Assembly: GCF_021991835.1 (NCBI RefSeq)
Contig: NZ_JAHDAU010000007.1
Span: 124,001-188,000 of the forward strand
Reading direction: 5' to 3'
Length of the DNA stretch: 64,000 bases
Source: Polaribacter sargassicola
Lineage (GTDB): Bacteria; Bacteroidota; Bacteroidia; Flavobacteriales; Flavobacteriaceae
Shown here one piece after another: positions 1-64,000 of this stretch. The notes below the pieces were generated by a model, which had not been told where the DNA came from, searched no databases, and was given only the letters and a program-made list of their open reading frames with translations. The first letter of the stretch is position 1, and every line of letters begins with the position of its first letter. Position numbers and translations under genes: made by a program.

Positions 1-1458
1 GTTCCAATGACCAGAATTATATCCAAAACTATTATCAAAAGTATAACCTGTATTTGGGTTATTAATATCATCAGAAATATTACTCATTTTTACTGAACCA
101 TCTGCATTATACTTACTGTTTTTAGTTTCTATATGCCAATCTAAAGCGGTAACATTAGCGTCTCTAAAACGTCCGTTTCTAGTAACATTTGTATTTATAA
201 GAGAAATTGTAGAGTTTTGGTTAAATTGTTGATCTAATACTAAAATGTTATAATTAGTAAAAGGCGAGATTACCTCTTTTCTAATATCACCAGTTTCATT
301 ATTAATAATTGTAGCTTCTGTTTTTTCTGTAATTGCATTAAAAATACCAATACCCAAACCACTTTTTGTTCTACCAGATACTTTTATGGCGTTTAACATA
401 TTTACTTTGCTAGGGTAATCTGTAATTTCTTCGTTACTATTTAGTGTTGATGAAACATTAAATTGATCTATAGGGTTAGAGCCGATTCTTCTAGAATAAA
501 AAAGGTTGGCAATATTAAATAGCTCGGTTCCTTCTGTAAAAAATTGTCTTTGCTCTGTAAACTGTTGTTCAAACGGACCTAGATTTAGTTCTACATCATC
601 AAAACCAACTTGGCTAAAATCAGGGATTAATGTAGCATCTAATGTAAAGTTATCTGTTAAACCATATTTTATGTCCATACCAACACTCCAATCATAATCT
701 GTATTTCCATCAAAAGTAGTTGCTGTTGCAGAAGCGTAAGGGTATAAATTTAAGCGAGTAGGAGGTTTTATGTTTTTAAAACCGGTAATTAAACCATCGT
801 ATTGTGTCCATCTACCTACAGAGTTGTCAATATGTGTCCAGGTATGTTGTGCATTTAATTTTTCTAACCTTCTATGAAAATTAAATCCCCAAGATTGTAT
901 GGGTCTGTTTGCAAAACGCAAAGCTCTGTAAGGAATTTTTATTTCTGCATTCCAACCTTTTTCATCAGTAGAAACAGCACTTTCCCAAACAGCACTCCAG
1001 TCAAAATCTTCATTACCGTTAGAAACTTTAGCATCACCTTGGTTTCCTGTAGCTTGTACTATAAATTCAAATGGGTTTTGGCCATCATCATTAGGGTTTA
1101 TAGTAACTAAAAAGAAATCTGCAATACTAAAATTATCTCTTGTAGAAAATTCTTTGGGTATTCCTTCAGGATCAGGATCATTCATTTGAGCAGAAATATA
1201 GATTGCATTATCATCATAAACTACTTTTACGGTAGTTTGATATTCTTTACTAACTACTTTACCATTAGATGGTCTAAGTTCAATAAAATCTGTAATTAAC
1301 TCTGCATTTTTCCAAGACTCATCGTTTAGATATCCGTCAATTTTTGGAGGTTTAGTTATTCTAGTGGTTTTAATTACTCTTCTATTTTTTTTACTCTGTG
1401 CATTTGTTTGTTTAATTGATAAAAAAACAACAATTAATAAAAAGGCTTTTTTAAACAT
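1..1458 (-). CDS. DUF5916 / CBM9-like-domain outer membrane protein (3' end cut by window)
   Basis: The minus strand reads open from an ATG at 1458 to the window edge, giving 486 visible residues without a stop. The protein begins with a signal peptide (MFKKAFLLIVV..., ending near NAQ at residue 21). A carbohydrate-binding-module-9-like region follows (about 38-205), opening with PKIDGYLNDESWKNAE. The rest looks like DUF5916, a predicted barrel region with motifs such as DFSQVGFDDVELN and FFTEGTELF. Members are usually 700-850 residues, so the missing part is C-terminal. This family is common in Bacteroidetes and is often labelled a hydrolase without biochemical proof. It diverges from sucC. 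The assignment rests on overall resemblance; substrate unknown. Confidence 0.82.
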   Translation of the reverse strand, partial: MFKKAFLLIVVFLSIKQTNAQSKKNRRVIKTTRITKPPKIDGYLNDESWKNAELITDFIELRPSNGKVVSKEYQTTVKVVYDDNAIYISAQMNDPDPEGIPKEFSTRDNFSIADFFLVTINPNDDGQNPFEFIVQATGNQGDAKVSNGNEDFDWSAVWESAVSTDEKGWNAEIKIPYRALRFANRPIQSWGFNFHRRLEKLNAQHTWTHIDNSVGRWTQYDGLITGFKNIKPPTRLNLYPYASATATTFDGNTDYDWSVGMDIKYGLTDNFTLDATLIPDFSQVGFDDVELNLGPFEQQFTEQRQFFTEGTELFNIANLFYSRRIGSNPIDQFNVSSTLNSNEEITDYPSKVNMLNAIKVSGRTKSGLGIGIFNAITEKTEATIINNETGDIRKEVISPFTNYNILVLDQQFNQNSTISLINTNVTRNGRFRDANVTALDWHIETKNSKYNADGSVKMSNISDDINNPNTGYTFDNSFGYNSGHWN

Positions 1459-1496
1459 GTAATTTTGGTTGATTAATAGTAAGATGTTGTTTGTGT

Positions 1497-1512
1497 TAAC
1501 TTGTTTAAGTTA
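1497..1512. promoter_or_regulatory. small inverted repeat upstream of the DUF5916 gene
   Basis: TAACTT-gttt-AAGTTA is a perfect 6-bp inverted repeat about 40 bp upstream of the DUF5916 start, in the 224-bp divergent region with sucC. It could be an operator or chance in AT-rich DNA. No regulator is assigned. Confidence 0.25.
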
Positions 1513-1651
1513 GTTAATACACCTACAAAGACTTTGGTAGAATTAAAATGTTACACTTTTTAAAAAATTAAACTTTTTATGTTAAAATGATAAATAAAAT
1601 GTATTAATAAATTTTTAATGAAAACTATGCGAAATTTTATATATGAATTTG

Positions 1652-1659
1652 TATTTTTG
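1652..1659 (+). promoter_or_regulatory. -7 box of the sucC promoter
   Basis: TATTTTTG matches the Bacteroidetes -7 consensus TAnnTTTG and lies 23 bp before the sucC ATG, which predicts a leader of about 17 nt. No convincing -33 TTTG is seen. Confidence 0.5.
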
Positions 1660-1682
1660 AATCCGTTAATAAAATTTTACAA

Positions 1683-2879
1683 ATGAATTTACACGAATAT
1701 CAAGGAAAAGAAATTTTAAACAGTTTTGGAGTTAGAATTCAACGAGGAATTGTTGCAAGTACTCCTGCTGAGGCAGTTGATGCTGCAAAAAAGCTTACAG
1801 AAGAAACTGGAACAGGTTGGCATGTAATTAAAGCTCAAGTACACGCAGGTGGTCGTGGAAAAGGTGGTGGTGTTAAGTTGGCAAAAAACTTAGACGAAGT
1901 AAAATCTATTTCTGATGATATTTTAGGAATGATGTTAGTTACGCCTCAAACATCTGCAGAAGGAAAATTAGTAAATCAGGTATTAATTGCTGAGGATGTA
2001 TATTATCCTGGTGATTCTGAACCAGATGAATATTATATGTCTGTTTTATTAAACAGAGCAACTGGTAAAAACATGATTATGTATTCTACAGAAGGTGGAA
2101 TGGATATTGAAACTGTTGCAGAAGAAACTCCACACTTAATTTTTACAGAAGAAATAGATCCTTTATTAGGGTTAATGCCTTTTCAAGCACGTAAAGTTGC
2201 TTTTAACTTAGGTTTATCTGGTGTAGCTTTTAAAGAAATGACAAAATTTGTTACTGCTTTATATACAGCTTACATTAAATCAGACTCTTCTATGTTTGAA
2301 ATTAACCCAGTATTAAAAACATCAGATTCTAAAATAATGGCTGTTGATGCTAAAGTATCTTTAGATGAAAATGCATTATACAGACATAAAGATTATGCAG
2401 CAATGCGTGATTTAAGAGAAGAAAACCCAATTGAAGTTGAAGCTAAAGCTGCTGGATTAAACTATGTAGATTTAGATGGAAACGTTGGATGTATGGTAAA
2501 CGGAGCTGGATTAGCAATGGGAACTATGGATTTAATTAAAGAATCTGGAGGAGAGCCAGCTAACTTTTTAGATGTTGGTGGTACTGCAGATGCTGCTAGA
2601 GTAGAAACTGCTTTTGGTATTATTTTAAAAGATCCAGAAGTTAAAGCTATTTTGGTAAATATCTTTGGTGGTATTGTACGTTGTGATAGAGTTGCACAAG
2701 GTGTTGTAGATGCATACAAAAATATGGGAGACAAAATTACTGTGCCTATTATTTGTAGATTACAAGGTACTAATGCAAAAGAAGCAAAAGAGTTAATTGA
2801 CAATTCTGGTATGGAAATTATTTCTGCTACAGAATTTCAAGAAGCTGCAGATAAAGTACAAGAAGTTTTAAGTGCTTAA
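1683..2879 (+). CDS. sucC: succinyl-CoA synthetase (ADP-forming) subunit beta
   Basis: This is the beta subunit of the TCA-cycle enzyme that makes ATP (or GTP) and succinate from succinyl-CoA. At 398 residues it has the family's usual length and the standard N-terminus MNLHEYQGKEIL. An ATP-grasp nucleotide-binding fold follows, with the glycine-rich segment VHAGGRGKGGGVKLAK near residue 54. The C-terminal CoA-ligase domain carries FLDVGGTADA and VNIFGGIVRCDRVA. The alpha subunit (sucD), which carries the phosphohistidine, is not next to it, so the gene stands alone here, bounded by its own promoter and a strong terminator. Confidence 0.97.
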   Translation: MNLHEYQGKEILNSFGVRIQRGIVASTPAEAVDAAKKLTEETGTGWHVIKAQVHAGGRGKGGGVKLAKNLDEVKSISDDILGMMLVTPQTSAEGKLVNQVLIAEDVYYPGDSEPDEYYMSVLLNRATGKNMIMYSTEGGMDIETVAEETPHLIFTEEIDPLLGLMPFQARKVAFNLGLSGVAFKEMTKFVTALYTAYIKSDSSMFEINPVLKTSDSKIMAVDAKVSLDENALYRHKDYAAMRDLREENPIEVEAKAAGLNYVDLDGNVGCMVNGAGLAMGTMDLIKESGGEPANFLDVGGTADAARVETAFGIILKDPEVKAILVNIFGGIVRCDRVAQGVVDAYKNMGDKITVPIICRLQGTNAKEAKELIDNSGMEIISATEFQEAADKVQEVLSA

Positions 2880-2905
2880 TTTGTAACTTACAATTACATT
2901 ATATT

Positions 2906-2935
2906 AAAAGCCTCGCAATTTGCGAGGCTTTTTTT
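2906..2935 (+). terminator. rho-independent terminator of sucC
   Basis: The perfect stem AAGCCTCGCA / TGCGAGGCTT, with a short loop and a run of seven or more T, starts 27 bp after the sucC stop. Its GC-rich AGCCTC core recurs in the terminator at 46058-46090. Confidence 0.92.
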
Positions 2936-3013
2936 GTTTCTAGTTTTTAAGTAAGATTAGCATTTGCGTTCACTTTTTAATGTTATGCGTTAATAACAAC
3001 GTTTCTTATCCTG

Positions 3014-3021
3014 TAGTTTTG
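3014..3021 (+). promoter_or_regulatory. -7 box of the Old Yellow Enzyme gene
   Basis: TAGTTTTG matches TAnnTTTG. It places the transcript start near 3027, downstream of the in-frame ATG at 2980, and so decides the start codon in favour of 3046. Confidence 0.5.
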
Positions 3022-3045
3022 TGTAAATCAAAAAAACAAAATACA

Positions 3046-4155
3046 ATGGATACAGATTTTATTTTGCAACCATTTAATAATATAGATGGATTGCATTTAA
3101 GTAATAGAGTAGTAATGGCGCCTATGACAAGAAGTAGAGCTAATAATGAAGAGAGAAAACCAACAGAAGAATTAGAAGCATTGTATTATAAGCAAAGAGC
3201 TTCGGCTGGATTAATTATTACAGAAGGATCTCAAGTTTCTAAAAAAGCTATTGGATATATAAATACACCAGGAATACATTCTAAAGCTCAGGTAGAAGGT
3301 TGGAAAAAAGTAACTGAAAACGTGCATGAGCAAGGAGGTAAAATTTTTATACAATTATGGCATGTAGGTAGAATTTCTCATCCAGATTTTCATAACGGAG
3401 AGTTACCACTTGCACCTTCTGCATTAAACCCAAATACAGAAGTATATACTGCAGAAGGTCGTAAAAATACTGTTACGCCTAAAGCAATGACTCAAGAAGA
3501 GATTAATCAAACAATATTAGATTTTAAAAATGCAGCTAAAAATGCAATAGAAGCTGGTTTTGATGGAGTAGAAATTCATTCTTCTAACGGATATTTATTT
3601 CATCAGTTTTTTAATAGAACCTCTAATAAAAGAACCGATAAATATGGAGGAAGTATAGAAAATAGAGCTCGCTTTTTCTTTGAAGTTTTAGATGCTGTAA
3701 AAGAAGTTTTACCAGAGCAGAAAATAGGAGCAAGGTTTAACCCGTCTCTAAATAATATTTTTGGGATGGAAATGGATGAAGAAACCATACCAACATTTGA
3801 ATATATCATCAAAAAATTAAACGATTATAACTTGGCTTACATTCATTTATCAGAACCTTTTAATGATGTTTCAGATATACCTTATGCCGTAACCAATATT
3901 GCAGAGCATTTTAGACCAATCTATAACGGTACAATAATTATTAATTCAGGTTTTGATAAAGAATCTGCAAATAAAGTTATAAAAGAAGGTAATGCAGATT
4001 TAGTAGCTTTTGGTAAACCTTATATTTCTAATCCGGATTTAGTAAAGCGTTTTAAATATAATGTAGCATTAACCGAATGGAATGAAGAAACTTTTTACAC
4101 TCCAGGAAAAAAAGGATATGTAGATTATTCAAAATCAAAAATAGTACCTGTATAA
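3046..4155 (+). CDS. alkene reductase, Old Yellow Enzyme family (NemA-like)
   Basis: A flavin-dependent ene-reductase that uses NAD(P)H to reduce activated C=C bonds in electrophiles such as N-ethylmaleimide, enones or nitro-esters. The 369-residue TIM barrel shows the OYE landmarks: VMAPMTRSRA near the N-terminus, IQLWHVGRISH, the substrate-binding pair in EIHSSNGYLFHQFFN (His and Asn three apart), and SNKRTDKYGGSIENRARF. The in-frame ATG at 2980 would add 22 residues, but it lies before the -7 box and the added peptide does not look like this family. The following genes encode a peroxiredoxin and an HPF-like protein, which suggests an oxidative or electrophile stress group. Physiological substrate unknown. 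Confidence 0.92.
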   Translation: MDTDFILQPFNNIDGLHLSNRVVMAPMTRSRANNEERKPTEELEALYYKQRASAGLIITEGSQVSKKAIGYINTPGIHSKAQVEGWKKVTENVHEQGGKIFIQLWHVGRISHPDFHNGELPLAPSALNPNTEVYTAEGRKNTVTPKAMTQEEINQTILDFKNAAKNAIEAGFDGVEIHSSNGYLFHQFFNRTSNKRTDKYGGSIENRARFFFEVLDAVKEVLPEQKIGARFNPSLNNIFGMEMDEETIPTFEYIIKKLNDYNLAYIHLSEPFNDVSDIPYAVTNIAEHFRPIYNGTIIINSGFDKESANKVIKEGNADLVAFGKPYISNPDLVKRFKYNVALTEWNEETFYTPGKKGYVDYSKSKIVPV

Positions 4156-4160
4156 ACTTG

Positions 4161-4188
4161 TTGCAAATAGTCTTAAAAAACAATTTTG
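4161..4188 (+). promoter_or_regulatory. probable promoter of the peroxiredoxin-like gene
   Basis: TTG at 4161-4163, a 17-bp spacer and CAATTTTG at 4181-4188 fit the Bacteroidetes -33/-7 layout with one mismatch in the -7 box (C for T). Confidence 0.42.
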
Positions 4189-4221
4189 TAATTATTATTA
4201 ACAATTAAAAAAAATCATAAA

Positions 4222-4731
4222 ATGATTAAACCAACACAGAAAGCACCCAATTTAAAGATAAATTTAGTAAACGGAAAAGTATGGAATTTAGAAGACCAAA
4301 ATCCAGAAAATTTCACTTTAGTTTTATTTTACAGAGGAAAACACTGTCCTGTTTGTAAAATGCAATTAGAAGATTTAGAAAAGAAAATGAAAGACTTTTC
4401 AGAAAGAGGAGTAAATGTAATTGCAGTAAGTGTAAATACGGAAGAAGTTGCTAAAGAAACTCATGAAAAATGGGATATAAAAAATGTACCTTTAGGATAC
4501 GGATTATCTATTGATGAAGGTAGAAAATGGGGATTATTAGTAAGTAATGCTATTTCTGATAAAGAACCAGAACAGTTTGTAGAACCAGGCTTATTTATAT
4601 TAGATAAAGAAGGTAAGATTTATTGGGAATCTATACAATCTATGCCATTTGGTAGACCAGAATTTAAAGATGTTTTAAAAGGAATAGATTATATTTTAAA
4701 AGAAGGTTACCCAGCAAGAGGAGGAGCTTAA
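4222..4731 (+). CDS. peroxiredoxin-like (AhpC/TSA-type redoxin) family protein
   Basis: A 169-residue cytoplasmic thioredoxin-fold protein without a signal peptide. The active-site region FYRGKHCPVCKMQLEDL carries a CxxC pair (Cys42 and Cys45), as in the AhpC-TSA-like group called peroxiredoxin-like rather than classical 2-Cys peroxiredoxins. The downstream part, GLFILDKEGKIYWESIQSMPFGRP, matches the redoxin core. It probably reduces peroxides or disulfides, but donor and substrate cannot be told from sequence. It follows the Old Yellow Enzyme gene by 66 bp and may be co-transcribed in part. Confidence 0.85.
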   Translation: MIKPTQKAPNLKINLVNGKVWNLEDQNPENFTLVLFYRGKHCPVCKMQLEDLEKKMKDFSERGVNVIAVSVNTEEVAKETHEKWDIKNVPLGYGLSIDEGRKWGLLVSNAISDKEPEQFVEPGLFILDKEGKIYWESIQSMPFGRPEFKDVLKGIDYILKEGYPARGGA

Positions 4732-4772
4732 TAAAATACTTAGTCTATTTATAAACTTTAAAATTTAGTATT

Positions 4773-5078
4773 ATGGAAATTAATTTTGAATACAAAGATG
4801 TAACGGTAAGTGATCTTTTAGAACTATATACAATTGAAAAATTAAATGATTTAGACAAAAAATATAATTTTTTAATTAGTGCAGATGTTTATTTTAAAAC
4901 AGAAAATACAACTTCAGATGAAACAGGATTGATTTGCGGTATCCGTATTTATGGAAACGGAATTACCTTTTTTGCAGAATCTAATAAAGATAATTTTGAA
5001 AATGCGGTATCAGAAACTGTTCATCAATTAGAGCCGCAGCTCAAGAAAAAGAAAAGTAAATTATTATCACATTATTAA
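4773..5078 (+). CDS. short HPF/RaiA-like (S30AE family) protein
   Basis: A 101-residue protein resembling the N-terminal domain of ribosome hibernation and stress factors (sigma-54 modulation/S30EA family). It begins MEINFEYKDVTVSDLLELYTIEKL, followed by alternating strands, and ends in a helix rich in Lys (LEPQLKKKKSKLLSHY). The C-terminal dimerisation domain of long HPF is absent, so it belongs with the short form. By family it would bind the 30S decoding centre when growth slows. Its place after two redox genes, 41 bp downstream of the peroxiredoxin-like gene and before a terminator, fits a stress role. Assignment is by fold pattern. Confidence 0.75.
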   Translation: MEINFEYKDVTVSDLLELYTIEKLNDLDKKYNFLISADVYFKTENTTSDETGLICGIRIYGNGITFFAESNKDNFENAVSETVHQLEPQLKKKKSKLLSHY

Positions 5079-5082
5079 CAAA

Positions 5083-5117
5083 AAAGAAGCCATCATTTAT
5101 TTGATGGTTTTTTTTTT
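5083..5117 (+). terminator. rho-independent terminator after the HPF-like gene
   Basis: CCATCA at 5090-5095 pairs with TGATGG at 5102-5107, followed by about nine T and preceded by an A-rich tract that extends the stem. Confidence 0.85.
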
Positions 5118-5192
5118 GAAAGGCTATAATTATTTAAGAATAATAGATATGAATAACATTTCAATTTATAAGATTTTTTGTTCAAAAAATAA

Positions 5193-5212
5193 ATGAATGA
5201 ATATTTATTCAT
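5193..5212. promoter_or_regulatory. near-perfect palindrome, candidate operator of the TetR regulator
   Basis: ATGAATGAATATTTATTCAT is a 20-bp inverted repeat with a single mismatched pair. It directly abuts and overlaps by one base the -7 box of the tetR-family gene, where a bound repressor would block polymerase. TetR-family repressors commonly bind such dyads in front of their own operon; that this site is used here is inference. Confidence 0.6.
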
Positions 5213-5219
5213 AAATTTG
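5212..5219 (+). promoter_or_regulatory. -7 box of the efflux operon promoter
   Basis: TAAATTTG matches TAnnTTTG, 19 bp before the TetR-family ATG and immediately after the palindrome at 5193-5212. No clear -33 element. Confidence 0.52.
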
Positions 5220-5238
5220 TATTCCAAAATAATAATAG

Positions 5239-5823
5239 ATGGCTCGTAAAATTGATGAAGATAAAATAGCAAGAATTAAAGAAGCAACAATGCAAACAAT
5301 TGTAGAAAAAGGTATAGAATCTACAACAATAGCAATGATTGCCAAAAATGCCAATGTAAGCGGTGGTTATTTGTACAGAACTTATGCTGGTAAACAAGAG
5401 TTAATTAATGAAATGTATCATGATAAAGTAAATTCTGTTTACAAAGAATTAGAAAATTTGTTGTCTTTAAATAAAACTAGCATAAAACCATTAATAGAAA
5501 CATTTATAAAAAATAGAATTACTTATTTTTTAGATAATCCAAATGCTTCTAAGTTTTTTTATCAATTACTACACAATGAGAATTTTTTTGCATCAGAAGA
5601 AATTAAAGTAAAAAGTGCTGAGTTGATGCAGAGTATTAAAAGTATTGGAGTTAAATCTGGTGAAATATCAAAAGATACTACTGTTTATCAACTACATTAT
5701 CACATTTTGGTATACGCTGTAGACTATATAAACTTTACAAGAAGAAATATTTTTGAAGAACAAGAAGTAACTATAAATGATGTTAAGAAGTTAACCGAAA
5801 ATATTTTAAATATTTTAAAATAA
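5239..5823 (+). CDS. TetR/AcrR family transcriptional regulator
   Basis: A 194-residue one-component repressor. The N-terminal helix-turn-helix spans about residues 25-55 (TTIAMIAKNANVSGGYLYR), with the typical tail KQELINEMY after the recognition helix. The rest is an all-helical ligand-binding and dimerisation domain, too variable to predict a ligand. It is the first gene of the export operon: its stop codon directly precedes the TolC-like start. A palindrome sits in its promoter. It most likely represses its own operon and is released by an exported compound. Confidence 0.9.
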   Translation: MARKIDEDKIARIKEATMQTIVEKGIESTTIAMIAKNANVSGGYLYRTYAGKQELINEMYHDKVNSVYKELENLLSLNKTSIKPLIETFIKNRITYFLDNPNASKFFYQLLHNENFFASEEIKVKSAELMQSIKSIGVKSGEISKDTTVYQLHYHILVYAVDYINFTRRNIFEEQEVTINDVKKLTENILNILK

Positions 5824-7206
5824 ATGAAAATCAATTTAAATTTTAATTCGATGAAATTGAACAAGGTAAATATAAAAATATTCTTGTTTTTATGTTTTAT
5901 AACAACGCTTTCTAATGCACAAAACATAACTTTAAAAGAAGCTTATAATTTGATGTTGTCTAAAAATGGAGAAGCAAAAGCTTCTAGTTTTGAGGTAAAA
6001 GCAATGGAAGAAGAACATAAAGCAACAAAAGGTTTACGCTTACCAACTATTGGGGTTTCTGGTACATATATGCATTTAGATAATGATATTACAGTAGATT
6101 TAAATGAAGAAAGAAACATGGTTGGTGGTTTATTAAGTATTACAAATCCGGCAGATGTTTTAGGTGATTGGAATTTTGAGTTACAAGAAAAAAACTTAGG
6201 GTTTGCAACAGCAGATATATCGATGCCAATTTTTGCTGGAGGAAAAATTAATGCAGCAACAAAAGCATCAGAAATAAAATTAGCAATAACAGAAACAAAA
6301 CATAAAATTAAAGAGGATGAATTAACTATAAACCTAATCAACTACTTTTTTAAATTAAAATTAGCGCAAGAAGCTGTTAAGTTAAGACAAGATGTTTATA
6401 ACGTTATTTTGCTACATAATGATCAAGCAAATAAACTTTTTAAAAACGGATTAATTCCGGAAGTAGAAACTTTAAATGCCAAAGTGGCTTTGTCTAATGC
6501 CAAAAGAGAATTGTTAGGTGCAGAAAAAGATGTAGAATTAGCTAAAACTGCTGTTAAAAATTTAATAGGCATAAACTCTTTAGAAGGATTAAAAAGCAAT
6601 TTTAATAAACCAACAATTGTAAAGTCTGTAGAAGAATTTAAAGAAGAAATGTTAACCGAAAACAATCAGTTAAAAACAATTGAAAAGAATCAAGAATTAG
6701 CAGGTATAGGTTTAAAAGTAGAAAAGAGCGATTATTTTCCGAAAGTAGGTATTTCTGGTACTTATATATTAGGTACAGATAATTTACCACTTGTAGATAC
6801 AAAATGGTTTGTTGGTCTTGGTGTAGAGTGGGAAATTTTTAATGGTTTTCAAAGAGAGCATAAGATAAAAGCATCTAAATATAAAATTTCTCAAGTAGAA
6901 CAATTTGATAAACAAGCACGATTAAATTTAAGTACTTATACAGAAAAATTGTACAATACAATGCAAAAAGAACTAGAACAGTACGAAAGTTTAAATGCTG
7001 ATGAAGAATTTGCAAAGAAATTAAAGTTTATGAGAACGCGTGCTTTTGAAGAAGGAACCGGAACTTCTTTAGAAGTAGTAGATGCAACTTTAAAACTATC
7101 AGAAATTAAAATTCATAAAATAAAAGCTTTGTGTGAGTATAATATAGCTTACGGAGAGTTAATGGTACTTACAGGTAAAACAAGATCTTTCTTAAATCAA
7201 AATTAA
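5824..7206 (+). CDS. TolC family outer membrane efflux channel
   Basis: A 460-residue outer-membrane channel component (OEP family) that would link an inner-membrane exporter to the exterior. It has a signal peptide (IKIFLFLCFITTLSNAQ) and two homologous helical/beta repeats; ISMPIFAGGKINAATKASE and WEIFNGFQREHKIKASKY are the equivalent strand-turn segments of each half. The ATG at 5824 abuts the tetR stop; an in-frame ATG at 5851 would give a more usual signal-peptide length (451 residues total), and both are plausible. The adaptor gene follows after 7 bp, so the genes form one operon. Confidence 0.9.
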   Translation: MKINLNFNSMKLNKVNIKIFLFLCFITTLSNAQNITLKEAYNLMLSKNGEAKASSFEVKAMEEEHKATKGLRLPTIGVSGTYMHLDNDITVDLNEERNMVGGLLSITNPADVLGDWNFELQEKNLGFATADISMPIFAGGKINAATKASEIKLAITETKHKIKEDELTINLINYFFKLKLAQEAVKLRQDVYNVILLHNDQANKLFKNGLIPEVETLNAKVALSNAKRELLGAEKDVELAKTAVKNLIGINSLEGLKSNFNKPTIVKSVEEFKEEMLTENNQLKTIEKNQELAGIGLKVEKSDYFPKVGISGTYILGTDNLPLVDTKWFVGLGVEWEIFNGFQREHKIKASKYKISQVEQFDKQARLNLSTYTEKLYNTMQKELEQYESLNADEEFAKKLKFMRTRAFEEGTGTSLEVVDATLKLSEIKIHKIKALCEYNIAYGELMVLTGKTRSFLNQN

Positions 7207-7213
7207 TATAAAA

Positions 7214-8206
7214 ATGAGAAATCCAAAATTTATAAAATCATTAATAGGTATTGTAATTATTGCAACTTTAGTACTTACAGGTATATGGTTTATAACAAAG
7301 CATAAAGCAATTATTTTACAAGGTAGAATAGAGGCCAAAGAAATTTACTTGTCTTCTAAATTGCCTACACGTATTAATTCTTTTGAAGTAAAAGAAGGAG
7401 AAAGTGTAAAAAAAGGACAATTATTAGCAACACTCTCTAGTCCAGAAATAATGGCAAAAGAGCAACAAGCTTTGGCTTTAAGAGAGGCTGCAAATGCTCA
7501 AAAAAATAAAGCACAAAATGGTGCAAGAGCAGAAGAGATTAGAGGAGCAAAAAGTGTTTACGAAAAAGCAACTGCAGCTGTAAATGTTATGAATAAGACT
7601 TACACAAGAATAGAAAATTTATATAAAGATGGTGTAGTTTCAGAACAAAAAAGAGATGAGGTTTTTGCAAAAAGAGAAGTTGCATTAAAAGACCAAGAAG
7701 CTGCATTAAGTGTTTATCAAATGGCTAAAAAAGGTGCTAGAAACGAAGATATAGAAGCAGCAACAGCAATGGTTAAACAAGCAGATGGAGCTCTAATAGA
7801 ACTAGAAGGTTATAAAAACGAAAGAAATATTATTGCACCAATTGATGCTGAGGTTCTTAATTTTTTACCAGAAGAAGGAGAGTTAATTGGTGCTGGTTAT
7901 CCAGTGGCACACTTGGTAGATTTATCTAATAGCTATGCTATTATAAATGTAAAAGAAACAAGTCTTTTTAATTTTAAAAAGGATCAAACTTTTATGGCTA
8001 CAATTCCGGCTTTAAATAATAAAGAAGTAGAATTTAAAATTTATTATATAGCTGCTTTAGGTGATTATGCTACTTGGAATGCTGCAAAAGCCACCGGAGA
8101 TTTTGATATTAGAACTTTTGAAATTAAAGCATCACCAGTAACAAAAGATGTAGAATTAAGACCAGGAATGAGTATTCTAATCGATTATTCTCAATTTAAT
8201 GAGTAA
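7214..8206 (+). CDS. HlyD family membrane fusion (periplasmic adaptor) protein
   Basis: A 330-residue adaptor that would bridge inner-membrane permeases and the TolC-like channel. One N-terminal membrane anchor (about 9-28) is followed by the first half of a biotinyl-lipoyl-like domain (IEAKEIYLSSKLPTRINSFEVKEGESVKKGQLLATLSSPE). A long coiled-coil hairpin follows (about 75-195, repeats such as KNKAQNGARAEEIRGA). The second half of the lipoyl domain (IIAPIDAEVLNFLPEEGELIGAG) and a beta-barrel end complete it. It resembles the YbhG/EmrA-type adaptors of ABC-2 export systems. It overlaps the next gene by 8 bp. Confidence 0.92.
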   Translation: MRNPKFIKSLIGIVIIATLVLTGIWFITKHKAIILQGRIEAKEIYLSSKLPTRINSFEVKEGESVKKGQLLATLSSPEIMAKEQQALALREAANAQKNKAQNGARAEEIRGAKSVYEKATAAVNVMNKTYTRIENLYKDGVVSEQKRDEVFAKREVALKDQEAALSVYQMAKKGARNEDIEAATAMVKQADGALIELEGYKNERNIIAPIDAEVLNFLPEEGELIGAGYPVAHLVDLSNSYAIINVKETSLFNFKKDQTFMATIPALNNKEVEFKIYYIAALGDYATWNAAKATGDFDIRTFEIKASPVTKDVELRPGMSILIDYSQFNE

Positions 8207-9377
8207 AATGAAACCTTCTTTAAGAATTGCAAAAAGAGAGATTGCTTTGTTATTTAATACAAAGTCTACTTTTGTGCTTGCAATTATTTTACCGTTTGTA
8301 TTTATATTGTTTTTCAACTCGCTATTAAGTAAGGGAGTTGCAAGAGATTTGCCCGTTGCTGTGGTAGATTTAGATCAATCGGCTACATCAAGAAATATAA
8401 TTGCTCAATTAGATGCGGCTCCAGAAATAGAAATTGGTTTTTTTCCTGTGAATCAACAAAAAGGAGAAGAGTTAATTCGTTTAGGTAAAGTTTATGGATT
8501 GGTTACAATTCCTAAAAATATAGAGGCAGATTTAAAAAGTGGAAAGCAAGTAACCATTGTTAATCAATATAATAGTAATTTATTGTTGGCAGGTGGTTTA
8601 GAAAACAAAGCTTTTAGAAAAGTTATTGGTACAATTTCTGCGGGTATAAATATAGAAAAACAGCGTAAGCAAGGCGTTTCTAAGCAACAAGCTATTATTA
8701 ATTATGTACCAATTATAGCAAATAATCATACGTTATCAAATCCTTATACAAATTATTCATACTATTTAAATACAGGATTTTTAACCATGTTTTTGCAATT
8801 ATTTGTAATGTTAACTACTATTTATTGTTTTGGTGCAGATTTAAAATATAGTAAAGGAGGTAAATTATTAAATATTACAAAAGGTAGTTTACTAACAATT
8901 ATTTTAGGTAAAGTTTTACCATATACAGTTTGGTTTTTTCTAGTAGGTATTGTTACATTATTAAGTATGTATGTGTGGCAAGATTTTCCTTTTTTTGGAA
9001 GTAAATTAACCGTTTTAGCCGGTTTACTTTTATTAATTGTAGCCAACCAATGTTATGCTTTGTATTTTGTTTCTGTTAGTAATAGTTTTAGAGAAGCATT
9101 AACTTTTGGTTCTGGTTTTGCAGCTGTTAGTTTGTCTTTTTCTGGAGTAACATATCCAATTTTTGGAATGCCAACTGTATTGCAATGGTTGAGTCAAATT
9201 TTTCCTTTCACACATTTTTTTGAATTATTGTTAGATCAATCTCAAAGAGGATTTCCTGTATTTTATTCTCTTAAATCTATTATTATTTTAGTTGTTTTAA
9301 GTATTGTATCTATATCGTTAAGTTGGTTTAAATTAAAAAGATTGTTTTTAAAAGGGAGTTTTAATCATAATATTTAA
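8199..9377 (+). CDS. ABC-2 type transporter permease (first of two)
   Basis: A 392-residue inner-membrane protein of the ABC-2 permease family (YbhS/YbhR-like). It has one N-terminal transmembrane helix (about 20-42, STFVLAIILPFVFILFF). A large extracytoplasmic domain (about 45-180) begins LPVAVVDLDQSATSRNI. Five or six helices follow in the C-terminal half. The ATG at 8199 overlaps the adaptor gene; an in-frame ATG at 8208 would avoid this. Such permeases normally work with an ABC ATPase, but none is encoded in this operon. It pairs with the similar gene downstream, probably as a heterodimer. Confidence 0.9.
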   Translation: MSKMKPSLRIAKREIALLFNTKSTFVLAIILPFVFILFFNSLLSKGVARDLPVAVVDLDQSATSRNIIAQLDAAPEIEIGFFPVNQQKGEELIRLGKVYGLVTIPKNIEADLKSGKQVTIVNQYNSNLLLAGGLENKAFRKVIGTISAGINIEKQRKQGVSKQQAIINYVPIIANNHTLSNPYTNYSYYLNTGFLTMFLQLFVMLTTIYCFGADLKYSKGGKLLNITKGSLLTIILGKVLPYTVWFFLVGIVTLLSMYVWQDFPFFGSKLTVLAGLLLLIVANQCYALYFVSVSNSFREALTFGSGFAAVSLSFSGVTYPIFGMPTVLQWLSQIFPFTHFFELLLDQSQRGFPVFYSLKSIIILVVLSIVSISLSWFKLKRLFLKGSFNHNI

Positions 9378-9382
9378 AAAAG

Positions 9383-10591
9383 ATGAAGAATTTATTTAAA
9401 CTATTTTATAGAGGAACAATTTCTTTTAAAAATGCCTTTATTACAGAATGGAATTCTATTAAATCTGATAAAGCAGTTTCTAGTACTTTCTTATCGGTTA
9501 CATTTATTATTTTAATTGTTTATACATACATATATTCTAATCAAGTAATAAAAGAAGTACCTGTTGCTATTGTAAATCAAGACGGTACAAAAATGAGTAG
9601 AGATTATATTGCTATGCTAGAATCTACCGAAGGTACCAAAACGATTACTTCTTTTACAGATTTAAAAGAAGCAAAAAAAGCTTATTACTCTAAAGAAGTA
9701 GAGGGTATTGTTATAGTGCCAAAGAATTTCGAAAAAAATATTAGAAGAGGTAAACAAACCACAATTACCACTTTTGCAGATGCAGCAAATATGTTGTTTT
9801 ATAAACGTGTTTTAGGTGATGTAAGCGTTGTTAACGGATATTTTAGTGCAGGTATTTCTATAAAAAAAGAATTAGCTAAAGGTATTTCTTATGATCAGGC
9901 TCAAAAGAATTATTCTCCTATAAAAACAATTTCTAATAGTTTATTTAACACCACATCTGGTTACGCAACGTATTTAATACCCATGTTAACAGCTTTAATT
10001 ATTCAATTAGTTTTGTTGATGGGAATTGGGCTTTTAAGTGGATCTAGAAGAGAAGTAATTTCTACACATACAGAGTTTCCTAGAATATTACATAAAGGCG
10101 GAGTAATATCTGTTTTACTAGCAAAAGCTTGTCTTTATACTTTAATTTACATGATTATTATTCCTGTTCAAGTAGGTGTAATATATGCTTTATTTGGTAT
10201 TCCTGTTCGTTCTTCTTTGCTTTCAATATATATATTTATCATTCCTTATGTATTTTCTGTAGTGTTTTTAGGAATCTCAATTAGTTCATTTTTTAAGAGA
10301 AGAGAAGATTCTATTGTTTTTTTAGTGTTGCTCTCAATTCCATCATTAATGTTAAGTGGATTGTCTTTTCCGGTAGAAGGATTTACGTTATTTTACAATT
10401 TTATATCAGAGTTAATACCATCAACACCAGGTATTCTAGGTTTTGTTAAGTTAACACAAATGGAAGCATCATTTTTAGAAGTTTTAAATCAATGGAACCA
10501 CTTATGGATATTGACTTTTATTTATTTTATAATTGCTGCTATATCACTAAAAATTAGAGCAAAAAAAGAATTTAAATTAAAGAAAGCATAA
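9383..10591 (+). CDS. ABC-2 type transporter permease (second of two)
   Basis: A 402-residue paralogue of the preceding gene with the same layout. It has an N-terminal membrane helix (about 38-58) and an extracytoplasmic domain starting VPVAIVNQDGTKMSRDYIAMLEST. A C-terminal block of helices follows, with GSRREVISTHTEFPRILHKG as a cytoplasmic loop. It starts 5 bp after its neighbour, and both are expected to form the transmembrane core of one exporter. The gene ends the operon; only a weak hairpin follows. Its cargo is unknown; drugs, lipids or polymers are all possible for this family. Confidence 0.9.
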   Translation: MKNLFKLFYRGTISFKNAFITEWNSIKSDKAVSSTFLSVTFIILIVYTYIYSNQVIKEVPVAIVNQDGTKMSRDYIAMLESTEGTKTITSFTDLKEAKKAYYSKEVEGIVIVPKNFEKNIRRGKQTTITTFADAANMLFYKRVLGDVSVVNGYFSAGISIKKELAKGISYDQAQKNYSPIKTISNSLFNTTSGYATYLIPMLTALIIQLVLLMGIGLLSGSRREVISTHTEFPRILHKGGVISVLLAKACLYTLIYMIIIPVQVGVIYALFGIPVRSSLLSIYIFIIPYVFSVVFLGISISSFFKRREDSIVFLVLLSIPSLMLSGLSFPVEGFTLFYNFISELIPSTPGILGFVKLTQMEASFLEVLNQWNHLWILTFIYFIIAAISLKIRAKKEFKLKKA

Positions 10592-10596
10592 AAATA

Positions 10597-10618
10597 TTTA
10601 AAACTTATTAGTTTTTAA
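10597..10618 (+). terminator. weak terminator-like hairpin after the export operon
   Basis: TTTAAAACT and AGTTTTTAAA can pair around a TATT loop a few bases after the second permease stop. It is AT-only apart from one pair and has no long T run, so termination here is uncertain. Confidence 0.3.
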
Positions 10619-10666
10619 AATCCTTATTTATAAAAATAACAAATCCTTTTTTCTTTAAAATTATTT

Positions 10667-10674
10667 TATCTTCG
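10667..10674 (+). promoter_or_regulatory. possible -7 box for the DUF368 pair
   Basis: TATCTTCG differs from TAnnTTTG by one base and lies 23 bp before the first DUF368 ATG, a spacing like that of other promoters in this window. Confidence 0.35.
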
Positions 10675-10696
10675 TTTTTTAAAATAAAATAGAAGA

Positions 10697-11620
10697 ATGA
10701 AAAGAACAATTAAAGATTACGTTGTTATTGGTTTAAAAGGTATGGCAATGGGAGCAGCAGATGTTGTTCCGGGAGTTTCTGGTGGTACAATAGCTTTTAT
10801 ATCTGGTATTTACGAAGAATTGTTAGGTTCTATAAGTAATATAAAATTAGGGTTATTTAAAACTTTAAAAGAGCAAGGTTTTAAAGCTGCTTGGCAAGAA
10901 TTAAATGGTGGTTTTTTAGCGGCTTTATTTATAGGTATTTTTACTAGCGTTATTTCTTTAGCAAAAGCAATAAAATATCTTTTAGAAAATCAACCAATTT
11001 TATTGTGGTCTTTCTTTTTTGGTTTGGTGTTGGCAAGTATTATTTACATAGCTAAACAAATTACTAAATGGAATTTTGCTTCTGTAATAATTTTAATATT
11101 AGGTGCTTTTTTAGCTTATTATATAACTACATTAAACCCTCTTGTAACAGAAAATTCTTCTCCATTTTTTATTTTAATAGCGGGTGCAATTGCAATTTGT
11201 GCAATGATTTTACCAGGTATTTCTGGATCTTTTATCTTAGTATTATTAGGTGCTTATAAACCTGTTTTAGATGCTGTAAATAATAAAGATTTTAAAACAA
11301 TTTTAGTGTTTTTAGTTGGTGCAGTTGTTGGTTTATTAACTTTTTCTCGCGTATTAAAATGGTTATTTAAACACTATAAAAACCTAACATTAGCAGGTTT
11401 AACAGGCTTTATAATTGGTTCTTTAAATAAAATTTGGCCTTGGAAAGAAACTTTAACTTGGCGTACAAATTCTCACGGAATAGAAGTTCCTTTTAATCAA
11501 CAAAGTGTAAGTCCTTTTTCTTTTGATGGAGATGCTCAGTTAACAATGGCAATTATATTGTCTGTTGTTGGTTTTGTAGTTATTTTAGGAATGGAAAAAT
11601 TTGCGAGTCAAAAAAAATAA
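10697..11620 (+). CDS. DUF368 membrane protein, PopT-like polyprenyl-phosphate transporter (copy 1)
   Basis: A 307-residue polytopic membrane protein of DUF368. It has the signature MGAADVVPGVSGGTIAF near residue 20 and the internally repeated, inverted counterpart MILPGISGSFILVLLGAY near residue 170. About eight helices are predicted. DUF368 (PopT) proteins have been shown in other bacteria to return undecaprenyl phosphate across the cytoplasmic membrane for envelope synthesis. That function is inferred here from family membership. A second, diverged DUF368 gene starts at the very next base after the stop codon. Confidence 0.88.
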   Translation: MKRTIKDYVVIGLKGMAMGAADVVPGVSGGTIAFISGIYEELLGSISNIKLGLFKTLKEQGFKAAWQELNGGFLAALFIGIFTSVISLAKAIKYLLENQPILLWSFFFGLVLASIIYIAKQITKWNFASVIILILGAFLAYYITTLNPLVTENSSPFFILIAGAIAICAMILPGISGSFILVLLGAYKPVLDAVNNKDFKTILVFLVGAVVGLLTFSRVLKWLFKHYKNLTLAGLTGFIIGSLNKIWPWKETLTWRTNSHGIEVPFNQQSVSPFSFDGDAQLTMAIILSVVGFVVILGMEKFASQKK

Positions 11621-12628
11621 ATGCAATTAGAAAGAACTTTTTTACAAAAACTTAGCCTTTTTTTTAAAGGATTAGCAATGGGAGCTGCAAATAAAGTTCC
11701 TGGAGTTTCTGGAGGAACAGTTTCTTTTGTTTTGGGTTTTTACGAAGAATTAATTTATTCTTTTAGAAAAGTTAATTTAAAGGCTTTTAAACTTCTTTTT
11801 AGAGGTCGTTTTAAAAGCTTTTATCAATATATAAATGGTAGTTTTCTTCTTTTAATTATGGGAGGAAGTATCTTTAGCTACTTTAGTATTTCTTTGGTTT
11901 TAGATTATTTTCTAGAAAACTTTGAACTTTATGTTTGGAGTTGGTTTTTTGGGATGATAATTGGCTCTATCTATTATATTAGTAAAGATTTTGGTGATTG
12001 GAATACAAAGAATGTAGTTTCTTTAATGATAGGTGTTTCTATTGGAGTAGGAATTAGTTTTTTAACACCAGCAAAAGAAAATGATAATCTTTGGTTTGTT
12101 TTTATTTGTGGTATTATTGGTGTTTCTGGTATGACGCTTCCTGGGCTTTCTGGATCTTTTATTTTAATACTTTTAGGTAATTATGTTCTGTTATTAGTAG
12201 ATTCTGTAAACATATTATTTAATGTAATTACAAGCCTTTTTTCGGGAGATTTTAAAGTTTTATCAGATCCAATTAAAATAAGATATTTAAAAATAATTGG
12301 TGTTTTTACATTTGGTTCTGCCTTTGGCTTGGTTTCTATAAGCCATGTTTTAGGCTATGTTTTAAAAAGATGGTATCAAATAGTAAATGCTGTTATTATT
12401 GGTTTTATAACAGGTTCTTTGGGTATTGTTTGGCCTTGGAAAAAAGAAATTTATATTAAAGAAGATTCAAGTTTTTTAATAGATAATGAAGGAAATAAAA
12501 TTATAGAAAATTACGAACGATTTATTCCAGACTTTTCTAGTCTAGAAACTTGGGTTGCTATTTTATTTATTTCTATAGGTATTGGTTTAATTTTGATGAT
12601 AGATTATTATGAAAGAAAGAAAAAATAA
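11621..12628 (+). CDS. DUF368 membrane protein, PopT-like (copy 2, diverged motif)
   Basis: A 335-residue paralogue of the preceding gene with the same topology. The first signature reads MGAANKVPGVSGGTVSF, so the Asp-Val of copy 1 is Asn-Lys here. The second reads MTLPGLSGSFILILLGNY. It has an extra hydrophilic stretch near 280-310 (KEDSSFLIDNEGNKIIENY) that copy 1 has in a different form. It starts directly after the copy 1 stop and overlaps aroE by 20 bp, so all three are probably translated from one mRNA. It may transport a different polyprenyl carrier, or the pair may act together; neither is shown. Confidence 0.87.
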   Translation: MQLERTFLQKLSLFFKGLAMGAANKVPGVSGGTVSFVLGFYEELIYSFRKVNLKAFKLLFRGRFKSFYQYINGSFLLLIMGGSIFSYFSISLVLDYFLENFELYVWSWFFGMIIGSIYYISKDFGDWNTKNVVSLMIGVSIGVGISFLTPAKENDNLWFVFICGIIGVSGMTLPGLSGSFILILLGNYVLLLVDSVNILFNVITSLFSGDFKVLSDPIKIRYLKIIGVFTFGSAFGLVSISHVLGYVLKRWYQIVNAVIIGFITGSLGIVWPWKKEIYIKEDSSFLIDNEGNKIIENYERFIPDFSSLETWVAILFISIGIGLILMIDYYERKKK

Positions 12629-13361
12629 AGTTTTTGGTCTTTTAGGAAAAGATATTTCTTATTCATTTTCTCGTGGATATTTTACAGAGAAATTTAAAAA
12701 AATAGGACTTAAAAATTTTAAGTATGTTAATTTTGATATTCCAAAAATAGAAGATTTTCCTTCTATTGTAGAAGATAATAAAGACGTTAGTGGTATAAAT
12801 GTTACTATTCCGTACAAAGAAGTAGTAATGCAATATTTAGATAAAATTGACAAAACCGCTAAAGAAATAGGAGCCGTAAATACTATTAAAATTACAAAAA
12901 GAGGAAATCTTAAAGGTTATAATTCTGATGTAGTAGGTTTTGAAAATTCAATTTTTCCGTTGATAAAAAAACACCATAAAAAAGCTTTAATATTAGGTAC
13001 AGGTGGCGCATCTAAAGCTATTGCTTATGCTTTAAAAAAGAATGGCATTAAGTTTAAGTTTGTTTCTAGAAATCCTAAAGGGAAAAAAGAAATTTCTTAT
13101 CAAGATTTATCACAAGAAATAATGGAAAAGTACCTTATTATTATTAACTCAACACCAGTTGGTACTTCGCCTAATGTAGATCAATCACCAAATATTCCTT
13201 ACCAATACATTACAAATAAGCATCTTTTGTATGATTTAATTTACAACCCAGAAATAACCGCTTTTTTAGCTAAAGGTAAAGAAAAAGGAGCCATTATTAA
13301 AAACGGATACGAAATGCTAGAACTGCAAGCAGAAGAATCTTGGAGAATTTGGAATGAGTAA
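12609..13361 (+). CDS. aroE: shikimate dehydrogenase
   Basis: This enzyme reduces 3-dehydroshikimate to shikimate with NADPH, the fourth step of the chorismate pathway. The 250-residue protein has the family landmarks. The substrate-binding serines are in GLLGKDISYSFSRGYF, and the catalytic Lys70 is in GINVTIPYK. The conserved Asp is in GYNSDVVGFENS, and the dinucleotide-binding turn is LILGTGGASKAIAYALKKNG. NSTPVGT and NGYEMLELQAEESWRIW close the protein. The length is slightly short (E. coli 272) but complete. It overlaps the DUF368 copy 2 gene by 20 bp, which points to co-expression rather than shared function. Confidence 0.95.
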   Translation: MKERKNKVFGLLGKDISYSFSRGYFTEKFKKIGLKNFKYVNFDIPKIEDFPSIVEDNKDVSGINVTIPYKEVVMQYLDKIDKTAKEIGAVNTIKITKRGNLKGYNSDVVGFENSIFPLIKKHHKKALILGTGGASKAIAYALKKNGIKFKFVSRNPKGKKEISYQDLSQEIMEKYLIIINSTPVGTSPNVDQSPNIPYQYITNKHLLYDLIYNPEITAFLAKGKEKGAIIKNGYEMLELQAEESWRIWNE

Positions 13362-13459
13362 ATTGAGATTCTTTTTTTATTTAATGTTTTAGATTTGTAG
13401 CTTTAAATAGTTGTCTGTATCTTTATAAGCAAATTATAAGGCCCTTAAACATTGTAGAT

Positions 13460-15346
13460 ATGTTAGATAAAAATGAAGTGAACGCTGAAGACGTTAAAAA
13501 AAGTGAAACAGAAGTTACAAACACTGTAGAGATACAAGAAACTTCTAATAATACAGTTGATGAAACTACAGAAGCTGTTAATGAAATAGAGAAATCTGTA
13601 GCAGAAAATGCGGAAGAAGCAAATGACGAAAACAAAGATGAAGAAAATAGTGTAGATTATTCTACTTTATCATTAGAAGAGTTAGTTAAAGAGCTTAAAA
13701 AAACATTAACTAGCAACGCTATACAAAAGGTTAAACCACAGGTAGATGGCATTAAAAATGCTTTCAATCAAAAATTTGGAGAGCTATTAGCAGAAAAAAA
13801 AGCAGCCTTTTTAGAAGCTGGTGGTAACTCAATAGATTTTCAATTTTCTAGCCCAATAAAATCAGAATATAACAAGTTACTTTCTGAGTATAAAAAGCAA
13901 AGAGATGCTTATTATGCAGATTTAGAAAAACAATTAAAACTAAATTTAGAAAAAAGGTTGTTAGTTATAGAAAACTTAAAAAACTTAATACAAGAAGCAG
14001 ATACGGCTACTATGTATAAAGAATTTAAAAGTTTACAAGATGATTGGCGAGCAATTGGTCCTGTGTCTAAAACATATTATAATGATACTTGGAAAACATA
14101 CCATCATCATGTAGAGCGTTTTTATGATTTATTACACCTAAGCAATGATTTTAGAGACTTAGATTTTAAACATAATTTAGAAGAAAAATTAAAAATTATT
14201 GAAAAAGCAGAAGCTTTAGCAGAACACAATGATGTAAATTTTGCTTTTAAAGAATTACAAGATTTACATAAAATCTGGAAAGAAGATATTGGTCCTGTTT
14301 CTCAAGAAATGAGAGAAGAAGTATGGAAAAGATTTAGTGTAGTAACTAAAAAAATTCATGATAAAAGACACGAGCATTTTAGAGAGTTACGTTCTAAGTT
14401 TCAAGAAATTATTGATGTTAAATTAGCCGTTGTTGCAGAAATTAATGCTTTTGATACTTCTGGGAATAAAACACATAATGATTGGCAAAAAAGTATTAAA
14501 GAAATAGAAGCTTTAAGGCAAAAATATTTTGAAGCTGGTAAATTACCTTACGCTAAAAGCGAAGAAGTTTGGCAAAAATTTAAACAAGCTACAAAGAAAT
14601 TTAATACAGCTAAAAACGTTTTTTATAAGCAAGAAAAAAGCGAACAACAAGATAATTTAAAAAAGAAAATTGCTTTAATAGAATTAGCAGAATCTTTAAA
14701 AGAAAGTGATGATTGGGAATCTGCAACAAATACAATGAAAAAAGTACAAGCAGATTGGAAAAAAATAGGTCATGTTCCGCGTAAATTTTCTGATGATATT
14801 TGGAAACGTTTTAAAAATGCTTGTAACCATTATTTTGATAGATATCATCAACAAAAAAATTCTTTAAATAAAGAGCAACAAGTTGTTGTAGACAAGAAAA
14901 AAGAATATTTAGATTCTTTAAAAGAATTAAAAACACCTACAAAAGAGTTTGTTTTAGGTGCTATTGATAAATGGAGAGAGTTAGGTAGTTTGCCAAGAAA
15001 TGCACGTCATTTAGAAGGTAAATTTAATAAACAGATAGATCGTTTGTTAGAGGGATTATCTTTGGATAAGAACGAAGTTGCAATGTTAAAATTTACAAAT
15101 GTTGTAGACGGTTTATATGCAGAAAATGATGTTAGAAAATTAGATTCTGAGCAAATGTTTGTTAGAAAGAAAATTGATGAAATTGTTAGAGAAATACAAC
15201 AATTAGAAAATAATTTAGGATTTTTCTCTAATGCAAAAGCAGATAATCCTCTAGTTTTAAATGTAAAAAAACAAGTAGCTAAGTTTAAAGAAGATTTATC
15301 TATTTGGAAAGAGAAACTAAGTTACATTAAGAAATTAGATTACTAG
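13460..15346 (+). CDS. DUF349 repeat protein
   Basis: A 628-residue cytoplasmic protein. The first 85 residues are acidic and low in complexity (rich in Glu, Asn, Val and Thr). The rest is helical and built from at least five DUF349 repeats, recognised by W-x-x-IG-x-V/L-P units: LQDDWRAIGPVSKTYYNDTW, WKEDIGPVSQEMREEVWKRF, AGKLPYAKSEEVWQKFKQAT, DWKKIGHVPRKFSDDIWKRF and WRELGSLPRNARHLEGKF. It has no signal peptide or membrane segment. The molecular function of DUF349 proteins is not established. It is monocistronic and shares a bidirectional terminator with the convergent zinc-ribbon-family gene. Confidence 0.9.
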   Translation: MLDKNEVNAEDVKKSETEVTNTVEIQETSNNTVDETTEAVNEIEKSVAENAEEANDENKDEENSVDYSTLSLEELVKELKKTLTSNAIQKVKPQVDGIKNAFNQKFGELLAEKKAAFLEAGGNSIDFQFSSPIKSEYNKLLSEYKKQRDAYYADLEKQLKLNLEKRLLVIENLKNLIQEADTATMYKEFKSLQDDWRAIGPVSKTYYNDTWKTYHHHVERFYDLLHLSNDFRDLDFKHNLEEKLKIIEKAEALAEHNDVNFAFKELQDLHKIWKEDIGPVSQEMREEVWKRFSVVTKKIHDKRHEHFRELRSKFQEIIDVKLAVVAEINAFDTSGNKTHNDWQKSIKEIEALRQKYFEAGKLPYAKSEEVWQKFKQATKKFNTAKNVFYKQEKSEQQDNLKKKIALIELAESLKESDDWESATNTMKKVQADWKKIGHVPRKFSDDIWKRFKNACNHYFDRYHQQKNSLNKEQQVVVDKKKEYLDSLKELKTPTKEFVLGAIDKWRELGSLPRNARHLEGKFNKQIDRLLEGLSLDKNEVAMLKFTNVVDGLYAENDVRKLDSEQMFVRKKIDEIVREIQQLENNLGFFSNAKADNPLVLNVKKQVAKFKEDLSIWKEKLSYIKKLDY

Positions 15347-15365
15347 AATAAAAATTACAACATAA

Positions 15366-15402
15366 AAAAAAGCGAAACTTATTAAGTTTCGCTTTTTTTT
15401 AT
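15366..15402. terminator. bidirectional terminator between the DUF349 and zinc-ribbon-family genes
   Basis: A perfect 10-bp stem (GCGAAACTTA... / ...TTAAGTTTCGC) is flanked by A8 on one side and T8 on the other. It lies 20 bp after the plus-strand stop and just after the minus-strand stop, so it can end both convergent genes. Confidence 0.92.
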
Positions 15403-15416
15403 GTTTTTAAAAAATA

Positions 15417-16190
15417 CTAAGAAAATAACTTATTCATTTTTTCTTTTTCTTCTTCAGCTAAAGCACTATCAACTAATATACGTCCACTGTGCTCATCAAT
15501 AGTAATTTTCTTTCTATTAGCTATCTCTAATTGCACCTGTGGCGGAATTGTGAAATAAGAACCACCAGAAGCTCCACGCTCTATAGCAACAACAGCTAAA
15601 CCATTTTTAACTTTAGTTCTAATTCTTGTGTAAGCAGCAAATAAATGTGGATCTAAAGATTCAGAAAATTCAGCAGATTTTTTAATTAATAATTCTTCTT
15701 CTTTTTCTGTTTCTTTTAAAATAGCATCTAATTCTGCTTTTTTATGAGCTAAATGTTGTTCTTGTTTTGCTAACTTTTCTTTTGTAGCATCAATAACTTG
15801 CATTTTTTGAGCAATTTTAGCTTTGTACTCATTAATTCTTTTTTCTGATAATTGAATTTCTAAATCTTGGTATTCAATTTCTTTAGATAAAGAGTCAAAT
15901 TCTCTGTTATTTCTAACTTTCTTTTGTTGCTCCTCATACTTTTTCATTAAAGAATTAGACTCTTCAATAGCTAATTTTTTATTGCTAATGTCAGTTTCTA
16001 AATTAGTAACATCTTGGTTAAGTTTACCAATACGTGTGTTTAATCCGGCAACTTCATCTTCTAAATCTTCAACCTCTAGAGGTAATTCTCCTCTTACGTT
16101 TCTAATTTCGTCAATTCTAGAGTCAATTAATTGTAAATCGTATAAAGCTCTTAATTTTTCTTCAACCGAAATTTCTTTCTTCTTTGCCAT
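15417..16190 (-). CDS. C4-type zinc ribbon family coiled-coil protein lacking the zinc cysteines
   Basis: A 257-residue protein. About 170 residues of long coiled coil are followed by a small C-terminal domain with the zf-RING_7/C4 zinc-ribbon framework: ERGASGGSYFTIPPQVQLEI then HSGRILVDSAL. Family members usually carry two CxxC pairs at these places (GGACGGC... and CEHCGRIL-like). Here the positions read SGGS and DEHSG, and no cysteine appears anywhere in the protein. It sits 2 bp downstream of a Nif3-like gene on the same strand, a pairing I recognise from many Bacteroidetes. Function unknown. Confidence 0.85.
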   Translation of the reverse strand: MAKKKEISVEEKLRALYDLQLIDSRIDEIRNVRGELPLEVEDLEDEVAGLNTRIGKLNQDVTNLETDISNKKLAIEESNSLMKKYEEQQKKVRNNREFDSLSKEIEYQDLEIQLSEKRINEYKAKIAQKMQVIDATKEKLAKQEQHLAHKKAELDAILKETEKEEELLIKKSAEFSESLDPHLFAAYTRIRTKVKNGLAVVAIERGASGGSYFTIPPQVQLEIANRKKITIDEHSGRILVDSALAEEEKEKMNKLFS

Positions 16191-16192
16191 GA

Positions 16193-17287
16193 TTATATAT
16201 AATATATAGGATTTGTACTTTTTTCTGATAAAATGATTGCAAAATTACTAAATTTTTTCTTAAGATAATCAACCAAAAGGTTTTTTGTAAACTGTTCGCT
16301 TTCATAATGGCCAATATCTGCTAAAAGAATACTGTTTTCTGCCTTAAAAAACTCGTGATATTTAAAATCTGCACTAATATATGCGTCTGCACCTGCTCTT
16401 TTTGCATTAGAAATTGCAAAACTTCCAGAGCCACCTAAAACAGCTACTTTTTTAATTTTTTTATTAATTAATTTAGAATGTCTAACACAATCTGTTTTCA
16501 TTGTTTTTTTTAAGTATAAAAGAAACTCTTTTTCTTCCATCTCTAAAGGAAATTCACCAATCATTCCCATTCCAATATCTTGATGAATATTTTCTAATGT
16601 TACAACTTCAAAAGAAACTTCTTCATACGGATGATTTTCTTTTAAAGCTTTTAAAATATTTCCTTCATCTTTACTTTCAAAAATAACAGAAATTTGCGTT
16701 TCTTTTTCTGTATGATTTTTGTTTTTTTCTCCTAAAGTAGGATTAGAACTAGAGTTACCTTTAAAAGTTCCTTCTCCTAAAATATTAAAAGAGCAATTAT
16801 CATAATTACCTATATTTCCTGCGTTAGCAGAAAACAAAGCATATCTTAATTGTTCTGCATTTTTATTAGGTACATAAGTAGTCAGTTTTTTGATGATTCC
16901 TTTTTTAGGAATTAAAATTTTAGAGTTTATTAAGCCTAAAACTTCACACATTTTTGCAGAAACGCCATTTTTAGAATTGTCTAAAGCAGTATGAGTTGCG
17001 TAAATAGCAATATCATTTTTTATCGCTTTTAATACAACACGCTCTACATAAGAGTTACCGTTTAGCTTTTTTAAACCACCAAAAATAATAGGATGAAAAC
17101 TAACAATTAAATTACAGTTTTTAGAAATAGCTTCGTCTACAGTTTCTTCTAAAGTATCTAAAGTAACTAATATATTTGTTACTTCTGTTTGATAATTACC
17201 TACCAATAAACCTACATTATCAAAATCTTCAGCATAATTTAAAGGTGCTAATTCTTCTATATAATTAGTAATGTTTTTAATTGTCAT
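16193..17287 (-). CDS. Nif3-like dinuclear metal centre protein
   Basis: A 364-residue protein of the NIF3/DUF34 family, which forms hexameric toroids with two metal ions per subunit. It starts MTIKNITNYIEELAPLNYAEDFDNVGLLVGN and carries the metal-site segment NLIVSFHPIIFGGLKKL and a second His-rich region near the C-terminus (ADFKYHEFF and DIGHYESEQ). The middle 110 residues are the PII/CutA-like insertion seen in long family members. An in-frame ATG at 17317 would add 10 residues; 17287 matches the conserved N-terminus. It is co-transcribed with the zinc-ribbon-family gene (2-bp gap). Biochemical role not settled. Confidence 0.92.
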   Translation of the reverse strand: MTIKNITNYIEELAPLNYAEDFDNVGLLVGNYQTEVTNILVTLDTLEETVDEAISKNCNLIVSFHPIIFGGLKKLNGNSYVERVVLKAIKNDIAIYATHTALDNSKNGVSAKMCEVLGLINSKILIPKKGIIKKLTTYVPNKNAEQLRYALFSANAGNIGNYDNCSFNILGEGTFKGNSSSNPTLGEKNKNHTEKETQISVIFESKDEGNILKALKENHPYEEVSFEVVTLENIHQDIGMGMIGEFPLEMEEKEFLLYLKKTMKTDCVRHSKLINKKIKKVAVLGGSGSFAISNAKRAGADAYISADFKYHEFFKAENSILLADIGHYESEQFTKNLLVDYLKKKFSNFAIILSEKSTNPIYYI

Positions 17288-17338
17288 TTTAAATTTATTG
17301 AAATTCAAAGTTAACAATTTTAATGTATTTTTACACAG

Positions 17339-18370
17339 ATGAAATTAGTAAGATTTTTATTTTTTCCCTTTGCTATTATTTATGATTTGATAACTTCAAT
17401 TCGTAATTTTTTCTTTAATATAGGTATCTTTAAAGAAACCTCTTTTAAAACTCCTATAATAGTTGTTGGTAATTTAAGTGTTGGTGGTACAGGGAAAACC
17501 CCGCAAATAGAATATTTAATTAGACTTTTAAAAGACACTTTTAAGACGGCTGTTTTAAGTAGAGGTTATAAACGTCAAACAGAAGGTTTTGTGCTTTTAA
17601 ACGACTCTCATTCTGCTTTAGATGTTGGCGATGAACCTTTACAGTATCATAAAAAATTTTCTAATATTAATATTGCTGTTGATGCAAATAGGGTAAACGG
17701 AATTACTAAGTTACTTACAGATAAAAGTTTAGACGTTATTCTTTTAGATGATGCGTATCAACATAGAAAAGTAAAAGGAAGTTTTTATATTTTACTTACA
17801 AAATATGATGACTTATTTACAGATGATTTTTTGTTACCAACAGGAAATTTAAGAGAGAGTAGAAGAGGAGCAAAAAGATCTGATGTTATTGTGGTTACAA
17901 AATGTCCTGTAGGTTTAGATGAAATCTCTAGGGAAAAAATCACTAAAAAATTAGAAAAGTATAACAAAAAAATATTCTTTACCACTATTTCTTATGATGA
18001 AAAAGTTTCTGGTAAAAAAAATATACCTGTAGCTGATTTAAAATTATATGAAGTTTTATTAATAACTGGTATTGCAAATCCAAACCCATTTCTTTCATTT
18101 TTAAAAAATAATGAAGTTAATTTTAAGCATTTAAAATTTTCTGATCATCATAATTTTTCAAGTAAAGAGATAGATCTTATTAAAGAGGAATATGCTAAAT
18201 TAAAATCTACTAAGAAAATTATTTTAACTACAGAAAAAGATTTTGTTAGGCTAGAGAGTAGACTTGATAACATTTCTTTTTTAGGAATAAAAACTTTGTT
18301 TTTTGATAAGCAAGAATTAGAATTTAATTCAATAATTAAATCTCATATAAAACAAAACCAACGTTTTTAG
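17339..18370 (+). CDS. lpxK: tetraacyldisaccharide 4'-kinase
   Basis: This kinase adds the 4'-phosphate of lipid A at the cytoplasmic face of the inner membrane. The 343-residue protein has an N-terminal membrane-associated helix (KLVRFLFFPFAIIYDLI). The P-loop lies in VVGNLSVGGTGKTPQIEYLI, followed by LSRGYKRQTEGF, VGDEPLQYHKKF and LDDAYQHRKVKGSFYILLT. The C-terminal part shows LTTEKDFVRLE. It diverges from the Nif3 gene with 51 bp between the start codons and has no other lipid A gene nearby. Confidence 0.95.
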   Translation: MKLVRFLFFPFAIIYDLITSIRNFFFNIGIFKETSFKTPIIVVGNLSVGGTGKTPQIEYLIRLLKDTFKTAVLSRGYKRQTEGFVLLNDSHSALDVGDEPLQYHKKFSNINIAVDANRVNGITKLLTDKSLDVILLDDAYQHRKVKGSFYILLTKYDDLFTDDFLLPTGNLRESRRGAKRSDVIVVTKCPVGLDEISREKITKKLEKYNKKIFFTTISYDEKVSGKKNIPVADLKLYEVLLITGIANPNPFLSFLKNNEVNFKHLKFSDHHNFSSKEIDLIKEEYAKLKSTKKIILTTEKDFVRLESRLDNISFLGIKTLFFDKQELEFNSIIKSHIKQNQRF

Positions 18371-18426
18371 GTATTATTATCTCTTTATCATAAATAAATA
18401 CTTTTTTATAAATTAAATAATAGATT

Positions 18427-18455
18427 TTTGTTTGGTATTATTTTTGATATTTTTG
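18427..18455 (+). promoter_or_regulatory. promoter of the thioredoxin-family gene
   Basis: TTTG at 18427-18430, a 17-bp spacer and TATTTTTG at 18448-18455 form one of the best -33/-7 matches in this window. The transcript start would be near 18461, after the in-frame ATG at 18432, supporting the start at 18471. Confidence 0.65.
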
Positions 18456-18470
18456 AATAAATTAGTTTAC

Positions 18471-18941
18471 ATGAAAAAAAATATAATAACTATTATATCT
18501 TGTTTTTTATTGATTGGTTCTACGTTTTCTCAAGAATTAGCAGATACAGATAATAATGTTTTGCCAAATTGGGAACCAACTTATAAAGGAGCTTTAAAAA
18601 AAGCAAAAGAAGAAAATAAACCTGTTTTAATTTATTTTACAGGATCCGATTGGTGTGGACCTTGCATTGTTTTAGATAAAAAACTATTTCATTCTACAAA
18701 GTTTAAAGAAATAGCCGATAAGGATTTGGTTTTATATCAGGCAGATATGCCAAGAAATAAAGATATATTATTACCAAATCAATTAGAAGATAATAACGAT
18801 TTAATAAAAAAGTTTAAAATTAAATCTTTTCCTACATTAGTTTTTGTAAATCATAAAGGTAAAATGTTAGCTTACAAAAAAGGCTTAATTTTAACGGAGT
18901 ATTATTATCCTTTTATACAATCTGTAATAGATAGTTATTAA
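18471..18941 (+). CDS. secreted thioredoxin-family protein
   Basis: A 156-residue protein with a signal peptide (MKKNIITIISCFLLIGSTFSQ) and a thioredoxin fold. The active site TGSDWCGPC places Cys62 and Cys65 in the classical WCGPC motif, and the cis-proline occurs in KSFPTLVFVN. It resembles the thioredoxin_7/DUF255-like group used in the periplasm for disulfide reduction or cytochrome maturation. The upstream ATG at 18432 would bury the signal peptide and lies before the promoter. It stands alone between lpxK and a convergent OmpA-family gene. Confidence 0.88.
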   Translation: MKKNIITIISCFLLIGSTFSQELADTDNNVLPNWEPTYKGALKKAKEENKPVLIYFTGSDWCGPCIVLDKKLFHSTKFKEIADKDLVLYQADMPRNKDILLPNQLEDNNDLIKKFKIKSFPTLVFVNHKGKMLAYKKGLILTEYYYPFIQSVIDSY

Positions 18942-18944
18942 AAT

Positions 18945-18983
18945 AAAAAAAGAACCGAAGCAAATTTGCTTCGGTTCTTTTTT
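18945..18983. terminator. bidirectional terminator between the thioredoxin and OmpA-family genes
   Basis: A perfect stem, AGAACCGAAGCA / TGCTTCGGTTCT, is flanked by A and T tracts of six or more on both sides. It starts a few bases after the thioredoxin stop and ends 28 bp before the OmpA-family stop. Confidence 0.93.
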
Positions 18984-19010
18984 TATTGATTTTTTGTTAG
19001 AAGAATATTC

Positions 19011-20108
19011 TTATTGATTAATTACTCTAAAAGTTGTTCTTCTATTAGCTCTATGCTCTGCTTCTGTACAAGAAACTCCATCAGAACATCTGTTTGTTAA
19101 TTTAGTTTCTCCGTAACCATTACCTGTTAATTTACTAGCATTAACTCCTTTAGAAATTAAATAGTTAGTTACAGCTAAAGCTCTTCTTTCAGATAAATCT
19201 TGGTTGTTAGCTTTAGTTCCTCTAGAATCTGTGTGAGACTCAATAGCAATAGCTACACCTGTTTTTAAAACTGGTAACAATCTAGCATCTATAATTTTTT
19301 TAGCTCCAGCAGTTAAAGTAGCACTTCCTAAATTCCAGTTTATTGGTAATGGAGTACTTACAGTTAATTCACATTCAACTTCTTTCCAAGTAGTTAATCC
19401 ACCTTTACTTACTAAAATTTCTTTAGTAACAGTTTTGTATTGTGCAGGTACAGTAACTTCTTCTTGCCAAGCATCTTTAACTAAAACTGTTTTTTTAACA
19501 CTACCATAAACAGCAGGAATTTCAATAGTTTTTGTAGTTGGTGGCGTTACCATTACTCTTTTAGTGTAAGTTTTTTCGTAACCAGGAACTGGTGTAGAAG
19601 TAGTAGAAGCATCTGCATTTAACTTAGTTAAAGGTACAGTTACAAATTGTGCAGGTACAGGAACAAAACACCAGTATCTACAATCGTTAGGATCGCTAGA
19701 TTCACAATCAGGTGCTTTTTCACTCATTTGCCAGTTTGCAGAAGCAGCTTTAGTTTCTATTGTTTTAGAATCTTGACTAAATGTAGCAGCAATAACGCTT
19801 AATTTGTTAGCGTCTTCTTTTGCAGTATAAGATACTTCTTTGTTTTCCCATACAGCAGGTACAATTACTAATTGTTGACCAGCTTCTTTAGTTAAAACTC
19901 TTTCGGTTACAGTTTTGTATTCTGCAGGATGAGTTATAATTTTTTTGTATGCAGGTGCAATTTCGATAGTTACATCTTCGTTTTTCCAAACTTCAGGAGT
20001 AGTACAACGTACATAACATTTTCCTGGCTCTGGGTTTTGTGGTAAATCTTGGGCAAAGGCTACTGCACCAAACATTAAAAGCATTCCGCTAAATAAAATT
20101 TTTTTCAT
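19011..20108 (-). CDS. OmpA family protein with repeated PAxY segments
   Basis: A 365-residue exported protein with signal peptide MKKILFSGMLLMFGAVAFAQ. The C-terminal 110 residues are an OmpA-like peptidoglycan-binding domain (IAIESHTDSRGTKANNQDLSERRALAV, then LTGNGYGETKL and HRANRRTTFRV). The preceding 230 residues contain a recurring unit of the form P-A-x-Y/W-x-x-V (HPAEYKTVT, VPAVWENKEV, VPAQFVTVP, IPAVYGSVKK, VPAQYKTVTK). These could be short beta-strand repeats rather than a barrel. It probably links the outer membrane to peptidoglycan. It is monocistronic. Confidence 0.9.
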   Translation of the reverse strand: MKKILFSGMLLMFGAVAFAQDLPQNPEPGKCYVRCTTPEVWKNEDVTIEIAPAYKKIITHPAEYKTVTERVLTKEAGQQLVIVPAVWENKEVSYTAKEDANKLSVIAATFSQDSKTIETKAASANWQMSEKAPDCESSDPNDCRYWCFVPVPAQFVTVPLTKLNADASTTSTPVPGYEKTYTKRVMVTPPTTKTIEIPAVYGSVKKTVLVKDAWQEEVTVPAQYKTVTKEILVSKGGLTTWKEVECELTVSTPLPINWNLGSATLTAGAKKIIDARLLPVLKTGVAIAIESHTDSRGTKANNQDLSERRALAVTNYLISKGVNASKLTGNGYGETKLTNRCSDGVSCTEAEHRANRRTTFRVINQ

Positions 20109-20230
20109 AATTAATCTATTTTTAGTCTTTGTTAACTAATTTTAAGACACAGTATTATTCTGCAAGTCACAAGCAATCTACAAAAAAGTTAAAAAAAAGT
20201 TAAAAAGAGAAAATTAAATTAATGTTATGA

Positions 20231-21130
20231 TTATAATTTGTTGTAAAATAAGCTTTTAATAATACCATCGGAAAGACCAATTTTTGGAACATATATTTTT
20301 TTTGCTCCACTCCATTTCATGGCAGAAATATAAATTTTAGTTGCAGGTATAATTACGTCGGCTCTATCTGGGTTTAAACTTAATTCAGAAACTCTATCAT
20401 TAAAAGACATTTGTTTTAAGAATTGATATTGAGCATTTAAATAGATGTAAGAAATAGGTTTGCCTTCTGTTCTGCCAGACATTTTAAATAACTTGTTAAT
20501 GTTACCACCAGAACCAATTAAAGAAATGTTTTTTAGGTTACTTGTATTCTTTTTAATCCATTTTTCTACATCGGCAAAAATTTCTTTGTTTTTAGATTTT
20601 TTGTTGTTTAGTAAACGAACAGTACCCATCTTAAAAGATTTTGATGTAATTATTTTACCTTCAGAAAATAAAGTAAATTCTGTACTACCTCCACCAACAT
20701 CAACGTATAAATAAGAGTTATTACCTTCTATTAATTGGTTTAAATCTGTTGATGATATTATTGCAGCTTCTTCTTTACCCCCAATAATATCAATTTTAAC
20801 ACCTGTTTTGTCTAAAATTTGTTTTACAACTTCTTGTCCGTTTTTTGCTTCTCGCATAGCTGAAGTTGCACAAGCTTTGTACCTTTCTACATTGTGGACA
20901 TTCATAAGCAATTTAAATGCTTCCATGGCATTTATCATTCTAGCAACGTTTTGCTCACTTATTATTCCTTGTCCAACAAAAGCATCTGCTCCTAAACGAA
21001 TAGGAACACGAACTAAAGAAGATTTTTTAAATTGAGGATCTTTATCTTCTGAAACAATTACATTAGATATTAGAAGTCTAATTGCATTTGATCCAATATC
21101 TATTGCTCCGTATTTTTTAATTTCTAACAA
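20231..21130 (-). CDS. Ppx/GppA family phosphatase (exopolyphosphatase-like)
   Basis: A 299-residue member of the actin-like ASKHA fold. The N-terminal phosphate loop is YGAIDIGSNAIRLLISNV, the second is LYVDVGGGSTEFTLF, and ISLIGSGGNINKLF is the third glycine-rich motif. It lacks the C-terminal HD-like and substrate-channel domains of E. coli Ppx, so it is the short single-module form that hydrolyses polyphosphate or (p)ppGpp-type substrates. The stop of a SixA-like gene lies 5 bp upstream on the same strand, so they form an operon. No polyphosphate kinase is visible next to it. Confidence 0.9.
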   Translation of the reverse strand: MLEIKKYGAIDIGSNAIRLLISNVIVSEDKDPQFKKSSLVRVPIRLGADAFVGQGIISEQNVARMINAMEAFKLLMNVHNVERYKACATSAMREAKNGQEVVKQILDKTGVKIDIIGGKEEAAIISSTDLNQLIEGNNSYLYVDVGGGSTEFTLFSEGKIITSKSFKMGTVRLLNNKKSKNKEIFADVEKWIKKNTSNLKNISLIGSGGNINKLFKMSGRTEGKPISYIYLNAQYQFLKQMSFNDRVSELSLNPDRADVIIPATKIYISAMKWSGAKKIYVPKIGLSDGIIKSLFYNKL

Positions 21131-21135
21131 ACTTA

Positions 21136-21624
21136 TTATTTATGATTTTTAGGAAAGTCTACAATAAAAGTTTTTCCTTTTTTGATGTTTTTCCAGTGTT
21201 TTTCTTCAAATTGAATACCTATAACTCCACAAGTTGGTACATGAGAAATTGGTTTGTTACCAAATTTGTTTACAAAGGTATTTATACCATGATCGTGACT
21301 AAAAATAATGGCAGAATTAAAACCATCGTCTAAAGCATTTACTGTTTTTACTAAATATCCATCACTAAAACTATAAAGTTGTCTTTTTATTTTTAGGTTT
21401 GATAAAGGATACTCGAAATTTTCGCAAAAAATGACAGCAGTATGTAAAGCTCTGTTAGCACTACTAGATACAAATACGTCTGGTCTATCTATTTTTTTAG
21501 ATAAATATTTAGACATAATATGAGAATCTTTAATTCCACGCTTTTTTAAAGGTCTGTCAATATCTTCAATACCAGAGTATTCCCAAGAAGATTTTGCATG
21601 TCTAACAATGTATAAAGTTTTCAT
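21136..21624 (-). CDS. SixA-like histidine phosphatase family protein
   Basis: A 162-residue phosphoglycerate-mutase-fold phosphatase. The catalytic RHG-type motif is LYIVRHAKSSWE near the N-terminus, and the second catalytic His is in IIFSHDHGINTFVN. It is short like SixA, which removes phosphate from phosphohistidine in phosphorelay or PTS proteins; the actual target here is unknown. It is the first gene of a two-gene operon with the Ppx-like phosphatase. Confidence 0.88.
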   Translation of the reverse strand: MKTLYIVRHAKSSWEYSGIEDIDRPLKKRGIKDSHIMSKYLSKKIDRPDVFVSSSANRALHTAVIFCENFEYPLSNLKIKRQLYSFSDGYLVKTVNALDDGFNSAIIFSHDHGINTFVNKFGNKPISHVPTCGVIGIQFEEKHWKNIKKGKTFIVDFPKNHK

Positions 21625-21658
21625 TTAAATTTAAATGTTGTTTTGTAAATATAAAAAT

Positions 21659-22306
21659 TTATGGAGCTAATCGTTCTATTTTCCAAGAAAAATCACTTTC
21701 TAGTGTATATCTTATTCTATCATGCATTCTATTTGGCCTACCTTGCCAAAATTCTAAAGAAATAGGTTTTACTAAATAACCACCCCAATGTTTTGGTCTT
21801 GTTATCTCTTTACCTTCAAATTTTTTTTCAAAAGATAATAAATTTTTGTCTAATTCTTTTCTTGATGCAACTATAGAACTTTGGTTAGACGCCCAAGCAC
21901 CTAATTTGCTACCGTCTGGTCTAGATTCAAAATAACCATCAGATAAATTTTCTGGTAATTTTTCTGCTTTACCTTTAATAATAATTTGTTGTTCTAAAGC
22001 TGGCCAAAAGAAAGATAAACAAATATTATTATTTGCTTCTATTGCTTTTCCTTTTTCAGAATTATAATTGGTATAAAAAACAAAACCTTCCCAAGTGTAT
22101 TTTTTTAAAAGAACAACTCTACTTTTAGGAAAACCATCTAATCCTATAGATGAAATTGTCATGGCATTACTTTCATCTACCATATTAGAATTATCTGCAT
22201 TTAAAAACCATGTTTGAAATAATTCTAACGGATTTTCTGGGCAAGTACTTTCTAAAAGTTCTTGCTTTTCGTAAGATTTTCTATAGTTACTTAAGTCTTT
22301 AGACAT
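21659..22306 (-). CDS. pdxH: pyridoxamine 5'-phosphate oxidase
   Basis: This FMN enzyme oxidises pyridoxamine or pyridoxine 5'-phosphate to pyridoxal 5'-phosphate, the last step of PLP synthesis or salvage. The 215-residue protein shows NAMTISSIGLDGFPKSRVVLLK and FVFYTNYNSEKGKAIEAN (FMN binding), FFWPALEQQIIIKG, and ASNQSSIVASRKELD. It ends in FWQGRPNRMHDRIRY and WKIERLAP, which are typical of the family. The ATG at 22306 gives the family's normal length; the in-frame ATG at 22360 would add 18 untypical residues. Confidence 0.95.
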   Translation of the reverse strand: MSKDLSNYRKSYEKQELLESTCPENPLELFQTWFLNADNSNMVDESNAMTISSIGLDGFPKSRVVLLKKYTWEGFVFYTNYNSEKGKAIEANNNICLSFFWPALEQQIIIKGKAEKLPENLSDGYFESRPDGSKLGAWASNQSSIVASRKELDKNLLSFEKKFEGKEITRPKHWGGYLVKPISLEFWQGRPNRMHDRIRYTLESDFSWKIERLAP

Positions 22307-22360
22307 ATAGCTAATTTGATTGTGTAAAAATACAAATGTTAATTGAATATTATCCAACAA

Positions 22361-22389
22361 AAAAGACTGCTTTTTAGCAGTCTTTTTTT
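22361..22389 (-). terminator. terminator of the choice-of-anchor I protein gene
   Basis: AAAAGACTGC and GCAGTCTTTT pair perfectly around a 6-base loop. It lies 23 bp past the stop of the large minus-strand gene; on the minus strand the 3' side is a T-rich run. Confidence 0.88.
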
Positions 22390-22411
22390 ATTTTAAAAAA
22401 GGAGGTTTTTA

Positions 22412-25400
22412 TTACTCTATAACAACCTTTTTAGAAATAGAATTGTTAATCTTAAAAATATAAGTTCCTTTAGATAAATTAGGAATTTGTAATGATTTTA
22501 CATCACTTTTTTCTAAGATTTTTCTTCCTCTTATGTCAAATAAAATAGCATTTATTTTTTCGTTAAAAAATACTGTTTGATTTGCTTTTACAGGGTTTGG
22601 GTACATAGAAATTGTTTTTTTAACGGTAGAAAAATCATCTGTATCTAAAACATTGTCTAAAGAATATACACTTATTGTAGCACTAACTTCGTTAGATAAT
22701 ACAACTAAACCTTTTTCTGTAGGGCTTTTGTCTGCTGATATATAAATAATACCTTCTGGCCCTAAATCTCCACCTTCATCATCGCCTAAAGTTCTATTAT
22801 TAATATATTTTTCGAAAACAGGATTTGTAGGATCTGTAATGTCATAAGTCATAAATCCACCAACTCTTTCTAAAGTAATAAAAGCATATACTTTATTATT
22901 AATAGTAGCAATTGTTACTCCTTCTGGCTCTGGACCTTTGTTATCACTTCTGTTCTTAAGAGTATTGTTACTATTACTAGCGTTAAATAAAGAAGCATAA
23001 GTAGGATCGTTTGCTGTAATTCTTTCAAAATCGTCTCCACTATCATAAACTAGAGTTTGTGTTGTAGCATTAAAAATACTGAAAGATCTTCCTCCAAAAA
23101 CATGAATTTCATCAAAATCACCATCATTATCAATATCACCACTTTGGTTTGTAATAGATAATTTACCTAAATTACTGTCTAATTTTAAATACGCTGCATT
23201 TGGAAAAACCGTAGGGTCTAATTCGTAATCAGAATCGCCAACGCTAACTTCTTCTTCTAAAGCATCATATTCTCTTGCATCACCTTCGTTAGCTGTAACA
23301 ATATAAGTAGTTCCGTTTACTGTGTAAGAAGCAATTGCATCTGGCATAAACATACCTTTTATTGGCCAATTTGCATGAAAAATAAAATCTGTATCGTTAG
23401 ATGTATCAATTGTATTATTAGGTAAAGTATGGTCTTTTAATCCTAAAGGAAAAACACTAGTAATTGTGTTGTTTGTTAAATCTATTTCTGCAATTGCATT
23501 GTTTTCTTGTAAAGAAACCCAAGCTGTTTTAGAATCTTCTGAATAAGTAATGTATTCTGGTTCTAAATCTTGAGATACAGAAGAACCAGGACCAAAAATT
23601 CTAATATTAGAAGCTCTCATTGCATCAATATCTGCATCAAAAGCATTAAAGTTAATGTTTATTACATCACTTTGAGTAACATTACCAAAACCAGCTGTTA
23701 CATCTATTATAGAAATACTTCCTTCTGGGTCAATTGAATAATCAGAGTTTGGTTGACCTTCATTTGCAACAACTACCTTTGTTCCGTCTGGAGTAAAACT
23801 TGCATTATCAGGTAAATTACCAACAGTAACAGAAGAAATGTTGTTACCATTTTTATCCATAAAAACAACAACACCATCGGCTTCTGGACCGTTAGAAACA
23901 GCAGCAACAACAAAATCACCAAAAGTAGCAACGCTTGTAGGACCTTCTGTACCATAAGAAGAAAGGTCTATAGAAGAAATTTCTGAAATTGCATTTGGAT
24001 TAGAAAAATCTAAGATGTTTATTTTTTTAGCAATAGAGTTTAAAACATATAAACGCTTTACGTCTTCTGCATAAGCAGAAATTTCTGCAGAACCACTTGC
24101 ATCTACAAGATAGCTTGTTAAGAAAGAAATACCTAACTCATTTGTTGCTGTTGGTATTGCGGTATCATTATCTAAAATATAAACTGCTGCATTTGTGTTA
24201 TCATCTAAAACGGCATTTGTTGGGTTTACCAATTCTAAAATAAACATTTCATCTGCTTCTGCATCACTATCATTACTAATTGTAATTGTAATTTCTGTTG
24301 ATGTAGAACCAGCAGTAATTGTAGCTGTTTGGTTGGTAAAAGTAAAATCTGAACCTTCTGTTGCTGTTAAAAGGCTAGAAATTAAATTTACATCTACAGT
24401 AACATCAGAAGTTGTAATAGAAGAAGTTTCTAAAGTTATGGTTACAGAGTCGTTTTCTTCAGAAACATTGTAAACAGTATTTTTAAAACCTAAATTAGGT
24501 GTTACAGTAGTTATAGGAGTGTAAATACCAGGAGAAGCATATACATTATCACCTAAAGATTGTCCTACTAAATTTGTTGAAGCAACCCAGTTATTTCCAT
24601 CATTTACATCTGCATCAGGATTTAATAATTCAATTGAAGGTCCATCACCATCAGCTGCAGTTGTCCAACCGTTATCTTTATCGTCATATTCTACTTCAAA
24701 AATAGAAGTTGCATCAGAATTGATGATTTTTATTAATTCACCACCGTTACCTAAAGCATTAGAAATTTCTTGAGGCATGTCTAAAAATGTAACACCGTAA
24801 AAAGCATCTGCGGTAGTTTTATCTGTAGCTAATAAAACAATTTCTTTAGAAGCTAAAGTTTGTTGAGGAAATGTAAATGTAAAATCACCTTCATCTAAAA
24901 CCTGAATTCCACCTAATTCTATAGAAGAATCTGAGTTGTTATAAATTTCTAAAAATTCTAAAGCATCAGAATCATCAGAAGGAGCATTATACATTATTTC
25001 TGTAATTATTAAACCAGAAGTAGTGTTGTTGTAAAAAAGAGTATCACTAACAAAAGTAGTTTCTTGTGTGTTGTTTGCTAAATCTACGCTATTATTTACA
25101 GTAATTGTGTAAGCTGTACCTACTGTAAATCCGCTATGTGTTATTGTTGATGTTTTTGTAGCATTATCATAATTAATTTCAGAAATAGTTAAACCGTTAT
25201 CTAAAATGTAGTTTGCTATGTTTTCTGCTGATGCTTGAGTAATTTCTTCAGAAAAAGTAACTTGTATCGTATTTTGAGAAGTTACAATTGCATTAGATAC
25301 AGAAGGAGCACTAAGATCATTAGTAGAAATAACAAAAGCAGTTGTATTAAAAGGTAAATCTGGTACTATACCGTCTGCACTTTGGTCTCCACTACCAGAT

Positions 25401-25981
25401 TGTAAATTGTAGTTATCCATGTTATTTAATGCGGCTAAATATCCGTTAGCATCTAAACCTGTTTTAACGCCATTATATTGAGCAATATCTGTACTAGAAG
25501 GATACGTAATAGCCGTAGAACCATCTACCAAACCTGTTCCTGTTAAATCTCCATAAGCAGAAGATGAGTTTGCAACTGCCGCAATAAAAGTAGTAGGAGT
25601 TCTAGGTGCTGTACCTAAAAAAGCAAAAATAGCTTCAGAAGTTGCCGATGCTCCACCAGGTTCTCCTGTAATTGTACCAATAGAAACAGAAGGAACATCT
25701 GCGCTAATTGTATTAAATGTAATTACTGTTCCTGCAGCAATTACATCGTTGCCAGAGTTCCAAGAAAAATCATTTTCATCATCACCAAAAGATGTTCCGT
25801 TCCATTCAGAATCTGTAAAATAAATTGTTGTATTTGCAGGGATTTCTACAAAAGTAACCATTGCAAAATCATCATCTGCATCTGCATTAAATGCAATAAA
25901 TGCCATGTCTCCTGTAGTAATCTGAGCAGACAAGATAAAAGTGAATAATGTAAAATAAATTAAAAGTAGTGTTTTTTTCAT
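22412..25981 (-). CDS. large secreted choice-of-anchor I family protein with T9SS sorting tail
   Basis: A 1189-residue protein exported by Sec and then probably by the type IX system. The order seen is: signal peptide (1-19); an N-terminal domain starting ITTGDMAFIAFNADADDDFA (20-215); an Ig-like/SwmB-like domain (about 220-315); a lamin-tail domain (about 318-460, GLIITEIMYNAPSDDSDALE). After these come a Calx-beta domain (about 485-605, with TATEGSDF and SDAEADEMF), a choice-of-anchor I propeller-like region (about 610-1110, IPTATNELG to TEKGLVVLSNE), and a Por secretion tail (1115-1189, ISMYPNPVKANQT to KKVVIE). Its role is unknown; some choice-of-anchor I proteins resemble secreted phosphatases. 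It is monocistronic with a strong terminator. Confidence 0.9.
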   Translation of the reverse strand: MKKTLLLIYFTLFTFILSAQITTGDMAFIAFNADADDDFAMVTFVEIPANTTIYFTDSEWNGTSFGDDENDFSWNSGNDVIAAGTVITFNTISADVPSVSIGTITGEPGGASATSEAIFAFLGTAPRTPTTFIAAVANSSSAYGDLTGTGLVDGSTAITYPSSTDIAQYNGVKTGLDANGYLAALNNMDNYNLQSGSGDQSADGIVPDLPFNTTAFVISTNDLSAPSVSNAIVTSQNTIQVTFSEEITQASAENIANYILDNGLTISEINYDNATKTSTITHSGFTVGTAYTITVNNSVDLANNTQETTFVSDTLFYNNTTSGLIITEIMYNAPSDDSDALEFLEIYNNSDSSIELGGIQVLDEGDFTFTFPQQTLASKEIVLLATDKTTADAFYGVTFLDMPQEISNALGNGGELIKIINSDATSIFEVEYDDKDNGWTTAADGDGPSIELLNPDADVNDGNNWVASTNLVGQSLGDNVYASPGIYTPITTVTPNLGFKNTVYNVSEENDSVTITLETSSITTSDVTVDVNLISSLLTATEGSDFTFTNQTATITAGSTSTEITITISNDSDAEADEMFILELVNPTNAVLDDNTNAAVYILDNDTAIPTATNELGISFLTSYLVDASGSAEISAYAEDVKRLYVLNSIAKKINILDFSNPNAISEISSIDLSSYGTEGPTSVATFGDFVVAAVSNGPEADGVVVFMDKNGNNISSVTVGNLPDNASFTPDGTKVVVANEGQPNSDYSIDPEGSISIIDVTAGFGNVTQSDVININFNAFDADIDAMRASNIRIFGPGSSVSQDLEPEYITYSEDSKTAWVSLQENNAIAEIDLTNNTITSVFPLGLKDHTLPNNTIDTSNDTDFIFHANWPIKGMFMPDAIASYTVNGTTYIVTANEGDAREYDALEEEVSVGDSDYELDPTVFPNAAYLKLDSNLGKLSITNQSGDIDNDGDFDEIHVFGGRSFSIFNATTQTLVYDSGDDFERITANDPTYASLFNASNSNNTLKNRSDNKGPEPEGVTIATINNKVYAFITLERVGGFMTYDITDPTNPVFEKYINNRTLGDDEGGDLGPEGIIYISADKSPTEKGLVVLSNEVSATISVYSLDNVLDTDDFSTVKKTISMYPNPVKANQTVFFNEKINAILFDIRGRKILEKSDVKSLQIPNLSKGTYIFKINNSISKKVVIE

Positions 25982-26154
25982 GATTTAAATTAGTTTTTTA
26001 AATGCATGAAATTACAATCTAAGGTGTTTTATTGGATTAAATTAGAATTGTTTAAATGTTAATTAAAGGTTTTTAATTTTTATAAAAAAGACAAATATTG
26101 ATGTTAAATTTTTAAAATACTTAACAATTAAGAGTGGTTTTATAAACAATTGCT

Positions 26155-27603
26155 TTATAATTTAGTAGATTTCTTTATTTTAAGTAAGTGTAAACCTATA
26201 AAGGTTAGAAATCCGTTTAAAATTAAGACGAAAAAACCAAAATCGAAGCCTAATTTTTCTTTAGAGTAAAAACTAATTAAATAAGTTAAAATTGGTGAAG
26301 CAATACACAAATAAGGTACTAACTTGTCTTTTACTTTTAATTTAGTAAATAAGCCAAAAGCATATAAACCTAATAAAGGACCATAAGTATAACCCGCAAA
26401 GGTGAATATTTTGGCAATTACACTTGCGTCTGCAATAAAATATTTAAAAACTAAAATGGTAGCAATTAATACTAAAGAAAAAATAACATGAATTTTCTTT
26501 CTTATCTTTTCTTGTTCTACAACATCTTTCTTTTTATCAATTTCTAATATATCTATGCTAAAAGAAGTGGTTAAAGAGGTTAAAGCAGAATCTGCACTAG
26601 AATAAGCAGCAGCAATTAATCCTAAAAGAAAAAATAAAGCGGTTGCTAAACCTAAATTACCTTGTGTAGCAATAATAGGAAAAAGTTCGTCTTTGTGAGC
26701 GTCTATACCGTTTTGTTGTGCAAAATCTGTTAATAAAACACCTAAAGCTAAAAAGAAAAAGTTTACAAAAACTAATACAATAGTAAACCAAAACATGTTT
26801 TTTTGTGCATCTTTTAAATTTCTACAGGTTAAGTTTTTTTGCATCATATCTTGGTCTAAACCAGTCATTACAACAGCAATAAAAGCACCAGATAAAAATT
26901 GTTTCCAGAAGTAATTTCCTGCATTTATATCATCAAAAAAGAATGTTTTAGAGAGTTTACTATCTGCAACATAAGTAAATAAATTGTCTATTTCCATTTT
27001 ATCAGAAATTGTATAAATACAAACTCCAACGGCAATTAACATAAATAAAGTTTGTAAAGTATCTGTCCAAACTATTGTTTTTATTCCACCTTTAAATGTG
27101 TATAACCAAATTAATAAAATGGTTATAGAAACGGTAGCCCAAAACGGAATTCCGTATGCATCAAACAAAATAGCTTGCAATACATTGGCAACTAAAAACA
27201 ATCTAAAAGCCGCACCAACTACTCTAGATAGTAAGAAAAAACTAGCACCTGTTTTGTATGAGTAATTACCAAATCGGTCTTGTAAATAGGTGTAAATTGA
27301 TGTTAAATTTAGTTTGTAATAGAGTGGCAGTAGCACCAAACCAATAACAGCATAACCAACTACATAGCCTAAAACCATTTGAAAATAACTCATATTTTGG
27401 GCTTCTACCCAACCCGGTACAGAAATAAATGTAACGCCAGATAGCGAAGCGCCAATCATACCAAAAGCCACTAAATACCAAGGTGATGAGTTGTTTGCTT
27501 TAAAAAATGTTTTGTTGTTTGCAGATTTTCCTGTGATATATGAAATAAGAATTAGTACTGTAAAGTAAGCGATAATTAATAATAATATATGTAGTGGTTG
27601 CAT
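26155..27603 (-). CDS. sodium:solute symporter (SSS family)
   Basis: A 482-residue inner-membrane protein with about 13 hydrophobic helices, from PLHILLLIIAYFTVLILISYI to the end. The SSS-family signature region is recognisable: SPWYLVAFGMIGASLSGVTFISVPGWV near residue 40 and the later AAYSSADSALTSLTTSFSIDI with the conserved serines of the sodium site. It is most like the uncharacterised proline/sialic-acid/vitamin branch of the family; the solute cannot be assigned. It diverges from recR. Confidence 0.9.
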   Translation of the reverse strand: MQPLHILLLIIAYFTVLILISYITGKSANNKTFFKANNSSPWYLVAFGMIGASLSGVTFISVPGWVEAQNMSYFQMVLGYVVGYAVIGLVLLPLYYKLNLTSIYTYLQDRFGNYSYKTGASFFLLSRVVGAAFRLFLVANVLQAILFDAYGIPFWATVSITILLIWLYTFKGGIKTIVWTDTLQTLFMLIAVGVCIYTISDKMEIDNLFTYVADSKLSKTFFFDDINAGNYFWKQFLSGAFIAVVMTGLDQDMMQKNLTCRNLKDAQKNMFWFTIVLVFVNFFFLALGVLLTDFAQQNGIDAHKDELFPIIATQGNLGLATALFFLLGLIAAAYSSADSALTSLTTSFSIDILEIDKKKDVVEQEKIRKKIHVIFSLVLIATILVFKYFIADASVIAKIFTFAGYTYGPLLGLYAFGLFTKLKVKDKLVPYLCIASPILTYLISFYSKEKLGFDFGFFVLILNGFLTFIGLHLLKIKKSTKL

Positions 27604-27694
27604 GTAGTAATTAAGGATTAATAATTTTGAAATACGAAGATATACTTTTTAAAAATTTTAATAGATTAATTCGTAATTCAAAATTGATAATTAG

Positions 27695-27702
27695 TAATTT
27701 TG
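27695..27702 (+). promoter_or_regulatory. -7 box of recR
   Basis: TAATTTTG matches TAnnTTTG and ends only 6 bp before the recR ATG at 27709. If used, the mRNA would begin at or next to the start codon. Confidence 0.45.
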
Positions 27703-27708
27703 CAAACT

Positions 27709-28326
27709 ATGGATTTTTCATCAAAACTTTTAGAAAATGCAGTAAACGAAGTTTCTCGATTACCAGGAATTGGTAAAAGAACTGCATTACGTTTGGTCTT
27801 ACATTTATTAAAACAACCTTCTGATAATACTAAGTTTTTAACAGAAGCTTTGTTGCATTTAAGAAATGATGTAAAAACTTGTGAAAAATGCCATAATATT
27901 TCTGATACTGTTTTATGTGATATTTGTAATAATCCTAAAAGAAATTCAGAAATTGTTTGTGTTGTAGAAGATATTAGAGATGTAATGGCAATAGAAAGTA
28001 CATCGCAATTTAATGGATTGTACCATGTATTAGGTGGTAAAATATCGCCAATAGAAGGGATTGGTCCTCAAAACTTACAAATAGATTCTCTAGTACGTAA
28101 AGTAGATGAAGGTGAGGTAAAAGAATTAATTTTTGCGCTAAGTTCTACTATGGAAGGTGATACGACTAACTTTTATATTTTTAAACAAATAGAAAAGTTT
28201 GAAATAAAAACAAGTACAATAGCGCGCGGAATTTCTGTTGGAGATGAGCTAGAATATGCAGATGAAGTTACTTTAGGAAGATCTATAGTTAATAGAATTC
28301 CTTTTGAACAAAGTATAAGTAGGTAA
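27709..28326 (+). CDS. recR: recombination mediator protein RecR
   Basis: This DNA-repair protein acts with RecO (and RecF) to load RecA on gapped DNA. The 205-residue protein has an N-terminal helix-hairpin-helix ([20 protein letters not shown]). A C4 zinc finger follows (CEKC ... CDIC, near residues 57-72), then a Toprim domain ([14 protein letters not shown]) and the Walker-like C-terminus ([26 protein letters not shown]). The ATG at 27709 is chosen over an in-frame TTG 9 bp upstream because the family starts at MDFSSKLLE and the TTG lies inside the -7 box. Confidence 0.96.
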
Positions 28327-28378
28327 TTGTTTACAGTACTTTACTTGTTGATTAAAATTTATAAACCTGTAAGTTTTT

Positions 28379-28963
28379 TTATTTTACTTTTTTATCTTCT
28401 AAAGCTTCTTTTTCAGCTTTTTCCCAACTTCTTTTTTCTCTAATTTTTTTGTAGAGTCTAATACCTAGCATTAGTAAAATTCCAAAAAGTATAATACCAA
28501 CAACTCCCCAAATCCAATTGATAGCGCTTTGTAGTGTTACTAAAAAAACAATTGCGAATAAAATAATTGTAGCTACTTCATTCCAAATTCTAAGTTTTAG
28601 AGCAGAATATTTTATGATGTCTTTTTGCAGTTGAGAAAAAATTCTTTGACAAGAATAATGGTAAAAATACAAAGCAAGAACAAATGTAAGTTTTACATGC
28701 ATCCAAGGCATTTCTAAATAATAAGGATTTTTTACAAGCATCCATATAGCAAAAAAACTAGCTAAAATAGCAGAAGGCCAAGTAATTATGTACCATAATC
28801 TTTTGCTCATTAATTTGTATTGAGTTTGTAAGATTTCTTTTGCAGGTTCTGGTTTTTTTTCTGCTTCTACATGGTAAATAAACAAACGAATAATATAAAA
28901 TAAACCAGCAAACCAGGTAATTACAAAAATAATGTGTAATGCTTTTATGTATAAAAAATCCAT
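28379..28963 (-). CDS. hemJ: protoporphyrinogen IX oxidase, HemJ family
   Basis: A 194-residue membrane protein with five hydrophobic helices. Its start, FLYIKALHIIFVITWFAGLF then FIYHVEA, matches HemJ (UPF0093/CopD-like), including the conserved His10, which is proposed to ligand haem in characterised members. HemJ oxidises protoporphyrinogen IX to protoporphyrin IX, the step before ferrochelatase. hemH lies directly upstream on the same strand and no hemG or hemY is seen, supporting this role. The C-terminal 25 residues are charged and cytoplasmic. It converges with recR and no hairpin is visible between them. Confidence 0.88.
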   Translation of the reverse strand: MDFLYIKALHIIFVITWFAGLFYIIRLFIYHVEAEKKPEPAKEILQTQYKLMSKRLWYIITWPSAILASFFAIWMLVKNPYYLEMPWMHVKLTFVLALYFYHYSCQRIFSQLQKDIIKYSALKLRIWNEVATIILFAIVFLVTLQSAINWIWGVVGIILFGILLMLGIRLYKKIREKRSWEKAEKEALEDKKVK

Positions 28964-29035
28964 AATTTGTATAAGTTTTTATATTGTACTATTCGTTTGC
29001 AAATAAGCTTACCCTTTATTGAAGCGCATTTTTTC

Positions 29036-29080
29036 TGTCAGTTCGAGTGAATTTGCTTTTAACAAATTTGTATCGAGAAT
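29036..29080. repeat. TCGAG-type intergenic hairpin repeat between hemH and hemJ
   Basis: The stretch runs TGTCAGTTCGAGTG ... TATCGAGAATA. The inner arms AATTTG and CAAATT pair around CTTTTAA, and the outer TCGA pairs with TCGA. I recognise this TTCGAGTG...TATCGAGA form as a common dispersed intergenic repeat in Flavobacteriaceae, from memory and not from a search. A related element lies at 35640-35691. Confidence 0.5.
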
Positions 29081-29118
29081 AGAAGAAAAAAATATTGCGA
29101 AAATATAGGAAATAACTT

Positions 29119-30135
29119 TTAATTATTTTTCCAATTATTAATCCATTTTACCATTACATCTACCCAGTCATCATTGTCATTCATACAAGGAATGTGTTTG
29201 TAATCTGTACCACCAAATTTTAAAAACTCGTCTTTACCTTCCATGGCAATCTCCTCTAAAGTTTCTAAACAATCAGCAACAAAAGCAGGTGTAATAACAG
29301 CTATTTTTTTCTTTCCTTCTGATGGAAATTTTTCTAGTTCAAAATCTGTATAAGGTTTTAACCAAGGATCCTTTAATAAACGAGATTGAAAAGAATTGCT
29401 ATATGTTCCTTCTTTTAAATTTAACGATTTTGCAATTTCTTTAGTGGTTTCAAAACATTGATGACGATAACAAGTTTTATGAGCAATAGAAGCAGTTTCG
29501 CAACAAGAACCATCTATTTTACAATGAGATTTTGTTGGGTCAGATTTTTTGATGTGACGTTCTGGAATTCCGTGATATGAAAATAAAATATGATCGTAAT
29601 CAAAACCATCTAAATGATTTTTTAGATTATCACTCATCGCTTTTATATAATCTTCATTGTTATAAAAAGAATCTATTTGAGATGTTTTGATATTCGGAAA
29701 ATGTTTTGCTCTAACTTCTTCTGCTTTTACTAAAACAGTTTCTGTAGAAGACATGGCAAAATGCGGGTATAAAGGCACTAATAAAACTTCATCTACGCCT
29801 TGTTTTGCAAGTTGCTCAAAACCTTTTTTAATAGTTCTAGATCCGTAACGCATTGCTAATGCAACAGGATTATCTATTTTTTTACTCACTTTTTCGGTAA
29901 ATCTTTCTGAAATTACTTCTAAAGGAGAACCTTCTTTCCACCAGATTTTTTTGTAAGCGGCGGCAGATTTTTTAGGTCTTGTTCTTAATATTATTCCTTT
30001 AATTAACAAAAAACGTTTCCAATACGGTATGTCTATAACGCGTTCGTCCATTAAAAATTCTCCTAAATATTTTTTTACATCTTTTGTTTCTGTAGAGTCT
30101 GGAGAACCTAGGTTAATAAGTAAAATTCCTTTCAT
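29119..30135 (-). CDS. hemH: ferrochelatase
   Basis: This enzyme inserts Fe2+ into protoporphyrin IX to make protohaem at the cytoplasmic membrane surface. The 338-residue protein starts MKGILLINLGSPDS and has the metal-site His in LFSYHGIPERHIK. The catalytic Glu region is ITPAFVADCLETLEEIA. A Cys-rich segment follows the His motif (HCKIDGSCCETA to CYRHQC, six Cys), as I recall for other Bacteroidetes ferrochelatases; whether it binds metal is not known. It lies between the SpoU methyltransferase gene and hemJ on the minus strand. Confidence 0.96.
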   Translation of the reverse strand: MKGILLINLGSPDSTETKDVKKYLGEFLMDERVIDIPYWKRFLLIKGIILRTRPKKSAAAYKKIWWKEGSPLEVISERFTEKVSKKIDNPVALAMRYGSRTIKKGFEQLAKQGVDEVLLVPLYPHFAMSSTETVLVKAEEVRAKHFPNIKTSQIDSFYNNEDYIKAMSDNLKNHLDGFDYDHILFSYHGIPERHIKKSDPTKSHCKIDGSCCETASIAHKTCYRHQCFETTKEIAKSLNLKEGTYSNSFQSRLLKDPWLKPYTDFELEKFPSEGKKKIAVITPAFVADCLETLEEIAMEGKDEFLKFGGTDYKHIPCMNDNDDWVDVMVKWINNWKNN

Positions 30136-30178
30136 TATTGTCTTGTCTTAATTGTAAAAATGTCTTTAAAAACTATTG

Positions 30179-30682
30179 TTATTTTGCTAATTGATTTGTG
30201 GTTTCGTAGAGTGTAATGGCTAAACTATGTATTACATTCATAGAAGAGTTTCTGCCAAACATTGGTATTGCAACCGTATAATCTACTAAATCTACATTTT
30301 CAATTCCGTTTCTTTCACTACCCAAAAGTAGTACGATTTTCTCATGATTTTTAAAATTAAAATCTTGAATATTGATACTTTTATCAGTAATTTCTATGCC
30401 TATAATTGTATTTCCTTCACTTTTTAATTTATTGATTGTTGTAGAAAAATCACTATAAAAATCATGTTCTATTTGGTTGATAGTGTTTCTGGCTGTTTTA
30501 ATTACTTTTCGGTTTTCTAGAGAAGGAGAGTTTTCATGAAAATAAATTTTTTCAACACCAAAACTTTCAGAAATACGAAAACACATACCAATATTTTCTG
30601 GCGTTCTAATGGCATCGCAAACAATAGTTATCGGAAACTTTTGTTGCTTGTTTTCTATGTTGTAATGTGTAAGTTGTTCCAA
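30179..30682 (-). CDS. TrmH/SpoU family RNA 2'-O-methyltransferase
   Basis: A 167-residue SPOUT-fold methyltransferase consisting of the catalytic domain only. Motif 1 is IRTPENIGMCFRISESFGV, motif 2 is IVLLLGSERNGIE, and motif 3 is IPMFGRNSSMNVIHSLAITLYE with the conserved Asn. It lacks the N-terminal L30e-like RNA-binding domain of the larger RlmB/TsnR enzymes. By family it methylates a ribose in tRNA or rRNA using SAM; the target nucleotide is unknown. It lies 12 bp after the AraC gene, so the two are probably co-transcribed, which puts an RNA-modification gene in the haem locus. Confidence 0.88.
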   Translation of the reverse strand: MEQLTHYNIENKQQKFPITIVCDAIRTPENIGMCFRISESFGVEKIYFHENSPSLENRKVIKTARNTINQIEHDFYSDFSTTINKLKSEGNTIIGIEITDKSINIQDFNFKNHEKIVLLLGSERNGIENVDLVDYTVAIPMFGRNSSMNVIHSLAITLYETTNQLAK

Positions 30683-30694
30683 TTTTAATTTTGA

Positions 30695-31585
30695 TTACTG
30701 ATTCAAACTCATAACATATTTTTTTGGTGTAGTACCAAACTTCTTTTTAAAAGCAGCTATAAAATGACTTGCTGTGCTGTAACCAATTTTTACACCAACT
30801 TCATTAACATTAAATTGATTGCTTTCTAGTAATCTTCTTGCATGTTCCATTTTATAATCTAACAAAAAACTATAAACGGTGTCACCATAAATTTGTTTAA
30901 ATCCTTCTTTTAGTTTTTTTAGATTTAAGCCAATTTCATTAGATAATTCTTGTAAACTTGGCGGTTCTGCCATTCTTGCAATTATAATTTCTTTGGCTTT
31001 TCTAATCTTTAATACATTTTGTTCATCTACTAAAAACGGACAATATTCTCCGTTTGTGCTTTCTTCTTGCTGAAAATGTAAGCTTAACAACTCGTAAACT
31101 TTACCTTTTACGTACAATTCTCTAATAGAACTATTGATGGTAGAGTTTATAATTTGCTGTAAAACAATTAATACAGTTGGTTTAATCTCTGTATCGTCAT
31201 AATATTTTTTGTTGCTGTTTTCATCACTTAAAAAAGGAATATAACCAGATTCTTTAGAGAATAAAGAATGAAATTTTTCAATAGAAATCAATAAAGAAAC
31301 CAATGTAGTTTTTGGTTGAATTTCTAAATTGATAGGCAAAACTCTTTGCGGATTATATAAAAGTATAGATCTGTTGTCTAAAACATCAAAAGAATAAGAG
31401 CCGTTATTAAATAGAAATTTAGCTTTACCGCGTAAACAGAAATGAATTTGTATAAATGTACTATTTATTTCTCTTTCAAAATTTTGCATATCTAAGCTTT
31501 CGTTCTGAAAATGAAGTACATAAAAACCTTTACCTAAAGAAATTTCTTCAAAAGTACTTTCTCCGACATTTTTAATCATATGCAT
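30695..31585 (-). CDS. AraC family transcriptional regulator, candidate haem-locus regulator
   Basis: A 296-residue regulator. The N-terminal 190 residues form a cupin-like or otherwise unassigned sensor domain (FYVLHFQNESLDMQNF, LRGKAKFLFNNGSYSFDVLDN). The C-terminal 100 residues hold two helix-turn-helix motifs, EPPSLQELSNEIGLNLKKLKEGFKQIYG and NVNEVGVKIGYSTASHFIAAFKKKFG, ending TPKKYV. Starts at 31585 (MHM) or 31579 are both possible. It diverges from hemA across 199 bp and heads the minus-strand trmH-hemH-hemJ group, so regulation of both haem arms is likely. This rests on position; the ligand is unknown. Confidence 0.88.
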   Translation of the reverse strand: MHMIKNVGESTFEEISLGKGFYVLHFQNESLDMQNFEREINSTFIQIHFCLRGKAKFLFNNGSYSFDVLDNRSILLYNPQRVLPINLEIQPKTTLVSLLISIEKFHSLFSKESGYIPFLSDENSNKKYYDDTEIKPTVLIVLQQIINSTINSSIRELYVKGKVYELLSLHFQQEESTNGEYCPFLVDEQNVLKIRKAKEIIIARMAEPPSLQELSNEIGLNLKKLKEGFKQIYGDTVYSFLLDYKMEHARRLLESNQFNVNEVGVKIGYSTASHFIAAFKKKFGTTPKKYVMSLNQ

Positions 31586-31655
31586 TCTTGTTAATTAAGA
31601 TGTTTTTATTTAGAATGATTCTATATTGCTTAATTGTAAAGCCTTTATATTGCTG

Positions 31656-31663
31656 CAAAAATA
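31656..31663 (-). promoter_or_regulatory. -7 box of the AraC gene (minus strand)
   Basis: The reverse complement reads TATTTTTG, a match to TAnnTTTG, about 70 bp upstream of the AraC start. No good -33 element. Confidence 0.42.
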
Positions 31664-31707
31664 AGGTTTTTGTACCTTTTTAAGGATAAAAACAAGTAAA
31701 AAACTGA

Positions 31708-31736
31708 TATCGTTATTAAAAATACTTTTAGCGATA
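31708..31736. promoter_or_regulatory. imperfect inverted repeat upstream of hemA, candidate regulator site
   Basis: TATCGTTATTAAAA and TTTTAGCGATA are arms of a 29-bp imperfect dyad (TATCG/CGATA ends match exactly). It lies just upstream of the expected -33 position of the hemA promoter, in the AraC-hemA divergent region, where an activator would bind. Confidence 0.4.
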
Positions 31737-31757
31737 CTTTTTTTTAACTGAAGTTTT

Positions 31758-31765
31758 TACTTTTG
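31758..31765 (+). promoter_or_regulatory. -7 box of the hemA operon promoter
   Basis: TACTTTTG matches TAnnTTTG, 19 bp before the hemA ATG. The -33 region is poor, consistent with a need for an activator. Confidence 0.52.
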
Positions 31766-31784
31766 ACCCACTTTTTACAACAAG

Positions 31785-33020
31785 ATGCAAGAGGACAGGC
31801 AAGAGCACTTTTACAATATTGGGGTTAGTTATAAAAAAGCTGATGCTAAAACACGTGGAAAATTTTCTTTATCCAAAGAAAATCAAACTGCGTTGTTAAA
31901 ACTTTCTAAAGAAAAAGGTTTTAGCGGAGTTTTTATTATTTCTACATGTAACAGAACCGAGATTAGCGGTTTTGCAGAACGACCATGTCAATTAATAGAA
32001 TTATTATGTGAGTTTTCAGAAGGAACCATACAAGAATTTGCAAAGGTTTCTAATGTTTATAAAAACCAAGAAGCAATTCAACAATTATTTAGAATTGGTA
32101 CAGGTTTAGAAAGTCAGATTTTAGGCGATTATGAGATTGTAGGTCAATTAAGACAATCATTTAAATTAGCAAAATCTTTAAATACAACCAATGCGTATTT
32201 AGAAAGATTAATAAACAGTGTTTTACAAGCAAGCAAACGTGTAAAAAACGAAACAAGATTAAGTTCTGGTACAACTTCTGTTTCTTATGCTGCGGTACAA
32301 TATATTGTTAAGAATTTACCAAATTACAATTCTAAAAATATTTTAGTTTTTGGTTTGGGTAAAATGGGTAAACATACTTGTAAAAATTTAGCAGAGTATA
32401 CCCAAAATAAATCTGTGTGTTTAATTAACAGAACAGAAGAAAAAGCAATTAACTTTGTAAAAGAACATACTTCTATAAGAAACTCTAAAATAGAAAACTT
32501 AAAAGAAGAAATTAAAAATGCAGATGTTTTAATTGTTTCTACAGGTGCAGATAAACCTACAATAACAAAAGAGCACGTTAAAGAAAATAAAGATTTATTA
32601 ATTTTAGATTTATCAATGCCAGAAAATGTTGCTAAAAACGTAACAGATTACAAAGGTATATCAATAGTAAATGTTGATAAATTATCTAAAATTACAGACG
32701 AAACTTTAGCTGTAAGACAACAAGAAATTCCTTTAGCAGAAGCAATTATAGAAACTCATAAAGCAGAGTTTAACGAATGGTTAAACCATAGAAGATTTAC
32801 ACCAGCTATTGCGGCTTTAAAAAAATCATTAGAAAATATAAAAAACGACGAAATTAATTTTCAAAAGAAAAAGATTTCAGATTTTGATGAAAATCAAGCA
32901 GAAATCTTAACTTCTCGTTTTATACAAAAGATAACCACACAATTTGTGAAACATTTAAAAGATGAAAACACATCTGTTTCGCAAAGTCTACAAGTAATTA
33001 ATAAGGTTTTTCAATCTTAA
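31785..33020 (+). CDS. hemA: glutamyl-tRNA reductase
   Basis: First enzyme of the C5 route: it reduces glutamyl-tRNA(Glu) with NADPH to glutamate-1-semialdehyde. The 411-residue protein has the nucleophilic Cys in FIISTCNRTEISGF. Then come GLESQILGDYEIVGQLRQSF and the NADPH-binding turn LVFGLGKMGKHTCKNL. The C-terminal dimerisation helices follow (EFNEWLNHRRFTPAIAALKK). It is the first gene of the plus-strand haem operon and is usually the control point of the pathway. hemC-hemD follows after 10 bp. Confidence 0.96.
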   Translation: MQEDRQEHFYNIGVSYKKADAKTRGKFSLSKENQTALLKLSKEKGFSGVFIISTCNRTEISGFAERPCQLIELLCEFSEGTIQEFAKVSNVYKNQEAIQQLFRIGTGLESQILGDYEIVGQLRQSFKLAKSLNTTNAYLERLINSVLQASKRVKNETRLSSGTTSVSYAAVQYIVKNLPNYNSKNILVFGLGKMGKHTCKNLAEYTQNKSVCLINRTEEKAINFVKEHTSIRNSKIENLKEEIKNADVLIVSTGADKPTITKEHVKENKDLLILDLSMPENVAKNVTDYKGISIVNVDKLSKITDETLAVRQQEIPLAEAIIETHKAEFNEWLNHRRFTPAIAALKKSLENIKNDEINFQKKKISDFDENQAEILTSRFIQKITTQFVKHLKDENTSVSQSLQVINKVFQS

Positions 33021-33030
33021 AATAAACTCC

Positions 33031-34623
33031 ATGCAAAAAGTAATAAGAATAGGAACTCGCGATAGCCAATTAGCGCTTTGGCAAGCAAACAAAGTGCGCA
33101 AAGAATTAATGGAATTAGGCTATGAGTCTGTTTTGGTTCCTATAAAATCTTTAGGAGATATTGTTTTAGATAAACCTTTATATGAGTTAGGTGTAACAGG
33201 TGTATTTACTAAAAATTTAGATGTTGCTATGCTAAATGGCGATATTGATATTGCTGTACATTCTTTAAAAGATGTACCAACTGTTTTACCTAAAGGTATT
33301 GTACAAGCTGCAGTTTTAAAACGTGCTAATTATACAGATTTGTTAGTTTTAAAAAACAACGAAGAATTTTTTGGACAACCAGAAGGAATTATAGCAACGG
33401 GTAGTTTGCGTAGAAAAGCCATGTGGTTAAATCGTTATCCTACTCATAAAGTAGAAGATTTACGAGGTAATGTAAATACACGTCTACAAAAATTAGAAGA
33501 TAGCGAAACTTGGGATGGAGCAATTTTTGCAGCAGCAGGTTTAGAGCGATTAGGTATAAGAGATAAAGGTGCAATACCTTTAACTTGGATGACTCCTGCA
33601 CCTGCACAAGGTGCAATTATGGTTACAGCTTTAGAAAAAGATGATTATGTTTTAGATGCTTGTGATCAGATTAACCATTATCAAACAAAGGTTTGTGTTG
33701 GTATAGAACGCGAATTTTTAAACCTTTTAGAAGGTGGTTGTACAGCGCCAATTGGTGCTTTGGCTTACGTTGATGATAAAACAGAAGAAATTAATTTTCA
33801 AGGAGTTTTATTAAAAAAAGACGGTTCTAAAAAAATTACAGTTAAAAAAACTGCAAAAATGGGTAGTCATAGATATTTAGCTAAAGATTGTGCAGATTAT
33901 ATAATAAATAGAGGTGGTAAAGAATTGATGTTAGAAGATGAAGAAATTTCTTTAGTAAGACATTCAATTTATTCAACAAAAAAATTATCCGAAGCACAAA
34001 AGAAAATTTTACCTCATACATTTGGTATAACAGATAGCGATTTTATTAAAATTCGTTTTAATAGAATTGCGCCAAAGGTGATGAAAAACGAAATTGAAAA
34101 CGTAGTCATTACCAGTCAAAATGGAGTAGAGGCACTTTTAAACTCTTTTACTAAAAACGAAATGAATTTTAAAAACATTTATTGCGTTGGTAGAAGAACA
34201 AAAAAATTAATAGAAAACAGAATTGGTAAAGTTACACATGTAGCTAAAAATGCTAAAAAATTAGCAGATTACTTAGCAAAAGAAATAGCTGTAAAAGAAG
34301 TAACTTATTTTTGTAGTGATGTAAGGTTAGATGTTTTGCCAGCATTTTTAAAAGCACATGAAGTTGTTGTAAATGAAGTAGAAGCTTATAAAACAATGCT
34401 AAGTCCAGAAAAATTAGATGATGCTGTTAGTGCAGTTATTTTTTACAGTCCTTCTGGTATAGAAAGTTATTTACAAAAAAATAATACAGATAAAATTGCA
34501 TTTTGTATTGGAGAAACTACTGCAAAAGAAGCAAGAAAACATTTTGATAAAGTAGAAGTTGCAAACTTACCAAGTGTAGACAGCGTTTTAGAATTGGTTA
34601 AAGAATATTACTCAGAAGAATAA
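33031..34623 (+). CDS. hemCD: fused hydroxymethylbilane synthase / uroporphyrinogen-III synthase
   Basis: A 530-residue protein joining two consecutive enzymes. Residues 1 to about 300 are HemC (porphobilinogen deaminase): IRIGTRDSQLALWQAN, the Asp and Arg sites in DIAVHSLKDVPT and ATGSLRRKAM, and the dipyrromethane-cofactor Cys237 in LEGGCTAPIGA. From about 305 to the end is a HemD-like two-lobed domain (VVITSQNGVEALLNSF, VSAVIFYSPSGIESYL, FCIGETTAKEARKHF). Separate HemC is about 310 residues, so the extra 220 make a full HemD. Fusion would pass unstable hydroxymethylbilane directly to ring closure. Confidence 0.93.
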   Translation: MQKVIRIGTRDSQLALWQANKVRKELMELGYESVLVPIKSLGDIVLDKPLYELGVTGVFTKNLDVAMLNGDIDIAVHSLKDVPTVLPKGIVQAAVLKRANYTDLLVLKNNEEFFGQPEGIIATGSLRRKAMWLNRYPTHKVEDLRGNVNTRLQKLEDSETWDGAIFAAAGLERLGIRDKGAIPLTWMTPAPAQGAIMVTALEKDDYVLDACDQINHYQTKVCVGIEREFLNLLEGGCTAPIGALAYVDDKTEEINFQGVLLKKDGSKKITVKKTAKMGSHRYLAKDCADYIINRGGKELMLEDEEISLVRHSIYSTKKLSEAQKKILPHTFGITDSDFIKIRFNRIAPKVMKNEIENVVITSQNGVEALLNSFTKNEMNFKNIYCVGRRTKKLIENRIGKVTHVAKNAKKLADYLAKEIAVKEVTYFCSDVRLDVLPAFLKAHEVVVNEVEAYKTMLSPEKLDDAVSAVIFYSPSGIESYLQKNNTDKIAFCIGETTAKEARKHFDKVEVANLPSVDSVLELVKEYYSEE

Positions 34624-34660
34624 AAGTCATTATTCCTTATAATGACATAAACTAAAATTT

Positions 34661-35626
34661 ATGTTTCGTACAAGAAGATTAAGAAAACACGAAGGAATAA
34701 GAAGATTAGTAAGAGAAACTAAATTGTCTGTAGACGATTTTGTTTACCCTCTTTTTATTGAAGAAGGAGAAAATATAGAAACAGAAATTGTTTCTATGCC
34801 AGGTATTAAACGTTTTTCTTTAGATACTATTTCTAAAGAATTAGATGAGGTTGTAGCGTTAAAGATTCCTGCGGTTTTATTATTCGGAATTCCATCAGAA
34901 AAAGATGATGAAGGAACAGAAACTTGGAATGATAACGGAATTATGCAACAAGCAATTCGTTTTATCAAAAAAAACTATCCGAGTTTATATGTAATTACTG
35001 ATGTTTGTTTTTGCGAATACACTTCTCACGGACATTGTGGAATTATCTGTGATAATGATGTTGATAATGATGCTACTTTAGTAAATATTGCAAAGCAAAC
35101 TATTTCTCATGCAAAAGCAGGAGTAGATATGGTAGCGCCATCTGGTATGATGGACGGGACGATTGATATGATGCGTCAAGCATTAGATAATTCAGGATTT
35201 CCAAATTTACCAATTATGGGTTATTCAGTAAAATATGCCTCTGCATTTTACGGTCCATTTAGAGATGCGGCAGACTCTGCACCAACTTTTGGAGATAGAA
35301 GAACTTATCAAATGGATCCATCAAATAGAGATGAAGGAATGAGAGAAGCTACTTTTGATGACCAAGAAGGAGCTGATATTTTAATGGTAAAACCAGCTTT
35401 GTCTTATTTAGATATTATTAGAGATTTAAAAAATAATTTTGACAGACCAATTGCTTGCTATAATGTAAGTGGAGAATATGCTATGGTAAAAGCTGCAGCA
35501 GAAAAAGGTTGGATTGATGGAGAAAGAGTAATGATGGAAAGCTTACTTTCTATGAAAAGAGCAGGAGCAGATATTATAATTACTTATTTTGCAAAAGAAG
35601 CAGCGAAAGTTTTATTAAAAAAATAA
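34661..35626 (+). CDS. hemB: porphobilinogen synthase (delta-aminolevulinic acid dehydratase)
   Basis: Condenses two 5-aminolevulinate to porphobilinogen. The 321-residue TIM barrel has the Zn-type cysteine site [15 protein letters not shown], so it is likely zinc-dependent. The two Schiff-base lysines lie in [16 protein letters not shown] and [33 protein letters not shown] at the start is typical. It lies 37 bp after hemCD. Confidence 0.97.
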
Positions 35627-35639
35627 AATTAAAATGTTT

Positions 35640-35691
35640 CCTCGAGCGCAATCGAGAGGTTATAGTGGTTCTCAACTGAGATCAAACGAAC
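35640..35691. repeat. TCGAG-type hairpin repeat between hemB and hemL
   Basis: CTCGA at 35641-35645 pairs with TCGAG at 35652-35656 around GCGCAA. A second, diverged arm (GGTTCTCAACTGAGATCAAA) is an imperfect inverted copy of the first. It looks like a decayed member of the Flavobacteriaceae CTCGA(C/G)NGCGCTCGA class (recalled, not searched) and fills the gap up to 16 bp before hemL. Confidence 0.5.
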
Positions 35692-35706
35692 AAAAAAGCC
35701 AAAGAA

Positions 35707-36996
35707 ATGAAATTCAAAAAATCAGAAAAATTATATAAAAAAGGTTTAAAAAACTTAGTTGGGGCAGTAAACTCTCCTGTAAGAGCCTTTTCATCAGTAG
35801 GTGGTAATCCGCTGTTTATTAAAAAAGCAAAGGGAACTAAAATTACAGATGTTGATGATAATGAATATGTAGATTTAGTACTTTCTTATGGTCCAATGAT
35901 ATTGGGGCACAGACATAAAAAAGTACAAAAAGCAGTAGAAAAAGCCTTAGAAAATGGATATTCTTTTGGAGCATCAACAGAAAACGAAATAAAACTAGCA
36001 AAAATAGTTTGTGACGCTTTTCCTGAGATGGATAAAGTTCGTTTTGTAAACTCTGGTACAGAAGCTGTTTTAAGCGGAATTCGTTTAGCAAGAGCATATA
36101 CAGGTAAAGATAAAATTATAAAATTTTCTGGTTGTTATCATGGGCATCAAGATGCATTATTAGTAGCTGCTGGTTCTGGTTTGGCAACATTAAGTTTACC
36201 AGGTTCTAAAGGTGTACCAGAAGGTGCTGTAAAAAACACATTAATTGCAGAGTATAATAATTTAGAAAGCGTAAAAAAACATTTTGAAACGCATAATGAT
36301 ATTGCAGGTGTAATTATAGAGCCAGTTGGTGGTAATATGGGAGTTGTAATTCCGCAGAATAATTTCTTGGTAGAGTTAAAAGCTTATTTAGAATCTAAAG
36401 GAGCGTTATTAATTGTAGATGAGGTAATGACAGGTTTCCGTTCTAAATTTGGTGGTGCACAAGAATTGTTAGGTGTTACTGCAGATATTACTTGTTTAGG
36501 AAAAGTAATTGGTGGTGGTTTCCCGGTAGGAGCTTACGGAGCAAGAAATGAAATTATGGAAAACGTTGCGCCTTTGGGCGGAATGTATCAAGCAGGAACT
36601 TTAAGCGGAAATCCTATTGCAATGGCTGGTGGAATTGCTACTTTAACAGAGTTGAAAAAACAAAATCCGTATGATCAATTTGAAGAAACAGGAAGCATTT
36701 TAGAAGTAATTTTATTAGAAACTGCTAAAAAATACAATGTAGATATTACGGTAAACAGATTTGGATCTATGTTAAATCCGTTTTTTACAAAAACTAAAGT
36801 TACCAATTTTGAAGAAGCACAAACATCAGATACAGAAAAGTTTGCAGTTTTCTTTTGGGAAATGATAAAAAATGGAGTGTTTTTACCTCCAAGTCAATTT
36901 GAAGCTTGGTTTTTATCATCAGCATTAAAAGATAAAGACATCAAAAAAGTTGCAAAAGCAATTGAAGCAGGAATGTTAGCTGTTTCTAAAATGTAA
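35707..36996 (+). CDS. hemL: glutamate-1-semialdehyde 2,1-aminomutase
   Basis: A PLP enzyme that turns glutamate-1-semialdehyde into 5-aminolevulinate, completing the C5 route begun by HemA. The 429-residue fold-type I protein shows RFVNSGTEAVLSGIRLARAYTG, GCYHGHQDALLVAAGSG, the cofactor Asp in LIVDEVMTGFRSKF, and the PLP lysine in CLGKVIGGGFPVGAYG. In pathway order it belongs second, but it lies after hemB. Two bases separate its stop from the next gene. Confidence 0.96.
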   Translation: MKFKKSEKLYKKGLKNLVGAVNSPVRAFSSVGGNPLFIKKAKGTKITDVDDNEYVDLVLSYGPMILGHRHKKVQKAVEKALENGYSFGASTENEIKLAKIVCDAFPEMDKVRFVNSGTEAVLSGIRLARAYTGKDKIIKFSGCYHGHQDALLVAAGSGLATLSLPGSKGVPEGAVKNTLIAEYNNLESVKKHFETHNDIAGVIIEPVGGNMGVVIPQNNFLVELKAYLESKGALLIVDEVMTGFRSKFGGAQELLGVTADITCLGKVIGGGFPVGAYGARNEIMENVAPLGGMYQAGTLSGNPIAMAGGIATLTELKKQNPYDQFEETGSILEVILLETAKKYNVDITVNRFGSMLNPFFTKTKVTNFEEAQTSDTEKFAVFFWEMIKNGVFLPPSQFEAWFLSSALKDKDIKKVAKAIEAGMLAVSKM

Positions 36997-36998
36997 GT

Positions 36999-37418
36999 AT
37001 GAAAACGATTAAAATTTTAAGTATTCTATCAATATCATTGCAATTTCTTTCTTTTTGGTTAGCAGCTCCAGAAATTTTAGGTGGCGAATGGTTAAAGAAG
37101 ACTGAAAGTTTTATAAGATCAGGAATAATGGTTATTCCTTCCATAATACTTGGAATAATAGGAATGATTATAGGCTTTTTATTAGATGAAGGTGTTGGTA
37201 GTTTAAATTTAAAATTATTAATTCCGATTATATTATTTTTTATATTAATAATTATCTTTTATAAAAAAATAAAAGTTTGGTTAGATCAAAAAATATCAAA
37301 GCCAATTTTAAATAAGCTAATTATAAACGATAGTTTTAGGTTTACGTTATTAAGGTTTGCTGCAATTTTATTTACTCTAGGTTTTTTCCTACAAATTATT
37401 ACAATTATTTACCAATGA
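36999..37418 (+). CDS. unknown four-helix membrane protein inside the haem operon
   Basis: A 139-residue protein that I do not recognise. Four hydrophobic segments are visible: about 4-22 ([19 protein letters not shown]), 42-63 ([20 protein letters not shown]), 70-88 and 112-137. The loop between the first two is short and polar ([15 protein letters not shown]). It starts 2 bp after hemL and its stop overlaps the hemE start by 4 bp (ATGA), so translation is coupled and it belongs to the operon. A role in membrane steps of haem synthesis or transport is only a guess from position. Confidence 0.8.
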
Positions 37419-38443
37419 TAAAAAACGATTTATTTTTAAGAGCATTAAAAGGAGAAGCTGTAGAACGTCCACCAGTTTGGATGATGCGCCAAGCAGGACG
37501 TTATTTACCAGAATTTCAAGAAATAAAAAAGAAATACGATTTCTTTACACGTTGTCAAACACCAGAATTGGCATCAGAAATAACAGTACAACCAATCCGT
37601 AGATATGGTATGGATGCGGCCATTTTATTTTCAGACATTTTGGTAATTCCACAAGCAATGAATATTGAGGTGCAAATGAAACCTAATTTTGGCCCATATT
37701 TGCCAAATCCTATTCGTACACAAAAAGATTTAGATTCTGTAATTATTCCAGATATTCAAGACTCTTTAGGTTATGTAATGGATGCAATTAAAGCAACCAA
37801 AGAAAAGTTGAATGATGAAATTCCGTTAATAGGTTTTGCAGGTTCACCTTGGACTATTTTGTGTTATTGTGTACAAGGGCAAGGTTCTAAAAACTTTGAC
37901 AAAGCCAAAGAATTATGCTTTACAAACCCTATTGTAGCACATAGTTTATTACAAAAAATTACAGATACAACAATTGCATATTTAAAAGCAAAAGTTGCCG
38001 CTGGTGTAAATGCAGTACAAGTTTTTGATTCTTGGGGAGGAATGTTGTCTCCGGTAGATTATCAAGAATTTTCTTGGCAATACATTCAGCAAATTATAGA
38101 TGCTTTAAAAGAAGAAATTCCTGTAATTGCATTTGGTAAAGGTTGTTGGTTTGCTTTAAACGAAATGTCTAAATCTGGCGCTTCTGCCTTAGGTGTAGAT
38201 TGGACGTGTTCTCCAAGAAATGCACGTTATTTATCTGGCGGAAATATTACTTTACAAGGTAATTTCGATCCTACAAGATTATTTTCTCCACCAGCAGTTA
38301 TCAAAAAAATGGTTACCCAAATGATTAACGAATTTGGAAAAGACAAATTAGTTGTAAACCTTGGTCATGGTATTTTACCAAACATTCCATTAGAAAATGC
38401 AAAAGCATTTATAGATGCTGTAAAAGAATACAAAGCCAATTAA
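37415..38443 (+). CDS. hemE: uroporphyrinogen decarboxylase
   Basis: Decarboxylates the four acetate side chains of uroporphyrinogen III to give coproporphyrinogen III. The 342-residue protein starts with the family signature [20 protein letters not shown] (the invariant Arg residues) and continues [15 protein letters not shown] with the catalytic Asp. [20 protein letters not shown] and [20 protein letters not shown] follow. It overlaps the preceding membrane gene by 4 bp. Confidence 0.97.
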
Positions 38444-38454
38444 AAAAAGAAGAA

Positions 38455-38537
38455 TTTGGGCGTTACCTAAAGGTCGCGCTTTCCATTATATCTTTTTGCA
38501 GAAAAAGCAAAAAGGATGTCATTTCAATCGCTAACGC
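38455..38537. repeat. dispersed-type intergenic repeat with hairpin between hemE and the EI24 gene
   Basis: The stretch reads TTTGGGCGTTACC ... GGTCGCGC ... ATCTTTTTGC-agaaaaa-GCAAAAAGGAT ... CTAACGC. The arms at 38490-38499 and 38507-38517 form a 10-bp hairpin with one bulge, and an ACC/GGT stem flanked by GCG/CGC precedes it. I recognise this arrangement (GGGCGTT, ATCTTTT hairpin AAAAGGAT, CTAACGC) as a recurring intergenic element in Bacteroidetes, from memory. It is GC-richer than its surroundings and ends 12 bp before the EI24 start. Confidence 0.55.
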
Positions 38538-38549
38538 AAGCCAACGCTA

Positions 38550-39296
38550 ATGATTAAAAATATATTTTCAGCAATAAAAGCCTATTCTGGCTCTTTACGT
38601 TTAATTTCACAATTAAAACTCTGGAAATATTTTGCAATTCCTATGCTAATTAGTGTTGTTACAGCAATAATTATTGGTTCTGTGGCATATGGTTTGTCAG
38701 ACAATATTGGTGTTTTTTTAGCTAAAATCTGGATTTGGGATTGGGGTAAAGAAGCATTTACAACATTTACATCAGTTATAGGAGCCATCTTTGTTTTAGT
38801 AATTGGTTTAATTTTGTATAAACATATTATTTTAGCACTATCATCGCCATTTATGAGTCCTGTTTCCGAAAAGATAGAAGCACATATTAATGGTAATTTA
38901 AAACATCAACATAGAAAAACCTCTTTTCAAGAACAATTATGGAGAGGAATTAGAATTAATATCAGAAATTTATCAAAAGAATTATTAATAACAATTCCTA
39001 TTTTATTATTAAAGTTTATACCTATAGTTAACATTTTTTCTACTGTTTTATTATTTTTAGTACAATCTTATTATGCCGGTTTTGGTAATATGGATTATAC
39101 TTTAGAAAGGCATTTTAATTATAGAGAAAGTGTTGATTTTGTAGGTGAAAACAAAGGTTTTTCTATAGGAAACGGAATTGTTTTTATGTTGTGTTTATTA
39201 ATTCCTGTAATCGGAATTGTTATTGTTTTACCACTTTCTGTAACTGCAGCCTCTGTAAATACAGTAGCCTTATTAAATAAAGAAAATGAAAGATAA
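38550..39296 (+). CDS. EI24 domain-containing membrane protein (CysZ-like)
   Basis: A 248-residue inner-membrane protein with the EI24/CysZ layout. Two N-terminal helices (AIPMLISVVTAIIIGSVAYG and VIGAIFVLVIGLILYKHIIL) are followed by the loop LSSPFMSPVSEKIEAHINGN, which is the recognisable family motif. Two more helix pairs end in FMLCLLIPVIGIVIVLPLSV, and DYTLERHFNYRESV is also conserved. CysZ itself takes up sulfate, but most EI24 proteins are uncharacterised. It overlaps hemF by 11 bp, so a haem-related role is possible from context only. Confidence 0.85.
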   Translation: MIKNIFSAIKAYSGSLRLISQLKLWKYFAIPMLISVVTAIIIGSVAYGLSDNIGVFLAKIWIWDWGKEAFTTFTSVIGAIFVLVIGLILYKHIILALSSPFMSPVSEKIEAHINGNLKHQHRKTSFQEQLWRGIRINIRNLSKELLITIPILLLKFIPIVNIFSTVLLFLVQSYYAGFGNMDYTLERHFNYRESVDFVGENKGFSIGNGIVFMLCLLIPVIGIVIVLPLSVTAASVNTVALLNKENER

Positions 39297-40191
39297 GTTT
39301 TATAAATATATAGAGAATTTACAAAATACAATTACAGCTAAATTAGAAGAAGTAGATGGAGGTGCTAAGTTTAAAGAAGATCTTTGGCAGCGTAAAGAAG
39401 GTGGTGGCGGAAGAACGCGTGTTATAGAAAATGGTGCTGTTTTTGAAAAAGGAGGTGTAAATATTTCTAAAGTTTTTGGAGAATTACCAGAAGCGTTAAG
39501 AAAACAATTTAAAGTAAAAGAAGGTAATTTTTTTGCTTGTGGTTTAAGTTTGGTTTTGCATCCAAAAAATCCTTTTGTACCAACTGTACATGCAAATTGG
39601 CGTTATTTTGAAATGTATGATGATGCAGGAAATATTGTTACTCAATGGTTTGGTGGCGGACAAGATTTAACACCTTATTATTTGTTTGATGAAGATGCAA
39701 TTCATTTTCATACTGTGTGTAAGTCCGCTTGCGATAAACATAATTTAGAATTTTATCCGAAGTTTAAAAAAGTATGTGATGAGTATTTTTGGAATGCTCA
39801 CAGAAATGAAGCTCGTGGAATTGGAGGTTTATTTTTCGATTATTTAAAAGAAACAGAAGAATTTTCTGTAGAAGATAGATACAATTTTGTAACAGAAGTT
39901 GGTAATAGCTTTTTAGAAAGTTATGTGCCAATTGTAGAAAAGAGAAAAGAAATTCAGTTTACAAAAGAAAACAAAGATTGGCAAGAAGTAAGGCGTGGTC
40001 GTTATGTAGAGTTTAATTTAGTACATGATAGAGGCACTTTATTTGGTTTAAAAACAAACGGAAGGATAGAGAGTATTTTAATGAGTTTACCGCCAATTGT
40101 ACAATGGAAATACAACCATCAAGCAGAAGAAAACTCAGAAGAAGAAAGATTAATTAAGATATTAGAAAATCCTAAAGAATGGGTTTCTTAA
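39286..40191 (+). CDS. hemF: oxygen-dependent coproporphyrinogen III oxidase
   Basis: Converts coproporphyrinogen III to protoporphyrinogen IX using O2, cytoplasmic and without a metal cofactor. The 301-residue protein has the family stretches KEGGGGRTRVIENGAVFEKG, VPTVHANWRYFEM, WFGGGQDLTPYYLFDEDA, ARGIGGLFFDYL and RRGRYVEFNLVHDRGTLFGL. The oxygen-dependent form fits an aerobic marine bacterium; no hemN is seen in the window. It is the last gene of the operon and is followed by a strong terminator. Confidence 0.97.
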   Translation: MKDKFYKYIENLQNTITAKLEEVDGGAKFKEDLWQRKEGGGGRTRVIENGAVFEKGGVNISKVFGELPEALRKQFKVKEGNFFACGLSLVLHPKNPFVPTVHANWRYFEMYDDAGNIVTQWFGGGQDLTPYYLFDEDAIHFHTVCKSACDKHNLEFYPKFKKVCDEYFWNAHRNEARGIGGLFFDYLKETEEFSVEDRYNFVTEVGNSFLESYVPIVEKRKEIQFTKENKDWQEVRRGRYVEFNLVHDRGTLFGLKTNGRIESILMSLPPIVQWKYNHQAEENSEEERLIKILENPKEWVS

Positions 40192-40197
40192 AAATCA

Positions 40198-40233
40198 ACA
40201 AAAAAGGCAAAACAATTCGTTTTGCCTTTTTTG
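40198..40233 (+). terminator. terminator of the hemA-hemF operon
   Basis: AAAAAGGCAAAAC pairs with GTTTTGCCTTTTT around a 5-base loop, 10 bp after the hemF stop, and continues into a T run. Confidence 0.93.
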
Positions 40234-40321
40234 TTTTTATATTAATTATACTTTGCGCCAAAATTTTAGTAAATTAGTTTTTTATGGACCTGTTTTCCAT
40301 TAAAAATGAATTTTTTAAATA

Positions 40322-41956
40322 ATGTATTATAAATTTATAACACTTTTTTTACTTCTTACTTCCTTTATCATTAATGCTCAGGATATAGACTCTATTTTTG
40401 CAGCAAAAAAAGAAATTGTTAAAACAATAGAAACAGATGAAAATAAAGTTCTGTTTTTGTACGATTGCGGAGAGTACTTTTACACAAAAAGTGTGTCTAA
40501 ATCAGAATATTTTTATAGTGAGGCTTTGTCTTTAAATAACGGTAAAGATAAAACTATGAAAGGTAGAGCTTTGTTTAAATTAGGCTTGATAGAAAAGAAA
40601 AAAGGAAATTTAAGCACTAGTTTAAGATATTTAAATAATGCCAAAGATATATTTAAACAGACAAATGATTCAGAGAGGTTAGCGTCTATTACTTATGATA
40701 TTGCTTCTGTTTATAGATACAAAAATCAAGAAGAAAAAGAGTTTGAATATTATAAAGAGGCATTTAAACTTACTAAAAAGGAAGATAAAAAAAATTTAGC
40801 TAAAGGTTATTTATATTTAGGTAATTATTATACAAGACTTAAAAAATTAGACTCTTCAATTTATTTTTATGAAAAAGCCTTAGATATTTTTAAAATATTA
40901 AATAGAGATGATAGGGTTCATAATGTTTATAATAATTTAGCAAACACTTATTATAAACAAGGTGAATATCAAAAAATTATAGATTTAAGAAGTTTAGTTT
41001 TAAAATATGCAAAAAGAGAAAAAAAACAATTATTAATTACAGTTAATTACCATAATATAGCTGCTGCATATGTTAAAATGAGGCAATTTAAACTTGCTAA
41101 AAAATATTTAGATTCTGCAATAATGGTAGCAAAAAAAGAGAATTTAAAGCTAAGGTTGTCTAAATCTTATAATTCACTTGCTAAGGTAGAGTTCGACTTA
41201 AAAAATTATAAAGAGTCTTATTTAAATTTACAAAAGCATAAAATTTATTCAGATTCAATTTTTACATCACAAACAAAAAATACAATTAAAGAAAGAGAGC
41301 TAGAAAATAATCTTAAAATAAAAGATAAAAATCTAGAAATCTTAAATAACGAAAGAGCTTTTGAAAAGAAATTATATTTAATTACAATTATCGTTATTTT
41401 ATTATTAGGTATTCCTCTTGTTATTTTATTTTATAGAAACTCAATTAATAAAAACAAAATAATTCAAGGAAATTTAGAAAAAGAAAAAATTAAAAAGGAA
41501 GCTTTATCACAACAAATAAAAAGATCTGAAACAGAAATAAAAAGTTTAGTGGCAGAAAACTCTATGAAATTAGAGTTCTTAAAACAACTTTTAATACAAC
41601 TAAAAAGCCATAGAAATTCAATTAAATCAACCGAGGTTAAAAATTATATTAAAGATTTAATTTTTAAGATTCAACAACAAATAGTAACCGATAGTAAATT
41701 AACATTTCTCAATAAAAAAATAGATTCAGTTAACATTGGTTTCGATAAAATGTTAATTAGTAATTATAATGATCTTACAAAAACAGAAAGAGAAGTATGT
41801 GCTTTGTTAAGGTTAAATTTATCAATTAAAGAAATTGCATCAATTAGAAACTCAAGTTCAGATGCAATAAAAGTAACTCGTTATAGGATTAGAAAAAAAA
41901 TGAATGTACCTAAAGGTGAAAAATTAGAGATATTTATTCAAAACTTAACTTTTTAA
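40322..41956 (+). CDS. TPR-transmembrane-HTH (LuxR-like) regulator
   Basis: A 544-residue one-component membrane regulator. The signal/anchor peptide (1-20, MYYKFITLFLLLTSFIINAQ) is followed by about seven tetratricopeptide repeats outside the cytoplasm (about 40-320, for example LAKGYLYLGNYYTRLKKLDS). One transmembrane helix (about 352-373, LITIIVILLLGIPLVILFY) precedes a cytoplasmic coiled coil (375-445). The C-terminal helix-turn-helix is LTKTEREVCALLRLNLSIKE, with SSSDAIKVTRYRIRKKM as recognition helix. This layout is frequent in Bacteroidetes, and the signal sensed is generally unknown. The S41-family gene downstream is a possible target. Confidence 0.88.
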   Translation: MYYKFITLFLLLTSFIINAQDIDSIFAAKKEIVKTIETDENKVLFLYDCGEYFYTKSVSKSEYFYSEALSLNNGKDKTMKGRALFKLGLIEKKKGNLSTSLRYLNNAKDIFKQTNDSERLASITYDIASVYRYKNQEEKEFEYYKEAFKLTKKEDKKNLAKGYLYLGNYYTRLKKLDSSIYFYEKALDIFKILNRDDRVHNVYNNLANTYYKQGEYQKIIDLRSLVLKYAKREKKQLLITVNYHNIAAAYVKMRQFKLAKKYLDSAIMVAKKENLKLRLSKSYNSLAKVEFDLKNYKESYLNLQKHKIYSDSIFTSQTKNTIKERELENNLKIKDKNLEILNNERAFEKKLYLITIIVILLLGIPLVILFYRNSINKNKIIQGNLEKEKIKKEALSQQIKRSETEIKSLVAENSMKLEFLKQLLIQLKSHRNSIKSTEVKNYIKDLIFKIQQQIVTDSKLTFLNKKIDSVNIGFDKMLISNYNDLTKTEREVCALLRLNLSIKEIASIRNSSSDAIKVTRYRIRKKMNVPKGEKLEIFIQNLTF

Positions 41957-42094
41957 CATAGTTATCTATTGTCTAGTGTTAAATAATTTGTTTTTAGTGA
42001 TTTAAAGTTGTGTTTGTTACTTAATTTCGGTTTATTTTTATTAATTGTTACCTTTTGTTACCAGTAATTTTACAGGGTAAAGTGTTTAAAAATG

Positions 42095-42102
42095 TATTTT
42101 TG
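42095..42102 (+). promoter_or_regulatory. -7-like box inside the 41957-42258 spacer
   Basis: TATTTTTG matches TAnnTTTG. It is 74 bp before a strong hairpin, so it could drive a short RNA of about 100 nt. No -33 element is clear. Confidence 0.33.
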
Positions 42103-42175
42103 TTTAAAATTATAAAATAAGTGCTTTCCTCAAAGTGTTTAATTAGTCCCCCAAAATGTTTTTTCAATAAGCATT

Positions 42176-42213
42176 AATAAAAGTAGCTTTAATAAGGCTA
42201 CTTTTATTATTTT
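42176..42213 (+). terminator. perfect 12-bp hairpin terminator upstream of the S41 gene
   Basis: AATAAAAGTAGC pairs exactly with GCTACTTTTATT around a 9-base loop, followed by ATTTT. It lies 220 bp after the TPR regulator stop, far for its terminator, so it may end a separate small transcript. Confidence 0.7.
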
Positions 42214-42258
42214 AAAAATGATTATTTTTTTAAATTGTAAATAAATAATTTTTTTAGA

Positions 42259-43479
42259 ATGAAAATTAGCTTCATACTTATTACATTTTGTTTTAGTTTT
42301 TATTGTTGTTCTCAAAATAACGCTCATAGTTATTATCAAATTAAAGAAGATTATAACAAGATAATTCAAGATTTATCCCGTTACTATATTTACTTAAACG
42401 ACAAAAATGTAGATTTTGATTGTATTAAAAATAGGTACTCTAAAAAAATACATCAACTTAAAAATAATTTAGAAAAAACTCTTTTTTTTGAATATTTATT
42501 AGATGAGTTTTATGACAGTCATTTAATATTAAATATTTCTACAAACAATTCTTATCGATTACATTCTCCTTTGTATGTTACTATAAAAGATAATAAAGTA
42601 TTTGTGGAAAACGTATGGGTTTCACAAATAGAAAATGCTGATACAAATATCATAGGAGCAGAAATTTTAAAGTTAAACGGTATTAATTTTAAAAACGCAA
42701 TCAATAATTTTCCAACGGAATGTAATAATAAAAACCAAAAAGAAGTTAAAGAATGGATTGCGAATAAAATTATCTCTGGTCGTTATAATCAACCAAGAAT
42801 TTTAACTTTAAAGTTAAAGAATGATAAAATTATTACACTTGATGTTGATAAAATAAAAATAAGGAAAGAAACTAATCTTTTATCTAGTTATACTGTAAAT
42901 AACATAGGTGTTATCAAAATAAATAATTCTTTAGGTAACAATAACTTAATTAATGCTTTTGACATAGAGTTGGATAAATTATTTAATACGAAAGCTTTAA
43001 TTTTAGATTTAAGAAATACAGTTGATGGAGGAAATACATATGTAGCAAGAGCAATAATGGGTAGGTTTATTGATAAAGAATTGCCTTATCAAAAACATGT
43101 GTCTAAAGAGCAGTATGGTAATAACCCAACAATTGTACAAAGTTGGTTAGAGTTTGTATCGCCAAGAGGAAAACAATATAAAAAACCAATTATTGTTATA
43201 GTTGGCAGATGGACAGGTAGTATGGGAGAGGGTTTAGCAATTGGTTTAGATGGTATGCAAAGAGCAAAAATTGTAGGTACAGAAATGGAAAGATTGGCAG
43301 GGTCTATGAAAAGTTTTTATTTTAAAAATAGAAATTATGGATACAGAATTGCTATCGATAAATTGTTTCATGTAAATGGTATTGTAAGAGAAAATTATAT
43401 TCCATGGTATTACGTTAAGCAACAAAACAGTAAGTTTAAAGATGATGTTTTATCAAAAGCGCTTCAATTGTTAGATTAG
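42259..43479 (+). CDS. S41 family (C-terminal processing-like) peptidase, lipoprotein
   Basis: A 406-residue exported protein. The start MKISFILITFCFSFYCCSQ suggests a lipoprotein signal with the acylated Cys at about 16-17. The C-terminal half is a tail-specific-protease fold: ALILDLRNTVDGGNTYVARA and VIVGRWTGSMGEGLAIGLDGM, where the Ser of TGSMGE is the probable nucleophile. A PDZ-like segment is only weakly visible (near 110-140, IGAEILKLNGINFKNAI). The partner Lys of classical CtpA enzymes is not obvious (MERLAGSM follows), so activity is unproven. It is monocistronic after the TPR regulator. Confidence 0.78.
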   Translation: MKISFILITFCFSFYCCSQNNAHSYYQIKEDYNKIIQDLSRYYIYLNDKNVDFDCIKNRYSKKIHQLKNNLEKTLFFEYLLDEFYDSHLILNISTNNSYRLHSPLYVTIKDNKVFVENVWVSQIENADTNIIGAEILKLNGINFKNAINNFPTECNNKNQKEVKEWIANKIISGRYNQPRILTLKLKNDKIITLDVDKIKIRKETNLLSSYTVNNIGVIKINNSLGNNNLINAFDIELDKLFNTKALILDLRNTVDGGNTYVARAIMGRFIDKELPYQKHVSKEQYGNNPTIVQSWLEFVSPRGKQYKKPIIVIVGRWTGSMGEGLAIGLDGMQRAKIVGTEMERLAGSMKSFYFKNRNYGYRIAIDKLFHVNGIVRENYIPWYYVKQQNSKFKDDVLSKALQLLD

Positions 43480-43904
43480 TACTCTCTTATAATTACTTCA
43501 AACAGATTTTTTTAGATCTTAATTCATTTTCTTTTAATGTGTATGATATTTTACCGTTTTTATGAGAAAAGTTGCAAAGCAACTATTCTTATTGTAGTTA
43601 AAATTTATTGCACAAATTACATGTGTTTTTAATATTTAAAATAAATAAATTGTTAATCAGGTTATTTGTTAAGTTAAATAAACTCAAGAGTATATAAGTT
43701 AATAATACTACAATTAAAATTATTTTATATAAATGTTATCAAAATTATTTTTTTATTGAATTTTATTTATAATTTTTATAAATTAATCCTGTTTTGTTGA
43801 TGATAATGTAAAAAGGTTTTTATTTTTAATTTTTTTTAATAGTTAAAAATATAGAAAACTCAACCATTTTTACTATTTTTGTTTCTGAAAAAAGAGATAA
43901 AAAA
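43480..43904. other. 425-bp AT-rich intergenic region before the E2 gene
   Basis: No ORF, tRNA or known RNA is seen. A short perfect hairpin AGTTGC-aaa-GCAACT at 43570-43584 has no T run. The rest is AT-rich, with the E2 promoter box at the end (43874-43881). I see nothing else in it. Confidence 0.6.
43874..43881 (+). promoter_or_regulatory. -7 box of the E2 gene
   Basis: TATTTTTG matches TAnnTTTG, 23 bp before the ATG of the dihydrolipoamide acyltransferase gene. Confidence 0.52.
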
Positions 43905-45200
43905 ATGGCAAAATTTGAATTGAAGTTACCAAAAATGGGAGAAAGTGTTGCAGAAGCAACGATAACTTCTTGGTTAAAAGAAGTTGGTGATACCATTGAG
44001 TTAGATGAGGCTGTAGTAGAAATAGCTACTGATAAGGTAGATTCTGAAGTGCCATCTGAAGTAGAAGGAACTTTAATTGAAATACTTTACAAAAAAGATG
44101 ATGTTGTAGCTGTTGGAGAAGTAATTGCTGTAATTGAAACAGAAGGATCAAATGAGGTACCTGTTTTAGAAACAAAAACTTTACAACCAGAAGTAGAAGA
44201 AGTAAACAAAACAATTGAAAAAGCAAAAGAAGTAATTGATACACCAATTCTTAAAACATCAGAATCTGGTAAATTTTACTCTCCTTTGGTAAGAAATATT
44301 GCTCAAACTGAAGGCGTTTCTATGGATGAACTAGAAACAATTGTTGGTACAGGTAAAGATTCTAGAGTAACAAAAGAAGATATTCTTAGTTATGTAGAAA
44401 ATAGAGGTAAAGAATCTATAAAAATAGAGACTCCTAAAAATGTACAACAAAAAGTTGCTGATAAAGTAGTAATACCTGTTAACACAAAAGACGGAGATGA
44501 AATTATAGAGATTAGTAGAATGGGTAAACTAGTTTCTAAGCATATGATAGATTCTTTGCAAACATCTGCTCATGTACAATCTTTTATAGAAATAGATGTT
44601 ACAAATATCGTAAAATGGAGAAATAAAGTTAAAGATGCTTTCTTAAAGAGAGAGGGAGAAAAGTTAACTTTTACACCAATTTTTATGCAAGCAATTGCTA
44701 GTACTATTAAAAAATATCCATTAATTAATATTTCTGTAAACGGAGATAAAATTATAAAAAAGAAAAATATAAATTTAGGTATGGCTGCGGCGCTACCAGA
44801 CGGAAATTTAATTGTACCTGTTATTAAAAATGCAGATCAACTAAGTTTAGTTGGTATTACTAAATCTGTAAATGATTTAGCTAACAGAGCAAGAGGCAAT
44901 AATTTAAAACCAGATGAAATACAAGGTGGTACTTATACGGTTACAAATGTAGGTAGTTTTGGTTCTATTACAGGTACACCAATAATAAATCAACCACAAG
45001 TAGCTATTTTAGCATTAGGTGCAATTAGAAAACTACCATCTGTAATAGAAACACCAGAAGGAGATTTTATAGGAATAAGACATAAAATGATAGTTTCTCA
45101 TTCTTATGATCATAGAGTTGTAAATGGTGCTTTAGGTGGTATGTTTATAAAAACATTAAAAGATATTTTAGAATCTTGGGATGTGAATCAAGATTATTAA
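43905..45200 (+). CDS. 2-oxoacid dehydrogenase dihydrolipoamide acyltransferase (E2)
   Basis: A 431-residue E2 core of a 2-oxoacid dehydrogenase complex, most like branched-chain E2. The order is one lipoyl domain (1-78, lipoylated Lys44 in EIATDKVDSEVPSE), a linker, the peripheral-subunit-binding domain (about 125-165, FYSPLVRNIAQTEGVSMDEL), a linker, and the catalytic domain (200-431). The active-site region is SHSYDHRVVNGALGG: the His is present, but the Asp of the usual HxxxDG is Asn. Genes for E1 and E3 are not adjacent, so the partners are encoded elsewhere. It has its own promoter and terminator. Confidence 0.92.
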   Translation: MAKFELKLPKMGESVAEATITSWLKEVGDTIELDEAVVEIATDKVDSEVPSEVEGTLIEILYKKDDVVAVGEVIAVIETEGSNEVPVLETKTLQPEVEEVNKTIEKAKEVIDTPILKTSESGKFYSPLVRNIAQTEGVSMDELETIVGTGKDSRVTKEDILSYVENRGKESIKIETPKNVQQKVADKVVIPVNTKDGDEIIEISRMGKLVSKHMIDSLQTSAHVQSFIEIDVTNIVKWRNKVKDAFLKREGEKLTFTPIFMQAIASTIKKYPLINISVNGDKIIKKKNINLGMAAALPDGNLIVPVIKNADQLSLVGITKSVNDLANRARGNNLKPDEIQGGTYTVTNVGSFGSITGTPIINQPQVAILALGAIRKLPSVIETPEGDFIGIRHKMIVSHSYDHRVVNGALGGMFIKTLKDILESWDVNQDY

Positions 45201-45219
45201 AAAGATTTCTTATAAATAA

Positions 45220-45252
45220 TTAAAACGCTTAGAATTTTCTAAGCGTTTTTTA
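45220..45252 (+). terminator. terminator of the E2 gene
   Basis: AAAACGCTTAGA pairs with TCTAAGCGTTTT around a 4-base loop, followed by T residues, 20 bp after the stop. Confidence 0.92.
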
Positions 45253-45296
45253 TTTTAAACTATTATATTCGTAGTATAATAATTAAATATAATATA

Positions 45297-46031
45297 ATGA
45301 AAAAATTGTTAGTACTGTTTTTAGTAGTTTCTTCTACTATTACTTTTAGTCAAGAATCTGTATTACTTAGGTTAAACTATAAAAAAGGAGAGGTTTATAC
45401 AGGTAAAATGTCTATGAACCAAGATATGGGATCAATTATGTCTATGGCTATGAATGTAGATTTAAATATGGATATAACAGAGGTTAGTGGAGATAATTTT
45501 ACTAGTCAAATGAAATTTACCAAATTAACAATGAATATGTTACAAGGTGGTGTTTCTATGTCTTTTGATTCTTCTAAAAGTGCAGATGAGCTAGATGAAA
45601 CAGGTAAAATGATGAAAGCTCAAATGGATCCGATGTTAAAAGCTACAATAGTGCTAGAAGGTAATAATTTGGGTGAAGTTAATAATGTTAGTGTTACGCC
45701 ATCTGTACCTGGAGTAGAAGATATGGCAAAACAGTACAGTAGTGTTGTTTATCCTAAAGAAGCTGTAAAAGTTGGTGAAACTTGGACAATGAGCCAAGAG
45801 CAAAAAGGGATGAAAATGGATTATACTTATACTGTAAAATCGATATCTAAAGATATAGTTGTGTTAGATGTTAGTGGTGATGTATCTGGAATGGGAGCTG
45901 GTAAGATTACAGGAGAAATGACTATTGATGTAAAATCTGGTGTTCCTACTAAATCAAAAATAGATATGAAAATGTCAGTACAAGGTCAAGAAATGCTTAC
46001 TACAGTTTCTATGAGCTTTACAAAAAGTTAA
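45297..46031 (+). CDS. DUF6263 family exported protein
   Basis: A 244-residue protein with signal peptide MKKLLVLFLVVSSTITFSQ and no later membrane segment. It is unusually rich in Met (for example GSIMSMAMNVDLNMD and GKMMKAQMDPMLKA). Repeated strand-like segments suggest a lipid-binding or barrel-like beta fold, as in DUF6263. The function of this family is unknown. It stands alone between the E2 terminator and a bidirectional terminator shared with the convergent OmpH-like gene. A possible -7 box TATATTCG lies at 45264-45271. Confidence 0.75.
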   Translation: MKKLLVLFLVVSSTITFSQESVLLRLNYKKGEVYTGKMSMNQDMGSIMSMAMNVDLNMDITEVSGDNFTSQMKFTKLTMNMLQGGVSMSFDSSKSADELDETGKMMKAQMDPMLKATIVLEGNNLGEVNNVSVTPSVPGVEDMAKQYSSVVYPKEAVKVGETWTMSQEQKGMKMDYTYTVKSISKDIVVLDVSGDVSGMGAGKITGEMTIDVKSGVPTKSKIDMKMSVQGQEMLTTVSMSFTKS

Positions 46032-46057
46032 TCATAGTCAATAATATAAATATAAAT

Positions 46058-46090
46058 AAAAAGCCTCACATTTATTGTGAGGCTTTTTAT
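46058..46090. terminator. bidirectional terminator between the DUF6263 and OmpH-like genes
   Basis: AAAAAGCCTCACA pairs with TGTGAGGCTTTTT around a 5-base loop. A and T tracts on both sides suit both convergent genes. Confidence 0.92.
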
Positions 46091-46110
46091 TTATTAAAGA
46101 GTAAAAAAAC

Positions 46111-46629
46111 TTATTTAGTTTCTTTCGGAATTTCAATACCTAATTTAGACATTACTAATTCTGTAAGGTCAAATTTACTATCAATGTAAGCAAATTGATT
46201 TCCAGAAATTGTTAATATTTGAGTGTATTTTTCTGCTTTTGCAACTTCTTGTATTACATCATTTAATTTTTTATACAACGGTCTCATTAACTCTTCTTGT
46301 TTTAATTGTAGTAATTTTTGTCCGTTTTGCTGATATCTATTAATATCTGCCTCCATTTCTGTAAGTTCTTGTATAGTTGTTTTTTTAGCTAATACACCAA
46401 GAGTTTCTTCATTTTTTTTATAATCGTCTACTTTTGTTTTGTATTCTGCTAGTTTTATGTTAAAAGTAGAGTCTAATTTAGCACCATAATCTTGTGTTCT
46501 TTCTAATACAATTTTAGACTCTGGCATTAAACCAATAATATAATCAGTATCTATTGTACCTACTTTTGTTTGTGCAAAAGAAATTGTGCTTAAAAAAGCA
46601 ATTAAAATAAATATAATTCTAGATTTCAT
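46111..46629 (-). CDS. OmpH/Skp-like periplasmic chaperone
   Basis: A 172-residue protein with signal peptide (MKSRIIFILIAFLSTISFAQ), followed by KVGTIDTDYIIGLMPESKIV, a beta strand and long coiled-coil arms. A closing strand near LTISGNQFAYIDSKFDLTELV completes it. This is the jellyfish-like fold of Skp, which holds unfolded outer-membrane proteins in the periplasm. Bacteroidetes often have several OmpH copies; this one is not next to bamA. It is monocistronic. Confidence 0.9.
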   Translation of the reverse strand: MKSRIIFILIAFLSTISFAQTKVGTIDTDYIIGLMPESKIVLERTQDYGAKLDSTFNIKLAEYKTKVDDYKKNEETLGVLAKKTTIQELTEMEADINRYQQNGQKLLQLKQEELMRPLYKKLNDVIQEVAKAEKYTQILTISGNQFAYIDSKFDLTELVMSKLGIEIPKETK

Positions 46630-46684
46630 GTGTTTGTTTTAGATTTTTACAAATATATAAAAGTGGATTAATTACAAAAGATGG

Positions 46685-47608
46685 TTAGCTATTTAAAAAG
46701 TTAATTTTATCAGAAACTTTAGAAATAATTGTTTTTATGTCTGTTTGATAATCAAACCAAAGAGTTTCTTCGTCTTTTTTAAACCAAGTTAATTGTCTTT
46801 TTGCAAATCTTCTTGTGTTTTTTTTGATTTCAGAAATTGCAAATTCTTGAGTGAAATCTCCTTCAAAATAAGAGAATAACTCTCTATACCCTACTGTTTG
46901 TAATGCATTTAATTTTTTATTAGGATATAATTTTTTTGCTTCTTCTAGTAAACCATTTTCAATCATAATTTCTACACGCTTATTTATTCGGTCATAAATA
47001 ATCTCCCTTTCGGCTTTTAATCCAATTTTAATTGAATGAAAATTCCTTGGTGATTTTGGTTTGTTTTTAAAAGTAGAAAATGGAACCCCAGAAGCAATAC
47101 AGACTTCTAAAGCTCTTAAAACTCTGTTTGGGTTTTCTAATTCTATAACGTTGTAAGTTTCTAAATCTAATTCTTTAAGTTGTTTTTTTAAAACATCTAA
47201 ACCTTCTGTTTCTAATTTAGAAATTAGATTATTTCTAATTTCTAGAGGAACTTTAGGAAAATAATCTAAACCTTTTAAAACAGCATCAACATACAAACCG
47301 CTTCCGCCAACCATTATCTGAATTGGATTTTCTTTAAAAAGCACATCTAATTTTGCAAGTGCATCTCTTTCAAAAGAACCTACATTGTAATCATCAAAAA
47401 TACTTCTGTTTTGAATAAAATGATGTTTAGCAGCTGCAAGTTCATCATCTTCTGGTACAGCAGTTCCTATTTTCATTTCTTTATAAAACTGACGAGAATC
47501 ACAAGAAATAATATCACTTTTAAAATGATTTGCTAATTGTATACTTAATGCAGTTTTACCAATTGCAGTAGGACCAACAATGGTTATTAAAATATTTTTC
47601 GGAATCAT
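46685..47608 (-). CDS. miaA: tRNA dimethylallyltransferase
   Basis: Adds a dimethylallyl group to N6 of A37 in tRNAs that read UNN codons. The 307-residue protein has the P-loop VGPTAIGKTALSIQLANHF. The tRNA/DMAPP site IISCDSRQFYKEMKIGTAVPE, VGGSGLYVDAVLKGLD and ENPNRVLRALEV follow, with LQTVGYRELFSYFEG and RRFAKRQLTWFKKD in the C-terminal half. Its start codon abuts the stop of the ion-channel gene. Confidence 0.96.
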   Translation of the reverse strand: MIPKNILITIVGPTAIGKTALSIQLANHFKSDIISCDSRQFYKEMKIGTAVPEDDELAAAKHHFIQNRSIFDDYNVGSFERDALAKLDVLFKENPIQIMVGGSGLYVDAVLKGLDYFPKVPLEIRNNLISKLETEGLDVLKKQLKELDLETYNVIELENPNRVLRALEVCIASGVPFSTFKNKPKSPRNFHSIKIGLKAEREIIYDRINKRVEIMIENGLLEEAKKLYPNKKLNALQTVGYRELFSYFEGDFTQEFAISEIKKNTRRFAKRQLTWFKKDEETLWFDYQTDIKTIISKVSDKINFLNS

Positions 47609-48427
47609 TTAGTTTAATTTACAACCACAATTATAGCAATACTTTGCTTTATCTTTATGTTTTTCTGCTGCACAACAAGGGCAGGTTTGTGTGTTAATAT
47701 CTAAATTGGTTTTAGCCATTTCTGCAGTTACAATTCCTGTTGGTATTGCAATAACACCATAACCTAAAATCATAATAGCACTTGCTACTAATTGACCAAA
47801 AGCAGTTTGAGGCGCAATATCTCCGTAACCAACAGTTGTTAGTGTTACAATTGCCCAATATACACTTCTTGGTATGCTTGTAAAACCATTTTCTTCGCCT
47901 TCTATCATGTACATAAGTGTACCTAATATTAGGCAAATGATAACTACAAAATAAAGAAAAACAGAAATTTTTACTCTACTAGCTTTTAATGCCACCATTA
48001 ATTTGTTTGATGCGCCAATATATCTTGCAAGTTTTAATACTCTAAATACTCTTAATAAACGCAAAGCTCTTAATGCAATTAAGTGATGAGAGCCAATAAA
48101 AACAAATGATAAATATTTAGGGATTGTAGAAAGTAAATCTATAATTCCGTAAAAACTGAAAATATATTTAAACGGTTTTCTTATGGTAAAAACTCTTAAA
48201 ATATATTCTGCAGAAAATAATATAGTAATAAACCATTCGGCAATATTTAAAAAAGTATGATATTTTTGATCAAAACTTTTAACACTTTCTAACATTACCA
48301 ATATAACACTTGTTATAATTGCAAAAAGTAATATAATATCAAATAGTTTACCTTGTTTTGTATCTGCTTCATAAATTATTTCATGAAGTTTTTCTTTCCA
48401 AGAAGTTTTATTATTTGTTTTATTCAA
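47609..48427 (-). CDS. Kv-type voltage-gated potassium channel with C-terminal zinc ribbon
   Basis: A 272-residue six-helix channel of the ion_trans family. S1-S3 are about 30-105. The S4 voltage sensor is ALRALRLLRVFRVLKLARYI, with Arg at every third place. The selectivity filter is TLTTVGYGDIAPQT, between S5 and S6. After S6 (ASAIMILGYGVIAIPTGIV) come about 40 cytoplasmic residues ending in a zinc-ribbon-like pattern, CPCC then YCYNCGCKLN (two CxxC pairs 15 residues apart). The ribbon may bind Zn as a regulatory or assembly domain. miaA starts at the base after the stop, so the two are co-transcribed. Confidence 0.92.
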   Translation of the reverse strand: MNKTNNKTSWKEKLHEIIYEADTKQGKLFDIILLFAIITSVILVMLESVKSFDQKYHTFLNIAEWFITILFSAEYILRVFTIRKPFKYIFSFYGIIDLLSTIPKYLSFVFIGSHHLIALRALRLLRVFRVLKLARYIGASNKLMVALKASRVKISVFLYFVVIICLILGTLMYMIEGEENGFTSIPRSVYWAIVTLTTVGYGDIAPQTAFGQLVASAIMILGYGVIAIPTGIVTAEMAKTNLDINTQTCPCCAAEKHKDKAKYCYNCGCKLN

Positions 48428-48525
48428 ATTTTTAAAAATTAATCTTATACAATACTACAATTATTTAATGAATTTTTAATTTTTTAGAGAGATTTTCTCT
48501 TTAATGTAAGTATTGCTTAAATAAA

Positions 48526-48552
48526 AAAAACCTCACAAAAGTGAGGTTTTTA
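48526..48552 (-). terminator. terminator of the M28 peptidase gene
   Basis: AAAAACCTCAC pairs with GTGAGGTTTTT around AAAA. It begins 22 bp beyond the minus-strand stop. Confidence 0.88.
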
Positions 48553-48573
48553 TATTTTTATAAAAAGGAAAAA

Positions 48574-49623
48574 TTATTTAGATTTTTCTTCTTTAGTTAC
48601 TGCTTTATCAGCAATTATTCTTGTTTCTTGATTTGCAACTACCCAAGCAGTATGAAAAACTAAACGAGTTCTATTTTCTAGTAAATCGTAACTAATTTTG
48701 TCTGGTGTATCTGTTGGTTTGTGGTAATCTGCATGTGTACCATTAAAGTAGAAAATAATTGGCACATTATGTTTTGCAAAGTTGTAATGGTCAGATCTGT
48801 AGTAAAAACGATTTGGGTCGTTTTCATCATTATACTTATAATCTAAGTTAATGTTCATGTATTTTGTGTTTACAGCTTCAGATATATTATGTAATTCTGT
48901 ACTTAATTTATCAGAACCAATTAAATATACATAATTAGGATCTTCTGTATGTCTTTCATCAATTCTACCAACCATATCAATATTTAAATCACAAACAGTA
49001 TTTGCAATAGGAAAAATAGGGTTTTCTGTATAGTATTTAGAACCTAATAATCCTTTTTCTTCTCCCGTAACATGTAAAAATAAAATAGATCTTTTTGGCC
49101 CTTTTCCTTCTTTTTCAGCCATTTTAAAAGCTTCAGCTATTTCTAAAATAGCAACAGTTCCAGATCCATCATCATCTGCACCATTATAAATTTCACCATT
49201 TTTTATTCCTTCGTGATCTAAGTGAGCAGAAATAACTACAATTTCATCTGGTTTTTCAGAACCTTTTATAAAAGCAACTACATTTTCAGAGTCTTTTAAA
49301 GGTGTTCTTCTTTTACGTTTATTTAAAAACTCTGCTGGTACTTCTTGAAAATAATCATCATCACCTAAAGGAGAAGAAATGTTTTGAGAAACATAAAAAT
49401 TCTTTAAATATTCTACAGCTTTTTTTTGTCCAGGTTCACCTGTGTTTCTTCCTTCAAATTCGTCAGAAGCATAAGTGTATAAATGTTTACTTAAATCTTC
49501 TGCGGTAATAGAGGCTGCATATTTAGCAGCTTGGTCTACATTTGCATCTTCTTTAGAAGAATTTTTGCTAGAACCACAAGCCATAAAAGCTAATGCACCA
49601 GCAACATAAAGTATTTTTTTCAT
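48574..49623 (-). CDS. M28 family metallopeptidase, lipoprotein
   Basis: A 349-residue exported aminopeptidase-type enzyme. The N-terminus MKKILYVAGALAFMACGSS has a lipobox (acylated Cys16). The metal ligands of the M28 family are visible: His in VISAHLDHEG, Asp in NGADDDGSGTVAILEIA, Glu in FLHVTGEEKGLLG, Asp in CDLNIDMVGR and His in FNGTHADYHKPTDTPDKI, for a two-zinc site. No PA insert domain is seen. It likely trims peptides at the cell surface or in the periplasm. It is monocistronic, between the channel and ABC genes. Confidence 0.93.
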   Translation of the reverse strand: MKKILYVAGALAFMACGSSKNSSKEDANVDQAAKYAASITAEDLSKHLYTYASDEFEGRNTGEPGQKKAVEYLKNFYVSQNISSPLGDDDYFQEVPAEFLNKRKRRTPLKDSENVVAFIKGSEKPDEIVVISAHLDHEGIKNGEIYNGADDDGSGTVAILEIAEAFKMAEKEGKGPKRSILFLHVTGEEKGLLGSKYYTENPIFPIANTVCDLNIDMVGRIDERHTEDPNYVYLIGSDKLSTELHNISEAVNTKYMNINLDYKYNDENDPNRFYYRSDHYNFAKHNVPIIFYFNGTHADYHKPTDTPDKISYDLLENRTRLVFHTAWVVANQETRIIADKAVTKEEKSK

Positions 49624-49694
49624 TGATTAGAAAAGTGTTTAAATTAATTTTGATTAAGAGTTTAAAAGTAATGGTTATTACAATTTCCTCAAAA

Positions 49695-50492
49695 TTACTT
49701 TTTGTTTATGATAAACTGTTGTAAATTTCTGTTAAAATTAACAATTTCTTTAGGGAATAAATTGTCAAAAGCATTGTTGTCTATTAAATAAGGTAAGTTA
49801 CCTGTAAAAATAGTATTATCTGTAAATAAGATTATTTCATTAGCAAAGTTAATAGATAAATTTATTTCATGAGAAGATAAAATTATTGTTTTTGATGTAG
49901 TTTCTACCAGTTTTTTTAACAAAGAAAAAATCTTAATAGTATGATGTAAATCTAAATGAGCTGTTGGTTCATCAAGAATAATTATTTCTGTGTCTTGGGC
50001 TAAAGCTCTGGCAATTAAAACTCTTTGTAATTGGCCGTCGCTTAATTCATAAAATCGATTATCTTTAAGATCTTCAATTTCTGTTTGCTTTATTGCTGTT
50101 TCTATTTTTTCTACATCTTTACTAGAAAGTTTGTCAAGCCAATTAGTGTAAGGTTGTCTTCCTAAAGCAATTAGTTCATAAACAGTTAATTGACTTTCGG
50201 GTAGTCTTTCTGTTAAAACTAAACTTAATTGAGTAGAAAGCTCTTTTTCTGTTATTTGTTCTATATTTTTTTGATTGATAAATATATTACCTGAAATTGG
50301 CTTTTGTACTTTAGAAATTGTTCTTAAAAGTGTAGATTTTCCAATTCCGTTTTTACCTAAAACAGTAATTAATTGTCCTTTTTCAATTTCAAAATTGATA
50401 TTTTCTGCGACAACTTTAGATGTCTTTTTTTGCTGATAACCAATTGTTAGATTTTCTGCCTTTAGAATAATATGTTTTTTAGAACTACTCAT
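49695..50492 (-). CDS. iron-siderophore/haem ABC transporter ATP-binding protein (FecE/HmuV type)
   Basis: A 265-residue ABC ATPase of the FecE/BtuD/HmuV group. Walker A is VLGKNGIGKSTLLR, the signature is LSDGQLQRVLIARAL (LSDGQ form), Walker B is EIIILDEPTAHLD, and the H-loop is ILSSHEINLS. It follows the permease gene with no gap (stop at 50493, start at 50492), so they are one unit. It would energise uptake of ferric siderophore, haem or cobalamin. No binding protein or TonB receptor is encoded nearby. Confidence 0.92.
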   Translation of the reverse strand: MSSSKKHIILKAENLTIGYQQKKTSKVVAENINFEIEKGQLITVLGKNGIGKSTLLRTISKVQKPISGNIFINQKNIEQITEKELSTQLSLVLTERLPESQLTVYELIALGRQPYTNWLDKLSSKDVEKIETAIKQTEIEDLKDNRFYELSDGQLQRVLIARALAQDTEIIILDEPTAHLDLHHTIKIFSLLKKLVETTSKTIILSSHEINLSINFANEIILFTDNTIFTGNLPYLIDNNAFDNLFPKEIVNFNRNLQQFIINKK

Positions 50493-51521
50493 TTATACAA
50501 ATATTCTCTTTTTTCTTACCAATAACCAAATAACAATAGGTGCACCAAATAATGATGTTATTGCATTTATTGGTAGCGTAAATTCGCTAGTTGGTAGTTG
50601 TGCAATTGTATCACAAATTAATAAAACTATAGCTCCTATAGTAGCAACAGCTGGTAAAAGTATTTTATGGTTAGAGCTAAAAAATAGCATTCTTGCAATA
50701 TGTGGTACTGCTAAGCCAACAAATGCAATAGGACCAGAAAAAGCAGTAATTACACCTGTTAAAACACTTGTAATTAATAACGTAATATTTCTACTTTTTT
50801 TAATATTAATACCTAAACTTTTTGCATAATTTTCGCCTAATAAAAAACTGTTTAAAGGCTTTAAAATAGTTAAAGTAGCTAGCATTGCTATTGCATAAAT
50901 AATAATAAAAACAGATAATTCTGCCCAAGAAAGATTACCTAAACTACCAAAGCTCCAAAATAAATATTGTTGAATTTGATCTGCTTCAGAAAAGTAAGCT
51001 AAAACACTAATAATTGCAGCAGTAAAAGAGCCAAACATTAAGCCAATAATTAAAATAGACATGGTGTTTTTAACTCTATTTGCAGCTATAATTACTGCAG
51101 ATAAAACTAAAAAAGAACCCAAACTTGCGGCAATTGGCAAAGACCAATTAGACACAGAAGTTGTTAATAAAAATCCACCAAAAATAGATGAGCCTAAAAG
51201 TAAAATAGCAACACCTAAGCTTGCTCCTGATGAAATACCTAAAACAAAAGGACCAGCTAACGGATTTCTAAATAATGTTTGCATTAATAAACCACATACA
51301 GATAAACCAGAACCAACTAAAATAGCAGTTATTGCTTTTGGTAATCTAAAATTTACAATAATTGTTTGCCAACTTTCTTTAGTAACATTACCATTAAAAA
51401 GGCTATTAAAAATATCTTTAAAAGGAATACTTACAGAGCCAAAACTTATGTTTATAAAAAACAAAATTATCAGTAAAATTAATAATAAAATAAAGTGTTT
51501 TGTGTAAGATTTGTTTTCCAT
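50493..51521 (-). CDS. FecCD-family ABC transporter permease
   Basis: A 342-residue inner-membrane permease of the FecCD/BtuC type with about ten helices. The typical motifs are FRLPKAITAILVGSGLSVCGLLMQTLFRNPLAGPFVLGISSGASLG (quoted in pieces: FRLPKAITAILVGSG, LMQTLFRNPLAGP, GISSGASLG) and GPIAFVGLAVPHIARML near the C-terminus, which contacts the ATPase. Such permeases work as homodimers for iron chelates, haem or vitamin B12. It is transcribed with the ATPase gene that abuts it. The substrate is not determined. Confidence 0.93.
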   Translation of the reverse strand: MENKSYTKHFILLLILLIILFFINISFGSVSIPFKDIFNSLFNGNVTKESWQTIIVNFRLPKAITAILVGSGLSVCGLLMQTLFRNPLAGPFVLGISSGASLGVAILLLGSSIFGGFLLTTSVSNWSLPIAASLGSFLVLSAVIIAANRVKNTMSILIIGLMFGSFTAAIISVLAYFSEADQIQQYLFWSFGSLGNLSWAELSVFIIIYAIAMLATLTILKPLNSFLLGENYAKSLGINIKKSRNITLLITSVLTGVITAFSGPIAFVGLAVPHIARMLFFSSNHKILLPAVATIGAIVLLICDTIAQLPTSEFTLPINAITSLFGAPIVIWLLVRKKRIFV

Positions 51522-51551
51522 TTAATGTTTTTGGTTGGTTTTAATAGAAAA

Positions 51552-52133
51552 CTATATTTTATAATTAGATAAAAAATTAACTAATTTTTCAATAGCGATT
51601 CCTCTGTGAGAAATTTTATTTTTTTCTTCAGAACTCATTTCTGCAAAAGATAAATTATATCCTTTTGGTTTAAAAATAGGATCGTAACCAAAACCTTTTT
51701 CGCCATGTTTTTTAGTTAAAATTTCTCCTTTACAAATACCTTCAAAAAGAAAATTATCATCATTTATATTTAAAGCTACAGCAGTTCTAAATTGTGCTTT
51801 TCTGTTTGTTTTATTACTTAAGTCTGTCAATAATTTTTGCATATTATTTTCAGAATTACTTGGTTCTCCTGCAAAACGAGCAGAATAAACTCCGGGTTTG
51901 CCATTTAAACTTTCTACTTCTAAACCTGTATCATCTGCAAAGCAATTAAAACCAAATTTATTGGTAATATAATCTGCTTTTAATTTTGCATTGCCTTGTA
52001 AAGTAGTTTCTGTTTCTTCAATTTCATCAAAACAATTAATGTCTTTTAAACTCAATAATTCAATTGAACTTGGTAACATTTTTTGAACTTCAGCAAGTTT
52101 GTTAAGATTGTTTGTAGCAAATACTAGTTTCAT
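51552..52133 (-). CDS. rdgB: non-canonical purine NTP pyrophosphatase (RdgB/HAM1 family)
   Basis: Hydrolyses dITP, ITP and XTP to monophosphates, cleaning the nucleotide pool. The 193-residue protein begins [20 protein letters not shown], with the conserved (S/T)xNxxK loop, followed by [22 protein letters not shown]. The C-terminal motif is [34 protein letters not shown]. It is 30 bp upstream of the FecCD permease on the same strand, so co-transcription is possible without a functional link. Confidence 0.95.
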
Positions 52134-52359
52134 TAAAATATATTGATTTTAAGCAAATGTAAACAATTTAAAAATGTAAGTTTATTGACTTTGGCAATAT
52201 TAATTAAAAAAATATGCTGTAAATTGCAAAAACAAAAAAACGCTGTAACTACTGATATTGTTGAATTGTCGTGAAAATGTCGGGTTGAAAATGCCTTTAA
52301 AAATTTGTAATCTTATTTAACTGAATTAACATTGTATGGAATTTAAAAAACAACATATT

Positions 52360-53157
52360 ATGAAACAACCAGAATTAGGTAAGAAAATTTTAGAGCTAAG
52401 AAAACAAAAAGGTTTTACCCAAGAAGAATTGGTAGAACAATGTAATATTAATGTACGTACAATTCAAAGAATAGAGGCAGGAGATGTGTCTCCTAGAAGT
52501 TATACTATAAAAGCTATTTTAGAAGTTTTAGGTTTTGATTATGAAGAAGTTTTTGATAAAAAATATACTCCAGGAAAGTTTGATGCTGTTTTAGCAATAG
52601 ATCAAAATAAAATTTACAAGCAATTAAATATTGCAATGATTTTTGGAATCATTTATTTTATTGCAGGTTTTTTTGAAATAGGTGTAGAATTTATAGATCT
52701 AGAAAAAGAAAATTTACTCTTTAAAAGCATTTACATTATCATTAAAACAATTTCTTTAGTTGCGTTATTTTTCTTTTTTAGAGGATTTGTAATAGTTGGT
52801 AGTTTTTTTAATAATTATTTGTTACAAATAAGTGCATTTTTAGTTATTGTATTTACCTTTTTCTTCTCAATTTTAGATGTTACATCTTTGTTTGTTTTTA
52901 AAGATTTTATAGGTGTTTTTGGCGTATCAAAACTAATTTCTTATGGTGTTTTAAGTATTTTAATAGGTATTGGAATTAAAAGGTTATTAGATTTTGGAGG
53001 TTTGGCAAAATGGACAGGAATCTTAGAAATTATAACAGGAATTTGTTTTTTAGCAATTATTCTATCTCCTATTGGAGTTGTAACACAAGCTGTTGTAGAA
53101 ATTTTTGAAATAATTTTAATTTATAGAATAGGATCGGAATTAAAGAAAACAATTTAA
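52360..53157 (+). CDS. XRE-family helix-turn-helix protein with membrane domain
   Basis: A 265-residue protein. The N-terminal HTH (about 1-65) begins MKQPELGKKILELRKQKGFT and continues EELVEQCNINVRTIQRIEAG, a canonical XRE repressor fold. The rest has six hydrophobic helices (IAMIFGIIYFIAGFFEIGVE, SLVALFFFFRGFVIVG and others, ending near YRIGSELKKTI). The ATG at 52336 would add 8 residues; 52360 matches the usual family start. HTH proteins tethered to the membrane like this are frequent in Flavobacteriaceae. Target genes and signal are unknown. It stands alone. Confidence 0.85.
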   Translation: MKQPELGKKILELRKQKGFTQEELVEQCNINVRTIQRIEAGDVSPRSYTIKAILEVLGFDYEEVFDKKYTPGKFDAVLAIDQNKIYKQLNIAMIFGIIYFIAGFFEIGVEFIDLEKENLLFKSIYIIIKTISLVALFFFFRGFVIVGSFFNNYLLQISAFLVIVFTFFFSILDVTSLFVFKDFIGVFGVSKLISYGVLSILIGIGIKRLLDFGGLAKWTGILEIITGICFLAIILSPIGVVTQAVVEIFEIILIYRIGSELKKTI

Positions 53158-53181
53158 AAATTCTAAAAAACAATTACAGAA

Positions 53182-53655
53182 TTATTCATGATGATAAGGC
53201 TCATTCTTTAAAATAGTAAAACCTCTGTACAATTGTTCAACAATAAAAAGACGAATCATTTGATGAGAAAACGTCATTTTAGATAAAGAAATTTTTCCTG
53301 TAGATTTTTTGTAAACAGCCTCAGAAAAACCGTAAGGTCCGCCAATTACTAACACCAATTGTTTAATACCAGAATTCATTTTTTTCTGTAAATATTGGCT
53401 AAATTCAATAGAAGTAAAGTGCTTGCCCTTATCATCTAACAAAACTAGTTGGTCTGTGTTTTGCAGTTTTGATAAAATTAAATTCCCTTCTTTTTCTTTT
53501 TGCTGAAGTTCACTTAAATTCTTTACATTTTTAATATCCGGAATAATTTCTAATTCGAATTTTATATAATGTTTTAATCGATTTTGATATTCATCAATCA
53601 ATTGGATAAGTTGTTTATTATCCGTTTTACCAATAGCGAGTAATTTAATTTTCAT
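53182..53655 (-). CDS. rlmH: 23S rRNA (pseudouridine1915-N3)-methyltransferase
   Basis: A 157-residue SPOUT methyltransferase that methylates pseudouridine 1915 of 23S rRNA in assembled 70S ribosomes. It has MKIKLLAIGKTDNKQLIQLI, the SAM-binding knot VLVIGGPYGFSEAVYKKS, LSLSKMTFSHQMIRLFIVEQLYRGFTILKNEPYHHE in pieces (KMTFSHQMIRL, EQLYRGF, EPYHHE) and the conserved C-terminal His-His. It diverges from nadC with 60 bp between. Confidence 0.96.
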   Translation of the reverse strand: MKIKLLAIGKTDNKQLIQLIDEYQNRLKHYIKFELEIIPDIKNVKNLSELQQKEKEGNLILSKLQNTDQLVLLDDKGKHFTSIEFSQYLQKKMNSGIKQLVLVIGGPYGFSEAVYKKSTGKISLSKMTFSHQMIRLFIVEQLYRGFTILKNEPYHHE

Positions 53656-53715
53656 GCCGCAAAATTATGAATTATGTATTACGAATTACTATTTTTACAT
53701 CAGAATTAAAGAATT

Positions 53716-54573
53716 ATGATATCAAAAGAACAGTTTGAAAAAGAATTAGAGCTTATAATTACAAATGCAATTCGCGAAGATATTGGCGATGGAGACCATA
53801 CATCACTTTCTTGCATACCTTCGGATGCGAAAGGAAAAGCAAAATTATTGGTAAAAGATGATGGAATAATTGCCGGAGTAGCTTTTGCAAAACAAGTTTT
53901 TTCTTATGTTGATGCAGATTTAGAAGTAGAAACTTTTATAAATGATGGAGAAAAAGTAAAATTTGGAGACGTAGTTTTTCATGTTTCAGGGAAATCTCAA
54001 TCCATTTTAATGGCAGAACGTTTGGTGTTAAATGCAATGCAAAGAATGAGTGCAATTGCTACTAAAACAGCATTTTTTGCAGATTTATTAAAAGGTACAA
54101 AAACTAAAGTTTTAGATACAAGAAAAACTACGCCAGGAATTAGAGCTTTAGAAAAATGGGCAGTAAAAATTGGTGGTGGAGAAAACCACAGATTTGCTTT
54201 GTATGATATGGTAATGATTAAAGACAATCATATAGATTTTGCTGGCGGAATTACTGCTGCAATTACTAAAACAAAAAAATATTTAGCCGATAATAATATT
54301 GATATTAAAATTATTGTAGAAGCTAGAAGTTTGGGAGAAATTGAAGAAATTTTATCTGTTGATGGTGTTTACAGAATTTTAATAGACAATTTTAATTATG
54401 AAGATACACGCAAAGCAGTTGCTTTAATTGGTGATAAATGTTTAACAGAATCTTCTGGTGGAATTAATGAAGAAACTATAAGAAAATATGCCGAGTGTGG
54501 TGTAGATTTTATTTCTTCTGGCGCTTTAACACATTCTGTTTATAATATGGATTTGAGTTTAAAAGCCATTTAA
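53716..54573 (+). CDS. nadC: carboxylating nicotinate-nucleotide diphosphorylase
   Basis: Quinolinate phosphoribosyltransferase, which forms nicotinate mononucleotide in de novo NAD synthesis. The 285-residue protein shows IREDIGDGDHTSLSCIP, MAERLVLNAMQRMSAIAT, VLDTRKTTPGIRALEKWAV, GGGENHRFALYDMVMIKDNHI and ESSGGINEETIRKYAECGVDFISSGALTHS in parts. These carry the Arg, His and Lys residues that bind PRPP and quinolinate. nadA and nadB are not here. The NlpE-like gene starts at the next base after its stop. Confidence 0.96.
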   Translation: MISKEQFEKELELIITNAIREDIGDGDHTSLSCIPSDAKGKAKLLVKDDGIIAGVAFAKQVFSYVDADLEVETFINDGEKVKFGDVVFHVSGKSQSILMAERLVLNAMQRMSAIATKTAFFADLLKGTKTKVLDTRKTTPGIRALEKWAVKIGGGENHRFALYDMVMIKDNHIDFAGGITAAITKTKKYLADNNIDIKIIVEARSLGEIEEILSVDGVYRILIDNFNYEDTRKAVALIGDKCLTESSGGINEETIRKYAECGVDFISSGALTHSVYNMDLSLKAI

Positions 54574-54939
54574 ATGATAAAAAAAGTAGTTATTACCGTA
54601 AGTTTATTTCTTATAATTTTTGCTTCTTGTACAAGTAAAAAAATAGATGTTGTTGGTTTTTATAAAGGGGTTTTGCCTTGTGCTAGTTGCAGCGGTATTG
54701 ATAATGAATTAACATTAAATAAAGACAAAACATTTAAATTACAAACTGTTTATTTGGGGAAAGGAGAAGAAAAACCTTTTACAAAAACAGGAACTTATAA
54801 AGTAGAGAATAATCAACTAGAATTATTGACTAAAAGTGGTTTTAAATATCAAATAAATGATGATTATTTAGAGCTTTTAGATATTGCTGGTAACAAAATA
54901 GAAAGTCAATTAAATTATAAATTGATTAAGCAAAAGTAG
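54574..54939 (+). CDS. NlpE-like copper-resistance domain lipoprotein
   Basis: A 121-residue probable lipoprotein. The signal MIKKVVITVSLFLIIFASC contains a lipobox with Cys19. The mature part matches the NlpE N-terminal domain: VVGFYKGVLPCASCSGIDNELTLN holds the CxxC pair, followed by short beta strands (TFKLQTVYLGKGEE, FTKTGTYKVENNQLELLTKSG). In E. coli NlpE signals surface stress to Cpx, but here the C-terminal half is absent and no Cpx genes are present. It directly follows nadC with no gap, so it is translated from the same mRNA. Confidence 0.82.
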   Translation: MIKKVVITVSLFLIIFASCTSKKIDVVGFYKGVLPCASCSGIDNELTLNKDKTFKLQTVYLGKGEEKPFTKTGTYKVENNQLELLTKSGFKYQINDDYLELLDIAGNKIESQLNYKLIKQK

Positions 54940-54950
54940 ATTTTACGTTT

Positions 54951-55523
54951 ATGACTGATAATTATTTTGATAGCGAAGATTTTTCTAAAATAGATTTTAC
55001 CAAAACAAAAATTAAAAAAGGAGAATATGATAATTGCACATTTTTAAATTGCAATTTCGAGAATGTTGAGGCAACAAATATTCAGTTTATAGAATGCGAG
55101 TTTATAGATTGTAATTTTAGTAATACCAATGTAAAAAATACCGCTTTTAAAGATGTAAATTTTATTAACTGTAAAATGATTGGTGTAAAATTTAATGGTT
55201 GCGATACTTTTTTATTACAGTTTTCTTTTAAAGATTGTTTTTTAAATTATGCTTCTTTTTATCAACTTAAAATACCAAAAACAAGTTTTAAAAATTGTAA
55301 TTTACAAGAAGTAGATTTTACAGAAACTAATTTATCAAGTTCAATTTTTGATAATTGCGATTTAAAATTAACTGTTTTTGATAGAACAAATTTAGAAAAG
55401 GCAGATTTTACAAGTGCTTTTAATTTTAATATCAACCCAGAACAAAATAGTTTAAAAAGCGCAAAGTTTAGTAGAGAGAATTTAGAAGGTTTACTATCTG
55501 TTTATAAAATTATTGTCGACTAA
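54951..55523 (+). CDS. pentapeptide-repeat protein
   Basis: A 190-residue protein composed mainly of degenerate pentapeptide repeats (A/C/S/T-[DN]-[LF]-X-X), for example NCTFLNCNFENVEATNIQF and FKNCNLQEVDFTETNLSSS. This predicts a right-handed quadrilateral beta-helix of about 30 repeats. There is no signal peptide. Some such proteins protect gyrase from quinolones (Qnr, MfpA), but most have no assigned role, and nothing here indicates a Qnr function. It follows the NlpE-like gene by 11 bp. Confidence 0.86.
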   Translation: MTDNYFDSEDFSKIDFTKTKIKKGEYDNCTFLNCNFENVEATNIQFIECEFIDCNFSNTNVKNTAFKDVNFINCKMIGVKFNGCDTFLLQFSFKDCFLNYASFYQLKIPKTSFKNCNLQEVDFTETNLSSSIFDNCDLKLTVFDRTNLEKADFTSAFNFNINPEQNSLKSAKFSRENLEGLLSVYKIIVD

Positions 55524-55636
55524 AAATTACCATTTAGTATTGAAATAGATTCACATAAAAAGAGTTAGAAATTATATATAATATAAGAGAAACATTATCA
55601 AAAATTGAAATCGAAATTATTTTTAAAAAGCTAATT

Positions 55637-55644
55637 TAACTTTG
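55637..55644 (+). promoter_or_regulatory. -7 box of the YihY/BrkB gene
   Basis: TAACTTTG matches TAnnTTTG, 12 bp before the ATG at 55657, predicting a very short leader. Confidence 0.47.
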
Positions 55645-55656
55645 CAACTTTAATTA

Positions 55657-56601
55657 ATGACAAAAGAAATAGAAGACAAACTAGATAAAATACCAATTGT
55701 AAATCTTTTGGTAAAACTCGGAAAAAACATTAAAATTCCGGGTTTAGAAGGTATGTCTTTGTATGATATTTTAGAAATGTATTTTATAGGCATTATAAAA
55801 GGAGCTTTAACCACAAGAGCTGGTGGTATTGCTTATAGTTTTTTTATGTCTATTTTTCCTTTTTTATTATTTATACTAACGTTAATTCCTTTTTTACCAA
55901 TAGATGGTGCGCAAGAAGGTTTGTTATCTATTATTGCAGATGTTTTACCACCAAAAACATTTGAAGCTGTAGATTCTGTTTTAGTAGATATTATTAAAAA
56001 TCAGTATGGAGGTTTACTTTCTTTTGGTTTTGTAGGGTCTATTTTTTTAATGACAAACGGTGTAAATGCAATTTTTGGAGGTTTTGAGCATTCTTATCAC
56101 GTAAAAATTGTTAGAAATGTTTTTAGAGGCTATTTTATTGCAATGTTAGTTTCTATTGTTATTGTATTTTTTCTTTTAATAACAGTTGTTTTAATTATCT
56201 TTTTTGAGCTTTTTTTAAAGAATTTAGTGTCTATGGGTTGGTTAGAAGATAATTTAATTTGGCTGCAATTGGGTAGAGGCTTTATATTTTTATCTATGAT
56301 ATTTTTAACAGTATCTATGCTATATCATTACGGAGTAAAAGAGGGTAAACATTCTCGCTTTTTTTCTCCAGGAGCTGTTTTTACAACCATTTTATCTATT
56401 TTAACTTTTTATTTATTTGGTTATTATGTAAATGAATTTGCTAAATATAACGAGCTATACGGTTCTATAGGTACACTTTTAATCTTAATGTTATTTATTT
56501 GGCTAAATGCAATTATTTTATTGTTGGGTTTTGAGTTAAATGCATCTATTTACTCTTTAAGAAGAAGAAATAAAACCTTTACAACACCCAAAAAATTATA
56601 A
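55657..56601 (+). CDS. YihY/virulence factor BrkB family membrane protein
   Basis: A 314-residue inner-membrane protein with six helices and the family's conserved loops: LTTRAGGIAYSFFMSIFPFLLFIL near residue 55, FGFVGSIFLMTNGVNAIFGGFEHSYHV, and SRFFSPGAVFTTILSILTFYLFGYYV. The N-terminal 40 residues are cytoplasmic and charged. The YihY/BrkB family (once mis-called RNase BN) has no settled function. It is monocistronic, upstream of hisS. Confidence 0.92.
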   Translation: MTKEIEDKLDKIPIVNLLVKLGKNIKIPGLEGMSLYDILEMYFIGIIKGALTTRAGGIAYSFFMSIFPFLLFILTLIPFLPIDGAQEGLLSIIADVLPPKTFEAVDSVLVDIIKNQYGGLLSFGFVGSIFLMTNGVNAIFGGFEHSYHVKIVRNVFRGYFIAMLVSIVIVFFLLITVVLIIFFELFLKNLVSMGWLEDNLIWLQLGRGFIFLSMIFLTVSMLYHYGVKEGKHSRFFSPGAVFTTILSILTFYLFGYYVNEFAKYNELYGSIGTLLILMLFIWLNAIILLLGFELNASIYSLRRRNKTFTTPKKL

Positions 56602-56706
56602 CTTTTTCACGATATTTGCACTCGCAAAAAAAGTAATTATCATTTATCTATTGTCAATTTTCTGATTTATTAATAAATGGTTACAAAATATTGATAATTA
56701 ATTTAT

Positions 56707-58074
56707 ATGAAACCAAGTATCCCAAAAGGAACAAGAGATTTTTCGCCAACAGAAGTAGCAAACAGAACGTATATAATAAATACAATAAAATCTGCTTTTG
56801 AAACCTTTGGCTTTGCACCAATAGAAACACCAAGTTTTGAAAACTCATCAACGTTAATGGGTAAATATGGTGAAGAAGGAGATCGTTTGATTTTTAAGAT
56901 TTTAAATTCTGGAGACTTTTTAAAGAAAGCAGAAGATAAATTATTATCAGAAAAAAATAGTTTAAAAGTTACTTCTCAAATTTCAGAAAAAGCATTGCGT
57001 TACGATTTAACAGTGCCTTTTGCACGTTACGTAGTACAACATCAAAACGAGATTACTTTTCCGTTTAAAAGATATCAAATACAACCAGTTTGGAGAGCAG
57101 ACAGACCACAAAAAGGACGTTTTAGAGAGTTTTTTCAGTGCGATGCAGATGTTGTAGGTAGCAAATCACTTTGTCAAGAAGTAGAATTTATTCAACTTTA
57201 TGATGCTGTTTTTACTAAATTAGGTTTAGCAGGCACAACAATTAAAATCAACAATAGAAAAATTTTATCTGGTATAGCAGAAGTTATTGGCGCATCAGAT
57301 AAATTAATAGATTTTACAGTTGCTTTAGATAAGTTAGATAAAATAGGTAAAGATGGTGTTGTAAAAGAAATGTTATCTAAAGAAATTACCGAAGAAGCTA
57401 TAGAAAAAGTACAACCTTTGTTTGATTTTACAGGATCTAATTTAGATAAATTATCTTCATTAGAAAATATGTTATCAACATCAGAAGAAGGAAAAAAAGG
57501 AGTAGAAGAATTACGTTTTGTAATTAACACAATAGAAGAGTTAGGTTTAGAAACAACTAATTTAGAAGTAGATGTTACTTTGGCTAGAGGTTTAAACTAT
57601 TATACAGGTGCAATTTTTGAAGTTGCAGCACCAGAAGGTGTAAAAATGGGCTCTATCGGTGGTGGTGGAAGATATGATGATTTAACAGGTATTTTTGGTT
57701 TAAAAGATGTGTCTGGTGTTGGTGTTTCTTTTGGATTAGATAGAATTTATTTAGTTTTAGAAGAGTTAAACTTATTTAAAACAGTAGAGTTACCTAAACC
57801 TAAAGTTGTTTTCTTAAATTTTGATGCAAATACAGACATTATAAAGCTAAAAGCAATAAAAGAATTAAGAGAAAACGGTGTTAAATCTGAATTTTATCCA
57901 GATTTAGCAGAAAGTAATAAGGCGCAGAAACGACAATGGAAATATATAACTAATAGAGCAATAGAATTTGTAGTTTCTAAAGTAGAAAATGATGTTTTTA
58001 CTTTAAAAAATATGAGTTCTGGTGAGCAAACAAATTGCACATTAGTAGACTTAATAAATACGTTAAAAGTATAA
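56707..58074 (+). CDS. hisS: histidine-tRNA ligase
   Basis: Class IIa aminoacyl-tRNA synthetase charging tRNA(His). The 455-residue protein has motif 1 around FGFAPIETPSFENSSTLMGKYGEEGD and motif 2 in FKRYQIQPVWRADRPQKGRFREF. The His-specific motifs are VTLARGLNYYTGAIFEV and GSIGGGGRYDDLTGIFG, and motif 3 is VGVSFGLDRIYL. The C-terminal 100 residues form the anticodon-binding domain. It is read alone; a hairpin terminator begins at its stop codon. Confidence 0.97.
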   Translation: MKPSIPKGTRDFSPTEVANRTYIINTIKSAFETFGFAPIETPSFENSSTLMGKYGEEGDRLIFKILNSGDFLKKAEDKLLSEKNSLKVTSQISEKALRYDLTVPFARYVVQHQNEITFPFKRYQIQPVWRADRPQKGRFREFFQCDADVVGSKSLCQEVEFIQLYDAVFTKLGLAGTTIKINNRKILSGIAEVIGASDKLIDFTVALDKLDKIGKDGVVKEMLSKEITEEAIEKVQPLFDFTGSNLDKLSSLENMLSTSEEGKKGVEELRFVINTIEELGLETTNLEVDVTLARGLNYYTGAIFEVAAPEGVKMGSIGGGGRYDDLTGIFGLKDVSGVGVSFGLDRIYLVLEELNLFKTVELPKPKVVFLNFDANTDIIKLKAIKELRENGVKSEFYPDLAESNKAQKRQWKYITNRAIEFVVSKVENDVFTLKNMSSGEQTNCTLVDLINTLKV

Positions 58075-58101
58075 AAAACTATACTTTTATAGTTTTTATT
58101 G
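58073..58101 (+). terminator. terminator of hisS, overlapping the stop codon
   Basis: AAAAACTATA pairs perfectly with TATAGTTTTT around CTTT, beginning at the last base of the hisS stop codon. Confidence 0.85.
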
Positions 58102-58134
58102 ATTAGTAAATTAAAATAATACGTTGCAAACACG

Positions 58135-58142
58135 TAAATTTG
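58135..58142 (+). promoter_or_regulatory. -7 box of folE
   Basis: TAAATTTG matches TAnnTTTG and predicts transcription from about 58149. The in-frame TTG at 58124 would therefore be untranscribed, which sets the start at 58163 or 58184. Confidence 0.52.
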
Positions 58143-58162
58143 CAGCCTTAAATAAGATTGAA

Positions 58163-58852
58163 ATGTTTGAATTAAGCAGCAAAATGAATGACGAAAGAAT
58201 AGACGAAATAGGAGAAAATCATATCGGAACATCAGCAACAACACCTTTAAGAGCAGATGCTTTTGATATTTCTGATGAAGAAAAAATTTATAAAATCCAA
58301 GAAAGTGTAAAAGATATTTTAGAAACTTTAGGAATGGATTTAACAGATGATAGTTTGCAAGGAACTCCTAAAAGAGTAGCAAAAGCTTTTGTAAAAGAAT
58401 TATTTATGGGATTAGATCCTAAAAATATGCCAAAGGCTTCTACATTTGATAATAACTATAATTATGGTGAAATGTTAGTAGAGAGAAACATCGTAGTTTA
58501 CTCTACTTGCGAACATCATTTATTACCAATAGTGGGTAGAGCACATGTTGCTTACATATCTGGCGGTAAGGTAATTGGCCTTTCTAAAATGAATAGAATT
58601 GTTGAGTATTTCTCTAAAAGACCTCAAGTACAAGAGCGTTTAACAATGCAAATTGTACAAGCAATGCAAGAGGCTTTAGGTGTAGAAGATGTTGCATGTG
58701 TTATAGATGCAAAGCATTTATGTGTAAATTCTAGAGGAATTAAAGATATAGAAAGCTCTACCGTTACTGCAGAATTTGGTGGTAAATTTAAAGAAAAAGA
58801 AACAAAAAGAGAGTTTTTAGGATATCTAAAAATGAATACAAGTTTCGAGTAA
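58163..58852 (+). CDS. folE: GTP cyclohydrolase I
   Basis: Converts GTP to 7,8-dihydroneopterin triphosphate, the entry to folate and other pterins. The 229-residue protein has NYNYGEMLVERNIVVYSTCEHHLLP with the zinc Cys and His ligands. IGLSKMNRIVEYFSKRPQVQERLTMQI and CVIDAKHLCVNSRGIKD with the third ligand Cys follow. The ATG at 58184 (MNDERIDEIGENHI) is an equally possible start. It is monocistronic, with a strong terminator 60 bp downstream. Confidence 0.95.
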   Translation: MFELSSKMNDERIDEIGENHIGTSATTPLRADAFDISDEEKIYKIQESVKDILETLGMDLTDDSLQGTPKRVAKAFVKELFMGLDPKNMPKASTFDNNYNYGEMLVERNIVVYSTCEHHLLPIVGRAHVAYISGGKVIGLSKMNRIVEYFSKRPQVQERLTMQIVQAMQEALGVEDVACVIDAKHLCVNSRGIKDIESSTVTAEFGGKFKEKETKREFLGYLKMNTSFE

Positions 58853-58907
58853 AATACAATATACTATTGTTGTTTAAATAAAATTAAACATTTTTATAAT
58901 AATAATT

Positions 58908-58953
58908 AAAAACTCATCAGAATCTATTAATTTAGATTTTGATGAGTTTTTTT
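58908..58953 (+). terminator. long-stem terminator of folE
   Basis: AACTCATCA and TGATGAGTT pair, continue through AATCTA/TAGATT after a one-base mismatch on each side, and end in a 6-base loop with a T run beyond. This makes a stem of 15 pairs. Confidence 0.92.
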
Positions 58954-59012
58954 ATGGATAAAATTTTTAAATTTATCATTAATTTATATTGTTGATAAAT
59001 AGATGCTTAATC

Positions 59013-59029
59013 TTGTTGTTGTTGTTGTT
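59013..59029 (+). repeat. TTG microsatellite upstream of the sigma factor gene
   Basis: Five tandem TTG units. It lies about 65 bp before the -7 box of the ECF sigma gene, outside coding sequence. Confidence 0.75.
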
Positions 59030-59093
59030 TAAAATAGAATTTTAATTAATTTTTTTTTATTAAAAGCAACCTTTTTAAAAGTTGTGTAGTCTA

Positions 59094-59101
59094 TATATTT
59101 G
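59094..59101 (+). promoter_or_regulatory. -7 box of the sigma-factor operon
   Basis: TATATTTG matches TAnnTTTG. It lies downstream of the in-frame TTG at 59082 and 28 bp upstream of the TTG at 59130, so it fixes the start at 59130. Confidence 0.52.
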
Positions 59102-59129
59102 TAAGGCAGTAAAAACAGAACCAAGAGGC

Positions 59130-59690
59130 TTGAAAATTATAAAATTGCATAACAAAGAAAAATCGCTCATAAAAAAAGCGATTGATAATAATAGAGAAGC
59201 GCAACAACAATTGTTTGAGCAATTTTCTCCTAAAATGTTGGGTGTTTGTAGGCAGTATGTAAAAGATTTACATCATGCAGAAGATTTATTATTACAAGGC
59301 TTTTTAAAAGTTTTTACCAACTTACATAAGTTTAAACATGAAGGTAGTTTTGAAGGATGGATTCGTAGAATTATGGTAAATACGTGTATTTCTTATTTAC
59401 GAAAAAAAAATATAGTTGATCTGTCTGATGAAGATTTTGTTTTTAATGATGCAGCTACAGAAAGTTTAGAAAATACAACTGTAGAAGACATTCAATTATT
59501 AATAGATCAATTACCAGAAGGTTATAAAATGGTATTTAATTTATTTGCAATAGAAGGTTACAAACACTCAGAAATTGCTTTACAATTAGGTATTTCAGAA
59601 AGTACATCAAAATCGCAATTATTTAAAGCACGTAAATTATTGCAACAGAATTATATTAAAACGAATAAGTTTATTAATGAAGACAAATAA
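59130..59690 (+). CDS. ECF-type RNA polymerase sigma-70 factor
   Basis: A 186-residue sigma factor with regions 2 and 4 only. Region 2 includes AQQQLFEQFSPKMLGVCRQY, VKDLHHAEDLLLQGFLKVF and FEGWIRRIMVNTCISYLRKK; region 4 has LPEGYKMVFNLFAIEGYKHSEIALQLGISE. The reading frame has no ATG near the conserved N-terminus; the TTG at 59130 begins LKIIKLHNKEKSLIKKAI, which matches homologues I recall, so TTG is the likely start codon. It overlaps the probable anti-sigma gene by 14 bp. An outer-membrane protein gene follows, suggesting a dedicated cell-surface regulatory circuit. Confidence 0.9.
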   Translation: MKIIKLHNKEKSLIKKAIDNNREAQQQLFEQFSPKMLGVCRQYVKDLHHAEDLLLQGFLKVFTNLHKFKHEGSFEGWIRRIMVNTCISYLRKKNIVDLSDEDFVFNDAATESLENTTVEDIQLLIDQLPEGYKMVFNLFAIEGYKHSEIALQLGISESTSKSQLFKARKLLQQNYIKTNKFINEDK

Positions 59691-60486
59691 TTTAGATAAA
59701 AATATAAAAGAAAAGTTAGCAAATAGAACTTTTCAACCTTCAGCATCTGCTTGGGAACGTTTGTCTGTTCAGTTAGATGATCAACCCCAACAAAAGAAAA
59801 AAGGGTGGTTTTTTTATATAGGCGCAGCAGCAAGTATTTTACTTTTAATTAGTGTTGGTTACATGGTTTTTAATAAAAATGAAAAAGTAAAACCATTAGA
59901 AATTATTGTAGAAACCGTAATTGATACGCTTACAATTAATAAAAAATTAGATCAATTTATAAATGAAATTCCAGTTAAGAAAGCACTAGTTAAAAATAAT
60001 GAAATAGAAACGGAGAAACTTATAAAACCAAGTGTTATATCATCAAAAGAACTAAAAAACAATCAAAATAAAAAAATCAATATTGAAAAAAAAGAAGAAA
60101 AAATTATTATAGCAAAAGTTGATGAAAATGAATCTAAAAACGATAAAGATTCGTCAATGAGTAATGAAATAAAATTTACAAAAGAAATTTTACAACAGAA
60201 CCCAAATAGTAGCATAAAAATAAATAGTGATGATTTATTGTATGCTGTTACACATACTCCTAAAGAAGTAAAAGCTTATTATGCTAAATACAATGTAAGT
60301 AGAGAAGATGTTTTAAAGACGATTAAAAGTGAGCTCAAAAAATCGAATTTAAAAATCAACCCAAACACTATTTTAGCAGAAGTAGAGCGCACAATTGATG
60401 ATGAAGCTTTTCAGAATAACTTTATAAAAACCTTAAAAATTAAAGTGTCTGATATTGCTACTGCCATTGCAAGTAGAAATGATTAA
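59677..60486 (+). CDS. single-pass membrane protein, probable anti-sigma factor
   Basis: A 269-residue protein. The cytoplasmic N-terminus (1-44) contains NRTFQPSASAWERLSVQLDD, a short motif typical of Bacteroidetes proteins encoded after ECF sigma genes. One membrane helix follows (about 46-67, FFYIGAAASILLLISVGYMVF). The rest is extracytoplasmic and Lys- and Glu-rich up to about 160, then has a helical end (PKEVKAYYAKYNVSREDVLKTI). It lacks a recognisable zinc anti-sigma or FecR domain. The 14-bp overlap with the sigma gene indicates coupled, near-equal expression. Anti-sigma function is inferred. Confidence 0.78.
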   Translation: MKTNNLDKNIKEKLANRTFQPSASAWERLSVQLDDQPQQKKKGWFFYIGAAASILLLISVGYMVFNKNEKVKPLEIIVETVIDTLTINKKLDQFINEIPVKKALVKNNEIETEKLIKPSVISSKELKNNQNKKINIEKKEEKIIIAKVDENESKNDKDSSMSNEIKFTKEILQQNPNSSIKINSDDLLYAVTHTPKEVKAYYAKYNVSREDVLKTIKSELKKSNLKINPNTILAEVERTIDDEAFQNNFIKTLKIKVSDIATAIASRND

Positions 60487-60541
60487 AAGTTAAAAATCAT
60501 TTCTAAAAAAACAAGAATAATAAAATTTTAAAATATTAAAG

Positions 60542-61666
60542 ATGAAAAGAATACTACTAATTTTAGTGTTGTTTAGCACAACTATTGCCTTATCTCAAGA
60601 GAAAAAAACGTTTGAAAAAGAAGTAATTAAAATTTCTAAAAGAATAGAGATTATTACAAAACAACAAAAAGATTCTCTAAAAGAAAAAGTGATAGATATT
60701 GATAAAAGACTTGAAAAAGGAGAAATTACTGCAGAAACATCTACAGGTTTAAAAAAGGAAGTTGCTGCATATCATGCAAGAAGAATAGAGGCGTTAGTTA
60801 GTGAACAAGAACGTTTATTGCAATTGTTAGTACAAGATAAAACAAACGGAAAGATCGCAAGTTCAGACGAAGGAGAATTAGGTGAAGATGATAATGTGTT
60901 TACAATTGGTAATACAACGTTTCGTTTTGATTTTGATGCAAAAGACGGAAAAGATGGTGAGGACGGAGCAGATGGATATGATAATAGGAGAGCAGAAAGA
61001 GACCATAAAGTAATAAGAAATAGAAAGACTACATCTCAATTTGTATTTGTAATGGGAGTAAATAATGTTTTAAATAGTAATAATTTAAACTCTTTAAATG
61101 ATTCTGAGTATAAGTTTTGGCAATCTCATTTTTATGAATTGGGTTGGACATGGAAAACACGTTTAAGTAATAAGCCATCTCAATTATATGTAAAATACGG
61201 AATGTCTTTTCTTTGGAATAATTTACGTTTAAAAGGGAATAGAATTCATGTTAAAAACGGAGAATTTACCGAAATAGAAACATTTTCTAACGATTTATCA
61301 GAAAGTAGATTACGTCATGTACAAATGAATTTTCCTGTGCATTTAGAGTGGGATTTATCTAAAAACAGAGTGTATTCAGATGGAGATGTTTCTGATAGAA
61401 CAAATAGATCTGTTCGTTTAGGTGTTGGTGGTTTTTTAGGTTTTAAACTAGGAACTAGACAATATTTAGAATATAAAGATACAGATAGAGTAGATGTGGA
61501 AGAAGTTCAGTTTGATAATTTTAATATGAATACTATTAATTACGGTGTAAGTGCATATTTAGGTTATAGATCTACAAGTTTTTACGTAAAGTACGATTTA
61601 AATTCTTTGTTTAAAAATACAGAAACAAGAAACATTTCTTTAGGAGTTCGTTTAGATTTAGATTAA
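60542..61666 (+). CDS. outer-membrane beta-barrel protein of the sigma operon, unknown function
   Basis: A 374-residue exported protein that I do not recognise by name. The signal peptide (MKRILLILVLFSTTIALSQ) precedes a charged coiled coil (about 20-105). A short acidic collagen-like tract DAKDGKDGEDGADGYDN lies near 140. The C-terminal 210 residues alternate strand and turn (YVKYGMSFLWNNLRLKGN, SVRLGVGGFLGFKLGTRQYL, VSAYLGYRSTSFYVKYDL) and end in an aromatic-poor GVRLDLD strand, which fits a small porin-like barrel. It lies 55 bp after the anti-sigma gene and ends in a strong terminator, so the three genes form one operon. Confidence 0.8.
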   Translation: MKRILLILVLFSTTIALSQEKKTFEKEVIKISKRIEIITKQQKDSLKEKVIDIDKRLEKGEITAETSTGLKKEVAAYHARRIEALVSEQERLLQLLVQDKTNGKIASSDEGELGEDDNVFTIGNTTFRFDFDAKDGKDGEDGADGYDNRRAERDHKVIRNRKTTSQFVFVMGVNNVLNSNNLNSLNDSEYKFWQSHFYELGWTWKTRLSNKPSQLYVKYGMSFLWNNLRLKGNRIHVKNGEFTEIETFSNDLSESRLRHVQMNFPVHLEWDLSKNRVYSDGDVSDRTNRSVRLGVGGFLGFKLGTRQYLEYKDTDRVDVEEVQFDNFNMNTINYGVSAYLGYRSTSFYVKYDLNSLFKNTETRNISLGVRLDLD

Positions 61667-61670
61667 AAAA

Positions 61671-61714
61671 TTAACATTTAACATTAAAATATAATGTTAA
61701 ATGTCAATTTTTTG
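61671..61714 (+). terminator. terminator of the sigma-factor operon
   Basis: ACATTTAACATT pairs exactly with AATGTTAAATGT around a 7-base loop, followed by CAATTTTTT, 5 bp after the stop. Confidence 0.85.
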
Positions 61715-61790
61715 TGATTATATATTCTTTATTATTTAAAAAGTAAGTTTAAACTTAAGAATTATATTTTTTTTTAAAAATATTTTTGGG

Positions 61791-61830
61791 TTATTCATAA
61801 AAATTAAAAACGTCAATTTTTATTCATAAA
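61791..61830. repeat. two direct TTATTCATAAA repeats in the ald promoter region
   Basis: TTATTCATAAA occurs at 61791-61801 and 61820-61830 (29 bp start to start, near three helical turns), about 50-90 bp upstream of the ald start. The same 11-mer also overlaps the tetR palindrome at 5205-5215. It could be a regulator site or chance in AT-rich DNA. Confidence 0.4.
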
Positions 61831-61881
61831 TCATAAAAAAAAGCTTTTAAATTTACGTGCTTAATAAATCAATTAAGTACA

Positions 61882-62964
61882 ATGAAAATCGGAATTCCTA
61901 AAGAAATCAAAAACAACGAAAGTAGAGTAGGTATGACACCGGCAGGTGTTTTTGCCCTAACAAAAAGAAATCATACTGTTTTTATTCAATCTACTGCAGG
62001 TGAGGGTAGTGGTTTTTTTGATGCAGATTACATTAAAGTTGGTGCAACTATTTTACCAACTATAGAAGATGTTTACAGTCAGAGTGAAATGATTGTAAAA
62101 GTTAAAGAGCCTATTGAAGAGGAATACCCTTTGATAAAAGAAAATCAAATAGTGTTTACTTATTTTCATTTTGCATCTAGTGAGGCACTAACAAAAGCAA
62201 TGATTGCAAGTAAAGCAATTTGTATTGCTTATGAAACTGTAGAAGATGCAGATGGTACTTTACCGTTATTAACTCCAATGTCAGAAGTTGCAGGTAGAAT
62301 GGCAATTCAGCAAGGAGCAAAGTATTTAGAAAAACCAATTAGAGGACGAGGTATTTTATTAGGAGGAGTACCAGGTGTACAACCAGGGAAAGTTCTAATT
62401 TTAGGAGCAGGAGTTGTAGGTGTGCAAGCAGCTAAAATGGCTGCAGGTTTAGGAGCTCATGTAACTATTATGGATATTAATATGAAACGTTTACGTTATG
62501 TAAATGATGTTTTACCAAACCATGTTACAACTGCTTTTTCTAGTGAATATAGCATAAGACAACTAATACAAACACATGATTTAATTGTTGGTGGAGTTTT
62601 AGTAAAAGGAGGTAAAGCTCCAAAACTAATAACTAAAGATATGCTAAAAGATATGAGACCAGGTACAGTTATTGTAGATGTAGCAGTAGATCAAGGAGGA
62701 TGTTTTGAAACCACAAAAGCAACAACGCATCAAGACCCAACATATATTATTGATGATGTAGTACATTATTGTGTTGCTAATATGCCAGGTGCTGTACCTT
62801 ACACATCAACTATTGCACTTACAAATGTTACACTTAATTATATTTTAAAGTTAGCTAATTTAGGTTATGAAAAAGCTTGTGAAAGTGACAAAAGTTTAGC
62901 TAAAGGATTAAATATTGTAAAAGGAGAAATTGTTTATAAAGAGCTAGAAGGACTTTTCGATTAA
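61882..62964 (+). CDS. ald: alanine dehydrogenase
   Basis: NAD-dependent oxidation of L-alanine to pyruvate and ammonia (reversible). The 360-residue protein starts MKIGIPKEIKNNESRVGMTPAGV and has KVKEPIEEEYPLIKENQIVFTYFHF with the catalytic Lys and His. GVPGVQPGKVLILGAGVVGVQAAKMAAGLGAHV forms the Rossmann turn. The C-terminus has VDVAVDQGGCFETTKATTHQDPTY and NMPGAVPYTSTIALTN. The family is about 370 residues, so the gene is complete. It is monocistronic with its own terminator. Confidence 0.96.
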   Translation: MKIGIPKEIKNNESRVGMTPAGVFALTKRNHTVFIQSTAGEGSGFFDADYIKVGATILPTIEDVYSQSEMIVKVKEPIEEEYPLIKENQIVFTYFHFASSEALTKAMIASKAICIAYETVEDADGTLPLLTPMSEVAGRMAIQQGAKYLEKPIRGRGILLGGVPGVQPGKVLILGAGVVGVQAAKMAAGLGAHVTIMDINMKRLRYVNDVLPNHVTTAFSSEYSIRQLIQTHDLIVGGVLVKGGKAPKLITKDMLKDMRPGTVIVDVAVDQGGCFETTKATTHQDPTYIIDDVVHYCVANMPGAVPYTSTIALTNVTLNYILKLANLGYEKACESDKSLAKGLNIVKGEIVYKELEGLFD

Positions 62965-62987
62965 GTTTTAATTTTTAATATTAATTA

Positions 62988-63025
62988 GAGTGAAATTGTT
63001 TTTTTTTCAATTTCACTCTTTTTTT
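62988..63025 (+). terminator. terminator of ald
   Basis: GAGTGAAATTG pairs exactly with CAATTTCACTC around a T-rich 9-base loop, followed by seven T, 24 bp after the stop. Confidence 0.92.
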
Positions 63026-63142
63026 GTTTTTACTACCTTAAAAGTAATTGTTTAATACATATTTATAGTATACGTTTTAAGTACAAATAAAATATTAAAA
63101 ATGATAAAACAGAAAAGATGCTATTATATAAAAAAAAGTATG

Positions 63143-63150
63143 TATATTTG
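63143..63150 (+). promoter_or_regulatory. -7 box of the rpsF-rpsR-rplI operon
   Basis: TATATTTG matches TAnnTTTG, 33 bp before the rpsF ATG. The leader has no obvious S6:S18-binding hairpin. Confidence 0.6.
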
Positions 63151-63182
63151 CACCCTCAAAAATAAACAATAAATATTTAATT

Positions 63183-63524
63183 ATGAATCATTACGAAACT
63201 GTTTTCATTTTGAATCCCGTTTTATCTGATACTCAGATAAAGGAAACAGTACAAAAGTTTGAGGACTATTTGGTTTCTAAAGGTGCCGAAATGATTTCTA
63301 AAGAAGATTGGGGCTTAAAAAAATTAGCTTACCCAATTCAAAAGAAAAAAAGTGGATTTTACCACTTACTAGAGTACAAAGTAGCTGGAGAAGAAATTGC
63401 TGCGTTTGAATTAGAGTTTAGAAGAGATGATAGCGTTATGCGTTACCTTTCTGTTAAATTAGACAAACATGCTGCAGCTTGGGCTAAAGTAAGAAGCGAA
63501 CGTGTTAAATCTACAAAAAAATAA
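63183..63524 (+). CDS. rpsF: 30S ribosomal protein S6
   Basis: A 113-residue ribosomal protein that binds 16S rRNA together with S18 in the platform of the 30S subunit. It starts MNHYETVFILNPVLSDTQIKE and has WGLKKLAYPIQKKKSGFYHLLEY and FRRDDSVMRYLSVKLDK, all conserved. rpsR follows after 3 bp. There is no ssb gene between them, the usual order in Bacteroidetes. Confidence 0.98.
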   Translation: MNHYETVFILNPVLSDTQIKETVQKFEDYLVSKGAEMISKEDWGLKKLAYPIQKKKSGFYHLLEYKVAGEEIAAFELEFRRDDSVMRYLSVKLDKHAAAWAKVRSERVKSTKK

Positions 63525-63527
63525 GAA

Positions 63528-63824
63528 ATGGCATCAATAGAACAACAAGCAAAAGGAGGTAAATCTGCTGACGTTAGATATTTAACGCCATTAGATATAG
63601 ACACTAAGAAAGAAGCAAAATACTGTAGATTTAAAAAGAAAGGTATTAAGTATATCGATTATAAAGATGCAGATTTCTTAATGTATTTAGTAAACGAACA
63701 AGGTAAAATTTTACCAAGACGTTTAACAGGAACTTCATTAAAATATCAACGTAAAGTTGCACAAGCAATTAAAAGAGCACGTCATTTAGCGCTAATGCCT
63801 TACGTTGGAGATATGTTAAAATAA
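63528..63824 (+). CDS. rpsR: 30S ribosomal protein S18
   Basis: A 98-residue protein. The conserved core is [62 protein letters not shown] in parts ([46 protein letters not shown]). A short N-terminal extension ([19 protein letters not shown]) precedes it. It is co-transcribed with rpsF and rplI. Confidence 0.98.
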
Positions 63825-63839
63825 TAAAGAAGTAGAGAC

Positions 63840-64000
63840 ATGGAATTGATATTAAGACAAGACGTAGAAAATTTAGGATTTAAAGACGATATCGTAGACG
63901 TTAAAAACGGATATGGTAGAAACTTTTTAATCCCTACAGGACAAGCGATTTTAGCTACTTCATCTGCAAAGAAAGTTTTAGCAGAGAATTTAAAACAAAG
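63840..64000 (+). CDS. rplI: 50S ribosomal protein L9 (3' end cut by window)
   Basis: Only the first 53 residues are in the window: [20 protein letters not shown] then [17 protein letters not shown]. This is the N-terminal domain of L9 that binds 23S rRNA and matches its fixed signature (GxxGDxVxVKxGYxRNFLxP). It starts 15 bp after rpsR, completing the rpsF-rpsR-rplI order. Confidence 0.97.

Follow-up and report, generated by a model that had tools for sequence, protein, structure and literature searches.

FecI-FecR-FecA combines an outer-membrane barrel, an inner-membrane anti-sigma factor and an ECF sigma factor; its barrel is a large TonB-dependent transporter and FecR domains are present. 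The zinc-binding (ZAS) anti-sigma factors are marked by an HxxxCxxC motif. To our knowledge, how the state of the outer membrane is sensed in Bacteroidota is largely an open question. According to the report on the Dma/Das systems of gut Bacteroides (PMC13088901), an anti-sigma domain, a transmembrane helix, a tether and an outer-membrane barrel are joined there in one protein, encoded beside an ECF21 sigma factor. The chief targets of one of these systems, dma2, are its own operon and polysaccharide loci, and the genes of its operon were dispensable for the phenotype studied. A flavobacterial ECF pair, THC0290_1774/1773 of Flavobacterium psychrophilum, appears in PMC9723704 among genes with SM6 promoters, which have a CGT -10 box and are found before T9SS genes too.

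Organization and inheritance of the locus

The window is a 64,000-nucleotide stretch of Polaribacter sargassicola DNA. Positions 59130 to 61666 contain the genes for an ECF sigma factor, a single-pass membrane protein and an outer-membrane barrel protein (Table 1), all three found where a prediction made from the sequence (the original prediction) had placed them. They form one operon, as was also proposed, and the unit is flanked by hairpins on both sides; the interval between the second and third genes has no hairpin in the window locus. The overlap of the first two genes measures 14 nt, and the same overlap is seen in 59 of the 75 loci (among 80) that are complete for all three genes. The predicted shared terminator corresponds to an AT-rich hairpin. 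This hairpin was overlooked by a GC-rich scan.

Table 1. Features of the three-gene locus (positions in the window)
Feature	Position	Strand	Basis
Terminator hairpin of folE, the gene before; marks the upstream edge of the unit	58908..58953	+	RNA fold of 58880-58960: -24.2 kcal/mol, z -6.9
ECF promoter GCAACC (59066-59071), N17, GTCT (59089-59092) ATA; predicted own promoter of operon	59066..59095	+	Motif counts; alignment of 30
ECF sigma factor, 186 aa, TTG start	59130..59690	+	Sigma70_r2, Sigma70_r4_2 above cut-off; TIGR02937
Single-pass membrane protein, candidate anti-sigma factor, 269 aa	59677..60486	+	N-terminal domain homologous to fused Dma-like proteins; model poor, mean pLDDT 61.5
Anti-sigma domain, predicted cytoplasmic, residues 1-36, K-x-KL-x5-PSxxAW motif	59677..59784	+	Conservation; helices 5-15, 23-35 in model
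Transmembrane helix, residues 42-65, KKK just before	59800..59871	+	Helix in model; A51, A52 unchanged across 32 sequences
Disordered periplasmic tether, residues 98-167	59968..60177	+	pLDDT <50
Conserved helical periplasmic tail, residues 184-267, ending ..RN	60226..60477	+	Helices in model; conservation; profile search
Outer-membrane barrel protein, 374 aa	60542..61666	+	Structure model; Foldseek matches to outer-membrane barrels
Predicted periplasmic helical hairpin, residues 24-101	60611..60844	+	Helices 24-58, 64-101; profile in 17/17 family loci
Acidic collagen-like tract, residues 135-145, not conserved	60944..60976	+	1/28 and 1/41 aligned sequences
Beta-barrel, residues 163-373, read as eight strands	61028..61660	+	Strand elements of model; profile also matches barrels of trios in other families
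Operon terminator hairpin	61664..61714	+	-17.3 kcal/mol, z -5.0, 0/200 shuffles as good

Co-conservation of the barrel gene had been named in advance as a test that could refute the prediction, and the prediction passed it. The membrane-protein and barrel genes are adjacent in 136 of the 137 Flavobacteriaceae genomes listed for both proteins, a count that stands apart from 13 genomes listed for the anti-sigma factor only and 11 for the barrel only. The barrel is present in 178 of 249 Flavobacteriaceae genomes. The three genes occur in order in all 20 regions that were fetched, the barrel always being a separate gene, and at weaker barrel loci of other families the trio is clear in 14 of 20 and weak in one. 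The trio is an inherited unit in many of the flavobacteria examined. Twenty of the 71 genomes with no barrel match were examined, and in 18 the open frame with the best anti-sigma match is 490-559 aa long, the size of a fused protein. G083 carries a trio-type sigma factor whose anti-sigma gene is cut off where the contig stops, and in G020 the sole anti-sigma match is weak and falls in a 386-aa frame; an intact split anti-sigma factor lacking a barrel was found in none of the 20. Open frames of ~200-390 aa with weak anti-sigma matches in the barrel-less genomes were rejected as trio anti-sigma factors: of 11 fetched, none adjoins a trio-type sigma or a barrel match, and the sigma factors near them score 57-135 bits against 164-321 for those of the trio.

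A mobile or recently acquired unit is unlikely, since two flanking genes, identified by eye as a polyprenyl synthetase upstream and dnaG downstream, are constant in 14 of the 17 family loci fetched; other neighbours recur in 13, 13 and 11. Only the window locus, one of 51, has folE and hisS as neighbours of the trio. A literature search found no publication on the trio; most subscription journals were outside its reach, so the description of the system as new is not proven.

Predicted structure of the two envelope proteins

The original prediction gave the membrane protein a sigma-facing N-terminal motif, which is supported; the N-terminal domain is homologous to those of fused Dma-like proteins. 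The accompanying statement that it contains no known anti-sigma domain holds only for Pfam and NCBIfam, neither of which yielded a convincing family. Among 32 sequences, R17 and W26 of the anti-sigma domain are invariant and P21, S22 and L33 are conserved in at least 90%. A ZAS anti-sigma factor was rejected on the ground that the sequence has no cysteine. In the periplasmic tail, L187 and L233 are invariant in the same number of sequences, and R267 and N268 are present in at least 90%. The tail profile was found in 17 of 17 family loci and had no match outside the family.

The barrel protein carries its own signal peptide, judged by eye. Its model (pLDDT 76.9) has two long helices, a low-confidence linker at residues 110-143 and eleven strand elements between residues 163 and 373, which we read as eight strands of a predicted barrel. 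Foldseek searches of the PDB returned outer-membrane barrels, with OmpX first (3.3e-5), followed by others that include NspA, OmpW, PagP and also larger barrels; TM-scores were low (0.14-0.28 by query in the first 13 matches, at most 0.54 by target). The barrel profile matches the trio barrels of other families with 100% and 6.6e-40, and 13 of 15 of these touch PF13568. Outside the family the profile of the helical hairpin gives weak matches, in three loci of the same order; given this, and the absence of the tail profile there, any contact outside the family would use other parts. The acidic collagen-like tract noted originally is real but is confined to the window copy. It is therefore best seen as linker sequence that varies and does not belong to the design; a role as sensor was rejected, the tract occurring in this strain's copy alone. 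The tail, which makes up the last ~85 residues of the second gene product, and the hairpin of the third are conserved periplasmic modules that the original prediction did not mention.

Relationship to Dma/Das and to fused pairs

The original prediction knew of no named system with this make-up, and that nothing of the kind is known is not supported. Dma/Das of Bacteroides (PMC13088901) is comparable, and pairs with the Dma layout include relatives of both the trio's sigma factor and its anti-sigma domain. A profile of the trio anti-sigma domain and transmembrane helix matches fused proteins of this layout with 97.8% and 8.6e-13, as measured on the fused proteins found here. A sigma gene lies directly upstream in all 20 fused genes fetched. 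Of the sigma-70 regions, the trio sigma factor has just 2 and 4 (PF04542 and PF08281 both pass the cut-off), as expected of an ECF factor, and its gene adjoins the anti-sigma gene. In a tree, trio sigmas are placed among those of fused pairs, in a clade with support 100/98.

As in Dma/Das, the trio has an N-terminal anti-sigma domain followed by one predicted transmembrane helix and a long disordered tether, a barrel in the circuit, a sigma gene next door and predicted control of its own operon. Unlike Dma/Das, its anti-sigma factor ends in a helical tail, and the barrel is not in the same polypeptide but is a separate product with a signal peptide and a helical hairpin. No homology between trio and fused barrels is detectable by hhalign (probabilities 0.5%, 3% and 12%), and the trio therefore does not have to descend from a Dma that was split; a simple fission of a Dma gene is not supported, as the two kinds of barrel do not match. 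The barrel ending of the fused proteins is itself judged from size and from Pfam matches that are partly weak (PF13568 in 6 of 14 and PF13505 in 6 of 14 at E 0.01). The best reading of the trio is a non-covalent, two-piece variant of the known Dma/Das type under its own control.

A proposed two-piece switch and the possible role of the barrel

We put the probability that the trio is a two-piece counterpart of the Dma/Das switch at a little under 60%. In such a switch the ECF sigma factor would transcribe its own operon from the AACC-N17-GTCT promoter, and the second gene product would keep it at the inner membrane through the cytoplasmic N-terminal domain. The disordered tether would take the helical tail across the periplasm. 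The third gene product, as the models and sequence suggest, would be a small outer-membrane barrel with its hairpin hanging into the periplasm, where the tail may meet hairpin or barrel with no covalent link. The state or amount of the barrel would set whether sigma is held or released, the probable signal being the condition of the outer membrane, and freed sigma would raise the levels of all three proteins, closing the loop. We favour the direction in which a folded barrel would keep sigma off and its loss or distortion would turn sigma on. In the original prediction the barrel would report surface state.

That the barrel may act through the membrane protein is supported indirectly by the layout of the Dma proteins and by correlations of evolutionary rates (partial r with 5-95% bootstrap intervals). 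Over 95 family loci, the correlation is 0.40 (0.30-0.47) for tail and barrel, 0.37 (0.29-0.46) for sigma and anti-sigma domain, 0.25 (0.15-0.37) for tail and hairpin and 0.24 (0.15-0.31) for tail and anti-sigma domain, which share a chain; over 47 Polaribacter/Tenacibaculum loci, tail and hairpin give 0.41 (0.18-0.57), tail and barrel 0.28 and tail and anti-sigma domain 0.17, these values being modest and confounded by phylogeny, with a different strongest periplasmic pair in each set. The sole neighbour-gene control, ald (25 loci), gave wide intervals, with 0.48 for barrel and ald.

The sigma and anti-sigma factors might instead be a self-contained pair in which the tail alone reads a signal, the barrel being an envelope-strengthening product of the response with no part in signalling. 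In the window genome the barrel would be what the predicted promoter chiefly yields, a second, shorter barrel gene follows the first in four loci of one other family (L245, L247, L249 and L257) as an effector might, and the dispensability of the dma2 genes (PMC13088901) is similar. However, over the 95 loci, 96.5% of 200 bootstraps have the tail rates closer to those of the barrel protein than to those of the remainder of the tail's own chain, the 20 barrel-less genomes examined show no intact split anti-sigma factor by itself, and the fused relatives carry both parts in one chain; we regard this alternative as unlikely, although it is the one that survives best.

Promoter and extent of the regulon

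The sigma factor scores 5.6e-15 with Pfam Sigma70_r2, 2.3e-16 with Sigma70_r4_2 and 4.4e-29 with TIGR02937. The start codon closest to the aligned position is TTG in 45 of 48 Polaribacter/Tenacibaculum loci and in 11 of 17 other family loci, and ATG in 14 of 17 loci of other families. Conservation of the codon, together with a promoter -10 element ending 38 nt before it, supports the TTG start. The 180 nt next to the sigma start contain AACC-N17-GTCT in all 47 Polaribacter/Tenacibaculum loci (47 of 47), 15 of 17 other family loci and 1 of 16 loci of other families; in random 180-mers the respective counts are 4 of 1820, 2 of 656 and 1 of 611. The exact form is absent from the 160 nt before sigma in 20 of 20 fused pairs of other genomes, of which L270 has AACT-N17-GTCT. 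The strict form matches once in the whole window genome, and therefore the operon itself appears to be the main output of sigma.

Alternatively, the trio could be one member of a wider regulon for the envelope or for type IX secretion, like that of the SM6 promoters with their CGT box in F. psychrophilum. Like the trio's sigma and anti-sigma factors, THC0290_1774/1773 is a flavobacterial ECF pair, and it lies among genes whose promoters have a CGT -10 box; SM6 promoters cover that one ECF sigma/anti-sigma pair along with T9SS genes, and the pair is listed as two genes (PMC9723704). A broad regulon was rejected for the window genome, where sites with at most one mismatch total 11+6 against 6+4 in the control, with a single exact match, and where the operon promoter scores 33 bits against 18.4 for the next-best site; in a congener the next-best site has 14 bits. 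A loose pattern exceeds the control in G118 and G198 but falls below it in 10 of 12 genomes. A conserved second target was not obtained either: of 20 second-best sites fetched, nine precede envelope-type genes (by eye), eight are inside genes and three lie before nothing clear. The envelope-type genes favour the regulon, but they are mostly of different kinds in different genera, although two kinds may recur (L208/L212 and L214/L220). We consider this broader regulon improbable.

We also give a low probability to an RseA-like assembly alarm, in which an unassembled barrel in the periplasm would bind the tail and free sigma, so that the circuit would register failed insertion and not the state of a barrel already in place. 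In its favour are the conserved periplasmic tail and the joint expression of barrel and anti-sigma factor from a single promoter, a predicted target of sigma, but it has no need of a conserved hairpin on the barrel protein. FecI/FecR-type surface signalling, suggested by a sigma factor, a single-pass anti-sigma factor and an outer-membrane barrel in a row, can be dismissed as very improbable, as the barrel is small and no TonB-dependent transporter, no FecR family match is found for the membrane protein or among the families listed for the A1 members, and the sigma factors of the window genome beside FecR-like proteins (by eye) lie outside the trio sigma clade.

Significance, and a fused pair in the same genome

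Dma proteins show that a single chain can span from sigma factor to outer membrane, and Dma mutants over-vesiculate. In a two-chain version, the coupling step would be separable, and barrel, hairpin, tail and anti-sigma domain could each be removed alone; the conserved promoter provides a ready reporter, and the gene order of the trio can be traced to other families of the class. A further and more tentative proposal, which we hold as possible rather than probable, is that the sigma factor would have its own operon as virtually its sole target and would be controlled by a contact, able to dissociate, that the inner-membrane anti-sigma tail makes across the periplasm with the hairpin of the outer-membrane barrel. 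The trio would then be an independent gauge by which a single outer-membrane protein is counted or inspected, and restored, and would have arisen in parallel to the covalent Dma-type proteins, with both kinds present in one genome.

The window genome does contain a fused Dma-like pair (L229, G000:C111 near 283877), with a sigma gene directly upstream of the fused gene (tblastn). The fused protein of 452 aa gives weak barrel-family matches only (PF13505 and PF13568 at 0.0011, below cut-off). The pair belongs to the same family of sigma factors and anti-sigma domains as the trio and has two genes instead of three.

Gene content and conservation

The ECF sigma gene, the gene for a single-pass membrane protein (the candidate anti-sigma) and the outer-membrane barrel gene form a real, widespread three-gene circuit, the trio, which has apparently been passed down vertically. 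In Polaribacter sargassicola (genome G000, 3.70 Mb) the genes are co-directional and lie between the hairpin downstream of folE (z -6.9) and a second, AT-rich hairpin that belongs to the trio (z -5.0); no hairpin was found between the second and third genes. The nearest named relatives at the locus are Polaribacter, with barrel identity of 70-73% in the first matches. Only the sigma factor belongs to a database family; Pfam gave weak, scattered matches to 32 membrane-protein and 28 barrel sequences (for example DUF3379 in 3 and OMP_b-brl_2 in 2, respectively).

A barrel match was present in 178 of 249 Flavobacteriaceae genomes, and the anti-sigma profile, searched separately, gave some match in 221, many of these being paralogues. 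The best 150 matches of each search had 137 genomes in common. Among these matches the barrel gene was downstream of the anti-sigma gene, on the same strand and within 900 nt, in 136 of the 137, a count that leaves out the 13 genomes present in the anti-sigma set alone and the 11 in the barrel set alone; the sole exception had the two genes on two contigs. All three genes occur in 75 of the 80 loci of the first sets, and they run in the order sigma, anti-sigma, barrel in all 20 regions chosen by barrel, including three that belong to other families. Among 20 weaker barrel loci from other families the trio is clear in 14, weak in L253 (whose sigma falls outside the clade described below) and absent in five. 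In 14 of 17 family loci the trio has the same pair of flanking genes. Its neighbours in the window are folE and ald; among 51 Polaribacter/Tenacibaculum loci ald lies within 6 kb in 26, and folE in the window only.

Twenty of the 71 barrel-less genomes were inspected, mostly higher anti-sigma scorers. In 18 the open frame holding the best anti-sigma match was 490-559 aa long, as fused proteins are, with a sigma gene directly upstream in all nine read further. The other two are G083, whose sigma is of the trio type (322 bits) and whose anti-sigma is cut by the contig end, and G020, which has only a weak anti-sigma match, in a 386-aa frame.

TTG is the nearest start codon to the aligned start of sigma in 45 of 48 Polaribacter/Tenacibaculum loci and in 11 of 17 loci from elsewhere in the family; perhaps it serves to keep sigma scarce.

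Features of the trio, of fused pairs and of variant loci
Feature	Location	Strand	Remark
ECF sigma gene	59130-59690 (window)	+	TTG at 59130
Single-pass membrane protein gene	59677-60486 (window)	+	269 aa
Barrel protein gene	60542-61666 (window)	+	374 aa
Second, shorter barrel gene	L245:4032-4847; L247:4000-4812; L249:2642-3460; L257:3100-3915		Family f8; follows the first, giving a four-gene set; L249 not placed in tree
Second promoter-like sites	L208, L209, L210, L211, L212, L214, L220, L221, L227		About 13-57 nt before membrane- or envelope-looking genes (by eye), mostly differing among genera
Fused-pair sigma gene	L229:955-1494 (G000:C111 near 283331-283870)		No ATG, GTG or TTG near aligned start
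Small lipoprotein-like gene	L229:546-950		Just upstream of fused pair
Barrel with extra N-terminal domain	L163:6600-8192		About 150 aa ahead of helical hairpin
Tandem anti-sigma motifs	L175:8660-8884 (G317:C27:120557-120865)		Two, N-terminal, in one anti-sigma

Relation to fused Dma-like proteins

Dma is described as a single chain that runs from an anti-sigma domain through a transmembrane helix and a disordered tether to a C-terminal barrel, encoded beside an ECF21 sigma; Dma2 acts mainly on polysaccharide loci and on the operon it belongs to, and loss of Dma increases vesiculation (PMC13088901). The anti-sigma N-terminus was made into a 75-column profile from 24 trio proteins and one fused protein (from L229, a fused pair that G000 carries besides the trio); of 148 genomes sampled from the phylum, 48 gave a match. 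Listed matches that approach full length fall into a split class of about 205-300 aa and a fused class of about 400-640 aa, and one genome often has both. Every fused gene fetched (20/20) has a sigma gene directly upstream, scoring 130-184 bits against the trio sigma profile. From their size, their C-termini and the Pfam matches that some of 14 gave at E 0.01 (PF13568 in 6, PF13505 in 6), fused proteins are predicted to end in barrels.

In a midpoint-rooted tree of 61 sigmas (31 trio, 20 fused and 10 other, including L253), for which the program warned of long branches among the others, trio and fused sigmas share one clade (100/98) with two further G000 sigmas. One group (93/89) holds 28 of the 31 trio sigmas, and its sister is four fused sigmas (99/93). 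Profile comparison joined the trio and fused anti-sigma domains (97.8%, 8.6e-13) and the trio barrels across families (100%, 6.6e-40), but did not join trio with fused barrels. Trio and fused pairs thus belong to the same sigma/anti-sigma family in a different arrangement, with barrel kinship unproven. Since its barrel is separate, whereas that of Dma is in the same chain, the trio falls outside the definition of Dma and is classed as working like it, not as a member. The reading that fits best is a counterpart of Dma/Das built from two pieces, with a promoter that mainly serves itself.

At the aligned start of the fused-pair sigma, G000 and a congener (L266) have the codon pair ATC-AAA, suggesting a rare start codon. 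The lipoprotein-like gene before this pair had no match in Pfam; by eye, similar gene ends precede several other fused pairs. Kinship with NigD1 would be of interest, since NigD1 mediates the action of B. thetaiotaomicron Dma1 (PMC13088901).

Promoter and regulon

The ECF promoter, AACC-N17-GTCT, stands no more than 180 nt from the sigma start at every one of 47 Polaribacter/Tenacibaculum loci and at 15 of 17 from the rest of the family; random stretches taken from those loci had it in 4/1820 and 2/656 cases. By eye, each of the two remaining loci is one base off. In other families it was found in 1 of 16 loci (control 1/611), and CATCT or TGTCT is often seen by eye at equal spacing. A model built from 30 such promoters was used to scan 20 genomes, of which 18 carry the trio. 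The trio's own promoter was the top site in 16 of these 18, eight of which match by construction as part of the model, and in 8 of the 10 whose promoter was outside it. It was not top in G108 and G410, and led narrowly in G444. Own and next-best sites scored 33 and 18.4 bits in G000, and 33 and 14 bits in the congener G131; the two trio-less genomes gave best E-values of 0.06 and 0.54. Nine of 20 second-best sites fetched precede envelope-type genes (by eye), mostly unlike each other. The part of the regulon that the genomes share is thus the trio operon itself.

Protein parts and rates of change

The anti-sigma N-terminus has a conserved K-x-KL...PSxxAW motif. In its model (mean pLDDT 61.5, pTM 0.28), KKK stands ahead of the helix spanning 42-65, which agrees with an N-terminus on the inside; residues 98-167 have very low confidence, and the predicted periplasmic tail is helical to 267. 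By eye, a signal peptide is present on the barrel protein, whose model (pLDDT 76.9) shows helices 24-58 and 64-101 (the helical hairpin) and then, after a linker of low confidence, eleven strand elements, read as eight strands. Foldseek matched it to outer-membrane barrels, with OmpX at the top and low TM-scores. Helical hairpin and tail profiles each matched 17 of 17 family loci; in loci outside Flavobacteriaceae the tail had no match and the helical hairpin only weak ones, in three loci of the same taxonomic order. A collagen-like tract occurs in 1 of 28 and 1 of 41 barrel sequences.

To compare rates, rank partial correlations were computed on pairwise distances, controlling each time for the three remaining domains. 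Over 95 family loci (from 115 with all domains, after removal of near-copies) the highest value was tail-barrel, 0.40 (bootstrap 5-95% 0.30-0.47), then helical hairpin-barrel (0.38), sigma-anti-sigma domain (0.37), tail-helical hairpin (0.25), tail-anti-sigma domain, in the same chain (0.24), and anti-sigma domain-barrel, the lowest (0.07); another run gave a like result. For 47 Polaribacter/Tenacibaculum loci the values were sigma-anti-sigma domain 0.56, tail-helical hairpin 0.41 (0.18-0.57), tail-barrel 0.28, tail-anti-sigma domain 0.17 and helical hairpin-barrel 0.14. With the neighbour ald as control (25 loci), tail-helical hairpin was 0.40 (0.11-0.62), tail-ald -0.07 and barrel-ald 0.48, so plain phylogeny alone gives a sizeable correlation. 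These correlations fit a pair of working modules on either side of the inner membrane and do not prove contact.

The extra N-terminal domain of the L163 barrel, read in that sequence only, had no match in Pfam and is a possible periplasmic sensor. Open frames of 538-550 aa also occur in four genomes of the same genus, g128 (G313, G382, G440 and G456).
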